DNA of 64,000 nt, taken from Methylomonas aurea. GTDB taxonomy: Bacteria > Pseudomonadota > Gammaproteobacteria > Methylococcales > Methylomonadaceae. This document shows, in pieces, positions 1-64,000 of the stretch. The stretch covers positions 1-64,000 of the forward strand of contig NZ_JANIBM010000020.1 of assembly GCF_024505045.1 (NCBI RefSeq), in the 5' to 3' direction. Position numbers and translations under genes: made by a program. A model generated the notes under the pieces. It made no database searches and had not been told where the DNA came from. It saw only the letters and a list, made by a program, of their open reading frames with translations. Each line of letters starts with the position of its first letter. The stretch's first letter is position 1.

Positions 1-126
1 CCCCAACTGCTTGGCGCAGGTTTTATAGTCGTCGTGGGTCAGTTTCTTGAAGATTTTGCTGTGCAAGGCCACGCTGCGGCGGCGCATTTCCAGGTAATCG
101 GCGGGGGTAAATACGATTTCATTCAT
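1..126 (-). CDS. hypothetical protein, 5' part only (gene runs off the window)
   Basis: An open frame reads leftward from an ATG at 126 to the window edge, giving 42 residues that begin MNEIVFTPADYLEM and are rich in Lys, Arg and His. No family is recognised. The composition is protein-like and no stop is met, but the fragment is short and no clear ribosome binding site precedes it. It follows the truncated integrase by 35 bp on the same strand, so it may be island cargo or the first chromosomal gene past an old insertion. Confidence 0.4.
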   Translation of the reverse strand, partial: MNEIVFTPADYLEMRRRSVALHSKIFKKLTHDDYKTCAKQLG

Positions 127-161
127 TACGTTCTGGAATGTCCAAGGTAAAAGGTAACTGG

Positions 162-449
162 TTAGGCCCGCGAGTGCCTTAATTTTTGCTCGATCCGCTC
201 TATTAACCCGGTCCTCTGTTTAAGGCTAAGTCGGCATGCTTCGCTCGTCTTGCCTGTTTTGAGATCGTGCAAAAGCGATTTGAAATGCGCAGCAAGCTTA
301 AGCGCTCTTCGCGCTGCTTCGTCGCTGTCTTGAGTTCTGAGGCTGTGGAAAATTTCGCGAGTTTTGATGATTTCGCGAAGGTCGGCGGGAACGCCGAGGC
401 GGAAATAAAAGACGTTTTTTCGTCTTACGAGGTATGGAATTTTTGCCAT
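162..449 (-). pseudogene. truncated tyrosine recombinase / phage integrase (N-terminal DUF6538-like part)
   Basis: This 95-residue frame starts with MAKIPYLVRRKNVFYFRLGV, the typical opening of the DUF6538-like N-terminal domain found in phage and genomic-island tyrosine integrases. Family members run to several hundred residues and carry a C-terminal catalytic R-H-R-Y domain. Here a TAA at 162 ends the frame after the N-terminal domain and the catalytic part is absent. An AGGGG ribosome binding site lies about 9 nt before the ATG. The start codon lies 94 bp from the 3' end of tRNA-Ser, the usual position of an island integrase. It is read as a decayed integrase; the family call is good and loss of function is near certain. 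Confidence 0.7.
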
Positions 450-543
450 AACAACAGCCCCTTTGTAGCACGGTCTTGTAGCAAAAGCCGTTTCTACTCA
501 GGGGTTATTGTCATTAATCTTTTAAAAACAAAGATTTATGTTT

Positions 544-631
544 TGGCGGAGAAAGAGGGATTCGAACCCTCGATACGTTTCCGTATACACACTTTCCAGG
601 CGTGCGCCTTCGACCGCTCGGCCATCTCTCC
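544..631 (-). tRNA. tRNA-Ser (anticodon GGA)
   Basis: On the minus strand a complete 88-nt serine tRNA can be folded. The acceptor stem GGAGAGA pairs with TTTCTCC, followed by G and an encoded CCA. The D-arm region is GGCCGAGCGG, the anticodon loop is CTGGAAA (anticodon GGA), there is a long variable arm of the class II type, and the T arm contains GGTTCGAATCC. Its 3' end faces the truncated integrase, so it is a plausible attachment site. Confidence 0.95.
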
Positions 632-912
632 AAAATCTTGATCAGCCGCATTGTTGCCGAAGGCAAATTTCGCATTGGCATATTGCTTGCTGATCCAATC
701 CCCATAGGATAATTCAAAAGGTGTCGAATTGCAATCGACGCTTTGATCGGCACTTCAAATGCGAAACCGGCGGTTTGCGGATAAATCAGGCTGGCCGTTA
801 CCCGGAGTGCGTCCGATTGCGGCTAGGCGAGAATTTGGCTAATCTTACTTTTGCGCTTCCGCCGCTTTTATGGGAAGCGGCAGTTTGCTCAGCCGAAACG
901 ACTTACCTCCGC
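632..912. other. intergenic region between tRNA-Ser and the receiver gene
   Basis: About 280 bp with no convincing gene. It should hold the tRNA promoter (leftward) and the promoter of the signalling operon (rightward), but neither has a clear -35/-10 pair. The receiver reading frame is open upstream to 721; that extension has no family similarity and is treated as untranslated. Confidence 0.5.
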
Positions 913-1329
913 ATGGACGATACCAATCCCAATAAACCCAGAATTCTGATCGTCGACGACGTTAATGAAAATCTGCATACGTTACTGAACATTCTGCGCG
1001 GAAAATATGCGATCCAGGCGGCGACCAGCGGCAGTAAAGCGTTGGAAATCGCCAGCCATGTGCCGCCGCCCGATTTGATTCTGCTCGATATTCTGATGCC
1101 GGAAATGGACGGCTACCAGGTGCTGCAAAAGCTGAGGAACCAAGCCGCTACCGCCGATATACCGGTGATTTTCGTGACGGCGGCCGGAGAAAATCAGGAC
1201 GCGGCCCGAGGTTACGCGCTTGGCGCTGCCGATTACGTCGCCAAACCGGTGGTGGCAGAAATCTTACTGGCACGCGTTGAGGCGCATTTGGAACTGGCGG
1301 CCTATCGCAAACGCTACGGCCGGCTATAA
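913..1329 (+). CDS. stand-alone response-regulator receiver (CheY-like)
   Basis: A 138-residue receiver domain with no output domain. The acidic pair D15-D16, phosphoacceptor D59 (in [11 protein letters not shown]), T89 and K111 (in AKPV) are all present, so it should accept phosphate. The ATG at 913 was chosen because the REC fold starts only ten residues later; the frame is open further upstream but without similarity. It lies 45 bp before the REC-PAS-GGDEF-EAL gene and heads a same-strand series ending in a hybrid kinase with an HPt domain. Inference: it is a phosphorelay partner or shuttle for that kinase. Confidence 0.85.
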
Positions 1330-1374
1330 TCAAACGCTTACACCCTCGAACAACCCTTTCCCGAATTCAGACCG

Positions 1375-3399
1375 ATGAGCAGAGACGACAGCGCAGTGCC
1401 GAGCGGCAGGCCGACCATTTTGGTCGTAGACGATTTGCCGGAAAACATCCACGGTCTTCTCGAGGCTTTGAAAGACGACTATAGCATTTTGGTGGCGACC
1501 GACGGTCCGAAAGCCGTGGAGCTTGCGCAAGGGCCGACACCGCCGGATCTGGTGTTGCTGGACGTGAAAATGCCCGGAATGGACGGTTACGAAGTGTGCC
1601 GGCGGCTGAAAAGCAGCCCGAAGACCTGCAATATTCCGATTCTGTTCGTGACTATCGTCGATGCCTCCGGCGAGAAAATTCGCGGTTTCTCGCTCGGCGC
1701 CGCCGATTTCATCACCAAACCCTTCGATATCGACGAAGTCCGTGCCAGAGTCAAAACCCATCTCGAGCTCGGCCGCTTGCGCCGGGTGTTGGAAGGCCGG
1801 GTGGAGCGGCTCAACGAATACAAACACGCGGCCGACGTATCCAATATTGTTTCCAGAACCGATCCGGAGGGTGTCATCACCTACGTCAACGACGCGTTTG
1901 TCGATACCTACGGCTATACGCGCGAGGAACTGATCGGCAAAACCCATCGTATGATCTGCGATCCGAGCACGCCGCCGGGCCTGATCCGGGAGATGTGGAG
2001 CACGATTCTGTCCGGAGCGATATGGCGCGGCACCTTCAGCAATCTTAGCAAAGCCGGCGAAGAGGTCTACGTCAACAACACCATCGTGCCGATTCTGAAC
2101 CCTGATGGCAGCATCCGCGAATTCATTTCCACCAGCGTAAACGTCACTTATCTGATCAAACAGGAAGAATTGATCCGCCAGCAAACCACCGACGCCTTGA
2201 CCGGCCTGCCGAATCGGGTCAAGTTGATGCAGGATTTGGGCAAGGCCTCCAACCAGGCGATGCTCGGCATGATCAATATCGATCAATTCAAGGCGATCAA
2301 CGATTTTTACGGGCTGTGCAACGGCGACAAAGTGCTGCTGGAAATCGGCGACCGCCTGCAAAAAATGGCGGCCGGGCGCGCTTCGGCCTACCGGATCGGC
2401 GGCGATCTGTTCGCGCTGTTTGCCGAGAACCAGGGCGAAACGGCCGACTTCGAAAATTTGATTGCCGGCATCGTCAACCAACTGGAATCGGTGGCCGTCG
2501 ATTGCGGCGACGACAAAATCAATATCCGCGTCACCGCCGGTATTTGTTTCGGCCGCGACAATACCTACACCCATGCCGCACTGGCCTTGGAGCGGGCGCG
2601 GATCGAGCGCCGCGATTATTTGGTCTATACCGACCAGATGGAGATCAAATCGCATTACAAGGACAATATCCGCTGGAGCCAGAAAATCCGCAACGCCTTG
2701 AACGATGGCCGCATCGTGCCGTTTTTTCAACCCATCGTCGACAACCGTAGCGGCAAGGTCTGCAAACACGAGGCTTTGATGCGGATGATAGACGAGGACG
2801 GCGAAGTCATTGCCCCGACCTTTTTGCAGGCGGCCAAACTGTCCCGCCAATACGCGGCCTTGACCAAAGCCATCGTCGAGCAGGCGGTGGCGGTTTTGGC
2901 AGAGTGCAGCGGCGAGGTCGCCATCAATCTGACTGTGGAAGACATTCTGGACAGCAACACGGCCGCCTTTATCGACCAAAAACTGGCGCAACCCGGTATC
3001 GGCAGCCGCGTCGTATTGGAAATAACCGAAACCGAGGGCATCGAAAATTACGAGGAAGTCCGCCTGTTCGTCGACCGGATGAAAACCTACGGCTGTAAAT
3101 TTGCGATCGACGATTTCGGCAGCGGTTATTCCAATTTCGTGCACTTGCTGCGCTTGAAAATCGATTATCTGAAAATCGACGGCTCGATCATCATGAACAT
3201 CATCGACGATCCGGATTCGGAAGCGATTGCCCAAGTCATCGTCGACGCCGCGCGCCGTCTGGGGATGCGCACGGTGGCGGAATACGTCGGCAGCGCCGAT
3301 ATTCAAATCAAGGCCAAGGAATTGGGCATCGATTTCTCGCAAGGGTACTATATCGGCAAGCCCTTGCCCAAGCCTCTATCCGGCGGATATGCGAATTAA
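1375..3399 (+). CDS. response regulator with REC-PAS-GGDEF-EAL domains (probable c-di-GMP phosphodiesterase)
   Basis: 674 residues. The N-terminal receiver (about 14-130) has D19-D20 and phosphoacceptor D63. A PAS domain (about 155-265) follows, then a GGDEF domain (about 275-425) and an EAL domain (about 440-665). The cyclase active site reads GGDLF at 342-346, so the key Glu is replaced and synthesis of c-di-GMP is unlikely; the domain may bind GTP or have a structural role. The EAL domain keeps E466-A-L468, the Asn motif, ITETE, DDFGSG, KIDG and QGY, so phosphodiesterase activity is expected. Its receiver resembles the preceding stand-alone REC. It lies upstream of a YfiR-like gene and a hybrid kinase, which fits phospho-control of c-di-GMP breakdown. 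Confidence 0.88.
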   Translation: MSRDDSAVPSGRPTILVVDDLPENIHGLLEALKDDYSILVATDGPKAVELAQGPTPPDLVLLDVKMPGMDGYEVCRRLKSSPKTCNIPILFVTIVDASGEKIRGFSLGAADFITKPFDIDEVRARVKTHLELGRLRRVLEGRVERLNEYKHAADVSNIVSRTDPEGVITYVNDAFVDTYGYTREELIGKTHRMICDPSTPPGLIREMWSTILSGAIWRGTFSNLSKAGEEVYVNNTIVPILNPDGSIREFISTSVNVTYLIKQEELIRQQTTDALTGLPNRVKLMQDLGKASNQAMLGMINIDQFKAINDFYGLCNGDKVLLEIGDRLQKMAAGRASAYRIGGDLFALFAENQGETADFENLIAGIVNQLESVAVDCGDDKINIRVTAGICFGRDNTYTHAALALERARIERRDYLVYTDQMEIKSHYKDNIRWSQKIRNALNDGRIVPFFQPIVDNRSGKVCKHEALMRMIDEDGEVIAPTFLQAAKLSRQYAALTKAIVEQAVAVLAECSGEVAINLTVEDILDSNTAAFIDQKLAQPGIGSRVVLEITETEGIENYEEVRLFVDRMKTYGCKFAIDDFGSGYSNFVHLLRLKIDYLKIDGSIIMNIIDDPDSEAIAQVIVDAARRLGMRTVAEYVGSADIQIKAKELGIDFSQGYYIGKPLPKPLSGGYAN

Positions 3400-3455
3400 G
3401 GCGGCGACGGCCGGCGGGCGATTTTGGGCCGGCGCTAGTTAATCCGGACCGCGCG

Positions 3456-6389
3456 ATGTCTCGGTTACTGCACCGGTTAGCCCTTGCCACCCTTTGCGGC
3501 GGAGTGCTTTGCCCATCGGTTCGCGCCGACATCAGCACGGCGATGATACGCGGCCAAGTCCAGCTCGGCGACGGTGGCGACCAGGCCGGAACGCAGATCA
3601 TTGTGACCAACCTGCAACGCGGCTTCTCGACCCGTACCTTCCCCCGCGCCGACGGCTCTTACGTACTGATGGCGTTAAAGCCCGGACGCTACCGGCTTTC
3701 GGTGCTGGCTGCGGACGGCCGGCGGGCGGAACAGGAGCTGACGCTGCAGGTCGGCCAGACCGCCTTGCTCGACATTACGCTCGATCCGAAACCCGATACC
3801 GCCAGCGCGGCCGCCGAACCGGCCGAACAAAATTCGTCGGAACTGGCGACCTACTTGACGCCGGAGCAAATGCAACGCTTGCCGCAAGTCAACCGCAATT
3901 TCCTGAATTACGCCGACCTGGCGCCCGGAGTGAATGTCGTCAACGGCGAGGAGGGCACTACCCGCCTACAGAGCGGGGGCCAAAGGCCGGACAGCGTCAA
4001 TCTGTTCATCGACGGCGTCAGCCAGAAAAACTATGTGGTTCGTGGCGGCGTGGCTGGTCAGGATTCCAGCAAAGGCAACGTGTTCCCGGAATCGGCCGTG
4101 GCCGAATACAAGGTGATCAGCCAAAACTACAAAGCCGAATTCGATCAAGTTGCTGCCGCAGCGGTTTCGGTCCAAACCAAATCAGGCGGCAACCGGTTCC
4201 AGGGCGAAGCCTTTTACGACCACACCAACCAGGATTTGCGCTCGGCTACGCCCAGTGAACAACTCGCCGGCAAGCGCGATTCCGAGCAGGCCCAGTACGG
4301 CGTAACCTTGAGCGGTCCCATCGTCAAAGACGTCGCCCATTTCTTCATGGCCTACGAACGCAAGGTCAACGACGACTTCGCCAACGTCGCCGCCGGTGAC
4401 GGCGGGCCGCTACCGGCGGCTTACCAGCCTTTACTCGGCGCATTCAACCGGCCGTTCGAGCAGGACTTGTTTTTCGGCAAATTGGATTGGGCGCTCGGTG
4501 CCAGGCATCTGCTGGAGGCCTCGTTCAAGTTCCGCGACGAAACCGAAAGTTTGGGAATCGGCGGCATCAATGCCCGCACCTATGCGCTGGAGAAAGGCAA
4601 CAGCGAGCATCGGCTGGACTTCAAATACCAATATAGCGCCGAACATTGGGTCAACGAGGCCCGCTTCACTCACGAGGACGCCAACTGGCAGCAAACGCCT
4701 GCCGAAAACTCGCCCGGCATCTTGTTGCAGCGCCTGGACGGCAGTCTGAGCGGCAACACGCTGGCCAGCCGCTCGGTGTTGAACGCGGGCGGCAGTACCA
4801 ATTACCAAAAGAAAGGCCAGAACGGACCGGGCCTGCAAAACGATTTAACCTTCAGCGATTTGCATTGGTACGGCGAGCATATCGCCAAAGTCGGCGCCAA
4901 ACTGAAGCGGATCGAACTCAGTGCGCTGGAGCGCGACCCTTACCATCCGCAGTTCAGTTTCAACTTGAACAACCCGGCCGGCAACCCATACCGGGTGCGC
5001 TGGGCTTCGGCGCTGGCCGGTGCCGGCGACGGCAGTACCGCCAGCGATGTGACCCAATTGGGCGTTTATTTGCAGGACGATTGGCAGGTCGACAAACATC
5101 TGAGTTTGAATCTGGGTTTGCGCTGGGATTACGAATACAACCCCGGTTACTTGAATTTCGTCACGCCGGCTGACGTGGCGGGCGCTTTGCGCGGCTGGAG
5201 CAATCTGCATAACGGCAACGCCGGTTACGATATCGAAAACTTCATCAGCAACGGCGACAACCGCAGCGCCGACAGCAACAACATCGCGCCGCGCTTGGGC
5301 TTTGCCTACGATCTATTGGCCGACCAGCGTCATGTCCTATTCGGCGGTTTTGCCCGGGCCTACGATCGCAATATCTACGACGTGTTGCAACTGGAACGGA
5401 CCAAGGGCACTTACCCGAGCTACAGCGTCAATTTTCAGGGCGATCCCAACTACGATTGCGCCGCGGCAGCCGATTGCATCGCCTGGGCGCCGGAATACCT
5501 GAATTACTCGCCGGCGCAGTTGACGGCGTTGACCGGCGCCGTTCCGGGGACCAGCCGAGAAATCAACCTGATCCGCAACAACTTGAAAACGCCGTTCTCC
5601 GACCAGTTCAGCCTGGGCATGCGCAACCGGATCGGCGACTGGTTCACCGAAATCGCCTTTTCGCACGTGGTCAGCTACAACGGCGTGGTCGGGCTATTGG
5701 GCGGCCGCAATGCCGACGGCAGCTTCTATGCGCCGGGTTCGGCGTTCGGCGGTACCTTCCAGGCCTTGCCGGGCTACGGCCAACTGATTCTGTTCGATAA
5801 CGGTGTGCAGACCAAAACCAATTCGATCTTCCTGAAAGCCGAAAAGCCTTACCACCCGGACAGCGGTTGGGGCATGACCTTTGCCTATACCTTTACCGAT
5901 TCGGAAGAAAACAAACCGCAATCGTTTGCCGACAACAGCAGCTACCTGTTCGAATACCCCAATACCCATAGCGTCGGCTGGCTGGACACCGCTGGCGTGC
6001 GCAAACATAAAATCGTCGCCAGCGGCAGCGTCGATTTGCCGTGGGACCTGATTTTCTCCGCCAAACTGACCTTGGCCACGCCGGAAACTCGCTCCGGCGT
6101 CAACTGCAACGGCGGCTGCCGCTTCGATACCTTTACGCCGCGCGGCCAAGACTTTATTTTTCCCGGCAATTGGTGGGGTTACCGCCAGGTCGACGTCGCC
6201 TTGATCAAAAGTTTCGATACTCCGCACGACACGCGTATGAAACTGCGCCTGGATGTGCTGAATCTGTTCGATTTCAAAAACTACGCGGGGTTTAACTCGG
6301 ATTTCGCCTCGCCGAATTTCGGCTCGCCGCTGGGCACATTGGCCGGGCCGGGATTCACGCTTAAGCTGACCGCGCGGTTGGAGTTTTGA
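3456..6389 (+). CDS. Oar-like TonB-dependent outer-membrane receptor with N-terminal carboxypeptidase-regulatory-like domain
   Basis: 977 residues. It has a signal peptide (LALATLCGGVLCPSVRA), then a Cna-B/CarboxypepD_reg-like beta domain (about 27-115) with the YVLMALKPGRYRL signature, then a plug (about 130-265, containing DSVNLFIDG) and a long beta-barrel ending in a C-terminal Phe, the usual Bam signal. This architecture matches the Oar family of TonB-dependent transporters. No iron- or B12-specific motif is visible, so the substrate is unknown. The stop overlaps the ATG of the YfiR-like gene by one base (TGATG), implying translational coupling. A receptor between c-di-GMP and phosphorelay genes suggests the operon senses or takes up an external ligand. 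Confidence 0.85.
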   Translation: MSRLLHRLALATLCGGVLCPSVRADISTAMIRGQVQLGDGGDQAGTQIIVTNLQRGFSTRTFPRADGSYVLMALKPGRYRLSVLAADGRRAEQELTLQVGQTALLDITLDPKPDTASAAAEPAEQNSSELATYLTPEQMQRLPQVNRNFLNYADLAPGVNVVNGEEGTTRLQSGGQRPDSVNLFIDGVSQKNYVVRGGVAGQDSSKGNVFPESAVAEYKVISQNYKAEFDQVAAAAVSVQTKSGGNRFQGEAFYDHTNQDLRSATPSEQLAGKRDSEQAQYGVTLSGPIVKDVAHFFMAYERKVNDDFANVAAGDGGPLPAAYQPLLGAFNRPFEQDLFFGKLDWALGARHLLEASFKFRDETESLGIGGINARTYALEKGNSEHRLDFKYQYSAEHWVNEARFTHEDANWQQTPAENSPGILLQRLDGSLSGNTLASRSVLNAGGSTNYQKKGQNGPGLQNDLTFSDLHWYGEHIAKVGAKLKRIELSALERDPYHPQFSFNLNNPAGNPYRVRWASALAGAGDGSTASDVTQLGVYLQDDWQVDKHLSLNLGLRWDYEYNPGYLNFVTPADVAGALRGWSNLHNGNAGYDIENFISNGDNRSADSNNIAPRLGFAYDLLADQRHVLFGGFARAYDRNIYDVLQLERTKGTYPSYSVNFQGDPNYDCAAAADCIAWAPEYLNYSPAQLTALTGAVPGTSREINLIRNNLKTPFSDQFSLGMRNRIGDWFTEIAFSHVVSYNGVVGLLGGRNADGSFYAPGSAFGGTFQALPGYGQLILFDNGVQTKTNSIFLKAEKPYHPDSGWGMTFAYTFTDSEENKPQSFADNSSYLFEYPNTHSVGWLDTAGVRKHKIVASGSVDLPWDLIFSAKLTLATPETRSGVNCNGGCRFDTFTPRGQDFIFPGNWWGYRQVDVALIKSFDTPHDTRMKLRLDVLNLFDFKNYAGFNSDFASPNFGSPLGTLAGPGFTLKLTARLEF

Positions 6390-6925
6390 TGGCCGATTTC
6401 GCACCGACACCGCGGCGACGTTGCCCAGCGCCGATCCGGCTGCTGGGATTGGTGTTCGGCTTGCTGCTGCAGACCGGCCATGCCGACGATGCGGAGGAGG
6501 CCAAAACCAAAGCGAACTACCTGTACAACTTTACCAAGTTCGTCGAATGGCCGGCGCCGGCGGCCGATACGCTGCACATTTGCGTGGTCGGTTCCGAAGC
6601 GGTCGTCAACATCTTGAGCGACCTGGCCAGCCGCGACACCAAGGGCCGCCTGCTGCAGATCTGGTCGGGAGTCGATGACCCGCACGTTTGCCAGATCTTG
6701 TATGTCGAGCGCACGGTCGCGGAATTGCCGGCGCTGATGCGCGAGGTCAGCGGTACTCCGGTGTTGACGGTCAGCGATGCCGACGCTTTTGCCGAGCAGG
6801 GCGGGGCCGTCGGATTTTATAGCGAGAATGGACAGATCAAGCTCAGCGTCAATCCGGAAGCAGTACGCAAAGCTCAACTGAAAATCAACGCCCTGCTGAT
6901 GGAAATAGCCCGTATCGTCCGGTGA
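6389..6925 (+). CDS. YfiR/HmsC-family (DUF4154) periplasmic protein
   Basis: 178 residues with an N-terminal hydrophobic export segment (LLGLVFGLLLQTGHA). The mature part carries the DUF4154 signature NYLYNFTKFVEWP, a C-V-V-G strand and a C-terminal block (GAVGFYSENGQIKLSVN) typical of YfiR. In Pseudomonas aeruginosa YfiR is a periplasmic repressor of the diguanylate cyclase YfiN. Here the partner is probably the next gene, a membrane hybrid kinase with a periplasmic loop, 19 bp downstream. Two Cys residues (in HICVVG and HVCQIL) could give redox sensitivity as in YfiR. The ATG at 6389 overlaps the preceding stop. Confidence 0.85.
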   Translation: MADFAPTPRRRCPAPIRLLGLVFGLLLQTGHADDAEEAKTKANYLYNFTKFVEWPAPAADTLHICVVGSEAVVNILSDLASRDTKGRLLQIWSGVDDPHVCQILYVERTVAELPALMREVSGTPVLTVSDADAFAEQGGAVGFYSENGQIKLSVNPEAVRKAQLKINALLMEIARIVR

Positions 6926-6944
6926 TGAACGCGAGACCCCAGCC

Positions 6945-9900
6945 ATGATCGATATCAAAAGCGATATGAACATCAAAACCAAACTGGTGCTGATCATGCT
7001 GGCGACCAGCTGCGTCGCCTTGGTGCTGGCCGGCGCCGGTTTTATCGCCTACGAGCACGTCCGCGTCAAATCCGACATGGACCGCGATTTACGCTCGTTG
7101 GCGCGTATCGTCGCCAACCGCAGCACCGTTGCTCTGTCATTCAACGACAGCGGCGTCGCTGCCGCCACACTGGCCGCGCTCAGCGTGAAAAGCAGCATAG
7201 TCTCGGCTTGCATTTACGACCGGACAGACCATTTATTTGCCGAATACCGCCGCGACGAGACTTGCCCGCCGCTATATCCGGGCTTGTTCGGCGAAGGCGG
7301 CGTCCTGGTTTACGAGCGATACAGCAACGTCGGCGAGGACATTGTGTTGGACGGCCAGATTTTGGGCAAAGTCTGGATCAAAGCCAGCCTGAACGAACTG
7401 GTCGGCTTGTGGCGCGAGTTTCTGCTGGCGGCGGCAGCGATCATCGCCTTGTCGGCGACGATTGCGCTGTTATTGGCTTCCCGCTTGCAGCGCGTGGTGT
7501 CGGTGCCGCTGATGCAGCTGAAAAAAACCGTCGAGACCATCAATAGCCAGAAAAACTACACACTGCGCGCCGCGGTGGACAGCGACGACGAATTCGGCGC
7601 GTTGAACCGGGCCTTCAACACGATGATCGCCACAATCGAAGCCCGCGACCGGGAGCTGTTGGCCGCCAATCGGCAACTGGCCGAAAACGAAAAACAACTG
7701 GCCGGCATCAACGAAGCGCTGGAAGAAAGGGTGGCGGCGCGTACCGCCGAATTGGCCGACAGCAACGCCAAACTGGCGCACAACAGCGTCATCTTGGCGA
7801 CGGTACTGGACAGCATGTCGCAGGGCTTGATCGCATTCGACGGTAATCTGAAACTGTTGGTATGGAATAAGCAGCTCAGCGAAGTGCGCGGTTATCCGGA
7901 TACCATGTTGCAGGTCGGCCGCGACCACGCCGAATTCGTCCGCTTCGATCTGGACCACGAAACCCTGCGCTTCAAAAACCCGGACGGCGCCCTTAACGAA
8001 TTGTTCGCACAGATTGCCCGGTTTCAGCCGCACCGTTTCACCCGCACCCGGCTCGACGGCCGCGTCATCGAAATCGCCGGCGGTCCGATTGCCGACGGCG
8101 GCTTCGTCAGTACCTACGAAGACGTCACGCTAAGGATCCAGGCCGAGGCCGCATTGAAAGAAGCCCGCGACGCCGCCGAATCCGCCACCCAGACCAAGAG
8201 CCAATTCCTGGCCAATATGTCGCACGAGATCCGCACGCCGATGAACGGCGTGCTGGGCATGCTGCATCTGGCGCTGCAAACCGATTTGAACGCGTCGCAA
8301 CGCAATTACCTGGCCAAGGCGCACAGCTCGGCGCGAGCTCTGCTCGGGATTTTGAACGACATCCTGGATTTCTCGAAAATAGAAGCCGGCAAACTGGTGC
8401 TGGAATGCATCGAGTTTCAGTTCGACAGCGTGGTCGAACAACTGGCCGACACGATCGGCTACCAGGCCGGCCAGAAGGGTATCGAGTTCTTGATCCGACA
8501 CGATCCGCAAATTCCGCCGATTCTGGTCGGCGACCCGTTGCGCTTCGGCCAGATATTGACCAACTTGTGCGGCAACGCCTTGAAATTCACCGAAGCCGGC
8601 GAACTGGAACTGGCGTTTTATTGCACGGCCAAGACCGAGCAGAGTATCGACTTGCGGGTTTCGGTACGCGACACCGGCATCGGCATGACAGCCGCCGACA
8701 AAGACAAATTGTTCAAGGAATTCACCCAGGCCGACCAGGGCACCAGCCGCCGCTTCGGCGGTACCGGGCTGGGCTTGGCCATTTGTAAAACCCTGGTGGA
8801 AATGATGCACGGCCGGATCTGGATCGAGCATTCGGAGCCGGGCAAAGGCACCACATTCTGTTTTACCGTGCAATTGGGCGTAGCCGGCGAAACCCTGGCC
8901 CGGCAACGGGCGATGCAGCGCAGCATCGGCGCGCTGCTGGCCGACGTCCGCGTATTGGTGGTGGACGACAACGCCGCCTCGCGGGAAATCATTGCCGACA
9001 TGTTGCGGCCGTTTCATTTACGCATCGATTGCGCCGCCAGTGCCGCCGCCGCATTGAATCGGATCGGCCAAGCCGGCGCCGAAGCCTACGATGTGGTGCT
9101 GATGGATTGGAAAATGCCCGGCATGAACGGCGACGAAGCGGTGCACCGGATTCGGGCCGACTCCGGACTGGCGCGGCAACCGAAAGTGATCATGGTCACC
9201 GCTTACGGCAGCGAAGACGTCATGCACGCGGCGGGCCGAGCCGGAATCGACGGTTTTTTGGTCAAACCGGTATCGCCGTCCTCCTTGCTGGATGCGATCC
9301 TGTCGGCCTTGGGCCGCGGCCGGGTGCAGGCCATGGCCGACAAATTCAAACAGATCGGCCTCGGGACCGCCGGCAACATCGAGCATTTGCAGGGTATCCG
9401 CCTGTTGTTGGTGGAGGACAACGAAATCAACCGCGAATTTGCGTTGGAGTTGTTGCGCAGCCATGGGATGGAAGTCGACGAAGCGGTCAATGGCGAAGAA
9501 GCGGTCAACATGGTGCAGCAACAAACTTACGATGCGGTGTTGATGGACATCCAAATGCCGGTCCTGGATGGCTTGCAAGCCAGCCGCAGGATCCGGGAAC
9601 TGGCGGCAGTGACCGGCGACGGCCGTTACGCCAGGGTGCCGATTATTGCAATGACCGCGCATGCAATGGCGCGCGACGTCGAAAAAAGCCTGGAGGCCGG
9701 AATGAACGACCACATCACCAAACCCATCGATCCGGAGCGGCTCTTGTCGGCACTGGCGACTTGGGTGCCGTTGCCGCAACGCGAAGCCGGCGCCAATCCG
9801 AACGGCCAGCCCGATTTACCGGCCGATTTGGCGGGACTGACCGCCGTCGACGCCGCGCAAGGCATTCGCCGCATCGGCGGCAACGCCGACGCCTACCGCA

Positions 9901-10427
9901 AACAACTGCAACGGTTTGCCGCGCATTATCCCGGCGCCGTGGTCGAGATTGGCCGCTTGGTCGACGCCGGCGACCTGAAAACCGCCGAAGAGCGTTGCCA
10001 TGCCCTGAAAGGCGTCAGCGGCAACCTGGCGGCAGTGGCGCTGTTCGAAGCGGCGGCCGAGGTCGACAGCCTGCTGAAACAAAACCGATGCCCGGACCCC
10101 GGCCAATTGCAGCGGATGGACCGCTTGTTGGCCGATTTACTGGCCGAAATCGGCAATCTGCCCGCCGCCGGGCATGCCGCCACGCCGGCGGAGAACGTAA
10201 CGGCCAAGCCGCAGGCGGAGATCGCCGTGTTACTGGAAAAATTGGCATACGCCCTGGATCACGATCTGGGCGCGGCGGAAGATTTGATGGAACAAGTGCG
10301 CGCCAGTCTGGCGGACAGCCGTTACCGGGCGACGGTGGCCGAAATCGGCAAAAACCTGGACCGCTTTGCGATCGACGATGCCCAAGCTCAACTGGCCGAA
10401 CTACGCCGGCTGATAGCGCAAGGTTAG
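6945..10427 (+). CDS. membrane hybrid sensor histidine kinase (sensor-HAMP-PAS-HisKA-HATPase-REC-REC-HPt)
   Basis: 1160 residues. A transmembrane helix (about 12-35), a periplasmic sensor region similar to the CHASE8-type domain of YfiN-like proteins, a second membrane helix (about 160-182), HAMP and coiled coil (about 183-285), and a PAS-like region (about 290-400) come first. The kinase core has phospho-acceptor H427 (NMSHEIRTPMNG), an N box (LCGNALKF), DTGIGM and GGTGLGL. Two receivers follow with phosphoacceptors D721 and D868, then a C-terminal HPt domain with H1019 (CHALKGVSGN). All phosphorelay residues are present. Together with the YfiR-like protein and the Oar receptor it forms a candidate envelope-sensing circuit whose HPt may pass phosphate to the two receiver proteins at the head of the operon. 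It ends 27 bp before the CRISPR array. Confidence 0.92.
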   Translation: MIDIKSDMNIKTKLVLIMLATSCVALVLAGAGFIAYEHVRVKSDMDRDLRSLARIVANRSTVALSFNDSGVAAATLAALSVKSSIVSACIYDRTDHLFAEYRRDETCPPLYPGLFGEGGVLVYERYSNVGEDIVLDGQILGKVWIKASLNELVGLWREFLLAAAAIIALSATIALLLASRLQRVVSVPLMQLKKTVETINSQKNYTLRAAVDSDDEFGALNRAFNTMIATIEARDRELLAANRQLAENEKQLAGINEALEERVAARTAELADSNAKLAHNSVILATVLDSMSQGLIAFDGNLKLLVWNKQLSEVRGYPDTMLQVGRDHAEFVRFDLDHETLRFKNPDGALNELFAQIARFQPHRFTRTRLDGRVIEIAGGPIADGGFVSTYEDVTLRIQAEAALKEARDAAESATQTKSQFLANMSHEIRTPMNGVLGMLHLALQTDLNASQRNYLAKAHSSARALLGILNDILDFSKIEAGKLVLECIEFQFDSVVEQLADTIGYQAGQKGIEFLIRHDPQIPPILVGDPLRFGQILTNLCGNALKFTEAGELELAFYCTAKTEQSIDLRVSVRDTGIGMTAADKDKLFKEFTQADQGTSRRFGGTGLGLAICKTLVEMMHGRIWIEHSEPGKGTTFCFTVQLGVAGETLARQRAMQRSIGALLADVRVLVVDDNAASREIIADMLRPFHLRIDCAASAAAALNRIGQAGAEAYDVVLMDWKMPGMNGDEAVHRIRADSGLARQPKVIMVTAYGSEDVMHAAGRAGIDGFLVKPVSPSSLLDAILSALGRGRVQAMADKFKQIGLGTAGNIEHLQGIRLLLVEDNEINREFALELLRSHGMEVDEAVNGEEAVNMVQQQTYDAVLMDIQMPVLDGLQASRRIRELAAVTGDGRYARVPIIAMTAHAMARDVEKSLEAGMNDHITKPIDPERLLSALATWVPLPQREAGANPNGQPDLPADLAGLTAVDAAQGIRRIGGNADAYRKQLQRFAAHYPGAVVEIGRLVDAGDLKTAEERCHALKGVSGNLAAVALFEAAAEVDSLLKQNRCPDPGQLQRMDRLLADLLAEIGNLPAAGHAATPAENVTAKPQAEIAVLLEKLAYALDHDLGAAEDLMEQVRASLADSRYRATVAEIGKNLDRFAIDDAQAQLAELRRLIAQG

Positions 10428-10454
10428 CCGCTTGTCCCATTGTTTTTCCGTCTC

Positions 10455-13400
10455 GCTTCAATGAGGCCCCGGCGGGTGGCCGGGGAATGCACGCCACCGC
10501 TGGCTTGGCTTTGCTTTTTGATTGCGCTTCAATGAGGCCCCGGCGGGTAGCCGGGGAATGCTAGAGACTCTACCCTTTCAGGTTGACCTCGACGTTGCTT
10601 CAATGAGGCCCCGGCGGGTAGCCGGGGAATGCCGGCTCACTGGCATGTAACCCGCGTCGATATCACGGGGCTTCAATGAGGCCCCGGCGGGTAGCCGGGG
10701 AATGCGATATGGGGGTGCTGGTCAAACAATGGACCCATCAAGCTTCAATGAGGCCCCGGCGGGTGGCCGGGGAATGCCCGAGCAAACGCGGCCGCGATGC
10801 GCTCGGGTTTCAACGCTTCAATGAGGCCCCGGCGGGTGGCCGGGGAATGCCCGACTCAAGCGCCAAGGCCAGCGCGTCGTATTCGGGCTTCAATGAGGCC
10901 CCGGCGGGTGGCCGGGGAATGCGTGGGCATCACCGGCAGCTTGTCGGCCGATCAGATCGCTTCAATGAGGCCCCGGCGGGTGGCCGGGGAATGCGAATTG
11001 CTTAAAATTCCTTGCATAGCCAATGCGGCGCTTCAATGAGGCCCCGGCGGGTGGCCGGGGAATGCCCATCGTTCAGCAGTTCTGGGCCATCTTCGACTAC
11101 TTGCTTCAATGAGGCCCCGGCGGGTGGCCGGGGAATGCACGACTTCGAGATCGCGACCATTCTGGCGTCGCTGGCTTCAATGAGGCCCCGGCGGGTGGCC
11201 GGGGAATGCGGCGCTCGCGGTCCGGGTGAGGGGTGTTGGCGTGCCAGCTTCAATGAGGCCCCGGCGGGTGGCCGGGGAATGCGGCAAGCATCGATAAAAG
11301 AAGAGAAACTAAAGGAAAGGCTTCAATGAGGCCCCGGCGGGTGGCCGGGGAATGCCCCGAGCAAAGCGCTGTGATTGCCAACCAACAGGCCCGCTTCAAT
11401 GAGGCCCCGGCGGGTGGCCGGGGAATGCGGCCAAAGAGGCGGAAAACCTGGACGAAGAAGACGAGCTTCAATGAGGCCCCGGCGGGTGGCCGGGGAATGC
11501 ATTGATAGCCGTTTACCGTGAACAGCCCACGCGATGGCTTCAATGAGGCCCCGGCGGGTGGCCGGGGAATGCCCGAGCAAACGCGGCCGCGATGCGCTCG
11601 GGTTTCAACGCTTCAATGAGGCCCCGGCGGGTGGCCGGGGAATGCAAGGCCGCACGCGAAAGACTGTTTAAGCGATTTCACGAGCTTCAATGAGGCCCCG
11701 GCGGGTGGCCGGGGAATGCGCCGGTAAGCGAGAGTTAGTCAGAAACTTAGCGGCCCAGCTTCAATGAGGCCCCGGCGGGTGGCCGGGGAATGCCGGACAA
11801 CTCCTCGGCTGGCGGACTGTTTGCGCCGTTGCTTCAATGAGGCCCCGGCGGGTGGCCGGGGAATGCAGCAAGTACGACCTTCTTCAGGGACCGCTTTGTC
11901 ATCGCTTCAATGAGGCCCCGGCGGGTGGCCGGGGAATGCTTTGACCGGAAAGAGTTGCAAGACATATATTCAACGCTTCAATGAGGCCCCGGCGGGTGGC
12001 CGGGGAATGCCGTCATTGGCTCCGGGTAGGGTGCTGGCATCGCTCGGCTTCAATGAGGCCCCGGCGGGTGGCCGGGGAATGCAGCGGCTCCGACCGCGAG
12101 CCAAAGCTGAAAAAGATCGCTTCAATGAGGCCCCGGCGGGTGGCCGGGGAATGCGCCCTGACGTTTTCTATCTGCGCCATAAGCCCTTCTGCTTCAATGA
12201 GGCCCCGGCGGGTGGCCGGGGAATGCGTTTCTGATCCAAGGCGCATTGGAAGCAAACAAAAAGCTTGCTTCAATGAGGCCCCGGCGGGTGGCCGGGGAAT
12301 GCTGGGTAAGGGAATACTTGACCAGCAACCGAGCAAGAGGCTTCAATGAGGCCCCGGCGGGTGGCCGGGGAATGCGCCGGATGTTTGGTGGTTGTATTGT
12401 CCGCGCACTGCGGCTTCAATGAGGCCCCGGCGGGTGGCCGGGGAATGCGGAGTGAATTATTGCGTTGACATGACTTTGTTTTTGGTAGCTTCAATGAGGC
12501 CCCGGCGGGTGGCCGGGGAATGCGCTTGCCTTACCAGATACTCAACACCACCAACACGATCGCTTCAATGAGGCCCCGGCGGGTGGCCGGGGAATGCAGC
12601 CATTTGAAAGCCGTATTTCGTCGCGATAAAAGCGCTTCAATGAGGCCCCGGCGGGTGGCCGGGGAATGCTCCTGCATCGTGATTTTTTGTCGCCACACAC
12701 CGCCAGCTTCAATGAGGCCCCGGCGGGTGGCCGGGGAATGCCAAAAAATTGACGGGAAGGTTGTAGAGCGAGAATTGCTTCAATGAGGCCCCGGCGGGTG
12801 GCCGGGGAATGCGCATCAGGTCCATTATGCAACGTCTCCTTCGCGTACAGCTTCAATGAGGCCCCGGCGGGTGGCCGGGGAATGCTGGTGGCGCCTTGCT
12901 GCGGCAACCAGATACCACGATGCTTCAATGAGGCCCCGGCGGGTGGCCGGGGAATGCGTGCCGGACGCCTGGACGCCAGCGCCGTTATCCGCGCTTCAAT
13001 GAGGCCCCGGCGGGTGGCCGGGGAATGCCAGTTTATTTGCAAAGCGGAATTCGCCGGCAATGCCGCTTCAATGAGGCCCCGGCGGGTGGCCGGGGAATGC
13101 GGCCAACGATGCCAAAGTGACATCCGCATCGGTGGTGCTTCAATGAGGCCCCGGCGGGTGGCCGGGGAATGCCTTCTATGACTGAGCAAAGATTAAGTAC
13201 TGGTTCAAGCTTCAATGAGGCCCCGGCGGGTGGCCGGGGAATGCTTAGGCGACCTGGCGCAAAATTACGACGAATACTGGGCTTCAATGAGGCCCCGGCG
13301 GGTGGCCGGGGAATGCGAGAAATGATGGCAAAGGCATTGACTGAATTTTGGGGCTTCAATGAGGCCCCGGCGGGTGGCCGGGGAATGCGAGAAATGATGG

Positions 13401-16400
13401 CAAAGGCATTGACTGAATTTTGGGGCTTCAATGAGGCCCCGGCGGGTGGCCGGGGAATGCTCAAAGCGATTGACATTAAACCGAATGCGATTCTTAGCGC
13501 TTCAATGAGGCCCCGGCGGGTGGCCGGGGAATGCAGGACACAAGGATTTGCGCTCGCTGATGATTTACTAGCTTCAATGAGGCCCCGGCGGGTGGCCGGG
13601 GAATGCGTCGGGCCAGTTGAAGAGCTAGAGCCGCAAGAGCACGCTTCAATGAGGCCCCGGCGGGTGGCCGGGGAATGCGCCGATGACAAAGTGAGTCTTG
13701 ACCGGCTCGTCATAGCTTCAATGAGGCCCCGGCGGGTGGCCGGGGAATGCTGTTGTTCTGTTGTTAATAAATAATAACTAGACCAATGCTTCAATGAGGC
13801 CCCGGCGGGTGGCCGGGGAATGCGACGCAACGCTCGCCCCTACTGCATCGTTTGGCACGTGCTTCAATGAGGCCCCGGCGGGTGGCCGGGGAATGCGTCA
13901 GTTCTGACATTTTTGTCTTCCCTCCGCCCATTTTTGCTTCAATGAGGCCCCGGCGGGTGGCCGGGGAATGCTAGTCCACCATTTGCGGCATTTGGGATTG
14001 ACGCAGTTGCTTCAATGAGGCCCCGGCGGGTGGCCGGGGAATGCGGGTGCAATCGTTTGACGCTGAGATTCATCGGGCTGGCTTCAATGAGGCCCCGGCG
14101 GGTGGCCGGGGAATGCTGGGAAATTCAGTATATTAAGGGGGGGTTGATGTGAATGCTTCAATGAGGCCCCGGCGGGTGGCCGGGGAATGCGGCTCAATCA
14201 GCATCCAATCGAATCTGGATCGTTTCGGCGCTTCAATGAGGCCCCGGCGGGTGGCCGGGGAATGCAAAGTAAATCGAGCATCTCCGCCGCCGAATAAACC
14301 CGGCTTCAATGAGGCCCCGGCGGGTGGCCGGGGAATGCCTATCAAGACGAAGAAACGGCGCGGGTTGAGCAGTTTGCTTCAATGAGGCCCCGGCGGGTGG
14401 CCGGGGAATGCAACGTAGGTCGGCAGAATCAGGTTGACATCAGCAACGCTTCAATGAGGCCCCGGCGGGTGGCCGGGGAATGCGCGAGACTTGTCCGGTT
14501 TGCAAGCTTGTGAACTAGCGCTTCAATGAGGCCCCGGCGGGTGGCCGGGGAATGCCGATCAGAACGGAATTGCGCGCGGGCGATGCTACACCGCTTCAAT
14601 GAGGCCCCGGCGGGTGGCCGGGGAATGCTGCCGCAACACTCAAGATACAAGCGCAGGCCAATAAACGCTTCAATGAGGCCCCGGCGGGTGGCCGGGGAAT
14701 GCGACATCGACGCCGGCAATGGTGTGGTGCTGGTCGTTGCGGCTTCAATGAGGCCCCGGCGGGTGGCCGGGGAATGCTATCGATGAATCGAGAACCGGCT
14801 TGATCGAAGCCATCGCTTCAATGAGGCCCCGGCGGGTGGCCGGGGAATGCGGATCAACCGGTTCAGCCGGGACGCGTCGCAATTCGGGCTTCAATGAGGC
14901 CCCGGCGGGTGGCCGGGGAATGCGCCGAACGTGCACGCGCGGCCAAAACAATCAGCGCCGCTTCAATGAGGCCCCGGCGGGTGGCCGGGGAATGCCAGGG
15001 TACGCAAGGCTATTTAGTCGCGCAGCACTTAGGCTTCAATGAGGCCCCGGCGGGTGGCCGGGGAATGCTTATTTTGTCAATTAGTGAATATGCCGATTGC
15101 GCCATAGCTTCAATGAGGCCCCGGCGGGTGGCCGGGGAATGCGGTTTCGGTGGTTTGTTCAACCGGCGCGGACAATGCCGCTTCAATGAGGCCCCGGCGG
15201 GTGGCCGGGGAATGCGTTCCAAAACACACTTCGCCATCGAGGGCGGTCGTTTCGCTTCAATGAGGCCCCGGCGGGTGGCCGGGGAATGCTACATTACCGG
15301 AAAGGGGACCATACGATTTTCAGGTGCTTCAATGAGGCCCCGGCGGGTGGCCGGGGAATGCGGTGCGGGTTTGCCGGGCGGCACATTTTCCAGCATAGCT
15401 TCAATGAGGCCCCGGCGGGTGGCCGGGGAATGCTCGCCGCGCAAGTGCAAGCCGAGTCGGGCGGTAATCCGCTTCAATGAGGCCCCGGCGGGTGGCCGGG
15501 GAATGCTGCGATTCTGGACGTTGAACAAACGCCAGAACCTATCGCTTCAATGAGGCCCCGGCGGGTGGCCGGGGAATGCAAAATCAGACCGTCGCGTAAC
15601 GGTGTATACGCTTTGCTTCAATGAGGCCCCGGCGGGTGGCCGGGGAATGCGCTGATTGTAAGGCTAGGCACCGATGACACTTGTGGCTTCAATGAGGCCC
15701 CGGCGGGTGGCCGGGGAATGCAAACGAAGAATGGGTGAAGCGTTGTCAATCGATGACGCTTCAATGAGGCCCCGGCGGGTGGCCGGGGAATGCGCGATGG
15801 ACGCCGACGTTGACAACCAACAGCTCGAGCTTCAATGAGGCCCCGGCGGGTGGCCGGGGAATGCCTCAAATCACCGTCAGCGGCGAGCGGTACCGATTCG
15901 CTTCAATGAGGCCCCGGCGGGTGGCCGGGGAATGCGCGAACATCAACGCAGCGGCCGGCCTGGACATCTCGCTTCAATGAGGCCCCGGCGGGTGGCCGGG
16001 GAATGCCTTGTGTGCGGCTCAAACTACCTATCAGGCTTTGGCGGCTTCAATGAGGCCCCGGCGGGTGGCCGGGGAATGCGGGCGGAACGCTGTTTCGGCG
16101 TTGCGTCGAATCCGCAGCTTCAATGAGGCCCCGGCGGGTGGCCGGGGAATGCGCGTACATCTGCAATCAGGTCGATCCGGCAAATTCGGCTTCAATGAGG
16201 CCCCGGCGGGTGGCCGGGGAATGCTCAGCGAACATTTCCGCCAATCCGCTGATTTGCTTCGCTTCAATGAGGCCCCGGCGGGTGGCCGGGGAATGCGCCA
16301 GATGTTTCTGCGGCGTGCCTTCGCTGGTAATGTTCGCTTCAATGAGGCCCCGGCGGGTGGCCGGGGAATGCGTATCGCCGTGTTCGCCAGCCGGGATATA

Positions 16401-18834
16401 TCGGCGGTGCTTCAATGAGGCCCCGGCGGGTGGCCGGGGAATGCGCGGACCGGGTGGAGAAGATCAAAACCGTGGCAACGCTTCAATGAGGCCCCGGCGG
16501 GTGGCCGGGGAATGCGAAATTAAATCGCTCGAATCGGTTGATATACACTGGGCTTCAATGAGGCCCCGGCGGGTGGCCGGGGAATGCGTTGAACGGCTGC
16601 GGCCCAGCAACCACCGGTTGAGCGCTTCAATGAGGCCCCGGCGGGTGGCCGGGGAATGCGCATGGTTGCATGGCACGTCGCTGGCTGGGATGACGTGCTT
16701 CAATGAGGCCCCGGCGGGTGGCCGGGGAATGCAAGCGCTGGACGGCGCTGCGCTGCAACACATTGAAGGGTTGCTTCAATGAGGCCCCGGCGGGTGGCCG
16801 GGGAATGCAGGTTGGAGCGCGCAGATTCGTTTGCAGCCAGCCGAGCTTCAATGAGGCCCCGGCGGGTGGCCGGGGAATGCGCGTGGCGCGATACGCCGAT
16901 GCGAGCCGTTTAAGCGCTTGCTTCAATGAGGCCCCGGCGGGTGGCCGGGGAATGCTTCGGCACACCAAGTTTTTTGCCGGCGGTGCCCCGTTCGCTTCAA
17001 TGAGGCCCCGGCGGGTGGCCGGGGAATGCAATCAATGGGGTAGCGAATGTCGCTTAGTACACCTTGCTTCAATGAGGCCCCGGCGGGTGGCCGGGGAATG
17101 CGCGCCGTCGCCGCGTAACCATCCGTACAGCCGCGGGCTTCAATGAGGCCCCGGCGGGTGGCCGGGGAATGCGGTACTGGGTCATTCGCAGCGCAAAATT
17201 GCGCCGCGCTTCAATGAGGCCCCGGCGGGTGGCCGGGGAATGCATCCGCCACAACCGTGCGCGCGGTAAACATCGAATTGCTTCAATGAGGCCCCGGCGG
17301 GTGGCCGGGGAATGCACCACCAAGACGGCGAACCGGTGGCGACCGTCGCCGGCTTCAATGAGGCCCCGGCGGGTGGCCGGGGAATGCTCGAAATACCGGA
17401 AAAAGCTGGGTCGGATGATCCAGGCTTCAATGAGGCCCCGGCGGGTGGCCGGGGAATGCAACGACGCATTGAACCATGCGATATTAAGCGCCAAGGCTTC
17501 AATGAGGCCCCGGCGGGTGGCCGGGGAATGCTGAGGAACCTGACCAGGCGAAACTCAGCCAGGAATGGCTTCAATGAGGCCCCGGCGGGTGGCCGGGGAA
17601 TGCATCGTTTCGTTTTCTTTACCGACTCGGTGCCGGTGGCTTCAATGAGGCCCCGGCGGGTGGCCGGGGAATGCCGTTGGGCGACAAACTCATGAGGATA
17701 TTCAAATGGCAGCTTCAATGAGGCCCCGGCGGGTGGCCGGGGAATGCCGGACGACGGTGCGAATATGCGATATTCAGTCAGGCTTCAATGAGGCCCCGGC
17801 GGGTGGCCGGGGAATGCCGCATCGGTTGGCTGGAATAGCCGCTGAACATGCCTCGCTTCAATGAGGCCCCGGCGGGTGGCCGGGGAATGCGTGTTGGCAC
17901 CGGACGAGGTGCGGGAAAATCTGGCGCTTCAATGAGGCCCCGGCGGGTGGCCGGGGAATGCTTGGCCGATAACTGGGATGCCTTCGAGCAGTTGGGCGGG
18001 CTTCAATGAGGCCCCGGCGGGTGGCCGGGGAATGCTATGTGAATGCCGGCAAGCCTGCGTTCTATGCGCTCAAGCTTCAATGAGGCCCCGGCGGGTGGCC
18101 GGGGAATGCTTCAGCACAGTAACACCGTCGGATTGAATCCAACCGCTTCAATGAGGCCCCGGCGGGTGGCCGGGGAATGCATCAGTGCATAGATTTTTTT
18201 CATTTGAAAGACTCCAGCTTCAATGAGGCCCCGGCGGGTGGCCGGGGAATGCTTTAGACAAATTGGTTTGTTACGCTAGCACATGTAGTGCTTCAATGAG
18301 GCCCCGGCGGGTGGCCGGGGAATGCAACCCACTGCTAAACGGAAATAACGCGTCCGGGTCGCTTCAATGAGGCCCCGGCGGGTGGCCGGGGAATGCATTC
18401 AGCACAGCCGGAAAGCAACGAGGAAAAGCTGACGCTTCAATGAGGCCCCGGCGGGTGGCCGGGGAATGCGGCGGTCAGTAAAGCCAAACCTGCCGAAACG
18501 GCTCCGCGCTTCAATGAGGCCCCGGCGGGTGGCCGGGGAATGCGCTATCGGCAATGGCCTGGCTCGATAGTGCATCATCGCTTCAATGAGGCCCCGGCGG
18601 GTGGCCGGGGAATGCGCGGTACGGATCAAGATGTTGCGGATGCGATCTGGTCGCTTCAATGAGGCCCCGGCGGGTGGCCGGGGAATGCATCGCAACACCA
18701 GGGCCGACGACCGGCACCAGATACGGCTTCAATGAGGCCCCGGCGGGTGGCCGGGGAATGCGGCGCAATATCCGTTTTATCAACCGGGTATGGAGTTCGC
18801 TTCAATGAGGCCCCGGCGGGTGGCCGGGGAATGC
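10455..18834 (-). CRISPR. type I-G CRISPR array, 116 repeats / 115 spacers (hand count)
   Basis: The 36-bp repeat begins at 10455, 10526, 10597 and so on, with the last at 18799; unit length is 71-74 bp, so spacers are 35-38 nt. On the plus strand the repeat opens GCTTCAATGAGG and ends GGGGAATGC, with a 7-bp stem CCCCGGC/GCCGGGG around a GGGTG loop. Transcription is assigned to the minus strand: cas2, the cas operon and the AT-rich leader lie at the right end, and the repeat then ends in CATTGAAGC, the usual type of crRNA 5' handle. Repeats are identical except numbers 2-4 (at 10526, 10597, 10670), whose loop reads GGGTA. Two spacers are duplicated: 10778-10814 equals 11573-11609, and 13317-13352 equals 13389-13424. 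The array should be processed by the Cas6 part of Csb2. Confidence 0.98.
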
Positions 18835-19049
18835 AGCGCGGGCTGGAGGCCTTGATTGGCGCGGCCTGCGCGGGCCGTTTGCGAGGGCTGAGCCAAACGG
18901 CGGGGCAAATTTAGCGGAAAAGCCTGTTAAGCGCCAATCGAAATATCTAAGTGCCTGATTGTTAAAGAGCGCAGGGCTCGCGAGACCTGCCCGGCTTTTG
19001 CGCGGCACCGCAGCGCTCGCGCCGGCTCGGCGGAAATCCGAGCGTGGCG
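18835..19049 (-). promoter_or_regulatory. CRISPR leader
   Basis: The 215 bp between cas2 and the last repeat. The middle is AT-rich (CTCTTTAACAATCAGG on the transcribed strand) and the part next to the array is GC-rich. It holds two nested inverted repeats: GATTGGCGC (18854-18862) with GCGCCAATC (18931-18939), enclosing GCCGTTTG (18874-18881) with CAAACGGC (18894-18901). Position, composition and absence of a gene support a leader that carries the pre-crRNA promoter and the adaptation signals. The exact promoter is not assigned. Confidence 0.75.
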
Positions 19050-19346
19050 TCACACGATCACCGGCTGCCGTTCCACCACCTCGAAATCCTTGCCCAAACT
19101 GACCACCGACGGCTTGACGGTGTCCGCCGGGCCGATGTTGACGATCAAGATGTGGTCTTCGTTATGGTGAATGATGCCGTCCAACAGCGCAATCAATTCG
19201 GCGTGGCGCTTGCGGCTGAGCCGGCATTGGAACACCGATAATTGCAGCCATTCGCCATAGCCTTTCATCAACCGGAATACCCGGCGCCAGCGCTTGGCGT
19301 CGCGGATGTCGTAGGTGATGATGTAAAGATGTTCGTAGGCCGCCAT
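19050..19346 (-). CDS. cas2: CRISPR-associated endoribonuclease/structural protein Cas2
   Basis: 98 residues with the ferredoxin-like Cas2 fold. The first strand is [17 protein letters not shown], with the conserved Asp after the strand, followed by [11 protein letters not shown] and a C-terminal strand. Cas2 bridges two Cas1 dimers in the spacer-integration complex. The ATG shares one base with the TGA of the Cas4-Cas1 gene (TGATG), so the two are translationally coupled. It is the last gene before the leader, as usual for adaptation genes. Confidence 0.95.
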
Positions 19347-21067
19347 CAGCGCGTGGTGAAATTGGGATATTCCGGCAATTCGCCCAGCAAATAACGGCCG
19401 AACAAGCGGGCCTGGATTTCGAACAGGCGCCGGTAATCGACTTTATAGCCGAACAGCGGATGGGTGATTTCCTGGCTCATGCGGCGTTCGAAGGCGGCGA
19501 TGAAGCGCTTGCGGCCGCCTTCGTTCAAGTTGACACTGCCGGCGGCGCTGACGAAATCGGTGGGACGCACCTCGCCGTTGTTGATGACTTGCAATACGGT
19601 GGAATCGGCGACTATGGGCCGGAACGGTTCCATCAAATCCAATGCCAGCGCCGGCCGGCCATAGCGCGGCTGGTGGTAAAAGCCGCGATACGGGTCCAAA
19701 CCGACCGCGCTCAAATTCATGGTCCAGGTGCGGGTCAGCATCGCATAGGCAAACGACAGCATGGCGTTGACCGGATCGGTGGGTGGGCGGCGGTTGCGGG
19801 TGTTGAAGTCAAAACTCAGCTGCTTGCTGTCGTCCGGTTTTTTGATCAATTGATCGAAGGCGGCGAAATATTGGGCCGCCGCCCCGCCTTCTATGCCCAG
19901 CAATTGCGGCAAATCGACGGCGCGCAAGGCTTTGTCGGCCAGGTTTTTCAAGGCCTCCAGCAAGGGTTCTACCGGCGCGTCGGAGCGCCAGTTGCGCCGC
20001 GCTAAAGTGCGGCTGTTCTGGATTTTGGCGCGCACCAGATTGCGGGCGATCGCCAGACAGGTTTTGTCGTCGAAACTGGCTTTATATTGGGCGGTGCGCA
20101 ACTCGACGTTCTTGTGGCCGGTGCCGACGGTGTGGCCGACAAACCAGCCGCCGTAACTGTGCCAACTGACCGGAATCTCGCGCTTCATCAAGTCTTGCAA
20201 ACACGGCGTGGTGATGTAGACGTTGCCCATCACTACCACTTGGGAAACATCCACCAGCCGCGCGGTCTGCACCTTTTCGTCGTCGATGCTGATCTCCAGC
20301 TCCTCGCCCTTTTTGCCGATCTTGGCCTTGTAGGCCTGCACGTAAACCGGCAGGGCTTCGTCGCGCATCACTGCCAGCGGCCGGGGTTCCAGGTCGGCGT
20401 GGCGCAAGTAATTGACTTCGTCCGGTAGACATATACCCACCAGCGAGCAACCGGCGCATTTCGGGCTGTCCCGCAGCGGATCGGGAATGTGGCCGCCGGC
20501 GGCGATCAGGCGCAGGCCGTTGATGGCGTTGGCGGTGAGTTGCTGCAGCTCGTCGTCGAACACCACCCGCACCCGTTCCCGGCTTTGCACGTAATACAGT
20601 GCGCCTTCTTCGCAGACGTAGCCGTGTTCGCGCAGCACCATGGCCTGCACGCAGAGTTGCACCCGCTCCGGGTCGTAAGCGCCGCGCGCCACGTGCGGAC
20701 GCTTGCCGCGCTTGTAATCGATCGGTGTGACCACGCCGTCCTCGGCTTCGATCAAATCCAGCTTGGCGATCAAACCCAAACGATTGGACGATAGTGTGAT
20801 CGAGCGGCCGTGCAATTTCTCGGTTTCATCCAGTTCGTCGGCTTCCGGAAATCTTTTGGACGGCTTATCCACCCGACGGTGGGCGTGGTCGCCTTCCACG
20901 GTGTCGGCCGACGCCGCCCATTCGCCTTGCACCCACTCCAGATAGGCCAAACGCGGGCAGTACTGGTACTCGTTAATCATCCGCGCCGGCAGCAACGGCA
21001 TGTCGCCGGACAATTCCGGGAACGGCAGCGGTAGCTCCAGTTGGATGGGCGGGCGTTCGTCATTCAT
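19346..21067 (-). CDS. cas4-cas1: Cas4-Cas1 fusion protein (type I-G adaptation)
   Basis: 573 residues. The N-terminal Cas4 nuclease (about 25-215) has the first Cys in [10 protein letters not shown], a RecB-type D-YK motif ([10 protein letters not shown]) with downstream QLCVQAM, and the C-terminal Cys cluster [10 protein letters not shown] that binds Fe-S with the first Cys. Cas1 follows (about 235-573) with the usual VYVQA start, a metal-site region around SYGGWFVG and a helical C-terminal half ([12 protein letters not shown]). Cas4-Cas1 fusion is a hallmark of type I-G; Cas4 selects PAM-containing prespacers. The ATG at 21067 is preferred over a TTG twelve bases upstream that would lie inside an inverted repeat. 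Only 46 bp separate it from the divergent antitoxin start. Confidence 0.95.
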
Positions 21068-21113
21068 TTTGTAATACAATTTGTCATCATCAACGTATTA
21101 CCTGGAGTCCGCC
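21068..21113. promoter_or_regulatory. 46-bp divergent intergenic region with inverted repeat (candidate antitoxin operator)
   Basis: Between the cas4-cas1 ATG and the antitoxin ATG lies a perfect 7-bp inverted repeat, GTAATAC (21071-21077) and GTATTAC (21095-21101), with 17 bp between the arms. RHH antitoxins usually bind such short palindromes in their own promoter. There is no room for two separate promoters, so binding here would be expected to affect both directions. The repeat is directly visible; the operator role is inferred. Confidence 0.5.
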
Positions 21114-21422
21114 ATGCCTGCCATCAGCCTGCGTTTACCCGACGATGTGGAAGCCAATCTCAAAGCCGAAGCCCAACTGGCAGGCAAAAGCCAGTCGGAA
21201 ATCGCCCGCTTGGCGATCACCGAATACCTGGCCCGCCGCGAGCGCGAGCGGTTTATGGCGGAAATGGTGGAAGCGGCACGCGCCTTGGCCAACGATCCGC
21301 AAGCCAGGGCGGAAGCGCTGCAAATTGCCGCAGATTTCGACGCGGTGGACGATGGCCTGGACCGTTTGATTGCCGAAGAGCGCGCCGCCGGTATCGACCC
21401 CGACGAAAAATGGTGGGAATGA
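21114..21422 (+). CDS. ribbon-helix-helix (CopG/Arc type) antitoxin
   Basis: 102 residues. The N-terminal strand AISLRLPDDVEANLKAEA followed by a helix-turn-helix (GKSQSEIARLAITEYL) is a classic ribbon-helix-helix DNA-binding domain. The acidic C-terminal part, ending DPDEKWWE, looks like the toxin-wrapping tail of a PemI/MazE-type antitoxin. The ATG at 21114 has GGAG six bases upstream; a TTG at 21081 is open but weaker. The stop overlaps the toxin start (ATGA). The pair stands between cas8 and cas4-cas1 on the opposite strand from every cas gene. Confidence 0.85.
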   Translation: MPAISLRLPDDVEANLKAEAQLAGKSQSEIARLAITEYLARRERERFMAEMVEAARALANDPQARAEALQIAADFDAVDDGLDRLIAEERAAGIDPDEKWWE

Positions 21423-21763
21423 TGAAGCGCGGCGAGGTGTGGACCGCCAATCTGAATCCCAACAAGGGCGCCGAAATCGGCAAGATCAGGCCGGTGCTGG
21501 TGTTGCAGGACAACGCGATGATTACCGGCGGCCTGCCCACGATTGTGGTGGTGCCGTTGACCAGCCAGTTTCGGCCAAGCTTGGCGCCGCTGCGGATACC
21601 GATTGCACCGCAAGGCCGGCTGAAAGCCGACAGTTACGTCATGGCCGAACAACCGCGCGCCATCGACCGCTCCCGCTTCGGCGAAGGCCCGCTCGCCACC
21701 GTCACCGCCGAGGAACTGGCGGCGGTGGAGAAGAGTTTGCGGGGGCTTATGGGGTTGTGGTGA
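21419..21763 (+). CDS. MazF/PemK-family endoribonuclease toxin
   Basis: 114 residues. MKRGEVWTANLNPNKGAEIGKIRPVLVLQ is reduced here to its motifs: RGEVW, the G-x-E-x-x-K-x-RPVLV block, VVVPLTSQ and the C-terminal ALDRS-like block AIDRSRFG, all typical of MazF/PemK mRNA interferases. The Arg and Thr/Ser of the catalytic motifs (RPV and PLTS) are present. It overlaps the antitoxin stop by 4 bp (ATGA), as toxin-antitoxin operons normally do. Either of two adjacent ATGs (21419, 21422) may be used. Confidence 0.92.
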   Translation: MMKRGEVWTANLNPNKGAEIGKIRPVLVLQDNAMITGGLPTIVVVPLTSQFRPSLAPLRIPIAPQGRLKADSYVMAEQPRAIDRSRFGEGPLATVTAEELAAVEKSLRGLMGLW

Positions 21764-21826
21764 GCTTTTGCACTCCGGGTTGCTGCTCACATCCAATTTC
21801 AGAATTGCTAACACCATATGTCATCC

Positions 21827-22744
21827 TTAAGTTTGCTGCCAAACCAACTGGGCCGGACGAAATAGGCCATAGCCTTGCCCGAATTCCGAGCGGATGGAGC
21901 TGTAAACAGCAGTGACACCTCGTTGCGCTAAATCCTCTTCGTTTTCCAAATTGGCAATTAACAGAGACTTCAAAGTATCCAAACTTATTGGGGCTTGCCA
22001 CAGCGGCCATCGGAAGACGTTTTCTCGATTAAGGCGAACAAACCCTGAAGTGGTTAACCGGCCTCGTTTGTCGGGAAAGACCGGATACAGCGGGAGCGAT
22101 TCCAAAGCCAAACGCACGGCGGCGCTGACACTGGTCGGCGCTTCTTCTCCCGGTTTTTTGTGCCGCAATGAATATATTCGTTCGGCGGCAGGGTCCCATC
22201 CCAGTGCGTGTTGCTTATCTCGGTATAACCACGGGCCGAATAGTGCTTCACGAATTTTTTCAAGCTGATCTTTTTTAAAAGATTCAGCCAACTCTAGGGC
22301 GCTGCTGAGAAATTTTTGTTGACCTGAAGTCATGTAAAACGCGGTTGGTTTGACTAGGCCCTTGGCATTGTCAACCGCCATTTCAGACGCAAACGCCGCA
22401 AGGTAGTCGCAAGACCGACGATTGACACTGCTAGCATCGCTTAGAGATTGCTGAAGAACTTGGCAATAGTCCGATTTTTGGACACGGATGTCATCCGCCC
22501 AAGCGAAAACCTGGCAGGATTGTTGCTTCAGGTGGTCGCGTAACAATCCAGGTAGAGAATCTCGGTCAATAGCATCCGATACCTCCAAAACGGCAATCCA
22601 ATCGTCTTCTCGGCGCCATGCCAATCTGGCTTCTTTCAGGACGGGTATCTCCGCGCACAAGCGCAGCAGGCCAAATGCGGCTAACGCGCCAATCGGACTA
22701 CTGCCGGTCAAGCCACTCAACTCGATGTCAGTCGTTTGTTTCAT
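21827..22744 (-). CDS. cas8: type I-G Cas8-like large-subunit protein (Csb3/GSU0052-like)
   Basis: 305 residues, beginning with a short strand and then SGLTGSSPIGALAAFGLLRL, the opening seen in Csx17/Csb3-type Cas8 proteins of I-U/I-G systems. No catalytic motif is visible. In the effector complex this subunit would recognise the PAM and recruit Cas3. It is smaller than Csx17 (around 700 residues), which points to the short Csb3/GSU0052 type; the subfamily is not certain. It overlaps the cas3 end by 17 bp and is the last gene of the effector operon. Position and the N-terminal motif carry the call. Confidence 0.75.
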   Translation of the reverse strand: MKQTTDIELSGLTGSSPIGALAAFGLLRLCAEIPVLKEARLAWRREDDWIAVLEVSDAIDRDSLPGLLRDHLKQQSCQVFAWADDIRVQKSDYCQVLQQSLSDASSVNRRSCDYLAAFASEMAVDNAKGLVKPTAFYMTSGQQKFLSSALELAESFKKDQLEKIREALFGPWLYRDKQHALGWDPAAERIYSLRHKKPGEEAPTSVSAAVRLALESLPLYPVFPDKRGRLTTSGFVRLNRENVFRWPLWQAPISLDTLKSLLIANLENEEDLAQRGVTAVYSSIRSEFGQGYGLFRPAQLVWQQT

Positions 22745-25613
22745 TTTTGCTCTCCCATTCCGAACGCTGTTGATCGGCTAATCGCACGAGAGTCTCTAAA
22801 AAGCTCAAGCCCCAATAGCCGTAGCGCCTTATCAACCGCCAAAACAACTCCGGCCACCCGGCATCAAGCCGCTCAAGATTATGTACTCCGCAAAAACGTA
22901 TAGACTGATTGTCGAAGGTTAAATCGATGTCGGTTCCTTCGTCGGAAATCGCCGGCATCCATGGACGACCATGACCGTGATGGCTGCCGACCAAGTATTC
23001 CGTCAATTCCGGGTCGCCAGAAAACTCAAGGAGTTGGGGATTTGCCCGTAATAGAGCCGCGCTATAGCATTCGTGGCGTTGGCCGCTAGGGTATGCTGCA
23101 ATTTTCCGGGCTAGTTGGCGAGCGATTCTATCAGCCGCGTTAATGCCGCTTTTTGCCAGCCATTTATCGTGTCGGGCTACCCCACCTTGTAACATTGCCT
23201 GAAATCTTGGGTCAGCTTTGCCTAGGTCGTGATAAAGCGCCGCTTTTTCGATGCTGGCAACAAGATCAGGCGGCAAGCCTAGGCCGAGTGAAAAATCCCG
23301 CGCCAAACCTGCAACTCCTCGGGAATGTTGTTCCAAACCAATTTCTCGGCTCAAGGACAGCGCATCACCGTCATCAACCAGAGTTTGAGCAACATTGCGC
23401 TTCGAAACCAACAATACGCCCTTGCTGGCATCGCGTTCTCCATAAGGGATTGCACTAAATTTTTCTCGTAACAAGGCTTCGATTACAGTTCGATAGTTTG
23501 ACGATAGGGACTCGCTATCTAAGGCGATTCCCAAAACTTCGTGGTACAAAGCCGCTAATTCGGTCTCGCCGTCATCCAGTCGCGGTTGCCAGTTTGCAAT
23601 TAATCTTTGAATTTCAGCCACGACATTGTCCGAGCCGGATTCGAACCAATACGAAACCAATGCGGGATGCAAACGTAGATAGTATTTTCCTCGCTTTGTC
23701 AGGCAGTCCAGTTCGGCAACATCGCTGACAGGTATTGTTTTGGTTGGATACCAGCCGAATTCATCCGCGCCGCCGTAAATCGCTGGTAATACCACCAGAT
23801 CACCCGGTCGTACACGATTGGCGGAAACCATTTCTGCGCCATTCGCACCCCGCCAAACAGCAACCGGTTTGCCGATCTCGGTGAATTCGATTGTTTCGCC
23901 GGTCTCAGCTAGCCCCTCTAAGTCGTTGGCATCGGCTTCGCCTATTTGTTGCAAAAATGCTCGGAAAGCTGACAATGGAATCGCCAAGGCTTCGTGGCCG
24001 ACGGGAGGTAACGCTTGAAGTATCGCCAAATCCTCGATCAGAAAATTTTTCGGCACATCGGCTCGCCAAACCACTTGCACATCTTCCTCTCGGCTATTCG
24101 GTCCATGTAACAACAAAGCGGGATCTGGCGACACACGCGGGTTTGGCGAAGTTTGAACTAGAACATCAAGATGAGTCGGCAACAACACCGGCGCATCAAC
24201 CGGCAACATGTAAAGTGACGAGACATTGCTCTTCGCCAGCAATCCGTTAAGCCTTAGGATGCCAAAATCGAATCCTTTGCTTTTTTTGCCTTTAATCTTT
24301 TCGCTGTGTTCGTTAAGCCATTTCCAAGTTTCAGTGAGTGCCTTACCGTATATCGGATCATCTTTATTTGATTTGGCATGGATAACGGCTGCCAGGCAAT
24401 GCGGCCTTTCACCTAACCGGTTAAGTCGGCCGAAACGTTGCCGTAACGCATCCAGCGCGGCTGACTCTGTCACTAATCCGTCGAAATCCAGGTCGGCGCC
24501 GACTTCAATTGTCTGGGTGGCAACTACAAATAACGGTTTTGAATTCCCTGCCTCCGCTCCGCTACGTCCCGCTTTCATTCTCGGCAAGTGTTTTTTTAGT
24601 ATATGGTCTCGATCTGCTGGCCGGAGTCGTCCGGTCAGTAAGATTATCTCGGCCGAATCCGATTGCCTTTTCAATCTCTCGAATACTTCGCGCGCAGTAG
24701 CGACACGATTAGCAACAATACCAATTACCGGAGCAGGCAAAGTTTTTCCAAGCTGTGCGAACAGGTCGATAGCCTTATCAGCGAGTACGCTAGCTAGCGC
24801 ACTAGCATCCTTGACTTCTTCAAGCTCGGCAGGCTTCGCGCTTTGCAAGCGTTGTTGTAATAGTTCATGCCCATAATCTTTGTCGTTCAATTCGAACGCA
24901 TCTGTTGCATCGCCGGGTGTTGCGGTCATCTGCACCACGGCATGCGGAAGTCGGATTTGCCGTTCACTCCAATCGGCAGATCGATAACGAGCAACGGCTT
25001 TCAGAGTTTGTAAGAATGGCTGAGACATATGCGCTTCATCAAGCAGAATCAGACTATCCATCGCCGTCAAGGCTGCATGGATTGGGCGCATGTTGGCGCT
25101 CACGCCGTACCCTCGAAACAATAGGCGTGATCCGACTTGGTCCACCGTTGTCAAAATAACTGCCGGTTGTAGTGGATTGCCGAGAAAGGCTCGTTCCATT
25201 GGCAGGCCGCCGCGCAATCGTCGGACAACTAAAGGTTGCTTGGCTCCCTCACCGGCCAAATTTAATAATCCGGCTGCGGCGTCAGCCAGAATACCGCTCC
25301 CGCCCTGAGCGTTGGCAAGCGCTTCGGCTATTTTTATGGCGCGCTGGTAGGCTTCGTCTACGACTAGACGACGGTCGACTACGAAAAAAATCCGCCGGGG
25401 CGCTCGACGTTGCGCGGGTGGTTGCGCCGCTTCCACGATTAAATGGAAAAGAGCGGCATCTAAAGCTGCCGTTTTACCCGCCGAAGTTGGTAGGTTCAAA
25501 ACCTGCGGCCAAGTCCCTGTGTCGCCAAGCTGTTTCGCCAAGCGCGCTTGCCAAGGGAACGGTGGTTTGCCGTGCAACGCCATGAAAAATGCATCGAAAT
25601 CTTCAACCCGCAT
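22728..25613 (-). CDS. cas3: CRISPR-associated helicase/nuclease Cas3 (type I-G, helicase-HD order)
   Basis: 961 residues. The superfamily 2 helicase comes first, with Walker A PTSAGKT at 42-48, DEAH at 192-195, MTATPG and the later helicase motifs (ATQTIEVGADLDFD, ALRQRFGRLNRLG). An HD nuclease domain follows at the C-terminal end, with the H795-D796 pair in YHDLGKADPRF. Helicase followed by C-terminal HD is the order in the GSU0051-type Cas3 of I-G systems; in most type I Cas3 proteins HD comes first. It unwinds and degrades target DNA after Cascade binding. It overlaps csb2 by 11 bp and cas8 by 17 bp, so the effector operon is tightly coupled. Confidence 0.95.
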   Translation of the reverse strand: MRVEDFDAFFMALHGKPPFPWQARLAKQLGDTGTWPQVLNLPTSAGKTAALDAALFHLIVEAAQPPAQRRAPRRIFFVVDRRLVVDEAYQRAIKIAEALANAQGGSGILADAAAGLLNLAGEGAKQPLVVRRLRGGLPMERAFLGNPLQPAVILTTVDQVGSRLLFRGYGVSANMRPIHAALTAMDSLILLDEAHMSQPFLQTLKAVARYRSADWSERQIRLPHAVVQMTATPGDATDAFELNDKDYGHELLQQRLQSAKPAELEEVKDASALASVLADKAIDLFAQLGKTLPAPVIGIVANRVATAREVFERLKRQSDSAEIILLTGRLRPADRDHILKKHLPRMKAGRSGAEAGNSKPLFVVATQTIEVGADLDFDGLVTESAALDALRQRFGRLNRLGERPHCLAAVIHAKSNKDDPIYGKALTETWKWLNEHSEKIKGKKSKGFDFGILRLNGLLAKSNVSSLYMLPVDAPVLLPTHLDVLVQTSPNPRVSPDPALLLHGPNSREEDVQVVWRADVPKNFLIEDLAILQALPPVGHEALAIPLSAFRAFLQQIGEADANDLEGLAETGETIEFTEIGKPVAVWRGANGAEMVSANRVRPGDLVVLPAIYGGADEFGWYPTKTIPVSDVAELDCLTKRGKYYLRLHPALVSYWFESGSDNVVAEIQRLIANWQPRLDDGETELAALYHEVLGIALDSESLSSNYRTVIEALLREKFSAIPYGERDASKGVLLVSKRNVAQTLVDDGDALSLSREIGLEQHSRGVAGLARDFSLGLGLPPDLVASIEKAALYHDLGKADPRFQAMLQGGVARHDKWLAKSGINAADRIARQLARKIAAYPSGQRHECYSAALLRANPQLLEFSGDPELTEYLVGSHHGHGRPWMPAISDEGTDIDLTFDNQSIRFCGVHNLERLDAGWPELFWRLIRRYGYWGLSFLETLVRLADQQRSEWESKNETND

Positions 25614-27045
25614 GAGCGATCTCCTTAGGTCGATACGGTCGGCATAAACCCAAACCTAAAAAACGGCCGGCACCCAATATCACCGGACCGCTTACGGGGC
25701 GATCGAAACTAAGCTCGATATGTGCCAACAATTTATCTTTCAGATAATGGCAGCGTTGCAGGTCGGCACTCTGTTTGAATTCTCCGGCTAGCGGCACAGC
25801 GTGGAACTTACCGGCGCGAACAATATTGACGCTAACCGGTTCGGGCAGACCGATGTCTCGACAGTTTTGAGCTATTAATGCCCACACATCCTTTCCAGTC
25901 TGTTTTTTGGGATGACGGCCGAATGCTACCGGCGTTACCGAGGCCCAGTGCTGACTGGAATCGATATAAGTATCAGGCCTTAAGGTTTTAGCAATGCCTG
26001 CGAACGCCTCGCTCTCTATCAAACTTAATCGCCAAGTTCCAAAAATACCCAGTTTCAAAGTGTCCAATCTTTTCAAGCCTTGTTCTAACTGTTTGCGCTC
26101 GGTAGCGGCGGCATTTTCCGGGAATAAAACCGCAATACCCATGATGTTCCCATCGGCGTGACGATGGCCGACATTCGCGAGTGGAATGACAGACATATGC
26201 GGTTCTGGTGAAGGATTGCCGTTTTCTAAATGGCCGCTGATACTTGCTGGCAACGGATCGGCGCAACGTTCCATCAAAGCGCTTCGCACCAGCGAACATA
26301 AACCGAACGCGGCTTCCACAGGCAAGCGGCAGCCCTGTTCCTTGCGCAAAACATAAATGTGTTGAAAAAAGCCACGTGGAACCGAGGTTTCGTTTGTACC
26401 GGCCAATCGGTATTCGCTAACTCGTCCCAAACGAGGCTGTAAACCGGCATTTTCGATGCGGCGCTGATGTAGGTTTTCCAAATATTCCAAGCGGCCTTGC
26501 GCGGTTGTCCGCAACAAGATAGAACCGCGAGGATCGGGTTCCAAAGTGGGCGCTTTTTGCGAGGGGACATCGAGATACACGGCGACACGCACTGGCGACA
26601 TCGAGTGTCCCAAATAACTGACGTTTTGAGCTACCTCTTGCAAGGCTTGTTCGGTTTGTGAGTCGATTGAAACTTCGTCCCAAATAAAGTAAACGTGGCT
26701 ATCGGTGGGCGTAAACGCCGGAAACCAGCGAGGTTGCCGAGACCGTCGATCCGGAAAAAGTTTAATGGTATTTCTCTTGGGATCATTAACCGGCACAAAT
26801 ACGTCGTGAGTGTCGCGCCCAAGCCCTTTAATTTGCGGAGGGTCCGCATAAATCTTCGGCTCAGGGAGAGTTTCCAACCATTGCAAGGCTTGACGGACCG
26901 ATTCGCCGAATTCGCATTCTTTGTACGCCGCAACCAAAGCGGCGAATAATCGTGCCGGATGCGGCGGCCATTCGACCTTTCGCCTGTCGTCATGGCAGGC
27001 CGCTATGACCCGCCCCATCAAATATTCCACTTCCAGGGCCAACAT
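25603..27045 (-). CDS. csb2: type I-G Csb2 (Cas5-Cas6 fusion)
   Basis: 480 residues of the GSU0054/Csb2 family. The N-terminal RAMP part opens LALEVEYLMGRVIA and continues WPPHPARLFAALVAAY, the Cas5-like block. The C-terminal part ends with the glycine-rich loop GAGRFLGLGLCRP characteristic of Cas6. Csb2 is thought to combine crRNA 5'-handle binding (Cas5) with pre-crRNA cleavage at the repeat hairpin (Cas6). The repeat hairpin here is a 7-bp CCCCGGC stem. It starts 3 bp after csb1 and overlaps cas3. Confidence 0.92.
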   Translation of the reverse strand: MLALEVEYLMGRVIAACHDDRRKVEWPPHPARLFAALVAAYKECEFGESVRQALQWLETLPEPKIYADPPQIKGLGRDTHDVFVPVNDPKRNTIKLFPDRRSRQPRWFPAFTPTDSHVYFIWDEVSIDSQTEQALQEVAQNVSYLGHSMSPVRVAVYLDVPSQKAPTLEPDPRGSILLRTTAQGRLEYLENLHQRRIENAGLQPRLGRVSEYRLAGTNETSVPRGFFQHIYVLRKEQGCRLPVEAAFGLCSLVRSALMERCADPLPASISGHLENGNPSPEPHMSVIPLANVGHRHADGNIMGIAVLFPENAAATERKQLEQGLKRLDTLKLGIFGTWRLSLIESEAFAGIAKTLRPDTYIDSSQHWASVTPVAFGRHPKKQTGKDVWALIAQNCRDIGLPEPVSVNIVRAGKFHAVPLAGEFKQSADLQRCHYLKDKLLAHIELSFDRPVSGPVILGAGRFLGLGLCRPYRPKEIAHAG

Positions 27046-27048
27046 CGC

Positions 27049-28263
27049 TTATGCCTCGGACAAATGGCCGGCTTGACGGCTCTTCCTGACCAGTTCCAGT
27101 AAATCGGAGGTTGGCTGCAACCGGATTTTTTGGGTGTTCCACACTAGGCCCAATTCCGCCGCGTTAGCCACCGCAGCACTAAACAAAGCGTCGGCTTCTT
27201 CAATGGTCAGCGTAAAACGACGACTTTCGCCGTAATTATCGAGCAATTCGAAAGTAAATTTTCCGTCGGCAACCAATAGGCATCGAGAGCGCAAATCGTA
27301 GCCGTTTTCCAACTGGTGAACGATTGCCGTCAGCCCTAATGCCGCTAAAACCGTTCTGGCGGCGATATTGATTTGCGCGGACAACTCGCCATTGACCGGA
27401 AAATTCAATCGGCGCAAGGCGGGCAGCGAAAGCACAGTTGTTTGATGGGCGTAATCAATGGTTACGCCGCCACGAATATATTCGTCTCCTTTCTCGCTTT
27501 TTTCGATGGTCGGCGGGATATTGGAATGATTGACTTCAGACGGTTTGATTTTGACCGGTTCGCCTTTTTTATCGGTCTTTGCCATAGCCTTGTCTGTAGT
27601 CCAGCCGCCTGAATCAGTTGCATAAATTTCAACGGTTTTAATACCGAGCGGATCGAGCCGGGAACTGGTTAGTACGCCGGCTTCAGCTTTGATGCCGATA
27701 ATCTCCGATACCAAGGCTCGTTGGAATTTATTGCCCAAACCGCCAGCCGAGCCCGTCGAATCCCAGATACCGAATACCAGTGCGTGGGGGCAATACTGAT
27801 ATAACGCGGTTGCGTTACGCTGGTTCGCGGCGGCGTAAGCTTTAGCAATGTCGGTTTCGGGGAATTTTTTTCCGTCTAACAGACTATCCCGAAAGATTGC
27901 GTCGGCAATTCGATGCGGAGCATCTAGCGTGGTAATTTCGCCAACGTCCGCGAATTCGCCGCCAAAGTCCACCGCCAATAATGGAAAATTTAGTTGACCG
28001 TTTTGATGGGCTTCCTTCAATGCCTGTTCCATGCGATTGGCTTGCGACTGTACAGAATCTAGCAAGACGGTTTTAACCACTTCGCCGCCGTCGATTAGCC
28101 GGGTTTCCCAAGCGTATTTACCTTCCGAGTGCGTCGGCGGAAAAACTTTGCTACCTGGGCCGCCAGCCGGTTGTAGTTTGGCAATCAGTCGGATTGCGGA
28201 ACAACCCGAGGTAACAGCGGAAGTAAGCGTTTCTAAATTTAATTCGACGGTTTCTTGGCTCAT
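27049..28263 (-). CDS. csb1: type I-G Csb1 (Cas7 backbone)
   Basis: 404 residues of the GSU0053/Csb1 family, the Cas7 RAMP that polymerises along the crRNA spacer. Recognisable blocks are LQPAGGPGSKVFPPT near the N-terminus, the DSVQSQANRME segment, HRIADAIFRDS, and FGIWDSTGSAGGLGNKFQRA. It is the first gene of the effector operon, with an AAGGA ribosome binding site a few bases upstream of the ATG. The 109-bp region upstream separates it from the WYL regulator and should contain the operon promoter. Confidence 0.93.
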   Translation of the reverse strand: MSQETVELNLETLTSAVTSGCSAIRLIAKLQPAGGPGSKVFPPTHSEGKYAWETRLIDGGEVVKTVLLDSVQSQANRMEQALKEAHQNGQLNFPLLAVDFGGEFADVGEITTLDAPHRIADAIFRDSLLDGKKFPETDIAKAYAAANQRNATALYQYCPHALVFGIWDSTGSAGGLGNKFQRALVSEIIGIKAEAGVLTSSRLDPLGIKTVEIYATDSGGWTTDKAMAKTDKKGEPVKIKPSEVNHSNIPPTIEKSEKGDEYIRGGVTIDYAHQTTVLSLPALRRLNFPVNGELSAQINIAARTVLAALGLTAIVHQLENGYDLRSRCLLVADGKFTFELLDNYGESRRFTLTIEEADALFSAAVANAAELGLVWNTQKIRLQPTSDLLELVRKSRQAGHLSEA

Positions 28264-28371
28264 CTGGATTTCCTTTGGTTGGTTTATGACTAGGATTACT
28301 CTTTTCTAACTTACAACATGTCGGTCTCAAAACCCGATACCGAGAATTTTTAGGTACAAATTTTTTTTGCC
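28264..28371 (-). promoter_or_regulatory. upstream region of the cas effector operon
   Basis: This 108-bp gap between the WYL gene stop and csb1 is clearly AT-rich compared with its surroundings. On the minus strand there is a possible TTGAGA...TAGAAA pair (16-bp spacer) and a good AAAGGAAA ribosome binding site. No strong terminator follows the WYL gene, so read-through from it is possible. Confidence 0.4.
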
Positions 28372-29340
28372 TCATCGATAAACCGCCAACAACTTTTCCG
28401 CTTCTTGCCTGACCAATTCCCGCAAAAATTCCGGCGCTACTACCTCCACCTCGGCGCCGTATTTCAAAACGTCCATCAGTAGTTCTTCGTGGCGGTTGAA
28501 GGGGATGCGCAGTTGATAGCGGCCGTCGGTTAGCCACTCGCATTGTTGTTGGCTGTGCCAGGTTTCGTCGGATACCCAGCGACCGGCCTTGGCGGAGAAG
28601 TTGAGAACGGCGGTGTGTTCAGGCGTGCCGGCGAAGATGCCGTAGGACGAGCCGAAATGTTGTTGCAGCGTGGCCGGGTCCAGCAGATGCGCCGGTTCGC
28701 CGCTGGCGGTTGCCGATCTGATCCGGTCCAGCGCAAAGGTGCGCGGTTCCTCGCGGTGGTGGCAAAAAGCATCCAAATACCAGTTGTCTTTGTACAAGAT
28801 CAGGTTTTGCGGCGATACCGGCCGTTCGCTGGTCTGGTTGTCGCTGCGGGCGTGATAATGAATCAACAGCCGTTGTTGTGCGAACAGGGCTTGGACCAAG
28901 GTCAGGAACAAGTCGTCGTTGCGGCTGCGGTAGGCCTGGCTGAGGATTTTGATGCGGCCAAGTTGCGGGGTTTTGATGCCCGGCGAGCGGTCCAGCAGTT
29001 TCTCCAGGTGACTGCGGAGTTGGCCAATTTCGTTGCGCAACAGGCCCGGCGCCAGATTGCCTAACAGATGCTGGCAGGCGACCAGGGCTTGCAGTTCCTC
29101 CGCGCTGAGCCAGATGCCGGGCAATTCGAATGGGTGGCGCGGGTCGTCGCGGTCGTAGTAATAGCCGACGCCGGGTTCGCAGAACAGCGGTGCGTTCAAG
29201 CGGTAGCGCAGTTCGTTTACCAGGCGTTGGCGGGTGGCTTTCGAGCAAGCCAGTAGTCTTTCTATTTCCGGCCCCGAAATCGGCGTGCGCCGGTTTTTCA
29301 GTAGGTTGTGGAGTTTGATGAGTTTATCGAGGTGTTGCAT
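28372..29340 (-). CDS. WYL-domain transcriptional regulator
   Basis: 322 residues. An N-terminal winged-helix HTH of the DeoR-like type (about 1-60, RTPISGPEIERLLACSKATRQRL) is followed by a WYL domain (about 135-230: LIHYHARSDNQTSERPVSPQ, LILYKDNWYLDAF, RTFALDRI) and a C-terminal WCX extension. WYL regulators commonly sit beside CRISPR-cas and other defence loci and respond to nucleic-acid ligands. It is co-directional with the cas genes and 108 bp upstream of csb1, so it probably controls this locus. The sign of control cannot be read from sequence. Confidence 0.9.
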   Translation of the reverse strand: MQHLDKLIKLHNLLKNRRTPISGPEIERLLACSKATRQRLVNELRYRLNAPLFCEPGVGYYYDRDDPRHPFELPGIWLSAEELQALVACQHLLGNLAPGLLRNEIGQLRSHLEKLLDRSPGIKTPQLGRIKILSQAYRSRNDDLFLTLVQALFAQQRLLIHYHARSDNQTSERPVSPQNLILYKDNWYLDAFCHHREEPRTFALDRIRSATASGEPAHLLDPATLQQHFGSSYGIFAGTPEHTAVLNFSAKAGRWVSDETWHSQQQCEWLTDGRYQLRIPFNRHEELLMDVLKYGAEVEVVAPEFLRELVRQEAEKLLAVYR

Positions 29341-29585
29341 CTGAGCGTCTTCCCTGAGCGAGTGAAAGTTCTAGCGTCTTAACTGTCGGGGAAAATTAGC
29401 CGATTCCGGGCTGTTTTGCCAGTAGCTGTCGCTTCGGCCGGCGGGGGCGGTAGATTTTCGCCCGGTCCGGTCCGTCGGCGCCGTTGCGCGGCGGGAGGGA
29501 TGCAATTTAATTTACCTGCCGCGCGGCAATATCTTACAATTCGCCGGCCCTTGGCTCTGACAATAACTATTTTTAGGAGGATGGT
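29341..29585. other. divergent intergenic region between WYL regulator and peroxidase gene
   Basis: 245 bp without a gene. Promoters for the leftward WYL/cas series and the rightward peroxidase are expected here, but no convincing -35/-10 pair was found. It marks the right boundary of the CRISPR-cas locus. Confidence 0.4.
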
Positions 29586-30587
29586 ATGTTCAAATTTCGC
29601 CTGCTGGTTTCCGCGATTGCGCTGACCGGTTCTATGTCCGTAATGGCGGCCGAGCCGCTGCCGAGCGTGGCCCCGGCTCCTGCCGACAACCCGACCACGC
29701 TGGAAAAAGTCACGTTGGGAAAAATGCTGTACCACGATCCGCGGTTGTCTTCCACCGGCACCGTATCCTGTGCCTCTTGCCATAACACCATGCTGGGCGG
29801 CGAAGACAACCGCTCGGTGGCAATGGGTGTCAACGGCCAGACCGGTGGCCGTAGCGCGCCGACCGTCTGGAACGCGGCCTTCAATAAAGTTCAGTTCTGG
29901 GACGGCCGCGCCGAGAGTCTGGAGGCCCAAGCTGCCGGCCCGGTGACCAATCCGATCGAGATGGGCATGAAGAGCTGGGACGACGTGGTCGCCCGTCTGA
30001 AAACCATCGAAGGTTACCAAGACGCGTTCGAAAAAGCTTTCGGTAAAGATTCGATTTCCAAGGAAAACGCCACTAAAGCCATCGCAGCCTACGAAAGAAC
30101 CCTGATCACGCCGAACAGCCCGTACGACAAATACGTCGGCGGCGATAAAGACGCGATGACCAAGCAGCAGATCCGCGGCATGGAAAAAGCTGTCGAGATC
30201 GGTTGCACCAGTTGCCATAGTGGCCCGGCGTTCAACGGTCCAGGTATGTTCCAGAAATTCCCGGTCAATTCCAACGGCTATTTCGAGGCGCAATACCATT
30301 TCCTGAAAGACAAAGGCTTGGCGGAAGTGACCAAGAAAGACAGCGACGCCCACATGTGGAAAGTGCCGACCTTGCGCAACGTGGCTCTGACCGCGCCTTA
30401 CTTCCACAACGGTTCTGTGAAAACTCTGGATAGGGCGGTCTGGCTGATGGCCAAATTGCAGTTGAACAAAGAGTTGTCCGACGGCGACGTCGCCGACATC
30501 GTCGCGTTCCTGAACGCGTTGACCGGCGAATTCCCGACCCAAACCATGCCGCAATTGCCGGGCACTCCGGGTTCCACCTTCAACTAA
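29586..30587 (+). CDS. diheme cytochrome-c peroxidase (CcpA/MauG family)
   Basis: 333 residues with a signal peptide ending VMAAE. Two c-type haem sites are present: CASCH at 62-66 and CTSCH at 207-211. The blocks GQTGGRSAPTVWNAAFN, FWDGRAESLEAQA, and TLRNVALTAPYFHNG match bacterial diheme peroxidases. It would act in the periplasm, reducing H2O2 with electrons from cytochrome c or a similar donor. MauG-type proteins share this fold, but no amine dehydrogenase genes are near. A strong AGGAGG lies 7 bp before the ATG, and a clear terminator follows the stop, so this is a single-gene unit. Confidence 0.92.
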   Translation: MFKFRLLVSAIALTGSMSVMAAEPLPSVAPAPADNPTTLEKVTLGKMLYHDPRLSSTGTVSCASCHNTMLGGEDNRSVAMGVNGQTGGRSAPTVWNAAFNKVQFWDGRAESLEAQAAGPVTNPIEMGMKSWDDVVARLKTIEGYQDAFEKAFGKDSISKENATKAIAAYERTLITPNSPYDKYVGGDKDAMTKQQIRGMEKAVEIGCTSCHSGPAFNGPGMFQKFPVNSNGYFEAQYHFLKDKGLAEVTKKDSDAHMWKVPTLRNVALTAPYFHNGSVKTLDRAVWLMAKLQLNKELSDGDVADIVAFLNALTGEFPTQTMPQLPGTPGSTFN

Positions 30588-30613
30588 GCGCCGGGCTTTT
30601 GCCGGTGCTGCAT

Positions 30614-30637
30614 AAAGGGGCCTTTCGGCCCCTTTTT
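30614..30637 (+). terminator. rho-independent terminator after the peroxidase gene
   Basis: A 9-bp perfect stem, AAAGGGGCC / GGCCCCTTT, with a 4-nt loop (TTTC), runs directly into a T tract, 27 bp after the stop codon. Confidence 0.93.
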
Positions 30638-30806
30638 CTTGGCCGGGGTTTTGACCGTACCGAATTTACCCTTGGTTTCGGTTAAGCGATAAAAAGCCTT
30701 TTCTGCATATGGTATTGGCCGCTTTCTTGGGCCATACTTTAGGAAACTTCTAAAAATTGCACTGCGATAAATTCGGTGCGAACGGTACCCCTTATAAATC
30801 AGAGCA

Positions 30807-30847
30807 GTATCCGTTCCTGCCGAGCGTGGCGAAGCATGAACGGATAC
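30807..30847. repeat. REP-like palindromic element
   Basis: GTATCCGTTC (30807-30816) and GAACGGATAC (30838-30847) form a perfect 10-bp inverted repeat around a 21-nt loop containing GCCGAGCGTGGCGAAGC. It lies in the 293-bp gene-free stretch 30638-30930, which otherwise shows nothing recognisable. No U-tract follows the stem. It resembles a dispersed intergenic palindrome rather than a terminator; no second copy is seen in this window. Confidence 0.5.
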
Positions 30848-30930
30848 TTTTTAAAGGTTTCCTTTAGCCAGCGGAAAATTTAGTTAAATTCGATAGTTAA
30901 AAAACTTACTAGCAATCCGAACTAACGACC

Positions 30931-31263
30931 ATGTCAATCAATAAGAAAATCCACCTGTCGGCGCGGGTGGGGGAATATGCGATCCCGCCCTTGAAAGATA
31001 TGCTGGTGCTGGGCAACCAATCGCCGATCGGCTGTATCGCCATGCGGCGCGCCATCGAGCTGTTGATCAAAACTCCTTTCGAACATATCGAGCTACAGGA
31101 CGACGTGATTTCCGATATTTTGGTGCGCCACCATATTTTGCGGCGGGTGTCGCGCGACGGTTTGATCGATTTCGTCATGGCCAATTTAAAGCCGATGATG
31201 GGGCCGGACGAAGTGTTGCACGCGGAACTGGACGTCAGCGTGTACTTGTCGGACGGCGACTGA
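30931..31263 (+). CDS. hypothetical protein upstream of a GGDEF-EAL gene
   Basis: 110 residues, soluble, no signal peptide. It contains GNQSPIGCIAMRRAIELLIKT and a hydrophobic VISDILVRHHILRRVSRDGLIDFVM stretch, quoted here only by its ends. No family is recognised. It ends 7 bp before the CBS-GAF-GGDEF-EAL gene on the same strand, so the two are probably cotranscribed and it may be a partner of that protein. The start is the only ATG at the head of the frame. Confidence 0.7.
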   Translation: MSINKKIHLSARVGEYAIPPLKDMLVLGNQSPIGCIAMRRAIELLIKTPFEHIELQDDVISDILVRHHILRRVSRDGLIDFVMANLKPMMGPDEVLHAELDVSVYLSDGD

Positions 31264-31270
31264 CCGGCCG

Positions 31271-33556
31271 ATGGAACGTTTGCTGGTTCGCGATTGCCTA
31301 TGCGACCCGGTCGTGCGGGTGCTGGAAGAGGAACGGCCGGACTATGCCTCGGCCAACCTGCCGCTGTATGCGGTATTCCGCGACTCGACCACGACCGGCG
31401 CGTTCTGCGGCTTGGTCGCGCCGCAAGACATCATCCAGCATCCGAATTGGATTTTTGCCGATCTTACCGAACATCGCGAGTGTCTTAGCGTCGGACCGAC
31501 CGCCGAAGTGCGCCGCGCCATGACACTGATGAACCAGCAAGGCTTGGAAGCGTTGGCGGTATTGGACGGGCCGAATTTTGTCGGCGCGGTCAGCCGGCAG
31601 AGCATCCTCGAGACCCTGCTCAAACGGGAACGCCTGCTGTTGCTGCAGTCGCGCCGGTTGAACCGGTCGCTGGAAACCGAACGCAACCGGATCCGCTCCT
31701 GGTCCGACAAACTCGCCCGCTTACACGAAGCTTCGCGCAGTTTATTGACGGTTCTGAAGCATACCTCGTTACAAAACGATTTGTTCGAGACCGGTATCGA
31801 TGCGTTGACCCGGCTGCTGGAGGCGCGCTACGGCGCGATCGGTATCCTCGACGAGGCCGGTAAGCTCAGCCATTTCGTCTATACCGGCATTAGCCCCGAA
31901 CTGGCGCAACGCATCGGCCAGTTTCCGCAAGGCAAGGGCCTGTTGGGCGTCGTGATTCAGGATAACGTGTCGTTGCGGCTGGCCGACTTGTCCACCCACC
32001 CCAGCAGCAGTGGTTTCCCCGCTCACCACCCGCCGATGAAATCGTTGCTGGCCGTGCCGATTTCGCACCAGGGCCACGTCTACGGCCGTATCTACCTGTG
32101 CGATAAAGAAAACGGCGAGCCGTTCAGCGCCAACGATGAAGAGCTGGCGCTGAGTTTTGCCTATTCGCTGTCTTTGATTCTGGACAACGCCCGCGAAATC
32201 GAAGAAGTCAAACAAGCTCGAAAAAGCCTGAATTACATGGCCCATTTCGATGCGTTGACCGGGTTGCCGAACCGGACCCTGTTGAAAGACCGCTTCGAAC
32301 AGGCTATATCCCATGCCCACCGCAGTAAGGAGAAAGTCGGCGTCCTATTTTTGGATCTGGACAATTTCAAGGTGGTTAACGATACCATCGGCCATACCTC
32401 GGGCGACGCTTTGCTAAGGGCGGTGGCGTCGCGGATCGGCCAGTGCCTGCGCGACGGCGATACTGCGGCGCGTCTGGGTGGCGACGAGTTTATCGTCATG
32501 CTGCCGGATTTGTCCGAGGTGCAGGACGCGGCCAAGGTCGCCGGCAAAATCCTGGAGTCGTTGCATAGCTCGTTCGATATCGACCGCCACGAGGTGTTCG
32601 TCAGTTTCAGTATCGGTATCAGCGTTTATCCGGACGATTCCAAGGATATGGAAGGTCTGCTCGCCAACGCCGACAGCGCGATGTATTACGCCAAAAAGCT
32701 GGGTAAAAACAATTACCAGTTCTTCACGCCGGAAATGAACCGCACCGCGCAGAATTACATGAAGCTGGAAAAGCATTTGCGGCGGGCCATGGAGCAGGGC
32801 GAAATCGAGCTTTACTATCAACCGCAGATCGATTTGGCTACCGGCAAAGTCATTTGCATGGAGGCGTTGATCCGCTGGTTCAGCGCCGAATTGGGAGCGG
32901 TGCCGCCGGGCGATTTCATTCCGTTTGCCGAGGAATCCGGCTTGATTCTCCCGATCGGCGCCTGGGTGTTGAAAACGGCCTGCGCCCAGGCCAAGCTTTG
33001 GGAAACGGCAGGGCTGGCGATCCGCGTTGCGGTGAATCTGTCCAGCCGCCAATTCCATCAGGTGCAAACCGCGCAACACGCGCGGCATCCGTTGCTCGAC
33101 GCGGTGCTGGACGCGCTGGACGCCAGCGGCTTGCCGCCGGCTTTGCTGGAATTGGAAATCACCGAAGGCATCTTGATGCGTCAGCTCGATTCGACCATGG
33201 AAATCCTGAATATCCTGAAAGACATCGGCGTCAGGATTTCGATCGACGATTTCGGCACCGGTTATTCGTCGCTGAGCTACCTGAAGCGGTTTCCGATCGA
33301 CGTGCTGAAAATCGACAAATCCTTTGTCAACGACATAACCAAAGACCCGAACGACAAGGCGATCGTATCGGCGATTACCGTGATGGCGCAGCAACTCAAG
33401 CTGGAAGTGGTGGCGGAGGGCGTGGAAAGTACCGCCCAAATGACCTATTTGCGCGAGTTGCGCTGCAATTACGTGCAGGGCTATTTTTTCAGCAAGCCGC
33501 TGGCGACCGGCCAGGTCTTGCCGTTCTTACGCCAGAGCGCCGCGGCAACGGATTGA
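31271..33556 (+). CDS. CBS-GAF-GGDEF-EAL c-di-GMP signalling protein
   Basis: 761 residues. An N-terminal CBS-like pair (about 1-125, with the LEALAVLDGPNFVGAVSR block) is followed by a coiled-coil linker, a GAF domain (about 160-320), GGDEF (about 330-490) and EAL (about 505-750). GGDEF is intact at 403-407 and the EAL triad at 531-533 is intact with VNLSSRQF, LEITEG, DDFGTGYSS, KIDKSFV and QGYFFSKP. Both synthesis and breakdown of c-di-GMP are therefore possible, with CBS (nucleotide) and GAF (small molecule) inputs. No membrane segment is seen, so it is cytosolic. It follows the 110-residue unknown protein by 7 bp. Confidence 0.92.
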   Translation: MERLLVRDCLCDPVVRVLEEERPDYASANLPLYAVFRDSTTTGAFCGLVAPQDIIQHPNWIFADLTEHRECLSVGPTAEVRRAMTLMNQQGLEALAVLDGPNFVGAVSRQSILETLLKRERLLLLQSRRLNRSLETERNRIRSWSDKLARLHEASRSLLTVLKHTSLQNDLFETGIDALTRLLEARYGAIGILDEAGKLSHFVYTGISPELAQRIGQFPQGKGLLGVVIQDNVSLRLADLSTHPSSSGFPAHHPPMKSLLAVPISHQGHVYGRIYLCDKENGEPFSANDEELALSFAYSLSLILDNAREIEEVKQARKSLNYMAHFDALTGLPNRTLLKDRFEQAISHAHRSKEKVGVLFLDLDNFKVVNDTIGHTSGDALLRAVASRIGQCLRDGDTAARLGGDEFIVMLPDLSEVQDAAKVAGKILESLHSSFDIDRHEVFVSFSIGISVYPDDSKDMEGLLANADSAMYYAKKLGKNNYQFFTPEMNRTAQNYMKLEKHLRRAMEQGEIELYYQPQIDLATGKVICMEALIRWFSAELGAVPPGDFIPFAEESGLILPIGAWVLKTACAQAKLWETAGLAIRVAVNLSSRQFHQVQTAQHARHPLLDAVLDALDASGLPPALLELEITEGILMRQLDSTMEILNILKDIGVRISIDDFGTGYSSLSYLKRFPIDVLKIDKSFVNDITKDPNDKAIVSAITVMAQQLKLEVVAEGVESTAQMTYLRELRCNYVQGYFFSKPLATGQVLPFLRQSAAATD

Positions 33557-33570
33557 ACCCGGCGTTGGCC

Positions 33571-33897
33571 TCAGGCTTCGAAACCGGTTTCGAAACAGTT
33601 GCGGCCGGATTCGTCGCCGTAAATCAACGATAAACCCTGCGGATCGGGAGCGGACGTCCGCACGGCGGAATAGGCCACCAGCAGCGGCGCGATATGCCTG
33701 GACGATTTCGGGCTGGTATAGACCCAATAGCAGGAGCCGTCGTCGGCCCAATGGCCGAACATCGCCATGCCGTCGGGGCCGTTGCGCGCCACGTAGGCGG
33801 CGCGAAAGGCGCCCATCAACACGGCGATTTCGCCGGACTGGTAATCCTGGCTGGACAATTTGATGCGGTGCCAACTGTGGATGGTTGCCGATGCCAC
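33571..33897 (-). CDS. hypothetical protein, 108 aa
   Basis: A GTG start with GGGAG seven bases upstream gives a 108-residue soluble protein containing WHRIKLSSQDYQSGEIAVLM and YWVYTSPKSS. No family is recognised. The composition is protein-like and the frame fits neatly between the convergent GGDEF-EAL gene (14 bp away) and the upstream end of the gspE-like unit. An overlapping plus-strand frame is rejected as a shadow. Confidence 0.65.
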   Translation of the reverse strand: MASATIHSWHRIKLSSQDYQSGEIAVLMGAFRAAYVARNGPDGMAMFGHWADDGSCYWVYTSPKSSRHIAPLLVAYSAVRTSAPDPQGLSLIYGDESGRNCFETGFEA

Positions 33898-33979
33898 GGT
33901 AGTCTCCCGGTTCGATTAAAGACTGAGCGGTTGTGTACAGGTTGGGCGACGCAAGCTCGATAGGCAATCGCTGCCCCGG

Positions 33980-35692
33980 TCAGGTTTCGGTGGTGACCCG
34001 CAGCACCTCTTCCAGCGTGGTAATGCCTTGCAAGGCCTTGCCGACGCCGTCCTCGTACATGGTCTGCATGCCTTCCTCGATTGCGGTTTGCTGGATGACG
34101 AAGGCTTCTTCGTGTTTCATGATTTGTTTGCGGATCGTGTCGGTCATCGTCAAAAATTCGATGATCGCCAGCCGGCCTTTATAACCGATGCCGTTACAGG
34201 CCGGGCATCCCACCGGTTTGTAAAAACGGATGTCGCCGCTCGGTTGCCAGCGCCGCAACTGCATTTCCTCGATCACGGCATCGGCCGCGGGATGGGCCTG
34301 CTTGCAGTGCGGGCACAGCCTTCTGACCAGGCGTTGGGCCAGGATGCCGTTGATGGTCGAGCTGAGCAGATATTCTTCCAGGCCCATATCCTGCAGCCGG
34401 GTGACGCCGGCCGCCGCGTCGTTGGTGTGCAGCGTGGACAATACCAAGTGGCCGGTCAGCGCCGATTGTACGGCGATCTTCGCGGTTTCCAGATCGCGCA
34501 TCTCGCCGATCATGATCACATCCGGGTCCTGGCGGACGATGGACCGTAAGGCCGAGGCGAAGGTCAGGCCGATCTGCGGCTTGGCTTGAATCTGGTTGAT
34601 GCCTTCCAGTTGGTATTCGACCGGGTCCTCGACCGTGATGATCTTGCGTTCCGGCGTGTTCAGGGTTTTCAGCGCGGCGTACAACGAGGTGGATTTACCG
34701 CTACCGGTCGGGCCGGTAATCAATAAAATGCCGTGCGGTTGCGCCAGCACCTCCATGAAGCGCTCGGCCTGCCGGCCGACAAAACCCAGGGTTTCGAAGT
34801 CCAGCACTGCGTTTTCCTTGTCCAGCAAACGGATCACCACGCTTTCGCCGTGCAAGGTCGGAATCGTCGACACCCGCAGATCCAGTTCCTTGCCGATCAT
34901 CTGCAGCTTGATCCGGCCGTCCTGCGGCAGCCGGCGTTCGGCGATATTCAGCTTGGCCATGATTTTGATCCGCGACAGCACCGCGGCGGTGGATGCGACC
35001 GGCGGCGAATCGATGTCCTGTAACACGCCGTCGATGCGCAGCCGCACTTTCAGGCTTTGCTCGAACGGCTCGATATGCACGTCGGAGGCCCGGCTTTCCA
35101 CGGCTCTTTGCAGGATGTAGTTAACCATCTTGATGATCGGCGCTTCGGAGGCTAGGTCTTTCAGATGTTCCAAATCCTCGCTGCCCTCCTGTTCCACGTC
35201 CAGATTGTCGCGCAGTTTATCCATTTGCGATTTGCCTTCGCCGTATTGCAATTCCAACGCGGCGTCGATTTCGGCGAGTTGGCCGATCTGCAGCCTGACG
35301 GTTTTGCCGGTAGCCAATTCCAGGGCTTGGGCGACGTAACTGTCGGCCGGGTCCATTACCGCGATTTCGATTTGGTTGTCGTCGGCGGCCAGCCCCACTG
35401 CGTGGTGCTGCTTTAAAAAACGTTGGGAAATGCTGTCAGGCAACGGCGATTGCGGCGGATAGCGTTCTGCGCTGACGCGGGCAATCCCCGTGGCTGCGGC
35501 GAAACTGTTGGCGATATCGTTGTCGGAACACAAGCCGAGTTTGACCAACAATTGCGGCAGCGAGTCGTCCGGCGTCGATTTTTGCATGCGCCTGACTTTG
35601 CCCAAGTCGCTGTCCGACAGTTTGCCGTTGCTTTTCAGTAGGTTGATAAACGTTGCATATTTTGCGGAGTGTTCCGCCAAGTCCATGTCCAT
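33980..35692 (-). CDS. GspE/PilB-type secretion or pilus assembly ATPase
   Basis: 570 residues. An N-terminal MshEN-like domain (about 25-150) is followed by the AAA-type ATPase: Walker A GPTGSGKST, Asp box (ITVEDPVEYQ), Walker B (VIMIGEMRD), His box (TGHLVLSTLHTND) and a zinc site formed by CPHC and CPAC. These are the full signatures of the type II secretion GspE / type IV pilus PilB family. It powers assembly at the inner membrane. No other gsp or pil gene is near, so the machine it serves is unknown; the N-terminal region and zinc motif do not separate GspE from PilB with confidence. Confidence 0.92.
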   Translation of the reverse strand: MDMDLAEHSAKYATFINLLKSNGKLSDSDLGKVRRMQKSTPDDSLPQLLVKLGLCSDNDIANSFAAATGIARVSAERYPPQSPLPDSISQRFLKQHHAVGLAADDNQIEIAVMDPADSYVAQALELATGKTVRLQIGQLAEIDAALELQYGEGKSQMDKLRDNLDVEQEGSEDLEHLKDLASEAPIIKMVNYILQRAVESRASDVHIEPFEQSLKVRLRIDGVLQDIDSPPVASTAAVLSRIKIMAKLNIAERRLPQDGRIKLQMIGKELDLRVSTIPTLHGESVVIRLLDKENAVLDFETLGFVGRQAERFMEVLAQPHGILLITGPTGSGKSTSLYAALKTLNTPERKIITVEDPVEYQLEGINQIQAKPQIGLTFASALRSIVRQDPDVIMIGEMRDLETAKIAVQSALTGHLVLSTLHTNDAAAGVTRLQDMGLEEYLLSSTINGILAQRLVRRLCPHCKQAHPAADAVIEEMQLRRWQPSGDIRFYKPVGCPACNGIGYKGRLAIIEFLTMTDTIRKQIMKHEEAFVIQQTAIEEGMQTMYEDGVGKALQGITTLEEVLRVTTET

Positions 35693-35814
35693 CGGATTTG
35701 CCGTAAAAGGTTGCTGAATTGGTCAAGCATTGTAGCCATTTTCGCAGTATTCTGAAGGCTATTCAAACCCGCAGCCGGCCGCTTACGACCCGGTAAAACC
35801 ACGGAGTTAAAACC

Positions 35815-36015
35815 ATGAATGGAGTCCGCAGTTTAAGCCTGGCGCTATGCGTGTTGGCCGGTGCCGGTTGCAGTGCCGACTGGGCGCAGCGCTTTGCCTT
35901 CCACGCCGTCGAAAACGCCGGCCAGTTGCAATGCCAAAAAGCCATGGCCAACGACTGCGAGCGCCGGCCCGGCTACGACCAGTACCAAAAGGAGCGGCGC
36001 GAGTTGGAACGTTAG
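35815..36015 (+). CDS. small putative lipoprotein
   Basis: 66 residues. A short hydrophobic signal sequence ends in the lipobox-like LAGAGC, giving a 47-residue mature protein with two more Cys residues and a charged C-terminus (QKERRELER). GGAG lies about 8 bp before the ATG. It converges with the DUF523 gene 12 bp away and is divergent from the gspE-like gene. Function unknown; a short lipoprotein is well supported by the signal. Confidence 0.65.
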   Translation: MNGVRSLSLALCVLAGAGCSADWAQRFAFHAVENAGQLQCQKAMANDCERRPGYDQYQKERRELER

Positions 36016-36027
36016 CGGCGGTGCCGA

Positions 36028-36969
36028 TCAAATCTCGTTCAACAAGGCCAATTCCGCCGGATGCGGTTGCATGTAGAACGAGTTGTCGATGAAACTGTCC
36101 GGCTGGCGGCGGAAATGGTGGCGCAGCAGCGTCAACGGTACGATCAGCGGTACCTGGCCGCTGCGGTAGTTTTCGATGGTTTCGGACAATTCCTGTTTGT
36201 CGTCGCTGTCCAGTGCCCGTTTCAAATAACCTTGAATGTGTTGCAGCACGTTGACGTGGTTACCGCGGCTGGCGACGATTTTCAGACAGGCCATCAATTC
36301 GGTTATGTATTCGGCTGCAATCGCCTCGACCCGGGTGTCGGTGGCGCCGGCAACGATCCGGCCGAGGTTGCGGGCCCGGTTTTGGTCGTGGCTCATCGCG
36401 ATCAGTTTGTGTCGGCTATGAAACGTAATCAAGCCGTGGGCGCTGAGGCCGTCCTCGCAGAGCTGTCGCCAGCGGCGATAGACAAAAACCCGTTGAATGA
36501 AGTTTTCCCGCAAACCCGGATCGCCGAGTCGGCCCTCTTCTTCCACCGGTAGGTTAGGGAAGGCGGATTGCAGATAGCCGGCAAATATACCGGTGCCGTT
36601 CCGGACCGGCACCTCGTGTTTATAGACCTTGACCCGGGTCATGCCGCAACTGGGCGAGTCTTTTTTCAGGATGTAGCCGCACAGGCCGTCCAGCCAGCCG
36701 GCTTGGCGGGCTGCGGCGTCGCGCAAGCGCTCGGTGACGTCGAAGCTGTGGTCCTTGACGCCGACGCAGCGTATGCCTTCGGCCGTTTCCCGCAGTTGCA
36801 CGCAGGGACGGGGAATGCCGAGGCCGGCTTCCACCTCCGGGCAAAACGGCTTGAACTCGAAATAGCGGCCCAGCGTACGTTCGATGTAGCTGTGGTATTT
36901 GTGTGCGCCGTCGTAACGGACTTCGTGGCCCAACAGGCAACTGCTGATACCGACCGGAATATTGTGCAT
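36028..36969 (-). CDS. DUF523-DUF1722 (YbgA-like) protein
   Basis: 313 residues. The N-terminal DUF523 domain (about 1-150) has ISSCLLGHEVRYDG, FKPFCPEVEAGLGIPRP and the KKDSPSCGM motif, with conserved Cys residues that could bind a metal or Fe-S. The C-terminal DUF1722 domain (about 190-310) resembles YbgA, with YLKRALDS and the QVPLIVPLTLLRHH block. The family is widely found beside photolyase genes and other light-induced functions, as here. The ATG at 36969 is chosen because MHNIPVGIS is the family start and AAGGA lies upstream; the frame extends further without similarity. Confidence 0.88.
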   Translation of the reverse strand: MHNIPVGISSCLLGHEVRYDGAHKYHSYIERTLGRYFEFKPFCPEVEAGLGIPRPCVQLRETAEGIRCVGVKDHSFDVTERLRDAAARQAGWLDGLCGYILKKDSPSCGMTRVKVYKHEVPVRNGTGIFAGYLQSAFPNLPVEEEGRLGDPGLRENFIQRVFVYRRWRQLCEDGLSAHGLITFHSRHKLIAMSHDQNRARNLGRIVAGATDTRVEAIAAEYITELMACLKIVASRGNHVNVLQHIQGYLKRALDSDDKQELSETIENYRSGQVPLIVPLTLLRHHFRRQPDSFIDNSFYMQPHPAELALLNEI

Positions 36970-36983
36970 GGGAGTCCTTGGAG

Positions 36984-37505
36984 TCAATGCCGGGGCGCGG
37001 CGAAAATCAGTTGGTCGGTGGCGAAACCCTGGCTGCGGGCCTGCTCCAGCAAACTGTCCAGGATCGGCTGCGCCAGATCGGGCGTGCGCGCCAGAATCCA
37101 TAAATAGTCGCGGTCCGGGCCGGCGACCATCGCATATTGGTAAGCGGCTTTGTCCAGCGCGATGATGTTGTAGGCGCCGTAAAACGGTCCGAAAAACGAT
37201 ACTTTCAGCCGGCCCCGGTCCGGGCCGTCGATAAAGTAGGCCTTCCCTTCGGCGCTGCGGCGCTGGTTGGTTTCGGCGTCGAAACCGCTGTTCAGCACTC
37301 TGACGCCGCCGTCCTCGCGCAGGCTGTACTCGGCGCGGATCTCGCTCAGGCCGCGTTCGAAGCGGTGGTCCAATCGGGCGATCTCGTGCCAGGTGCCCAG
37401 ATAGCGCGGCAATTCGAAACCGTCGACCACGGTCAAGCCTTCCGGTATGCCGGTGCAGCCGGTCAAGAGCGGCAACGTGAGTAGCAGTATCTGGAATAAT
37501 CGCAT
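36984..37505 (-). CDS. blc: outer-membrane lipocalin (Blc-like)
   Basis: 173 residues. A signal peptide with lipobox (LPLLTGC) is followed by a lipocalin barrel: the GxW motif in YLGTWHEIARLDHRFERGL, YSLREDGGVRVLN, GRLKVSFFGPFYGAYNIIALD, and the C-terminal LWILARTP strand. Bacterial Blc lipocalins bind lysophospholipids or fatty acids at the outer membrane under stress. It starts 4 bp after the photolyase stop. The ATG at 37505 is taken because the signal peptide begins there. Confidence 0.92.
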   Translation of the reverse strand: MRLFQILLLTLPLLTGCTGIPEGLTVVDGFELPRYLGTWHEIARLDHRFERGLSEIRAEYSLREDGGVRVLNSGFDAETNQRRSAEGKAYFIDGPDRGRLKVSFFGPFYGAYNIIALDKAAYQYAMVAGPDRDYLWILARTPDLAQPILDSLLEQARSQGFATDQLIFAAPRH

Positions 37506-37509
37506 CGGT

Positions 37510-38895
37510 TCAGGTCGGTTGGTTGGAAAGTAAGGTTTGGTACTCGGCTTTGATGCTGCGGCTTTGCTCGGCATGATTCACCCTTGGCGGCGGATAATCG
37601 CCGGCCAGCGGCGCCTTTTCCCAGTTGTGGATGGCTTTGGCCGAATAGCGCTGTAACTCCGGCAGCCAGGTCTTGATGTAGCGGCAGTCGGGATCGAACT
37701 TTTTTTGTTGCAGCCAGGGATTGAAAATCCTGAAATAGGGTTGGGCGTCGCAGCCGGTTGACGCCGCCCACTGCCAGTTGCCGTTGTTGACGCAGGGATC
37801 GTAATCGAGCAGATGTTGGGCGAAGTAACGTTCGCCCCAGCGCCAGGATACATGCAGATCCTTGACCAGGAACGAGGCGACGACCATCCGCAGCCGGTTA
37901 TGCATCCAGCCGGTCTGGTTCAGCTCCCGCATCGCCGCGTCGACGATGGGAAATCCGGTTTGGCCGTTGGCCCAGGCCCAGAAGTCGTCCTGGGCGTTGC
38001 GCCAGCGCAGCCCATCCAGGCGGCGGTCGAAAGCGTGGCCGAATACATGCGGATAATGGTACGCGATGTGGCTGAAAAAATCGCGCCAGTACAATTGTCG
38101 CAATAGCGCGTGGTCCGGCCCGAGTTGAACCTGGATAGCCTGATAGGCTTCGCGCACCGAGCAGCAGCCGAACTTCAGATAGGGGGACAAATGGCTGGTG
38201 GCGTCGAGCTCCGGAAAATCCCGGGTTTGGCTGTAATCGCGCCGCGCAGCCAACGCCGTTAAGTGTTGTAGGGCCGCCTGGCGGCCACCGGAGAAGGCAT
38301 TCCGTTGCGGCCGGCTCAAGCTTTGCAGCAATTCCGGCTGGTCGGACTCCACCGCTGTATTGAACAGTCGGCCGCCAGCCAGGCCGTCCGGGGCGGCCAC
38401 CGGATTTTGCACGGCTTTTTTATAGAAGGCGGTAAACACCTGGTAGGGCAAGCCTTTGTCGGTCAGTACCCGTTCCGGTTCGTTCAATAGCAGGTCGGCA
38501 TGGCTATGAAAATCCAGCCCCAGTTTTTGGCAGCATTGCTGAATCTCCATGTCGCGCTGGCGGGCGAACGGGGTGTAATCGCGGTTGACGAAGACTGCTT
38601 CGATACTGAGTTGCCGTTGCAGGCGTTCGACCACCGCTTCCGGACGCTCGCCGAACAGGTACAACCGGCCGCCTTGCGCCAGACAGCGGGTTTGCAAGTC
38701 ATGTAGCGACTCCAGCATGAATTGCAGCGCAGGCCGGCTTTGATAAGGGTGGGCCTCGATCTGGCGCGGATCGAAAATGAAGCAGGCCAAGACCCGCTGC
38801 GAGTTTTTCAATGCCGCGTTAAATGCGGTGTTGTCTTCCAAACGCAAGTCGCGGCGGAAAACAAATAAAGAAGTTCTGTAGCGCGGTTTGCTCAT
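37510..38895 (-). CDS. phrB: deoxyribodipyrimidine photolyase (Class I CPD photolyase)
   Basis: 461 residues. The N-terminal antenna domain (about 1-130) opens SLFVFRRDLRLEDN. The C-terminal FAD domain has SHLSPYLKFG, the RQLYWRDFF segment, MRELNQTGWMHNRLRM and the signature NNGNWQWAASTGCDAQPYF followed by RIFNP. All point to a Class I photolyase that repairs cyclobutane pyrimidine dimers with blue light. The ATG at 38895 gives the normal family length; a TTG 21 bp upstream is also open. It follows the membrane gene by 5 bp and precedes the lipocalin gene, forming one operon. Confidence 0.95.
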   Translation of the reverse strand: MSKPRYRTSLFVFRRDLRLEDNTAFNAALKNSQRVLACFIFDPRQIEAHPYQSRPALQFMLESLHDLQTRCLAQGGRLYLFGERPEAVVERLQRQLSIEAVFVNRDYTPFARQRDMEIQQCCQKLGLDFHSHADLLLNEPERVLTDKGLPYQVFTAFYKKAVQNPVAAPDGLAGGRLFNTAVESDQPELLQSLSRPQRNAFSGGRQAALQHLTALAARRDYSQTRDFPELDATSHLSPYLKFGCCSVREAYQAIQVQLGPDHALLRQLYWRDFFSHIAYHYPHVFGHAFDRRLDGLRWRNAQDDFWAWANGQTGFPIVDAAMRELNQTGWMHNRLRMVVASFLVKDLHVSWRWGERYFAQHLLDYDPCVNNGNWQWAASTGCDAQPYFRIFNPWLQQKKFDPDCRYIKTWLPELQRYSAKAIHNWEKAPLAGDYPPPRVNHAEQSRSIKAEYQTLLSNQPT

Positions 38896-38900
38896 TTCGA

Positions 38901-39410
38901 TCAGCAGTCGCCCCAATGGATGGTCATCTGTTGGCAGTTGAAGAAAATGTTGGGGTAATACTGGTAAATCACCCAGCGCAACAATAAGTCCAGCAAGGCC
39001 GCCACAGTCATTAATCGGGCCAGCACGGCCCAGCGGTGAGAGCCGGTTTTATCCGAGCAGCGCCAGACCGCGCCGGTCCAATAAATCAACGGCATCGCCA
39101 TGATGATATGCATGGTGACCCAACTGGCGACGGTGAACTCGCCTTCCTGAACTCGATAATCGATCAGAAATAGCACCGCGTTGTACAAGATGAAAAACGG
39201 ATAGAACGCATCCTGCAAACGCAGGTAACCCAGCCAGCTCCATTGCAGGTAGAAATACAGGCTGGGCGGTTCGCGCTCATCCCATTCTTTGGCCGGTTCC
39301 GGTGTCAGGTAATACACCAATGCGCCAAGGCAGACCGCCACCAGCAAAGCTTCGTACCATCTGATGAACGAGGTAAAGGCAAATAACGCGGACAGGCTGT
39401 CGATTAACAT
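38901..39410 (-). CDS. membrane protein of unknown function
   Basis: 169 residues with about four or five hydrophobic segments (LLVAVCLGALVYYL, FFILYNAVLFLI, VTMHIIMAMPLIYW, LMTVAALLDLLLRWVIY). Two Cys residues lie near the C-terminus. No family is recognised. It sits 5 bp upstream of photolyase and 20 bp downstream of the epimerase gene, so it belongs to the same transcription unit. Confidence 0.75.
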   Translation of the reverse strand: MLIDSLSALFAFTSFIRWYEALLVAVCLGALVYYLTPEPAKEWDEREPPSLYFYLQWSWLGYLRLQDAFYPFFILYNAVLFLIDYRVQEGEFTVASWVTMHIIMAMPLIYWTGAVWRCSDKTGSHRWAVLARLMTVAALLDLLLRWVIYQYYPNIFFNCQQMTIHWGDC

Positions 39411-39430
39411 AGCAATACCGATTTATCGGG

Positions 39431-40339
39431 TCAGGAGTTGTGCAAAATCGCGTCGAGCGCGGGCCTGAGCTGACTATACTGAAACTGGAAGCCGTGCGCC
39501 AACAAGCGCTCCGGTTTCACCCGCTGGCTGCCCAGCACCAAGGCGGACATTTCTCCGAGCAAGAGCTTGAGCAAGAAGGCCGGCAGCGGCAGCAACATCG
39601 GTCGGCCCAACACTGCGGCCAAGGTCCGGCTGAACTCGCGGTTAGTGGCCGGCTCCGGCGCCGTGGCGTTGTAGGCGCCGCTCATGGCGGGATCGGCGAT
39701 CATCGCTTCGGCGGCGGCAAGCCAATCTTCCAGATGAATCCACGACATCCATTGCCGGCCGTCACCCATGCTGCCGCCCAGGCCGAGCCGGAACGCCGGC
39801 AACATGCGCTGCAATAAACCGCCGCCGCGCCCTAACACCAGACCGGTGCGGATCAGGCAGACCCGACTGCCGTGGTCGGCCGCGGCCAATGCCGCAGCCT
39901 CCCAGTCGGCGCACAATTGTTGGGCGAAATCGGCTTTGGCCGGACTGGCCTCGCTGAGCAAGGTATCGCCTTGGTCGCCGTAGACGCCGATAGCGGAGCC
40001 GTTGACCAATACCGGCGCTTTGCTGCCGGCCGCGATCCAGGTTACAAGCTCCCGGGTCAACTCGATCCGGCTGTCGCGCAGTACCTTTTTTCGCGGCTCG
40101 GTCCAGTAACGGTCGAAGATGCCCGCACCGGCCAGATTGACCACGGCGTCGAACGCGCCGGCGTCGGGCAGGTCGGCGAAGCGGGTTGCCGCGCCGACGT
40201 CGGCGCCGAATTGCTTGCGAATTTTGTCCGCGTCGCGGCCGAATACGGTCACGGCATATTGTTTGGCCGACAGGCGGCGGGCGAGGGCGCTGCCCAAAAA
40301 GCCGGTGCCGCCGGTGATCAAGATCGAGGTCGGGTTCAT
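39431..40339 (-). CDS. TIGR01777-family NAD-dependent epimerase (SDR39U1/YfcH-like)
   Basis: 302 residues. The Rossmann start ITGGTGFLGSALARRL, DAVVNLAGAGIFDRYWT, VNGSAIGVYGDQGD, the VCLIRTGLVLGRGGGLLQ block and the C-terminal DUF1731-like part with MLPAFRLGLGG and LPLPAFLLKLLLGEMS identify the family. The YxxxK dyad is not in its usual form (SAIGVYG), as is normal for this group. GGAG precedes the ATG. Substrate unknown. The family is commonly found in light-induced gene clusters with photolyase, which fits its position. Confidence 0.9.
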   Translation of the reverse strand: MNPTSILITGGTGFLGSALARRLSAKQYAVTVFGRDADKIRKQFGADVGAATRFADLPDAGAFDAVVNLAGAGIFDRYWTEPRKKVLRDSRIELTRELVTWIAAGSKAPVLVNGSAIGVYGDQGDTLLSEASPAKADFAQQLCADWEAAALAAADHGSRVCLIRTGLVLGRGGGLLQRMLPAFRLGLGGSMGDGRQWMSWIHLEDWLAAAEAMIADPAMSGAYNATAPEPATNREFSRTLAAVLGRPMLLPLPAFLLKLLLGEMSALVLGSQRVKPERLLAHGFQFQYSQLRPALDAILHNS

Positions 40340-40378
40340 GGTCGGTTCTCCAAAGCTAACGGTAACGGCGAGAGCGGG

Positions 40379-41020
40379 TCACTCTGCGCGGTCCGGGCTG
40401 GCCGCTCGCGGTTTGGCTGTTACGGCTGGCCCATACCTGCGGTTTTTCAGCCATACCAGGCCGCGGAAGCCCATCAACATACCCAGTACCAGCAGGTAGA
40501 ACAGGGGTTCCGCTAAATTGCCCTTCAACTGCCAAAAGTAATGCAGAATGGCCGCCCCAGCGGCCAGATAGATATAGCGGTGCAGTTTTTTCCAGGATTT
40601 GCCCAGCCGTTTCTTCGCGGCCTTGGGCGAGGTTACGGCCAACAGCAGCAGAATCAGGTAAGCCACCAAGCCGAACCACAAATAACTGCTCTGCAGGATA
40701 TCGAGGGCGATCATCGGCCAAGCCCACGCGTGGTCGGCGCTCAAATAGCCCAGCAGGTGCAGGGTGGCGTAAAAAAACGCGGTCAAGCCGAAAAGTTGGC
40801 GGTAGTCGGTCATACCGCGCCATTGGGTCATGGTTTGCACAGGGGTGATGGCTAAGGTGATACATAAAAAGCGTAGCGCCCAGTCGCCGAGAAATATATG
40901 CATGGCCTGGATCGGGTTCGATCCGAGATGGTTCAAACCGATGGCGACCAGCAGCCAAAGTAACGGTGCGGTGCAGAAGGCGATGGTAATCGGCCAAAGC
41001 CGGCTAATCAGCGCGTCCAT
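40379..41020 (-). CDS. msrQ: MsrQ, haem-binding membrane subunit of the MsrPQ methionine sulfoxide reductase
   Basis: 213 residues with six hydrophobic segments and the ferric-reductase-like His residues (in FFYATLHLLGYLS and HRYIYLAAGAAILHYFW). YedZ/MsrQ family blocks GDWALRFLCITLAITP and WRGMTDYRQLFGL are present. MsrQ passes electrons from the respiratory chain or flavin reductase to periplasmic MsrP. The ATG shares one base with the msrP stop, so the two are coupled. Confidence 0.94.
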   Translation of the reverse strand: MDALISRLWPITIAFCTAPLLWLLVAIGLNHLGSNPIQAMHIFLGDWALRFLCITLAITPVQTMTQWRGMTDYRQLFGLTAFFYATLHLLGYLSADHAWAWPMIALDILQSSYLWFGLVAYLILLLLAVTSPKAAKKRLGKSWKKLHRYIYLAAGAAILHYFWQLKGNLAEPLFYLLVLGMLMGFRGLVWLKNRRYGPAVTAKPRAASPDRAE

Positions 41021-41970
41021 CAGAAAAAATGCCTAAGGTTCATGCCGCTATACAGCCCGGCAACCTGTTCGCCGTAACCGTTGAACAGTTCGGTCGGCCG
41101 CCGCGGCGTGAAGAAATCTGAGCCCAGGGGGCGCTCGCTGGCCTGGCTCCAGCGCGGATGCGGTACCGCCGGGTTGACGTTGGCGTAGAAGCCGTATTCG
41201 TCGGGCGCGTAGCGGTTCCAACTGGTTAACGGCGGCTGCCGGCACAACTCGATTCTGACGATGGCTTTGGCGCTCTTGAAACCGTATTTCCAAGGTACGA
41301 CCAGCCGCAGCGGCGCGCCGTTCTGTTTGGGCAGCGTCTCGCCGTAAGCGCCGACCGCCAGTATCGTCAGCGGGTGGCCGGCTTCGTCGATACGCAGACC
41401 TTCTTCGTAAGGCCAGGCCAGCATGGCTTGTTGTCGCAGCCGCGGCATCGCCTCCGGCTGACTGGCACTGGTGAATTTGACGAATTTGGCCGACGACAGA
41501 GGCTGCGCCAGCTTTAACAAATCGCTCAGTGCAAAGCCGACCCAAGGTACGACCATGGACCAGCCTTCCACGCAGCGGAAGCGATACAGGTATTCGCGCA
41601 ACACGCAGTGTTGCAGCAAATCCTCCAGTCGGTAGCTGGCCGGACGTTCCACCTCGCCGCCGATGACCACCGACCACGGATCGATGCGTAGCCCTTGCGC
41701 TAGACGGGTGGCGTCTTCCTTGTTGAAAGCGAATTCGTAATAGTTGGTGTAATTGCCGACCAATTCCGCCGGGGTTGGAGTCAAGACGGGGGTGGGCGGA
41801 TTGCCCGCGTCCAGGTCCGGCCAAGTGCGGGGGCGGGCGGCAACGCTATCGCTGCCGGCCGCGCCGATGGCCAGCGCCGCCATCGCCTTCAGCAATGTCC
41901 GCCGTTGCTTGAACAGTGCAGGGTCGGTAATCTCGCTGCTCGGGATTCGTTTCTGGGTATTGATTAACAT
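41020..41970 (-). CDS. msrP: MsrP, molybdopterin-dependent periplasmic methionine sulfoxide reductase
   Basis: 316 residues. A twin-arginine signal with R23-R24 (KQRRTLLKAMAALAIG) directs export of the folded molybdoenzyme. The sulfite-oxidase fold has the molybdenum ligand Cys in YRFRCVEGWSMVVPW and the substrate block VPWKYGFKSAKAIV. It repairs oxidised Met in envelope proteins. It is followed by msrQ with a one-base overlap. Its presence next to photolyase and LOV genes suggests a role against singlet-oxygen damage, which strongly oxidises Met. Confidence 0.95.
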   Translation of the reverse strand: MLINTQKRIPSSEITDPALFKQRRTLLKAMAALAIGAAGSDSVAARPRTWPDLDAGNPPTPVLTPTPAELVGNYTNYYEFAFNKEDATRLAQGLRIDPWSVVIGGEVERPASYRLEDLLQHCVLREYLYRFRCVEGWSMVVPWVGFALSDLLKLAQPLSSAKFVKFTSASQPEAMPRLRQQAMLAWPYEEGLRIDEAGHPLTILAVGAYGETLPKQNGAPLRLVVPWKYGFKSAKAIVRIELCRQPPLTSWNRYAPDEYGFYANVNPAVPHPRWSQASERPLGSDFFTPRRPTELFNGYGEQVAGLYSGMNLRHFF

Positions 41971-42023
41971 ATTGGCGACCGGCAGTTGCAGACTGGGGCG
42001 TTAAGGCTCCGCGGGGCGCGGTC

Positions 42024-42845
42024 TCACTTCTTGCCTTTCGGAATCCAACCCAGCAATTGGCGGATTTTCCGTTCGGTGATAAAGGCCAGTGAAAACAACT
42101 GGATGAAGTTTTCGGCTTCGATCAGGTCCAGGCCGATGCTGGCCGGGACCAACTCTTTACGGGTGCCGAAGATGCGGTCCCAGACCGCCAGTACGATGCC
42201 GTAGTTGCTGTCGTGTTCGCTGCGCAGTTTGGAATGGTGGGTGCGGTGCAACGATGGGGTGATGATGAACTGCGACAGCGCTTCTTCGTTGGGTACCCGG
42301 ATGTTGGCGTGGTGGAAAAAAATGAAGAACAATTCGACGATTTCGATCGACAGCACCAGGTAGGCGTCGACGCCGAACACGACCACGAACAGGCATTTGT
42401 AGCCGATTTCCAACAACAGATCGAACACGTGAAACCGAAAGCCGGTCGATACGTTAAACGACTTGTCGCTGTGGTGAATTTTGTGGAAACGCCACAAATA
42501 CTCCGATTGGTGGCTGGCGTAGTGCCAGGCGTAAATTGCCAGGTCGAAACAGGCGAATGCCAACAGCCATTTGATAGGCCCGTTCGGCATCGAGCTCAGC
42601 AAACCGTAGCCGGCAAACTGTTGGGCGACCAGGAATAAAGACGATGCTCGCAGTACCGTCAGGATCAGGTTATTTACGAGGAACGCCATGGTGTTGGTGA
42701 CGATGGACTCCTTGTAAACCTTGGGCGGAAAATAGCGGTAAGGCCGTTTCTTCTCCAGCGCCAGCAACAACAAAAAAGCCAGAATCGCCAGGCCGAACAG
42801 GGCTTGGTTGAATAATATGCCGTTTTCAGTGCCGATTGCGTTCAT
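42024..42845 (-). CDS. fatty-acid hydroxylase / sterol desaturase family membrane protein
   Basis: 273 residues with four or more membrane segments. The three histidine motifs of the diiron hydroxylase superfamily are present: HYASH, HKIHHSD, and HRTHHSK with an additional FFHHANI. It would use O2 to hydroxylate or desaturate a lipid at the membrane. Substrate is unknown; sterol, carotenoid and fatty-acid oxidising members share the same motifs. It lies 53 bp upstream of msrP and 22 bp downstream of the LOV gene. Confidence 0.9.
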   Translation of the reverse strand: MNAIGTENGILFNQALFGLAILAFLLLLALEKKRPYRYFPPKVYKESIVTNTMAFLVNNLILTVLRASSLFLVAQQFAGYGLLSSMPNGPIKWLLAFACFDLAIYAWHYASHQSEYLWRFHKIHHSDKSFNVSTGFRFHVFDLLLEIGYKCLFVVVFGVDAYLVLSIEIVELFFIFFHHANIRVPNEEALSQFIITPSLHRTHHSKLRSEHDSNYGIVLAVWDRIFGTRKELVPASIGLDLIEAENFIQLFSLAFITERKIRQLLGWIPKGKK

Positions 42846-42867
42846 GGCGTCACCGCAGGATTGGGTA

Positions 42868-43323
42868 TCATGTTTTGGGCAAGGCGTTCAACAAATTCGT
42901 CAAACTCTTGATTTCGTTGTCTGCGTCTACCTGCTGGGTAATGTCGTACTGCACGCCCAGGTAGTAGATGACGCGTTGTTTGCGGTCGAACAACGGTACG
43001 ATTTTCAACCGGTTGTGAAACAAAGTGCCGTCCTTGCGGTAGTTGCGTAACGTGACCTCCACCGCTTCGTGGCGCTTCATCGCATCGGCGATCTGGAAAC
43101 GCGCCTCTTGGTTTCGGTCGGAGCCCTGGAGAAATCGGCAGTTGTGGCCGATGATTTCGTCGCGGCTGTATCCGGTCAAACGTTCGAACGCCTTATTGGC
43201 GTATATGATCGGCGCGTCTTCCAGGTCGGGGTCGGCGAGCGTCACACCATTCACGCACTCGTCGAGAATGGCAGACAATACTTGCGGAATCAATCCGTTA
43301 TCTTTTTCAACGACAAAAGCCAT
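42868..43323 (-). CDS. short LOV-domain blue-light photoreceptor
   Basis: 151 residues, a single PAS/LOV domain (about 15-130) with short helical caps. The photoactive Cys is C62 in GHNCRFLQG, the LOV signature. The flavin contacts N94 and N104 (RNYRKDGTLFHNRL) and Q125 (YYLGVQYDIT) are all present, so FMN binding and a Cys adduct are expected. There is no output domain, as in the short LOV proteins of Pseudomonas putida. It is followed by the fatty-acid hydroxylase gene and preceded 9 bp upstream by the SRPBCC gene. A CarH/LitR-type regulator lies about 6 kb away. Confidence 0.92.
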   Translation of the reverse strand: MAFVVEKDNGLIPQVLSAILDECVNGVTLADPDLEDAPIIYANKAFERLTGYSRDEIIGHNCRFLQGSDRNQEARFQIADAMKRHEAVEVTLRNYRKDGTLFHNRLKIVPLFDRKQRVIYYLGVQYDITQQVDADNEIKSLTNLLNALPKT

Positions 43324-43332
43324 AAGTCCCCC

Positions 43333-43830
43333 CTAAATCTGGGCTGTTGTATTGGATTTGAACGAAATCAGGTTTTTGATCTGCTCTACGGTGTTCTCGG
43401 CACCATCTTCGATCGCGCAGCGGATCAGTTTTTCGAACGGCCGCATAAATATTTCCAGTTTCAGAAACTCGAAGCGGAAGGTGAGCCGGGTCGGCGGGTG
43501 GCCGCCTTCGGTCTGTAACAGATAACTCTGCCGGTAGGGTTGGGTCAGGCCTTGCACAGCCAGTTTGGTGAGCGGTTGATACTCGGCGATCTCGAATACA
43601 GACTCAACTTCTTCGCCGCCATCCTGGCGAGTCTGCTTGGCCTTGGCGCCGACAAAGACTTCTTTGCCGTCCAGCGGTTCGAAATCGACCAGATCGGTTG
43701 CCCACTTCGGATAGTTGTCGAAAAACCCCCGGCCGACGAACTCGAATACCTGCTCTAAAGGCTGATCGATTTCGATGCTGGCCTCGGCGGCCACCGGCCT
43801 GTTGGCGTCGAACGGTAGTTTGATTTGCAT
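43333..43830 (-). CDS. SRPBCC-family protein
   Basis: 165 residues with a START/SRPBCC-like pattern: EASIEIDQPLEQVFEFV at the N-terminus, WATDLVDFEPLDGKEVFVG, and a long C-terminal helix (MRPFEKLIRCAIEDGAENTVEQI, cited by its ends). The fold binds hydrophobic ligands. SRPBCC genes recur in light-induced photolyase clusters. The ATG at 43830 is preferred because GGGGGA precedes it and the domain starts nearby. It is 9 bp upstream of the LOV gene. Confidence 0.8.
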   Translation of the reverse strand: MQIKLPFDANRPVAAEASIEIDQPLEQVFEFVGRGFFDNYPKWATDLVDFEPLDGKEVFVGAKAKQTRQDGGEEVESVFEIAEYQPLTKLAVQGLTQPYRQSYLLQTEGGHPPTRLTFRFEFLKLEIFMRPFEKLIRCAIEDGAENTVEQIKNLISFKSNTTAQI

Positions 43831-43897
43831 TTGCTGGTCCCCCTGGTTGGCTGCGCACTGAAAGCGCTTGGTAAAGCCGGGCTTCCCGCCCGGACTT

Positions 43898-44323
43898 CTA
43901 CGATCGGTGCTGCGGTTCGCGCAAAGCCGCGAATCCGCCAAAGACTAGGTGCGATAGTCCGGAATAAACCAAAAGCCGACGGTAGTTATCGTCCACCTCG
44001 ATCTGGTTGATCGAGCAGTAAAACTCCAACGCGGCGATCAAAAGCAAAAGAAATATGCCTAGTGCCGCCAAAGCCTCCGGCCGATTGTCCAGTTTGTAAA
44101 AACTATAGACGGCAACTTGTATCAAGCATAGGTAAAACATCATCAATCGCATGTTATTGGCCAACGGCCCGTATAAATCGCTGTTATCGGCAAAAAAAAA
44201 CGGGTTGCCGATTATCGTTGCCACTCCGCTGATCAGTAGCGTTATGACGGCAGCGTTAAAATTGACCTGCAAGATCAACTGCAGCAGATTCAATGTTCTG
44301 GATGTAACGGTTAGGTTTTGCAT
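43898..44323 (-). CDS. membrane protein of unknown function, 141 aa
   Basis: Four predicted membrane helices (LILQVNFNAAVITLLIS, LMMFYLCLIQVAVYSFY, ALAALGIFLLLLIAALEF, LVYSGLSHLVFGGFAAL). No family is recognised. It is the first gene of the minus-strand light/oxidative cluster. Its ribosome binding site (GAGG) starts only a few bases after the T-tract of the ftsH terminator, leaving no room for an ordinary promoter after the hairpin. Confidence 0.75.
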   Translation of the reverse strand: MQNLTVTSRTLNLLQLILQVNFNAAVITLLISGVATIIGNPFFFADNSDLYGPLANNMRLMMFYLCLIQVAVYSFYKLDNRPEALAALGIFLLLLIAALEFYCSINQIEVDDNYRRLLVYSGLSHLVFGGFAALREPQHRS

Positions 44324-44345
44324 AATGGTAGCCTCTGCAAAAAGA

Positions 44346-44376
44346 TACCCTCCGCGAGTACTGCGTTCGGAGGGTA
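44346..44376 (-). terminator. ftsH terminator, possible attenuator for the downstream cluster
   Basis: A perfect 9-bp inverted repeat, TACCCTCCG (44346-44354) and CGGAGGGTA (44368-44376), with a 13-nt loop, is followed on the minus strand by TCTTTTT. It lies 15 bp after the ftsH stop. The ATG of the next co-directional gene is 22 bp beyond the hairpin, so read-through would link ftsH to the light/oxidative-stress cluster. Confidence 0.8.
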
Positions 44377-44391
44377 CATAGAGGAGGACTA

Positions 44392-46299
44392 TTAAGAAGC
44401 GAGTGCGCTTCCTTGACCGATTTGACCGTCGGTGTCTCCGGAAGATTCCGGCAGATCCGCTACGGCTTCAATGTTGACTTCAGGCTCAGGTTGCGGAGGA
44501 GCAATCATGCGGCCCTGCATCAATTCGTCGATTTGGAATTTATCGATGGTCTCCCAGTCCATCAGGGCTTGCGCCATGTTGTGCAGGATCTCGATGTTTT
44601 CCTTCAGGATGTTCTCGGCGCGTTTGTAATTGCTGTCGATCACATGCCTGATTTCTTCGTCTATGGTTTGTGCCATTTTTTCCGACATCGGCTTGGCTTG
44701 CGGCCCCATGTAGCCGCCTTCGCTGTCGCCGTAGTCCATCGGACCCAGCCGCTCAGATAAGCCCCATTTTGTCACCATGTTGCGAGCCAATTGGGTGGCA
44801 CGCATGATGTCGTTGGAGGCGCCGGTGGTGACCTTGTTCTTACCGTAGATCAGCTCTTCCGCGACCCGGCCGCCGAACAAGCTGGCGATTTGGCTTTCCA
44901 ATTTGTCTTTGGAGGCACTGTACTGGTCGCGCTCCGGCAGGAACATGGTGATACCCAAAGCGCCGCCGCGCGGCATGATGCTGACCTTATAAACCGGGTC
45001 GTGCTCCGGCACCTTGCGGCCGACGATGGCGTGTCCGGCTTCGTGGTAGGCGGTCATCAACAGATCTTCTTTGGACATGATCATCGTGCGTTTTTCGGCG
45101 CCCATGATCATTTTGTCGCGAGCTTTGTCCAGGTCGTTCATGGTCACGACTTTCTTGTTATTGCGTGCCGCGAACAAGGCGCCTTCGTTGATCAGATTCG
45201 CCAGTTCGGCGCCGGAGAAACCTGGCGTGCCGCGGGCCAAATCGTTCAAATTGACGTCTTCGGCCAAAGGCACCCGGTCGCCGTGTACTTTCAGGATTTG
45301 CTCGCGGCCTTTAATGTCGGGTAGGCCGACTTGCACTTGGCGGTCGAAACGGCCAGGTCTTAGTAAAGCTTTATCCAAAATGTCGGAGCGGTTGGTGGCG
45401 GCGATGACAATGATGCCTTCGCTGCCGCTGAAGCCGTCCATTTCCACCAGCAACTGGTTCAAAGTTTGTTCGCGTTCCTCGTTGCCGCCGCCCATGCCGG
45501 CGCCGCCGCGTTGGCGGCCGACTGCGTCGATCTCGTCGATGAAGATGATGCAAGGCGCTCGTTTTTTGGCTTCGGTGAACATGTCCCGTACCCTTGCAGC
45601 ACCGACGCCGACGAACATTTCCACGAAATCGGAACCGGAGATCGAGAAGAACGGTACGCCTGCCTCGCCGGCGATCGCTTTGGCTAGCAGGGTTTTACCG
45701 GTACCCGGAGGGCCGACCATCAATACGCCGCGCGGGATTTTGCCGCCCAGAGCTTCGTATTTGCCGGGATCGCGCAGGAAGTCCACCATCTCCACCACGT
45801 CGTGCTTGGCTTCTTCGCAGCCGGCGACGTCTTTGAAGCGGATTTTGATCTGGTCCTCGGCCATCAATTTGGCCCGGCTCTTACCGAAACCCATCTGGCC
45901 GTCGCGGCCGCCCATGGCCGCGGCCTGCTTACGCATGAAGTAGACCAGCACGGCGATCAGTAGCAGGGTAGGAGCCCAAGAGATGAAAATTTGCATCAGC
46001 GTCGACGGCTGTTGCGGTTTTTCCACCTTGATTTTTACGCCGTATTCCAGCAACTCGTCGATCATGCGCGAGTCGTTGGGATTGTAGGTCGAGAAACGGG
46101 TGCCGTTCGGCCGGCGGCCGTCGACGTAATTGCCGTCGATCACGACTTCTTCCACCGCCTTGTTGCGCACGTCTTCGATAAAGTCCGAGTACGAGATTTC
46201 GTAGTGCGGGTCGTATTGCGGCATGCTGCGGTTGAAGATGGCCGACACGATCAAGGCGACCGCCGCGAAAATCGTCAGAACAATGAAATACTTTTTCAT
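44392..46299 (-). CDS. ftsH: ATP-dependent zinc metalloprotease FtsH
   Basis: 635 residues. An N-terminal membrane helix, a periplasmic domain (about 27-105) and a second helix (about 107-122) come first. The AAA+ domain has Walker A GPPGTGKT, Walker [12 protein letters not shown] and the second region of homology (RPGRFDRQ). The peptidase M41 zinc site is HEAGH starting at H419. It degrades membrane and some soluble proteins at the inner membrane. It follows hflK and hflC, its prohibitin-like regulators, by 15 bp in one operon, and ends in a clear terminator. This may be a second ftsH copy, since hflKC and ftsH are more often separate; the window cannot show that. Confidence 0.97.
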
Positions 46300-46314
46300 G
46301 ATTTTGCTCCGGCC

Positions 46315-47178
46315 TTATTTCTCGCTGGAGAAATATTTGAAGAAGTCCGAATTCGGTTTCAACACCAGGGTGTCCTGAGTTTTTTCGAACGAGGTTTGGT
46401 AAGCCTGCAAGCTGCGGTAAAAGGCATAAAACTCGGGATTTTTGCCGAAGCTTTTCGCATAGATCTCGGCCGACTGCGCATCGCCCCGACCGCGGATATT
46501 TTCGGCATCGCGCTGGGCGTTGGCGACGATCACGTGTTTCTGTTTATCGGCCTCGGCGCTGATCTGCTCGGCGCTTTCCGCACCTTGCGAGCGGAATTCG
46601 CGGGCAACGCGTTCCCGCTCGGCGCGCATGCGCTGAAATACCGAGCTACTGACTTCCTGCGGCAGGTCGATGCGTTTGATGCGGATATCGATCAGCTCGA
46701 TGCCGAATTTCTGGGCGGTCGGCGACAGCTTGGCCAACAGCGTTTCGCGCAGTTCGCTACGGTCTTCCGAGATCAGTTGCTTAATGGTGCGCACGCCGAA
46801 TTCGCTGCGCATCGCGTCTTTCATGATTTGGTCGAGGCGTAAATTGGCCTGGAATTCGTCGCCGCCGACCGTGGTGTAAAAGAGGCCCACATCACCTATC
46901 CGCCATTTGGCGAACGAATCGACAATAACGTTCTTCTTTTCGGAGGTAAGAAAACGCTCGGACTTGGCGTCCAAGGTCAGCACGCGCGCATCAAACGTAC
47001 TGACATTATTGATGAGGGGGGCCTTAAAATGGAGTCCGGGCTTGTAGTCGGATTCGACCATTTCGCCGAGACGAAACAGGATGGCTTTCTCGTGTTCTTT
47101 GACGTAAAAAACCGACATGTAACCGAGTACCAACAGGGACAAACCGGCTGGAATCAAAATTTGGGTTTTGCTGTTCAT
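46315..47178 (-). CDS. hflC: HflC, SPFH-family FtsH modulator
   Basis: 287 residues. A single N-terminal membrane helix (ILIPAGLSLLVLGYMSVFYV) is followed by an SPFH/band-7 domain (about 25-190) and a coiled coil rich in Ala, Glu and Arg (RERVAREFRSQGAESAEQI, cut to its motif). HflC and HflK form a cage around FtsH in the periplasm. The start overlaps the hflK stop by 4 bp. Confidence 0.95.
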   Translation of the reverse strand: MNSKTQILIPAGLSLLVLGYMSVFYVKEHEKAILFRLGEMVESDYKPGLHFKAPLINNVSTFDARVLTLDAKSERFLTSEKKNVIVDSFAKWRIGDVGLFYTTVGGDEFQANLRLDQIMKDAMRSEFGVRTIKQLISEDRSELRETLLAKLSPTAQKFGIELIDIRIKRIDLPQEVSSSVFQRMRAERERVAREFRSQGAESAEQISAEADKQKHVIVANAQRDAENIRGRGDAQSAEIYAKSFGKNPEFYAFYRSLQAYQTSFEKTQDTLVLKPNSDFFKYFSSEK

Positions 47179-48338
47179 TGTTTGCTCCTGCTTGGGCGTA
47201 ATTCGTTGCCGGAGGTTTTACGCATGCCGTTCTTGTCGGCGGTGTGCGGTTCGCTTACCGGTTCCGCTTCGTTACTGCCGACCGGGTTGGCGCCATGTTG
47301 CTGCAACGTCTGCGGCATCGGCATGTACAGCATCGGATTGGTTTGGTCCGCTTCCAGCATTACCTTGTTGGTGCTGCTATACAATTTTTCCTTGGCTTCC
47401 AGGTACAGGCGTTTGCGGGTGATAGCCGGGCTCTTCTCGTATTCCACCAGCAGTTGGTCGAAGCGCTCGGTTTCGCCTTTGGCTTTGGCGATTTTTTCGG
47501 CTTCGTAGGCTTCGGCTTCCTGGATGATCCGGGAGGCGGCGCCGCGGGCTTTCGGAATCACTTCGTTGGCGTAGGCTTCGGCTTCATTGATCAGGCGTTG
47601 TTTATCCTCGCGGGCACGAATCGCATCCTCGAATGCGCCTTGCACTTCCTCCGGCGGCTGAGCATCCTGCAGGTTGACGCTGGCGATGCTGATACCGGTT
47701 TTATATTCGTCCATGCCGGCCTGGATCTGCTCCTTGATTTCGGCGACGATCTGGCTACGGCCCTCGGTTAACACAAAGTCCATGTTATTGCGGCCGATCA
47801 CAGCGCGTTCGACGCTTTCGGTCAGTTGTTTCAACGTGTTTTCGTTGTTTTTCACGTTGAACAGATAGTCCCTGGCGTTATTGATTTGGTACTGTACGGC
47901 CAGCCGCACCGCGATGATGTTTTCGTCGGCGGTCAACATTAACGATTCTTGCGGAATCATCGACGATTTGTTGACGCGGCTACTGTCTGTGTAACCCACT
48001 TCGATGAAACGTTGTTGCTCGACGTTGACGATGGCGACGTTCTCAAACGGCACCGGAATGTGCCAGTTCGGGCCCGGCATCGTGGTTTCCGAGTAGGCGC
48101 CGAAGCGGGTTACCACGCCGCGGTTGCCCTGGTCGACGATATAAAAACCGCTGGCGAGCCACACGACCGCGAGGGTGCCGCCCACGGCAGACGCCACCTT
48201 ACCGGCGGAAAACATGCTTTTGTGGCCGTTAAAAAAATCGCCGGTCTTTTCCGATACCTGCTTCCAATACTTGTCTATCTCCAGCCTCCAATCGGGCTGC
48301 GGCGTCTGCTTACTGGTGTTGTGTTTTTCTGATGACAT
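47175..48338 (-). CDS. hflK: HflK, SPFH-family FtsH modulator
   Basis: 387 residues. A cytoplasmic N-terminus is followed by one membrane helix (about 50-70), the SPFH domain with GVVTRFGAYSETTMPGPNWH, and a coiled coil ending in a Gln/Pro-rich tail. The ATG at 48338 is used because AGGAG lies 5 bp upstream; a GTG six bases earlier would overlap that site. It heads the hflK-hflC-ftsH operon. Confidence 0.95.
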   Translation of the reverse strand: MSSEKHNTSKQTPQPDWRLEIDKYWKQVSEKTGDFFNGHKSMFSAGKVASAVGGTLAVVWLASGFYIVDQGNRGVVTRFGAYSETTMPGPNWHIPVPFENVAIVNVEQQRFIEVGYTDSSRVNKSSMIPQESLMLTADENIIAVRLAVQYQINNARDYLFNVKNNENTLKQLTESVERAVIGRNNMDFVLTEGRSQIVAEIKEQIQAGMDEYKTGISIASVNLQDAQPPEEVQGAFEDAIRAREDKQRLINEAEAYANEVIPKARGAASRIIQEAEAYEAEKIAKAKGETERFDQLLVEYEKSPAITRKRLYLEAKEKLYSSTNKVMLEADQTNPMLYMPMPQTLQQHGANPVGSNEAEPVSEPHTADKNGMRKTSGNELRPSRSKQ

Positions 48339-48388
48339 AATCACTCCTCTTGTAGTGTTAGCCTGACCTGGGTCATTGATTGTTATTG

Positions 48389-49618
48389 TTAGCCGTCCTT
48401 GGGTTCGAGAAATAGCATAAGGTCAAAGCCGAACTGTTGTTTCAATTTTTTTAACGCCTCGTTCTGGATTTGCCGGACTCGTTCCCGAGTAACATGCAGT
48501 TGGTCGGCAACGGCTTGCAGGGTCATTTCCGTATGGTCGCGCAAGCCGAAGCGCATCGTCAGAATCGCTGCCTGTTTTTCCGGTAACGATGCCACCGCTT
48601 TGTCGACGTATTGAGCTAGATCGTTGTCGATTAGTTCATCGAGCGGCAGACTGAACTGGTGCTGTTGCATTTTCGCCATCAGATCCAGCCCGTCGTCTTC
48701 GTCGCCGATAGTGGCGTCCAGGGAGTGTGTCGATTGGTAGTAACTGCTGATGGTTTTGATCTCTTGTTCGGTCAGATCGCAGCAGGCTTTCAATTCCGCA
48801 ACGCTGGGCCAGCGCTCGGTTTTCAGGTAGCAAATACGCATGGCCTCGAACACTACCGAGGCTTTTTCCGCCAGAGCAACTGGTAAGCGCACGATTTTTT
48901 CCTGTTTGACGATCAGGCGGGATATGGCCTGTTTGATCCAGTAAATGGCGTAGGTCGAAAAGCAGATGCCGCGCTCGGCATCGAATCGGTCCACCGCCTT
49001 TATTAAACCTACCAAGCCTTCCTGCATCAGGTCGTCGAAGCTCAGGTTATTGGTTTTGTACTTATGTGCCACAAATGCAACCAATCCGGTGTTGGCCGAA
49101 ATGGTCTGTTGGCGGATGTTCTTCAATTCCCGAAGCGCCGCCTTCAGTTCGGCTTTGTAGTCGTCTAGGTTGGCTGTTTCGGCCGGCAGGCTTTTCACGA
49201 TTTCGCCGGCGGTATCCATCAGGAATACCGGCAGCAAATGCAGGCTGTACAACAACTGGTTTACCGTGCGCCGGTGCGGGTCCAAAAGCTGTACAATGTT
49301 TTGCGCTTGTACAACTTCATCCGCCACTTCTCCAGGCAGCAACGGAACGTGTACAGCGATTTCCTGCTTGTACAACAATTCGATCAGGCGTTTGGCTTCG
49401 TCCGAGTTTTTGGCGATCATCAGCTCGGAACAATCGATGCCGCGCTGCAGTTCGTTCAACAAACGCTTGGCAACCAACGGGCTAACTTGCTGATTATCAA
49501 GCAATAACTGGTTAAGGCGGCTGCGGGCCTGCTCCATGCGCACGCTCAATGTGGCGGGCTCGGCATCCACGATAGTAACTGTCTCGCTAGCAAAGGATAG
49601 TGCGGCTGTATTAGACAT
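48389..49618 (-). CDS. sigma-70 family RNA polymerase sigma factor (group 2/3)
   Basis: 409 residues. The C-terminal two thirds carry region 2 (LMQEGLVGLIKAVDRFDAERG followed by FSTYAIYWIKQAISR, given only in part), region 3 (PVALAEKASVVFEAM) and region 4 with a helix-turn-helix (TLQAVADQLHVTRERVRQIQ). The N-terminal 150 residues are unlike RpoD or RpoS, and RpoD's long non-conserved region is absent, so this is an alternative sigma factor. It is divergent from the CarH/LitR-like regulator across 90 bp, an arrangement known for light-controlled sigma factors. A TTGACA with a 17-bp spacer to TAACGT lies upstream. Its coding sequence holds an unusual cluster of TGTACA palindromes. Confidence 0.9.
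   Translation of the reverse strand: MSNTAALSFASETVTIVDAEPATLSVRMEQARSRLNQLLLDNQQVSPLVAKRLLNELQRGIDCSELMIAKNSDEAKRLIELLYKQEIAVHVPLLPGEVADEVVQAQNIVQLLDPHRRTVNQLLYSLHLLPVFLMDTAGEIVKSLPAETANLDDYKAELKAALRELKNIRQQTISANTGLVAFVAHKYKTNNLSFDDLMQEGLVGLIKAVDRFDAERGICFSTYAIYWIKQAISRLIVKQEKIVRLPVALAEKASVVFEAMRICYLKTERWPSVAELKACCDLTEQEIKTISSYYQSTHSLDATIGDEDDGLDLMAKMQQHQFSLPLDELIDNDLAQYVDKAVASLPEKQAAILTMRFGLRDHTEMTLQAVADQLHVTRERVRQIQNEALKKLKQQFGFDLMLFLEPKDG
49246..49374. promoter_or_regulatory. intragenic cluster of five TGTACA palindromes (candidate CarH/LitR operators)
   Basis: Within the sigma-factor coding sequence TGTACA occurs at 49246-49251, 49290-49295, 49308-49313, 49350-49355 and 49369-49374. The second and third copies form TGTACA-N12-TGTACA exactly; the fourth and fifth form TGTACA-N13-TGTACA. 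The same type of box lies over the neighbouring merR start. In the protein they encode Val-Gln, Val-His and Leu-Tyr pairs. The count is direct; the regulatory role is inferred. Confidence 0.5.
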
Positions 49619-49676
49619 GATCTTTTCGCTCTTCGAATAAGTTGTTGGCAATTACGTTACTAGATTGTAGAATGTT

Positions 49677-49715
49677 TGTCAAAATAAAATATGTACAAAA
49701 CGTGAACAATGTACT
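49677..49715. promoter_or_regulatory. divergent promoter and TGTACA-type operator between sigma factor and CarH-like gene
   Basis: TGTACA (49692-49697) and TGTACT (49710-49715) are separated by exactly 12 bp. The right half overlaps the merR start codon at 49709. On the minus strand a TTGACA (-35) sits at 49677-49682, with TAACGT 17 bp downstream, directed at the sigma factor gene. The arrangement fits repression of both genes by the regulator. It agrees with the LitR-type box T(G/A)TACA-N12-TGTA(C/T)A except for the last base. Confidence 0.65.
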
Positions 49716-50611
49716 CAATTAAAGCCATTACATCGTTAACGGGTTTGACACCGGAAACGTTAAGAGCCTGGGAACGCCGTTACGCCTGCGTGACGCCGGC
49801 GCGTAACGACACCGGCAGGCGTTTCTATTCGCAGCAGGATCTGGACAAATTGACGCTGCTGGTCAACTTAACCGGGCAGGGGCACTCGATCGGCAAGTTG
49901 GCCGGCTTGAGTTGGCAGCAACTCAACGAACTGCAAAACCAATCTGCTGCACAGCAACGGCCCGAACCGGCGCCGTTTCTGGAGCAAATCGCCGATGCTC
50001 TGCGCGAGTACCGCATCGAACGTTGCGAGCAGTTGTTGAAGAAGGCGCTGTTGGTCAACGAGCCGTTGGACTATGCCCGCGACGTTTTGTTGCCGGCGAT
50101 GCAGAAAGTGGGGAATTTATGGCACCAAGGCAAAATCAATATTGCCCAGGAGCATATGTTCTCGTCTTGCGTGAAACGTATCGTGCTGAGTATGGTGAAC
50201 AACTTGCACCGCCATTCGCGCAACAATCCGGCCATCATGCTGGCAACTCCCAGCGGCGAGCCGCACGAATTCGGTATTTTGGTCAGTTGTTTGGTCGCTG
50301 CGGCGCAGAACTACAATTGTTATTACCTAGGCGCCGATTTGCCGGCGGAAGACATACTCGAAGCAGCGCGTCACTTGGCGCCTGATTTGTTGGTGATCGG
50401 GATGGTGAAAACTCCGCCGGAAACGGTCACCGTCGAGCATCTGCATCGGTTGCTGGAGGGGGCCCAGCAGAATGATTTGCAGGTGTGGCTGGGCGGCGCC
50501 GGGGCTTTGTATTTAAAGGGTGACGGCGACGCGTTGATCGGCACTGTCGAGGTCGTTGTCGATATCGACCAGTTCAATGCCAAAATCCGGCAGCAAAGGA
50601 TTTCGCACTGA
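49709..50611 (+). CDS. CarH/LitR-type MerR-family regulator with B12-binding photosensory domain
   Basis: 300 residues. An N-terminal MerR winged HTH (AITSLTGLTPETLRAWERRY) is followed by a helical cobalamin-capping domain with the W-x9-EH signature (W138, E148-H149) and a C-terminal cobalamin-binding Rossmann domain with E184-x-H186-x-x-G189 (the axial-ligand motif) and YYLGADLPAEDIL. Both signatures of AdoCbl-dependent CarH/LitR photoreceptors are intact, so it should repress in the dark and release DNA in light. It is divergent from the sigma factor and its putative operator overlaps its own ATG, implying autoregulation. Confidence 0.93.
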   Translation: MYSIKAITSLTGLTPETLRAWERRYACVTPARNDTGRRFYSQQDLDKLTLLVNLTGQGHSIGKLAGLSWQQLNELQNQSAAQQRPEPAPFLEQIADALREYRIERCEQLLKKALLVNEPLDYARDVLLPAMQKVGNLWHQGKINIAQEHMFSSCVKRIVLSMVNNLHRHSRNNPAIMLATPSGEPHEFGILVSCLVAAAQNYNCYYLGADLPAEDILEAARHLAPDLLVIGMVKTPPETVTVEHLHRLLEGAQQNDLQVWLGGAGALYLKGDGDALIGTVEVVVDIDQFNAKIRQQRISH

Positions 50612-51246
50612 GGCGGCGGAGTAGGAAGGGTCGATTAGGCCGATCTCCAAATCGAAAAAGGCTGATTAATACCCGCGAGACGGTTGCTGCGCCGGTAGCG
50701 GCGATGTCGAAAAAATCGCCCATATGCGTGACTGCAATGACTGGAGCGAGTGCATTTGATGGCTACGCGACGACAAGGATAGCCGGCCGATCGCGCCGAA
50801 AACACCGTTTTCACAATCCAACGAAAACCGCAAGCGGCCAATGTTGCGGGTGTCAAAACCCTATTTGGCCGGCTCGCCGCGGTTTGCCATGCCGGCGTCC
50901 GGCCACCATTGACTGATGTGCACTGCAATGGGAGGGACTTGTCTCGTCCCGAGGCGTCTTTGTTTGGGCCAGTTTTTGCCTTAACCGTGAAGACGGGGGC
51001 GATTACAACAAAATCAGTCGCGTACTCAAAACCAGTGGCTGGTTATTGATCGTTTTCGGTTGATTGCAATCCGCAAAACCGGCCTTTTTCTTTCATCGCC
51101 AAATGCATTAACACCGGTTTGCATCCTTTTTGCGTCGGCGTATAGCTGGTTCAGATGCGACTCAAGTTACGGAGGAATGTTTGCCATCCTCCCGCTGAAG
51201 CGACAATGGCGCGCCGGCATCGCGCCGTTGCCTGATGGGAACGGTT
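50612..51246. other. gene-free region, about 635 bp
   Basis: No frame here looks like a protein; the longest (50635-50928, minus) has Arg/Ser/Cys-rich shadow composition. A small inverted repeat GGGAC/GTCCC (50934-50950, in GGAGGGACTTGTCTCGTCCC) may be part of a dispersed palindromic element. An AT-rich stretch near 51060-51130 could hold regulatory sites, but it lies between two converging gene ends, so promoters are not expected. Possibly a decayed gene. Confidence 0.5.
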
Positions 51247-52107
51247 TTAGCGGCAATCGAACTGTTTCGGCCAGTCGCGGTAATTGAACACCTGGCCGAC
51301 GTTGCGCACGGTTTCCACCGAGGCCAGGTCGAGGTCGGCGTAGACCCATTGTGCTTTGTTGTATTCGCCGATCGCTAAAATGCCGTCGTTCGGGAAGCCC
51401 CGGTCCACCGGCGTGTAGATCGCCGCGGCGCCGCAGTTGACATCGACCGCTTCCGACCATTCCGCATTGCCGACCAGCGAGGCCTGTACCACGTAGCATT
51501 GGTTTTCCAGTGCGCGGGCCTGGCAGCCGATTCGGACCCGGTAATAGCCGGCCTCGGTATCGGTACAGCTCGGCACCAGAATCAAGGTGGCGCCGCGTTC
51601 GGTTTGCTGGCGGGCATAGTGCGGGAATTCGCTGTCGTAGCAGATGTTGATCGCAACCTTGCCGAATACGGTATCGAATACCTTAATTTCCAGGCCGCGG
51701 GAAATATGCCATTGCTCGTTTTCGAAGCGGGTCATCGTCAATTTTTCCTGAAAATCGACGTCGCCTTGCGGGGTGAAGAAATAAGCGTGGTTGCGGAACT
51801 CGCCGTTGTCGTGTTTGACCGGAAAAGTGCCGGCCTGAATGTAAACCCGGTGTTGCGCGGCCAGGGATTTGAACAAGTCCAGGTACTGCGGCAACAAGCT
51901 TTGCAGGGCTTCCAACTGGCCCGACAAAGACTGGTAGATTTCCGGCGGGAACAGCGAGGCCAATTCCATGCAGGCGTATTCCGGGAACAGCAGGATATCG
52001 GCCTGGTTATCGGCGGCTTCCTTGACCCAGCGGCGGGCCTTGGCTTCGAAGTTTTCCCAGGTTTCCAGGAAGCCGATATCGTATTGGGCGCTGGCGACTT
52101 TAGGCAT
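51247..52107 (-). CDS. carbon-nitrogen hydrolase (nitrilase superfamily)
   Basis: 286 residues with the full nitrilase catalytic triad: E43 (LLFPEYAC), K122 (QEKLTMTRFE) and C156 (INICYDSEFP). It hydrolyses an amide or nitrile; the substrate is unknown. The start overlaps the end of the GNAT gene by 8 bp. In Bacillus (YhcX) and others the same GNAT and nitrilase modules are fused in one protein, so the two proteins probably act together. Confidence 0.92.
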   Translation of the reverse strand: MPKVASAQYDIGFLETWENFEAKARRWVKEAADNQADILLFPEYACMELASLFPPEIYQSLSGQLEALQSLLPQYLDLFKSLAAQHRVYIQAGTFPVKHDNGEFRNHAYFFTPQGDVDFQEKLTMTRFENEQWHISRGLEIKVFDTVFGKVAINICYDSEFPHYARQQTERGATLILVPSCTDTEAGYYRVRIGCQARALENQCYVVQASLVGNAEWSEAVDVNCGAAAIYTPVDRGFPNDGILAIGEYNKAQWVYADLDLASVETVRNVGQVFNYRDWPKQFDCR

Positions 52108-52705
52108 TGCCTTCCTCCTTCAACCAAAATGTCATCGGCTTGGGCGTTTCTGCTTCATCGTCCAGATCCTTCCAGGAGTAGGTGGTCTTCAGCTCCGGAT
52201 GCTTGAAATAGCTGCGTTTGTTCCAGAACGCGTCCAGCGGCACGTAGTCGGCCGGCCGGCGCGGATGGTCGATTGGGCGCTCGACGCAGCAGAAGGTGAT
52301 GTGTTTGAAGCCGCCCAGGTCTGCCGCGTGGGCTTCGCGCTGTTCGAAGAACTTCACACCGATACCCAAGCCGCGGTAGGCTTTGTTCAATACCGATTCG
52401 CCACAATAAAATACCTCGTCCGGGTTGTAGCCGTGTTCGACGAACGGCTTTTTGACCTCGTCGGTTTCGTATTTCAGCGGGATCGCAGTCGAAGCGCCGA
52501 TGATCTTGTCGCCGTCGAAGGCCAGCACAATTACGCTGTCCGGGCAGTCGATGTAGGTTTGCAGGTATTTTTTCTCGTACTCGTAATCGCCGTCGTACAG
52601 GTAAGGAAAATCGCGGAATACTTCGATGCGCAGGCGCGCCAATTCCGGGATGTATTGAACCAAGGCTTCGCCGCTGAGGCGCTGGATGCGGATATCTTTG
52701 CTCAT
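52100..52705 (-). CDS. GNAT-family N-acetyltransferase partner of the nitrilase
   Basis: 201 residues. The acetyl-CoA binding motif appears as NKAYRGLGIGVKFFEQRE, with strand 4 before it (VFYCGESVL). The N-terminal half has RLRIEVFRDFPYLYDGDYEYEK, cited in part, typical of the GNAT module linked to nitrilases. The ATG at 52705 (MSKDIRIQ) is preferred over an upstream one without a ribosome binding site. Overlap with the nitrilase gene indicates a functional pair, possibly acyl transfer followed by amide hydrolysis. Confidence 0.88.
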   Translation of the reverse strand: MSKDIRIQRLSGEALVQYIPELARLRIEVFRDFPYLYDGDYEYEKKYLQTYIDCPDSVIVLAFDGDKIIGASTAIPLKYETDEVKKPFVEHGYNPDEVFYCGESVLNKAYRGLGIGVKFFEQREAHAADLGGFKHITFCCVERPIDHPRRPADYVPLDAFWNKRSYFKHPELKTTYSWKDLDDEAETPKPMTFWLKEEGNA

Positions 52706-52958
52706 GTGGATATGCGGTTGGGTTGAAACAAAACGCAACCGGACCGGGCGGCCGGTTGTAGGGCGCTATTGTATTGCAGGCAGGGTCGGGTTGCCTATGC
52801 AAAGCTGAGCTTGCGGAAAGCGCCCGATCCTCGTGGGCGGATAACGGTGGCGTCGGGGCTGGTCGATTGGCGAGGCCGTGCAGCGATTGGGCGGTGCCGG
52901 CGCGACGCCAACTGCGGGCTAAGCCGCCACGGGCGTTGCCGCAGCAATTGGCGGGAAG

Positions 52959-55169
52959 CTAAGGCAGCGAACTCTTGGGTATGCCCAAATAGAAGCCTTG
53001 AGCGTAATCGATGCCGATGTCCTGTAAAACCGCCAGAATTTCGGCCGACTCGACATATTCGCCGATGGTCAAAGTTCCCAAGTCCCGGCACAGGCGCGAC
53101 AGATTGGATACCAAGGCCAGATCGATTTTGGAGTCGACAATGTTGCGGACGAAAGCGCCGTCGATTTTGACGTATTCGAAATGTAATTCCCGCAGGTAGT
53201 GGAAAGAGTTATAGCCGCTGCCGAAATCGTCCAATGCGAAGGCAAAACCTTGTTTGCGCAGATTCGCCAGAAACTTGCCCATGTGGCTCATGTCGCCGAT
53301 CGCATCGCGCTCCAGAATTTCGAAAACGATGCTACTGGGCGGAACGCCAAGGCGTTCGCAGAGCTGCTCGGCAAAGCCGAGAATGCCGCGCCCCTGAATT
53401 TCCTGGGCGGACAGATTGATGAACAGCCGTTGCGGCGCGCCGTGCAGGATGATGTTGGCTTTGTTGGCTTCGATCACTTTACGGACGATGATCCGGTCCA
53501 GTTCCCGGCTAAGGCCGTATTTCTCGATCGTTTCGATAAACGTACCCGCGGCTACGGTGGTCTGGTCGGCTCTGAACAGTCGCGCGACCGACTCGTAAGC
53601 GAAAATTTCTCCGGTCTTGCAATCTACGATAGGCTGGAAATAGGGTTGGAATCGGTCTTCGGTTAAGGCTTGGCGCAGTTCTTCGACAAAACTGCGGCTG
53701 TCTTGCAGCGCTTGCGGGGTGTTGGCGTCGGCATCGAACACGCATACTTCGTTTTTACCTAACTGCTTGGCCCGGTAAAGCGCAATATCGACACCGCTCA
53801 TCAGATCCGACACGCTTTGTGCGTCTCTGGGGTAACAAATGACTCCGACCGAGGTACTGACATGAAAGGTTTTGCCGTCCGGGGTTTCGAAACTCATGCC
53901 GTGCAGGCCGCTCCTGATCGATTCGGCGACGTCTTTGGCGCCTTGCAACGGGGTTTCCGGCAAGATGATGGCGAATTCGTCGCCGCCCATGCGCACCGGG
54001 ATATCGCCTTTTCGCAGCCGGCTGCTGATGGTCGCGGCGATTTTGATCAACACGCTGTCGCCGACCGGATGACCGTAGGAATCGTTGATGTCCTTGAAGT
54101 CATCCAAATCCAGCAACAAAACCGAGAATTCGTGGTTGTGCCGTTCGGAACGCGGAATTTCGTATTCCAGCATATCGTTGAAATAGCGCCGGTTGTGGAT
54201 GCCGGTCAGCGGGTCGTGGGTCGAATAGTATTCCAGCTCGGACAGAGTCCGGCTCAGCACCTTGCTGGAACCGACGATCATGACCATGACCGACAGCAGC
54301 GAGCGGATGATGCTCTGTTCCTGGTGGCTCAAAGGCACCACGGAAGCGAAGGCCACGCCCAGCAAGCCGGCGAGTCCCGGAGTATGTTCAGGGACCGCGA
54401 CCGAAATCAGCTTGACCTCTTCGATCGTCAGCAATTTGCTGTTTTTGGCCGGAATGGTGAATTCCTCGATATTCAGTGGAGCATCGTCCGGCAAGGCCAG
54501 TTGCATCAACAAATCCTTGGTGGTCTTGCTGCGCACCATGCCGCGAATCTCGTCGCTGTAATCGCCCATATAGTAGAAGTAAAGCGATAGCTCGTTTTGT
54601 TCGGCAAAGGCGATGAAAAAGAAATTGAACGGAAATATCGAGTGGAAGCCGCTCAGTATTTGCTGCACAAACTCCTTCCACTGCGACACCTTTTCGTGGG
54701 ACAGGATAATGTTTTCGAGCACGCTGCTTTGGCGCTCGAACAAATCTTTTTCTACCAAGACCGACGCCAGATACTGGGTAGTGGCGTTGAAATCGTCGAT
54801 GACGCGCTGCAATTGCGCGCCGTTTTTTCGCCATTGCCGCTGCCGTTCGTTGGTTAATTTGACGAATGCCTGGTCCAGGTTTGCGCATCTCGACAATGTG
54901 GTCTGCAGCAACCGGCTCATGGCGCCTTGGTCGCCGACCAAATCCAGACTGGCGCGGATCTCGGCAAGCATTGCGCCGTGTTCGCGCAGGATTTGATTGC
55001 TGATGCTGCTGGCGAAAATGCGGGTCCGGGTCTGGCTTTCCAGCAAAGCGGTAAGTTCGGCGATCACCAGCTTGCGCAGTTGTTGCATGTCCTGCGGAAA
55101 CCGATCCTGCTCGGTTCCAGCGCGCGTCGGGTACGCTAGCGGGCCGGCGGCTTGTCCGGAACGGAGCAT
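52959..55169 (-). CDS. GGDEF-EAL protein cotranscribed with an ODP-type oxygen-binding protein
   Basis: 736 residues. The N-terminal 300 residues have a helical segment and a GAF-like region (QQILSGFHSIFPFNFFFIAF), with no membrane helices. The GGDEF domain (about 330-480) has an intact GGDEF at 395-399. In the EAL domain (about 490-730) the triad reads E526-S-V528 instead of EAL; NLSAQEI, FEILERD, DDFGSGYNS, KIDGAFV and QGFYLG remain, so phosphodiesterase activity is uncertain. The ATG at 55169 has AGGGAG upstream and lies 2 bp after the ODP stop; an open frame further upstream is a shadow of the ODP gene. Inference: the ODP protein senses oxygen and this protein changes c-di-GMP. Confidence 0.88.
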   Translation of the reverse strand: MLRSGQAAGPLAYPTRAGTEQDRFPQDMQQLRKLVIAELTALLESQTRTRIFASSISNQILREHGAMLAEIRASLDLVGDQGAMSRLLQTTLSRCANLDQAFVKLTNERQRQWRKNGAQLQRVIDDFNATTQYLASVLVEKDLFERQSSVLENIILSHEKVSQWKEFVQQILSGFHSIFPFNFFFIAFAEQNELSLYFYYMGDYSDEIRGMVRSKTTKDLLMQLALPDDAPLNIEEFTIPAKNSKLLTIEEVKLISVAVPEHTPGLAGLLGVAFASVVPLSHQEQSIIRSLLSVMVMIVGSSKVLSRTLSELEYYSTHDPLTGIHNRRYFNDMLEYEIPRSERHNHEFSVLLLDLDDFKDINDSYGHPVGDSVLIKIAATISSRLRKGDIPVRMGGDEFAIILPETPLQGAKDVAESIRSGLHGMSFETPDGKTFHVSTSVGVICYPRDAQSVSDLMSGVDIALYRAKQLGKNEVCVFDADANTPQALQDSRSFVEELRQALTEDRFQPYFQPIVDCKTGEIFAYESVARLFRADQTTVAAGTFIETIEKYGLSRELDRIIVRKVIEANKANIILHGAPQRLFINLSAQEIQGRGILGFAEQLCERLGVPPSSIVFEILERDAIGDMSHMGKFLANLRKQGFAFALDDFGSGYNSFHYLRELHFEYVKIDGAFVRNIVDSKIDLALVSNLSRLCRDLGTLTIGEYVESAEILAVLQDIGIDYAQGFYLGIPKSSLP

Positions 55170-55171
55170 GG

Positions 55172-55951
55172 CTATTTCTCCCTGCGGAAATAACCGCTTT
55201 TTTCCATCAAATCGATACCGCATTCCAGTTGTCGAAACCATTCCAGAAACTCCATCACTGCCCGGCCCCGGTAGATCGGACCGTGCTGCGGTGCGATCAT
55301 GGCGATATCCAGTGCCGAAACCGCGTCGACCCATAACCGCGCCGCCTTGTTCGAACCCATGTAGCGGCGGTGGAAGGCGTCGATATAGGGCAGATGTGCC
55401 GCAAAGTCGTCGACGAATTCGTATTCGATCTCGGCCGGCAGCATCGCCGCCCCGATATCGCCGGTAAACAGGATTTTCGAAACCGGATCGTAGACGTTGA
55501 TCTGGCCTTCTGAATGCAGAAAATGCGCCGGCAGCAGTTGCAAAGTAAATCCGGGGGCAATCTCGCAGTCCATGCCGCAATCCGGCACACCGACGAATTG
55601 GGTCATGTCGGTAATACCGTAATGCGGCAGAAACCGCAGCCAGATACTGGAGACATAAATCGGCACCTGTATCAACTCAATCCAGGTGGCGAGGCCGCCG
55701 ACGATGTCCGGATCTTGGTGAGCCAATACGATGGCTTTGATCCGGTCGGTCCGGATATGGTGCAACAGCTCGGTCAAGACGCTGGGCATGACGCCGAATC
55801 CGCCCGGATCAAGCAGTACGCCGTCGCCGTTATGCATGGCTAAAAACTGGTTGGAGCGGATGCCTTCTTCCTCGCCCGGCTCGCTCTCGTTCAATAGAAC
55901 GAATTTGTGCTGCTTGTCGTTGAATAAAACGATGTTTCTCATAAACGGCAT
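55172..55951 (-). CDS. ODP-type diiron metallo-beta-lactamase-fold protein (probable oxygen sensor)
   Basis: 259 residues of the metallo-beta-lactamase fold. The first metal motif reads H78-Q-D80-P-D82 (AHQDPDIVGG) instead of HxHxDH. Further ligands are likely in LLPAHFLHSEGQ, LFTGDIGAA and APQHGPIY. Acidic substitution in the first motif is typical of flavodiiron-like and ODP diiron proteins, which bind or reduce O2 or NO. No flavodoxin domain follows, so this is not a full NO reductase. It is 2 bp upstream of the GGDEF-EAL gene. Either of two ATGs (55951, 55942) may be used. Confidence 0.85.
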   Translation of the reverse strand: MPFMRNIVLFNDKQHKFVLLNESEPGEEEGIRSNQFLAMHNGDGVLLDPGGFGVMPSVLTELLHHIRTDRIKAIVLAHQDPDIVGGLATWIELIQVPIYVSSIWLRFLPHYGITDMTQFVGVPDCGMDCEIAPGFTLQLLPAHFLHSEGQINVYDPVSKILFTGDIGAAMLPAEIEYEFVDDFAAHLPYIDAFHRRYMGSNKAARLWVDAVSALDIAMIAPQHGPIYRGRAVMEFLEWFRQLECGIDLMEKSGYFRREK

Positions 55952-56766
55952 CTCTTAATTGTTCTTCTTGTTCCAGATGGACGGGGCAGGGACTTATACA
56001 CCAAAAGACCTAGTGCTTCAGGGGGAATTACGCTTAGTTTGAAATATATCGCAAGATTACCGGCGAAAATCATTCGCTATTTGGTGATTTTGCCGGGCTG
56101 TTCTCGGCAGAAGCGGGGCAACTCGGCTGTGGCTCTATGATGGAACAATAATGATTGGCGACTATTCGGGTTATACCCTAAGTCGCCGATATCCGCGGTC
56201 CTGGCATCGACGTGCCGAGAGTTGTTAGTTTTATGTGGTGCCTTCCTTTGAATCCGCGTCGCCACGCGGAACCATGGAGCTAAATTCGCGACGTTGCCAA
56301 TTCCCGGATGCCGCGCCGCGTAAACGGAGCGTTTGAGCGAATCCGCTTGTTGGGGCGGTGTAGGGTCGTACTGCGTTGACGAAGGGGGCGTTCCTTTCGT
56401 CAACCTCTCTCAACAGCTGCCGAGGGCGGAGAATATAGTATTTCCGGGTGTCATTTCATTTCGATACTTTTCTTTGAGGGTAGAGACAAAACAAACTAGC
56501 CGGTTAACCGAACTGCAAGCATTTTAGCCTCTGTCAGCCGAACGCTGGCTGCAGCGACATGAGGCAGGCGGTCTCGGCTATTCGGGCCGAGCCCCGACTT
56601 CTCCAGATTCGGCAACATGACGTTTTAACTCACCTAGTGCTGGCATTGACAAAGTAGGCGTATTTATCGGCGTTCCGGCAAAAACGTTCAATCATCAGAG
56701 GCCGAGTCAATAAATCGACTCTCGCGGCAGTGACAAATCACTAGGTAACTTAATATTGGCTAACTC
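55952..56766. other. gene-free region, about 815 bp
   Basis: The stretch between the ODP start and the glyA end holds no convincing gene. One minus-strand frame (56077-56403) is Arg/Pro/His-rich without similarity and without a good ribosome binding site. A short hairpin CTCGGC/GCCGAG (56572-56590) is present and the region is AT-richer than the genes. Part of it must contain the ODP promoter. A small RNA cannot be excluded. Confidence 0.5.
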
Positions 56767-58026
56767 TTACTCCGCCGAATAAACCGGAAATCTAGCACAC
56801 AACAAATGCACCTTCTCCCTCACCGCATCAATCACGCTCTCATCTTCGATGTTATCCATCACATCGCACATCAAATGCGCGACTTCGCGGACCTCGTCCT
56901 CTTTAAAGCCACGTGAGGTCGGGGCAGGGGTGCCGACGCGGATGCCGCTGGTGACGAACGGCGATTGCGGGTCGTTGGGTACCGCGTTTTTGTTGACGGT
57001 GATGTGGGCGCGGCCCAATGCGGCGTCGGCGGCTTTGCCGGTGATGCCTTTCGGGATGAGCGAAACCAGCATCAGATGGTTGTCGGTGCCGCCGGAGACC
57101 ACGTCGTAACCGCGCTTGATGAACACCTCGGCCATCGCTTGTGCGTTTTTGACGACTTGTTGCTGATAGGTTTTGAATTCCGGCGTCATCGCTTCTTTAA
57201 AGGCCACAGCTTTGGCGGCAATGACGTGCATTAGCGGGCCGCCCTGGATACCAGGGAAGATGTTGGAATTGATCTTTTTCTCCAGTTCCGGGTTGTGCTT
57301 GGCCAATATCAAGCCGCCGCGCGGGCCGCGGAGCGACTTGTGGGTGGTACTGGTGACGACGTCGGCGATCGGTACCGGATTGGGGTATAAACCGGCGGCG
57401 ACCAGACCGGCGACGTGGGCCATATCCACCACCAAATAGGCACCGACCTTGTCGGCGATGTCGCGGAAACGCTGCCAGTCCCAGATTCTGGAATAGGCGG
57501 AAAAGCCGGCGATGATCAATTTGGGTTTGTGTTCCACAGCCAGCGCTTCGACTTGCTCGTAATCGATTTCGCCGGTGTCTTTGTTCAAGCCGTATTGGAT
57601 GGCGTTATAGATTTTGCCGGAGAAGTTGGGTTTGGCGCCGTGAGTCAAGTGGCCGCCATCCGCCAGACTCAAGCCGAGGATGGTATCGCCGGGTTGAATC
57701 AACGACATGAATACCGCCATATTGGCTTGCGAACCGGAATGGGGTTGCACGTTGGCGTAGTCGGCGCCGAACAGTTCCTTGGCGCGGTCGATGGCCAATT
57801 GCTCGACGATGTCGACGTATTCACAGCCGCCGTAATAGCGTTTCTCCGGATAGCCTTCAGCGTATTTGTTGGTCAGCAAGGTGCCCTGCGCTTCCATTAC
57901 CCGCGGGCTGGCGTAGTTCTCCGAAGCGATCAGTTCGATATGGTCTTCCTGGCGTTGGCGTTCTTGTTCAATGGCCCGGAATAATTCGTCATCAAAACCG
58001 GCGATGGTCATTGACTGCTTAAACAT
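56767..58026 (-). CDS. glyA: serine hydroxymethyltransferase
   Basis: 419 residues, the normal length. The PLP lysine is in [13 protein letters not shown], with [11 protein letters not shown] and [13 protein letters not shown] elsewhere. It converts glycine and methylene-tetrahydrofolate to serine, the C1 entry step of the serine cycle. It is the last gene of the mtdA-gck-glyA operon, 24 bp after gck. Confidence 0.98.
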
Positions 58027-58050
58027 GTTGGTCTCCTGGTAAGGTTCGGG

Positions 58051-59415
58051 TTATGCGTTGGGATGCAGCAGCAGAATTTGCAAGTCGGCAACGTTGGTGC
58101 CGGTCGCGCCGCATTTAATTAAATCGTTGGCGGCGTCCAGCGCCGGATAAGCGTTATTATCGTTCAGCATCGCCGTCGGGTCGATAGCCGCGGCGCGGAT
58201 GCGGGTAAGGCTGCCGCGGTCGACGATGGCGCCGGCGGCATCGGTCGGACCGTCGCGGCCGTCGCTGCCGGCGCTAAGAAAAGTCCACCCACAATGCAAG
58301 CCATAGGTCTCGGCCGCGATCGCGAATGCCAGGGCCAGTTCCTGATTGCGGCCGCCTTTGCCTGTGCCGCGCAGCGTCACAGTGGTTTCGCCGCCGGCGA
58401 TGATTGCGAGCGGTTGATGCAGATCGCGCGATATTGTCACTGCGTGTCGACACAACTGTTCGGCCACCAGCCGGGCCTCGCCGCTTAATTGTTTGCTGAA
58501 CAGTTCGGCGGCATAGCCGGAGGACTTGGCTGCAGCGACGGCTGCATCGACGCTCAATGCGTTGCTGCCAATCAAATCGTGGCCGGCATTTTCGAAAATT
58601 GGGTCGCCGGATTTAGGGGTTTCGGCATGCAGGCCGCGGCTGCCTGCCCGCAAATGGGTTTTCACGTTGTCCGGAAGCTGCGGCCATACCCGGTAAGCCT
58701 GCAGAATTTCAATCGCTTGGGCGAAAGTGGTGTCGTCCGGTACCGTGGGGCCGCTGGCAATCACGCTCAAGTCATCGTCCAACACATCCGATAATACCAA
58801 GGCATGCAGATCGGCGGTCGCGGTCAAACGCGCCAATCCGCCGCCTTTCAAGCGGGATAGATGTTTGCGGACGCAATTGATCTGGTTGATGTCGGCGCCG
58901 GAGGCCAGCAACAACTGGGTGGTGGCGAGTTTATCGGCCAGACTGACGCCGGCGACCGGGCAGGGTAGCAGCGCCGAACCGCCGCCGGAGACCAGCACCA
59001 GTACCAATTCGCCGGCTTGGACGGGCTTGAGGCGATTGATCAAGTTTTCCGCGGCTTGTAGGCCGGCCTGGTCGGGTAATGGGTGGCCGGCGCCGAAGAC
59101 CTGAATCTTGTTGACCGCGACGACGTTCTCGTAGTTGGTGATGGCGATACCGGGTGCTGCCAGCCAATTTTCGGGAATGACTTCAGTGGCCGCGTTGGCC
59201 ATGGCGCAAGCGGCTTTGCCGAAGCTCAGCAGATGAATTCGCCGCCACGTGCCGGAGCGGAGGTTATCGCCGCAGCCGATGGCGATCCCTGCGTCCGTTA
59301 AATGCAGATACTTTCTGACGCAGGCGTGGGGATCGGCAGCGGCCAAGCCGGCCTGAAACATGGCCTGCGCAGTTGCCCGCTCGGCGGATTCGGCGGCGAG
59401 GATCACGGCCGGCAA
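58051..59415 (-). CDS. gckA: glycerate 2-kinase (MOFRL family, serine cycle)
   Basis: 454 residues of the glycerate 2-kinase/TtuD family. SFGKAACAMANAA, AGHPLPDQAGLQAAE, LVSGGGSALLPCP and the C-terminal MOFRL block with TVTLRGTGKGGRNQELALAF and SAGSDGRDGPTDAAGA are present. It phosphorylates glycerate to 2-phosphoglycerate, linking the serine cycle to glycolysis intermediates. The annotated start is a TTG with AGG close upstream; a GTG at 59406 is an alternative. It lies 4 bp after mtdA. Confidence 0.92.
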   Translation of the reverse strand: MPAVILAAESAERATAQAMFQAGLAAADPHACVRKYLHLTDAGIAIGCGDNLRSGTWRRIHLLSFGKAACAMANAATEVIPENWLAAPGIAITNYENVVAVNKIQVFGAGHPLPDQAGLQAAENLINRLKPVQAGELVLVLVSGGGSALLPCPVAGVSLADKLATTQLLLASGADINQINCVRKHLSRLKGGGLARLTATADLHALVLSDVLDDDLSVIASGPTVPDDTTFAQAIEILQAYRVWPQLPDNVKTHLRAGSRGLHAETPKSGDPIFENAGHDLIGSNALSVDAAVAAAKSSGYAAELFSKQLSGEARLVAEQLCRHAVTISRDLHQPLAIIAGGETTVTLRGTGKGGRNQELALAFAIAAETYGLHCGWTFLSAGSDGRDGPTDAAGAIVDRGSLTRIRAAAIDPTAMLNDNNAYPALDAANDLIKCGATGTNVADLQILLLHPNA

Positions 59416-59419
59416 AGAC

Positions 59420-60277
59420 CTATGCCATTTCCTTGGCGAGCGCGAAAATGATTTCGGCGTCGAATACTTGCTTGTTGTCTTCGAAGAGTTTCGCGATACA
59501 GGCCCGATGCAGGGCCAGTTTCAAGGCGCCGAAGCCAATTGCCCCCCAGACGATCTTACCGTGCCGCTCCCGGCCCCTATCCATCACGTCGGTGCCGCCG
59601 ATACCGACCGGCGGTGTGGCATTGGCGTCTGCCAGTAACTGTAAGTGAGGGTTATCACGCCAATGCTCGGGTTTCAGCAATTCCACGCCGGCCGCTCCGG
59701 TCGCCAAAACGATGTTGGCGTCGGCGATCGCAGCGGCGCGACTATCGTAATCGCCGGCTTCCAGTGGAGTAATGTCGACGTCGAAGCGCTCTTTCATCGC
59801 GAAACAGGCTTTTTCGGCGTTGAAAATGTGGCGCGAGGTGATGCTGACCTGTGCGCCTTCAAGCGCCATCATCGCTGCGGCCCGCTGGCCGACCGGACCG
59901 GTACCGGCCAGTACCACGGCTTTTTTGCCGGCCAACGGCGCGCTGCCTGCCAGTTTGGCGACGGCAGCAGCAGCGGTGGTATTGCTACCGTTGCTGTCCA
60001 GCATTACCGAAACTTGAAAACCGGGAAAGAAATGTTTTTGTACCGCGGCCAGTAGGTTTTGGCCGGCCTCCATATTGCTGCCGCCGATAAATATCGCCGT
60101 ATTTTTCTTGTCCTTGGGTGCGCGGGTGAATATGGCGCCGTCGACCAAGGCGCCGACGTTATCCGGTGTCAGATTGCCATGGCCGATCACGTGGTCCGCG
60201 CCGCCGTCATAAGCCACTACGGTGTCGAATACGGAAGGGTGGGCATCGGTGTCGAATTGGAAGAGTAGTTTTTTCAT
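59420..60277 (-). CDS. mtdA: NADP-dependent methylene-H4MPT/H4F dehydrogenase MtdA
   Basis: 285 residues. KKLLFQFDTDAHPSVFDTVV and YDGGADHVIGHGNLTP open the family, and the Rossmann motif is VLAGTGPVGQRAAAMMA, with IGGTDVMDRGRERHG near the C-terminus. MtdA oxidises methylene-tetrahydrofolate or methylene-tetrahydromethanopterin in methylotrophs. Its place with gckA and glyA makes MtdA more likely than MtdB. The ATG at 60277 has AGGTAGG upstream; a perfect TATAAT lies about 56 bp upstream on the same strand. Confidence 0.93.
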   Translation of the reverse strand: MKKLLFQFDTDAHPSVFDTVVAYDGGADHVIGHGNLTPDNVGALVDGAIFTRAPKDKKNTAIFIGGSNMEAGQNLLAAVQKHFFPGFQVSVMLDSNGSNTTAAAAVAKLAGSAPLAGKKAVVLAGTGPVGQRAAAMMALEGAQVSITSRHIFNAEKACFAMKERFDVDITPLEAGDYDSRAAAIADANIVLATGAAGVELLKPEHWRDNPHLQLLADANATPPVGIGGTDVMDRGRERHGKIVWGAIGFGALKLALHRACIAKLFEDNKQVFDAEIIFALAKEMA

Positions 60278-60332
60278 TAACCTACCTGATAAAAGACGCT
60301 GAAATCCGCGACGCTGGGGATTGGGTGCCGGC

Positions 60333-60338
60333 ATTATA
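60333..60338 (-). promoter_or_regulatory. -10 element of the mtdA-gckA-glyA operon
   Basis: A perfect TATAAT reads on the minus strand about 56 bp before the mtdA ATG. No good -35 is seen at 16-18 bp, so an activator or other sigma factor may be needed. Confidence 0.5.
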
Positions 60339-60398
60339 CCGAAGTTTGTTTTGCCCGCTGCACAATCGGAACCGGCCGAATAAAGCCGGAATTAGAGA

Positions 60399-60456
60399 TT
60401 GTTAGAGCAAAAACTTTATGTCATATTGAAACGGCTAACCGCCCCGGCAGGGGCGG
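60399..60456 (+). promoter_or_regulatory. mdh promoter and 5'-UTR hairpin
   Basis: TTGTTA (60399-60404) and CATATT (60422-60427) are spaced by 17 bp. The predicted transcript begins near 60434 and directly contains a perfect 7-bp hairpin, CCGCCCC/GGGGCGG (60439-60456, 4-nt loop), about 20 bp before the GAGGAA ribosome binding site. The hairpin has no U-tract and may stabilise or regulate the message. Confidence 0.5.
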
Positions 60457-60486
60457 ATCAGTCCAATCTAAAGATGAGGAACCCAG

Positions 60487-61464
60487 ATGAAAACCCCCGT
60501 TGATATCGCTGTAACCGGAGCAGCTGGTCAGATTAGCTATTCCTTGCTGTTTCATTTGGCGGCGGGCGAGTTGTTGGGCTTGGACCAGCCGATCGTGTTG
60601 CGGTTATTGGAAATTCCGCCGGCGATGAAACAATTGCAAGGCGTGGTCATGGAATTGAACGACTGCGCTTTTCCTCTGTTGAACAAAGTCGTCATCACCG
60701 ACGATCCGAAGGTGGCGTTCGATAACGTGGATTACGCGTTTTTGGTTGGCGCCAAACCGCGCGGTCCTGGCATGTTGCGCAGCGATTTGCTGTTGGACAA
60801 CGCCCAGATTTTTATCAACCAAGGTAAGGCCTTGAATGAAGTGGCCAGCCGCAACGTCAAGGTTTTGGTTACCGGTAACCCGGCTAACACCAATGCGTTG
60901 ATTGCGATTCATAATGCGCCTGATCTGGCGCCGGAATGTTTCGCCGCGATGACGATGCTCGACCACAAGCGGGCCATCAGTCAGGTAGCGGAAAAATGCG
61001 GGGTATTGAGCCGCGACATCAAAAACATCACGGTGTGGGGCAACCATTCTTGCACCCAATATCCGGATTTGCACCACGCCAAAGTCAAAGGCATGGATGC
61101 CTTGTCTTTGGTTGAGCACGATTGGTTCGTTAACGAGTTCATTCCGACGGTGCAATACCGCGGCACCGAAATCATCAAAGTGCGCGGCCAATCCAGTGCG
61201 GCTTCGGCGGCACATGCCGCAATCGAGCACATGCGGCTGTGGGCGGAGGGCACCGATCCGGGGGATTGGGTCAGTATGGCCGTGGCTTCGGACGGCAGTT
61301 ACGGCATCGAAGAGGGACTGGTTTATTCGTTCCCGGTTCAAGTGATAGACGGCCAGATTAGAATCGTGAAAGGTCTGGATTTGAATGAATTCAGCCTGGA
61401 ACGCTTGCGCCTGAACGAGGTGGAGTTGAAGGAAGAAAGGCAGGCGATCAAGCACCTGCTGTAA
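60487..61464 (+). CDS. mdh: malate dehydrogenase
   Basis: 325 residues. The NAD-binding start is [17 protein letters not shown], with [29 protein letters not shown] (Arg and substrate loop region) and the active-site His in [11 protein letters not shown]. It interconverts malate and oxaloacetate, a step of both the serine and TCA cycles. It is divergent from the mtdA operon across about 209 bp, so the serine-cycle genes could be controlled together. GAGGAA precedes the ATG. Confidence 0.97.
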
Positions 61465-61529
61465 GCATTCGCACCGCCGGTCTCGTTCTCTTCAAGTCGA
61501 CACGAACCCCGTTTGCAAAACAGCGCTCC

Positions 61530-62291
61530 TTATTCATCCGCCAGACGAACGGCGATTTGCGCGCTCACACCAGGCAACGGGCAAACGCCGAAACCAGCCC
61601 GGTCCTCGAAGCCGGCGTCGTCGGCAAATACGATACGCAATTGGCCGGTCTGACGGTCGGGTAACCGATACCAAGGCATCAGGCCGGAGCTTTGCGCCGA
61701 CACCGGGCCGCTGGCGCCGAAGTCGAGTTTGCCGGCTTCGCTGCAATATTTCATCCGAGTACAGGCGTTGGCAATGAAATTCAGCCGTTTCCAGCCGCGC
61801 AGTTTTGCATGCCAGCGCGACTGGTCTTGGCGGAGATTTTCCAGGAAGGCCTGATATTGGCTTTGCGATAGTACCGATTCGACCTCGTAGGCAAAGGTGA
61901 TGGCTTGGCTGAAACTCCATTCCGCCGGAATACCGGCGTGCACCAACGTGTAGTTCAATTTGGCGTCGTGGTGGATCAGGCTGCGTTGCCGTAGCCATTT
62001 CAATAACTCGTCCCGGTCCGGCGCCGCCAATATCCGCTCTAATCCGGTAACCTGATCGCCGAATCCGGACGCGGCCGACAATAACTGCAGGTCGCGTTCG
62101 CCCAATACCGCGACCACGCTTTTGCCCAAGCTCTTTACAAAGCGCAGAACCTCCAGCGTTTGCTCATCGTCGCCCGCTAAATTACCGGCCAGCCAAATAC
62201 GGTCTGCGGCTGGGTTGAATCCGATTTGGCTAAGCAAACTTTGCAATGCCAGGTGGTTGCCGTTGATGCTGCCTATCGCATACAGAGCCAT
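61530..62291 (-). CDS. ApaH-family protein with lost metal-binding residues (probable pseudoenzyme)
   Basis: 253 residues, aligning along its whole length with diadenosine tetraphosphatase ApaH: LEVLRFVKSLG, VLGERDLQLL, VHAGIPAEWS, NACTRMKYC and PWYRLPDRQ. But the phosphoesterase motifs are changed. GDxHG reads GSING (Ser8, Asn10), GDLV-RG reads GNLAGDD (Asn37) and GNHD reads GERD (Glu65, Arg66). The late FGHW motif reads FADDA. Metal binding and Ap4A hydrolysis are therefore unlikely. The reading frame is intact and conserved otherwise, suggesting a retained regulatory or scaffolding role rather than a decaying gene. Confidence 0.85.
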   Translation of the reverse strand: MALYAIGSINGNHLALQSLLSQIGFNPAADRIWLAGNLAGDDEQTLEVLRFVKSLGKSVVAVLGERDLQLLSAASGFGDQVTGLERILAAPDRDELLKWLRQRSLIHHDAKLNYTLVHAGIPAEWSFSQAITFAYEVESVLSQSQYQAFLENLRQDQSRWHAKLRGWKRLNFIANACTRMKYCSEAGKLDFGASGPVSAQSSGLMPWYRLPDRQTGQLRIVFADDAGFEDRAGFGVCPLPGVSAQIAVRLADE

Positions 62292-62340
62292 TTGCCGAAT
62301 TCCGAATTAAGTATCTTGGGTCGGTTATTGGCGCCGGCCG

Positions 62341-63456
62341 TCAGCCGATGAAGCGCTCGGCCGGGACATGATCCATGGCGAAGGCTTCGGCGATGCCGGC
62401 GCAGCTGACTTGACCCTCTACCACGTTAAGGCCTTTCAACAGTGCCGGATTGTCGCGCAAGGCTTGTTGCCAACCTTTGTTTGCCAATTGCAGAACATAA
62501 GGCAGCGTAGCGTTGGTCAACGCCAGCGTCGAGGTGCGCGGCACGCCGCCCGGCATATTGGCGACGGCGTAATGGACGATGCCGTCGACCAAATAAATAG
62601 GCTCGGCGTGCGTGGTCGGGCGCGTGGTTTCGACGCAGCCGCCTTGGTCGACCGCAACGTCGATGATCACCGCGCCGGATTGCATCAGTTTCAGGTCTTC
62701 TCTACGAATTAGTTTCGGCGCTGCGGCACCGGTAACCAGCACGCCGCCGATTACCAGATCGGCCTCGGCGATTTGTTCCAGGATGGCGTGGCGGCTGGAG
62801 AACAACAGTTGCACGTTGGCCGGCAGAATGTCGGCGAGATGGCGCAGACGTTCCAGCGACAAATCCATCACCGTGACTTGGGCGCCCAGGCCGGCAGCCA
62901 TTTTGGCAGCCTGGGTACCGACCACGCCGCCGCCCAGAACCAATACTTTGGCCGGCAACACGCCCGGCACGCCGCCCAGCAACATGCCGCGGCCGCCGTA
63001 AAGTTTTTCCAGATAATGCGCGCCTTCCTGCACAGCCAGCCGACCTGCCACCTCCGACATCGGCGTCAGCAACGGCAATTCGCCGTTGGCCAGTTGTACC
63101 GTCTCATAGGCGATGCAGGTCGCTCCGGAGGCGAGATGGGCTTCGGTCAATTCCCGGTCGGCGGCGAAATGAAAAAAGGTGAATACGGTTTGCCCTGCAC
63201 GCAGCAGCGGCCACTCGGCTTTGATCGGTTCTTTGACCTTGACGATCATTTCCGCGGCGGCCCAAACCGTGGCGGCACTTTCGGCCACCTCGGCGCCGGC
63301 GGCACGGTATTGTTCGTCGCTGAAACCGGCACCGGTGCCGGCGCCGCTCTGTATTACCACGCTGTGTCCGGCGGCGACCAGCGCGGACACGCCGGACGGC
63401 ACCAGGGACACCCGGTTTTCGTTGGGTTTGATTTCCTTGGGAATACCGATTTTCAT
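62341..63456 (-). CDS. ald: alanine dehydrogenase
   Basis: 371 residues, the normal family length. [32 protein letters not shown], and the NAD-binding [20 protein letters not shown] are present, as is the active-site region [20 protein letters not shown]. It catalyses reversible reductive amination of pyruvate to alanine, an ammonium-assimilation route in methanotrophs. The ATG at 63456 has GAGGTG upstream; the longer frame to 63786 lacks similarity. Confidence 0.97.
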
Positions 63457-63702
63457 GTTCACCTCATGTGTTACGTTGACCAACCTAATCTGGATGATAG
63501 CAATAATTGGACCGGAGCGAAGTCGCCGAGTTTCAGGAGCTTGCGTCGACCCTGTTTCGTGGTTGGATACGGATTGTCGGTGTTTTGTGTTGTTTTGGCG
63601 TAAAACCAGCGCTCGGGTTGGGCAAGTCTGGGGTTGATGAAGAGGCGAAAGGACGGAAAATTCGGCTAAGCTTAGCCGGTCAGCTTTTGTCGAGAGGAAC
63701 AC

Positions 63703-64000
63703 ATGAACCAAACCCAAAACATTCTGATCGGCCACTTGACCGAAGTGAGAGGCGACGGCATGGATGCGCGCATCATCGAAGAGCATTCGACCGCGGCGCC
63801 GATCATTCGGCTAGGCGACGAGGAAATCCTAGCCGGCCATATCGGCTCCTACGTGGTGATCCGACAGTCGCACATTGGGGTGCTGGCGTTGGTCTTCAAG
63901 ATGTGGGAGTGCGATCGCTTCGATAGCGCCGGCAACCGGTCTAGCGATCGGTTTATCGCCCTGATCCCGGTCGGCGAACTGAACGAGAACAATGTGTTCA
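63703..64000 (+). CDS. HerA-like ATPase, N-terminal part (gene runs off the window)
   Basis: The first 99 codons from an ATG at 63703 with AGAGGAAC upstream. The segment starts ILIGHLTEVRGDGMDARIIE and contains LAGHIGSYVVIRQ, the N-terminal HAS-barrel of HerA/DUF87 ATP-binding proteins. The ATPase domain lies beyond the window, so the call is provisional. Confidence 0.65.
   Translation, partial: MNQTQNILIGHLTEVRGDGMDARIIEEHSTAAPIIRLGDEEILAGHIGSYVVIRQSHIGVLALVFKMWECDRFDSAGNRSSDRFIALIPVGELNENNVF

Follow-up and report, generated by a model that had tools for sequence, protein, structure and literature searches.

The window analysed here, the whole stretch of 64,000 nucleotides from Methylomonas aurea, holds a gene for a sigma factor of the sigma-70 family and, divergent from it at a distance of about 90 bp, a gene of the CarH/LitR type (litR); three further genes follow behind the sigma gene on its strand (Table 1). 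Both Sigma70_r2 (8.8e-17) and Sigma70_r4 (6.9e-16) are found above the Pfam cut-off in the sigma gene product, and Sigma70_r3 is marginal (25.1 bits against a cut-off of 25.3); the protein is an RpoD/RpoS-like sigma factor, not an ECF factor. The litR product is above the Pfam cut-off for MerR_1, B12-binding_2 and B12-binding, and its residues 2-266 match the PDB entry 5c8d of CarH with an E value of 4.1e-26. The signature W138-x9-E148H149 together with H186 is present in all 63 of 63 litR homologues. In the LitR product we take the W-x9-EH residues to lie over the adenosyl group and the histidine to be the axial ligand. By its domains and these residues, the litR product is a candidate photoreceptor regulator of the AdoCbl type. 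Its sequence makes it a relative of CarH; the NCBIfam CarH equivalog cut-off is missed (123.9 bits vs 400), and equivalog status is not claimed.

Table 1. Genes and predicted sites around the sigma-litR gene pair (positions in the window).
Feature	Positions	Strand	Basis or remark
ftsH-like AAA+/M41 protease gene	44392..46299	-	Pfam
hflC-like gene (Band_7)	46315..47178	-	Pfam Band_7
hflK-like gene (Band_7), next after the sigma gene	47175..48338	-	Pfam Band_7
sigma-70 family sigma factor gene, 409 aa	48389..49618	-	Pfam; hosts the intragenic candidate operator
Single TGTACA, codons Leu-Tyr-Ser	49246..49251		codon probability 0.26
Candidate intragenic LitR box TGTACA-N12-TGTACA, reads V-Q-x4-V-Q in sigma	49290..49313		sequence and conservation
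N13-spaced TGTACA pair, probably auxiliary	49350..49374		alignment and codon test
Predicted litR promoter TTGGCA-N17-TAGAAT	49645..49673	+	intergenic alignment and score; inferred start site ~49680
Predicted sigma promoter TTGACA-N17-TAACGT	49654..49682	-	intergenic alignment and score; inferred start site ~49647
Operator-like site TGTACA-N12-TGTACT at the litR start; also two 11-bp-spaced TnnACA repeats (49692, 49703)	49692..49715
CarH/LitR regulator gene (litR), 300 aa, MerR HTH and B12-binding	49709..50611	+	Pfam, PDB match

The distance from the sigma stop codon to the start of the hflK match, obtained with a query that started one codon ahead of the ATG, is 36-140 bp in 21 of 23 loci; in the other two (L048 and L052) the hflK search gave no match. 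From this spacing and the gene order we infer that sigma, hflK, hflC and ftsH form one operon. The ftsH gene is not the sole copy, since the genome of the window has four M41 protease genes, one of which sits behind the sigma gene. The hflK-hflC-ftsH cluster occupies 44392-48338 of the window, and the observation on the M41 proteases also covers contigs C8, C24 and C28 of genome G000. The cluster may be a light-response set.

The hexamer TGTACA occurs 12 times in the window against 4.17 expected, a count reached in none of 100 shuffles. The initial annotation placed five of them in the sigma gene (49246, 49290, 49308, 49350 and 49369), with one pair spaced as N12 (49290/49308) and another as N13 (49350/49369), and reported a similar box at the start of the regulator gene; all of these positions and spacings are correct, the last box being the TGTACA-N12-TGTACT at 49692-49715. 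When the sigma protein was held fixed and its codons were drawn from those of six neighbouring genes, 20,000 draws gave a mean of 0.95 TGTACA per sigma gene; five were reached in 0 of the 20,000, and an N12-spaced pair arose in 9. The five are not alike in this respect. Codon usage gives TGTACA a probability of about 0.61 at 49369 (Leu-Tyr-Lys) and about 0.26 at 49246 (Leu-Tyr-Ser), and these two are largely expected from common codons; the one at 49246 is probably codon-driven: 14 of L001-L015 have it, and LLY is retained in every one of these 15 loci. The boxes at 49290, 49308 and 49350 require the rarer valine codon GTA, and from codon usage TGTACA is improbable there. In an alignment of 38 sequences the N13 pair is confined to four close genomes (L001-L004), and its 49350 box retains GTA while the residues vary (A-V-H, V-V-Q, L-V-Q; codon probability of each at most 0.014), a pattern that probably marks a clade-specific auxiliary site. 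The proposal of an array of five sites is not supported as it stands: the N12 pair alone extends across the family, the N13 pair belongs to four genomes, and 49246 and 49369 are largely explained by codons; as a proposal of an intragenic operator at the N12 pair, it is upheld by the sequence evidence.

The perfect TGTACA-N12-TGTACA at 49290-49313 is the only one in the genome of 4,808,750 bases, and it is also the sole genome-wide match to the looser Pseudomonas putida consensus TRTACA-N12-TGTAYA; the four further N12 pairs with one mismatch in this genome all overlap open frames. PmlR2, a LitR family protein of Pseudomonas mendocina, is described as footprinting on TGTACA-N12-TGTACA, and the consensus given for PplR1 of P. 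putida is T(G/A)TACA-N12-TGTA(C/T)A (PMC9758184). The sequence at 49290-49313 is identical to the one footprinted with PmlR2 and conforms to the PplR1 consensus. Unlike LitR boxes of the PplR1/PmlR2 type, however, it is not at or just after a promoter but within the sigma coding sequence, and across the family the box lies about 100 codons into that sequence (70-160 across genera).

Within the genus, 32 of 37 genomes have a perfect N12 pair, one apiece, and the pattern read in reverse occurs once each in 2 of the 37. The pair is in the sigma gene, 418-452 bp before litR, in 31 of these 32; in G034 it sits on a different contig from the litR-linked sigma gene. A survey of 237 genomes of the family found litR (E <= 1e-40) in 62, of which 61 also have a sigma match at E <= 1e-50, and extension to 311 genomes of the order added a single genome with litR, G256. 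The sigma gene stands divergent beside litR in 61 of 63 litR loci of the family, L084 and L109 being the exceptions. Fourteen weaker sigma-like matches in the family (e.g. in G171, G176 and G180) carry one in-frame stop, probably because the match overruns the gene end, mostly reaching residue 405. Among 60 litR-linked sigma frames longer than 370 aa, which are related sequences and hence not independent, the N12 pair is exact in 50, has one mismatch in 7, two in 2 and four in 1, so that 57 have at most one mismatch and 59 at most two; the box is also exact in the sigma gene of L082, which is truncated by a contig end and stands outside the 60. Exact boxes occur in six genera (g1, g9, g11, g15, g17 and g22), the remotest of which have sigma proteins 38-41% identical to that of the window, and the six loci of g19 have boxes with one or two mismatches. 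Loss of the palindromes at synonymous positions in relatives, the outcome that the initial annotation had set against its own proposal, was looked for and the opposite was found: the N12 pair is kept.

The codons at the box bear on what is being conserved. Of 110 valines at the boxes, 109 are encoded by GTA, whereas in the remainder of these genes GTA accounts for 194 of 1341 (14%). The codon ahead of a box ends in T in 118 of 120 cases, although seven different residues (V, F, I, P, L, A, S) occur there; these counts, too, come from related sequences and are not independent. The pair was placed by the best in-frame match, a procedure that favours GTA; a frame-independent search hit the same places, and the alignment of 38 sequences shows them as aligned columns, with V-Q-x4-V-Q constant and the flanking linker highly variable. 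By this codon choice, selection at the N12 pair acts on DNA. A misassigned sigma start, with the box lying upstream of the true gene, was rejected because substitutions in the N-terminal part follow a coding pattern (dN/dS of 0.04-0.39 in 17 of 18 pairs, one pair being saturated) and because 60 of 61 loci have the first ATG of the frame 75-141 bp from litR; for L079 the most upstream ATG was taken as the start and is probably not the true one.

Comparison of the intergenic region in 63 loci yielded two divergent predicted promoters that overlap, and relative to the inferred sigma transcript the intragenic box lies at about +334 to +357. The operator-like site at the litR start follows the inferred litR start site directly and lies upstream of the sigma -35 element, from which its end is separated by about 10 bp. 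A TnnACA pair at 11-bp spacing is found by the litR start in 45 of 63 litR loci; the intragenic box is arranged otherwise. In L092 and L093 the segment from -39 to -1 of litR holds four tandem 11-bp TnnACA repeats, like the four-repeat CarH operators. Promoters and distances were compared in 35 representative loci, all chosen for an exact N12 pair; their full information content at the 12 box positions is therefore built in by the selection and not counted as evidence, for which the counts over the 60 sigma frames serve. The intergenic sigma promoter scored 9.6-12.5 in 34 of the 35 with an approximate sigma-70-like matrix; L079, with its misassigned start, scored 1.4. The distance between the two operator-like sites in these loci is 399-435 bp in the genus, 308-335 bp in g11, 324-325 bp in g15 and 571-610 bp in g9, g17 and g22, and no helical phasing between them was found (R at most 0.23, n = 35 related loci).

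Some loci separate the sigma gene from litR, or the box from the sigma protein. The box is kept at none of six loci (L126-L129, L130 and L118) where the sigma copy is not linked to litR; the six represent about three lineages, since L126-L129 share one state, TGTTCA-N12-TGTAAA, which encodes IVQNNDLVK or IVQHNDFVK. L118 belongs to G028, a genome with no litR at 1e-40. L126-L129 and L046 are second sigma copies without an adjoining litR and with decayed boxes; L046, where an hflK-hflC pair of its own follows the sigma copy, is apparently one locus with L127 (the two are identical at the site, and their contigs have the same length) and was left out of the unlinked count. In G132 (L109, L111) sigma regions 2-4 are gone and an exact box is kept in a short open frame, between a conserved promoter, TTGACA-N17-TAAATT, and hflK, with hflC-ftsH behind. 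This apparent natural deletion, which parts the operator from the sigma protein, is located at 4078-4512 of L111, with the box at 4253. A search of G132 for a litR-type sigma gene elsewhere found none, the best match being 5e-39. The deletion could be an assembly fault, as the genome is a draft of 380 contigs with 5% contamination; if it is not, the box would serve transcription beyond it, or that of litR, and not the sigma protein. Three cases count against an operator: G034, where the litR-linked sigma gene is present and its box is ruined by four mismatches; G013, whose box has two mismatches; and G256, from another family, where the litR-sigma gene pair lacks the box. G034 (contigs C34, C67 and C87:60826-60849) has two litR genes, the damaged intragenic box and, on a third contig, its one perfect LitR box.

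Taken together, we consider it probable that a CarH/LitR operator within the sigma gene blocks transcription of sigma-hflK-hflC-ftsH in the dark, perhaps with the help of a loop. In the dark, the AdoCbl-bound regulator would occupy the intragenic box and the litR-start operator, and RNA polymerase that had left the sigma promoter would be halted by the bound regulator, keeping sigma and hflK-hflC-ftsH low; a regulator bridging both sites would form a loop of about 400 bp and strengthen the block. Light would break the Co-C bond, upon which the regulator would release the DNA and the operon would be transcribed. Binding at the box, repression in the dark, release by light and the direction of control are all steps that we infer, and the sign of control may differ, because in Streptomyces LitR is said to be an activator of litS (PMC12705666). 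Placing the block within the gene would be sensible, since the litR-start operator stops short of the sigma -35 element and alone would not cover the sigma promoter, whereas it stands right after the inferred start site of litR itself. A transcription roadblock at the box, alone or with a loop, is the possibility that we favour, on three grounds: the distance of the box downstream of the promoter that the litR-start operator leaves uncovered, the lack of any outstanding promoter signal around it in the 35 loci, and its retention ahead of hflK in G132. The majority of proteins that bind DNA are said not to act as strong roadblocks (PMC10310618); blocks placed downstream of a start site have precedents in PurR, GalR and LacI (PMC10310618, PMC4132739), and LacI loops at 400 bp are reported to block elongation almost fully (PMC5477534). 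For the present loci the case for looping goes no further than geometry, since the distance ranges over 308-610 bp and shows no helical phasing. The full scheme, in which a dark CarH/LitR oligomer on the in-gene operator is bridged to the litR-start operator and released by light, so that a B12 photoreceptor gates elongation, is one that we put forward tentatively.

The box could instead be only the distal anchor of a loop to the litR-start operator, by which initiation at the overlapping promoters, possibly that of litR, is regulated. The lac O1-O2 and gal OE-OI pairs are precedents for control of initiation by a loop. The presence in the 35 loci of two operator-like sites 308-610 bp apart, with the overlapping promoters between them, is what such a loop would look like; G132 retains the box without the sigma domains, and CarH tetramers supply several DNA-binding domains (PMC9304148). 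We nevertheless regard it as rather unlikely, given a distance that differs two-fold between genera without helical phasing and the description of known CarH tetramers as placing their domains on a single tandem-repeat operator (PMC9304148). There is still less to recommend the option, offered in the initial annotation, that the box controls a promoter inside the gene from which a truncated sigma factor or antisense RNA would be made. TTGTAC does look like a -35 element, and some single loci score up to 10.8 within the gene, as high as intergenic promoters; however, over the 35 loci the best sigma-70-like score at the box is at the level of shuffled sequence (mean z -0.16 sense and 0.32 antisense, with 30 shuffles per locus preserving base composition only), while the intergenic sigma promoter scores 9.6-12.5 in 34 of the 35. 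The sequence on both sides of the box is variable and no conserved internal start codon was seen in the 38-sequence alignment. For sigma-70-like promoters the option finds no support, and we think it improbable.

That V-Q-x4-V-Q is kept for the sake of the sigma protein, the DNA palindromes being a by-product, would agree with G013, which keeps PVQDRHIVQ despite its damaged boxes, and with the unlinked copies that keep IVQNNDLVK with TGTTCA and TGTAAA. Against it stand the extreme choice of GTA and of the preceding T, the freedom of the surrounding linker to vary, the six g19 loci that have alanine (GCA) for the second valine and still keep a near-box, and the use of GTT in the unlinked L126-L129. 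Protein constraint as the sole cause was rejected on the codon choice at the boxes, and we give it very little credence. Least credible is a hairpin in the sigma mRNA, for although UUGUACAA-N10-UUGUACAA could make an 8-bp stem, we rejected it as all nine of nine variant loci break the stem pair with one or two mismatches and none compensates, the spacing of 12 is invariant among the 50 exact loci, and a similar sequence recurs at the litR start as a putative DNA operator.

Should the elongation block prove correct, we would know of no earlier roadblock gated by light, and it would offer a compact case, open to experiment, of elongation controlled by a photoreceptor. The CarH/LitR family, so far investigated for its blocking of promoters, would then also act through an operator inside a gene, and that operator, kept at the synonymous level in exact form in six genera and nearly so in a seventh, would have shaped its host protein through V-Q-x4-V-Q. 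It would also link light to a sigma factor and to membrane-protease genes in methanotrophs. Because the box is unique in the genome, the prediction is sharp: one site, one operon.

Operators inside genes are not new. The PurR site of purB lies within the coding sequence, and lac O2 lies in lacZ. The statement in the initial annotation that it knew of no description of such an intragenic operator array stands for CarH/LitR, as far as PMC searches reach; operators and roadblocks downstream of start sites in general have long been known, PurR, GalR and LacI being examples. Among the matches listed in a search of the PMC literature, which mostly leaves subscription papers outside its scope, excerpts describe no CarH/LitR operator within a coding sequence, and those from one set of papers make no mention of Methylomonas. 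The closest operators in sequence are those of PplR1 and PmlR2 of Pseudomonas, which share the motif and the N12 spacing with the intragenic box; of the two sites reported for PmlR2, one is at a -35 region and the other falls between a start site and a start codon (PMC9758184), whereas the box lies within coding sequence. In Thermus, Bacillus megaterium and myxobacteria, CarH operators have 11-bp TnnACA repeats, and those described overlap -35 or -10 elements (PMC9304148); TnnACA at this spacing also occurs at the litR-start site in 45 of 63 loci, while the intragenic box is a pair of palindromes at N12 without an 11-bp tandem. Control of a sigma gene by a CarH/LitR-type regulator used with it is known from LitR-LitS of Streptomyces, but LitS is an ECF sigma factor and LitR is described as its activator (PMC12705666), while here the sigma factor is RpoD/RpoS-like and repression within the gene is proposed. 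For the geometry, the nearest parallel is lac O1-O2, with a second operator about 400 bp downstream and loops that strengthen roadblocks (PMC5477534); the distance here varies between genera from 308 to 610 bp, without phasing, and looping by CarH/LitR is hypothetical. In mechanism, the proposed block resembles that of PurR at E. coli purB and of GalR, where a repressor downstream of the start site stops the elongating polymerase (PMC10310618, PMC4132739). The box fits the layout of such an intragenic roadblock operator of the PurR-purB type, a conserved repressor-type site in coding sequence downstream of the start; PurR and GalR sense metabolites, whereas the protein here is a candidate light-sensing B12 protein, and its putative operator lies in a sigma gene that heads a presumed operon.
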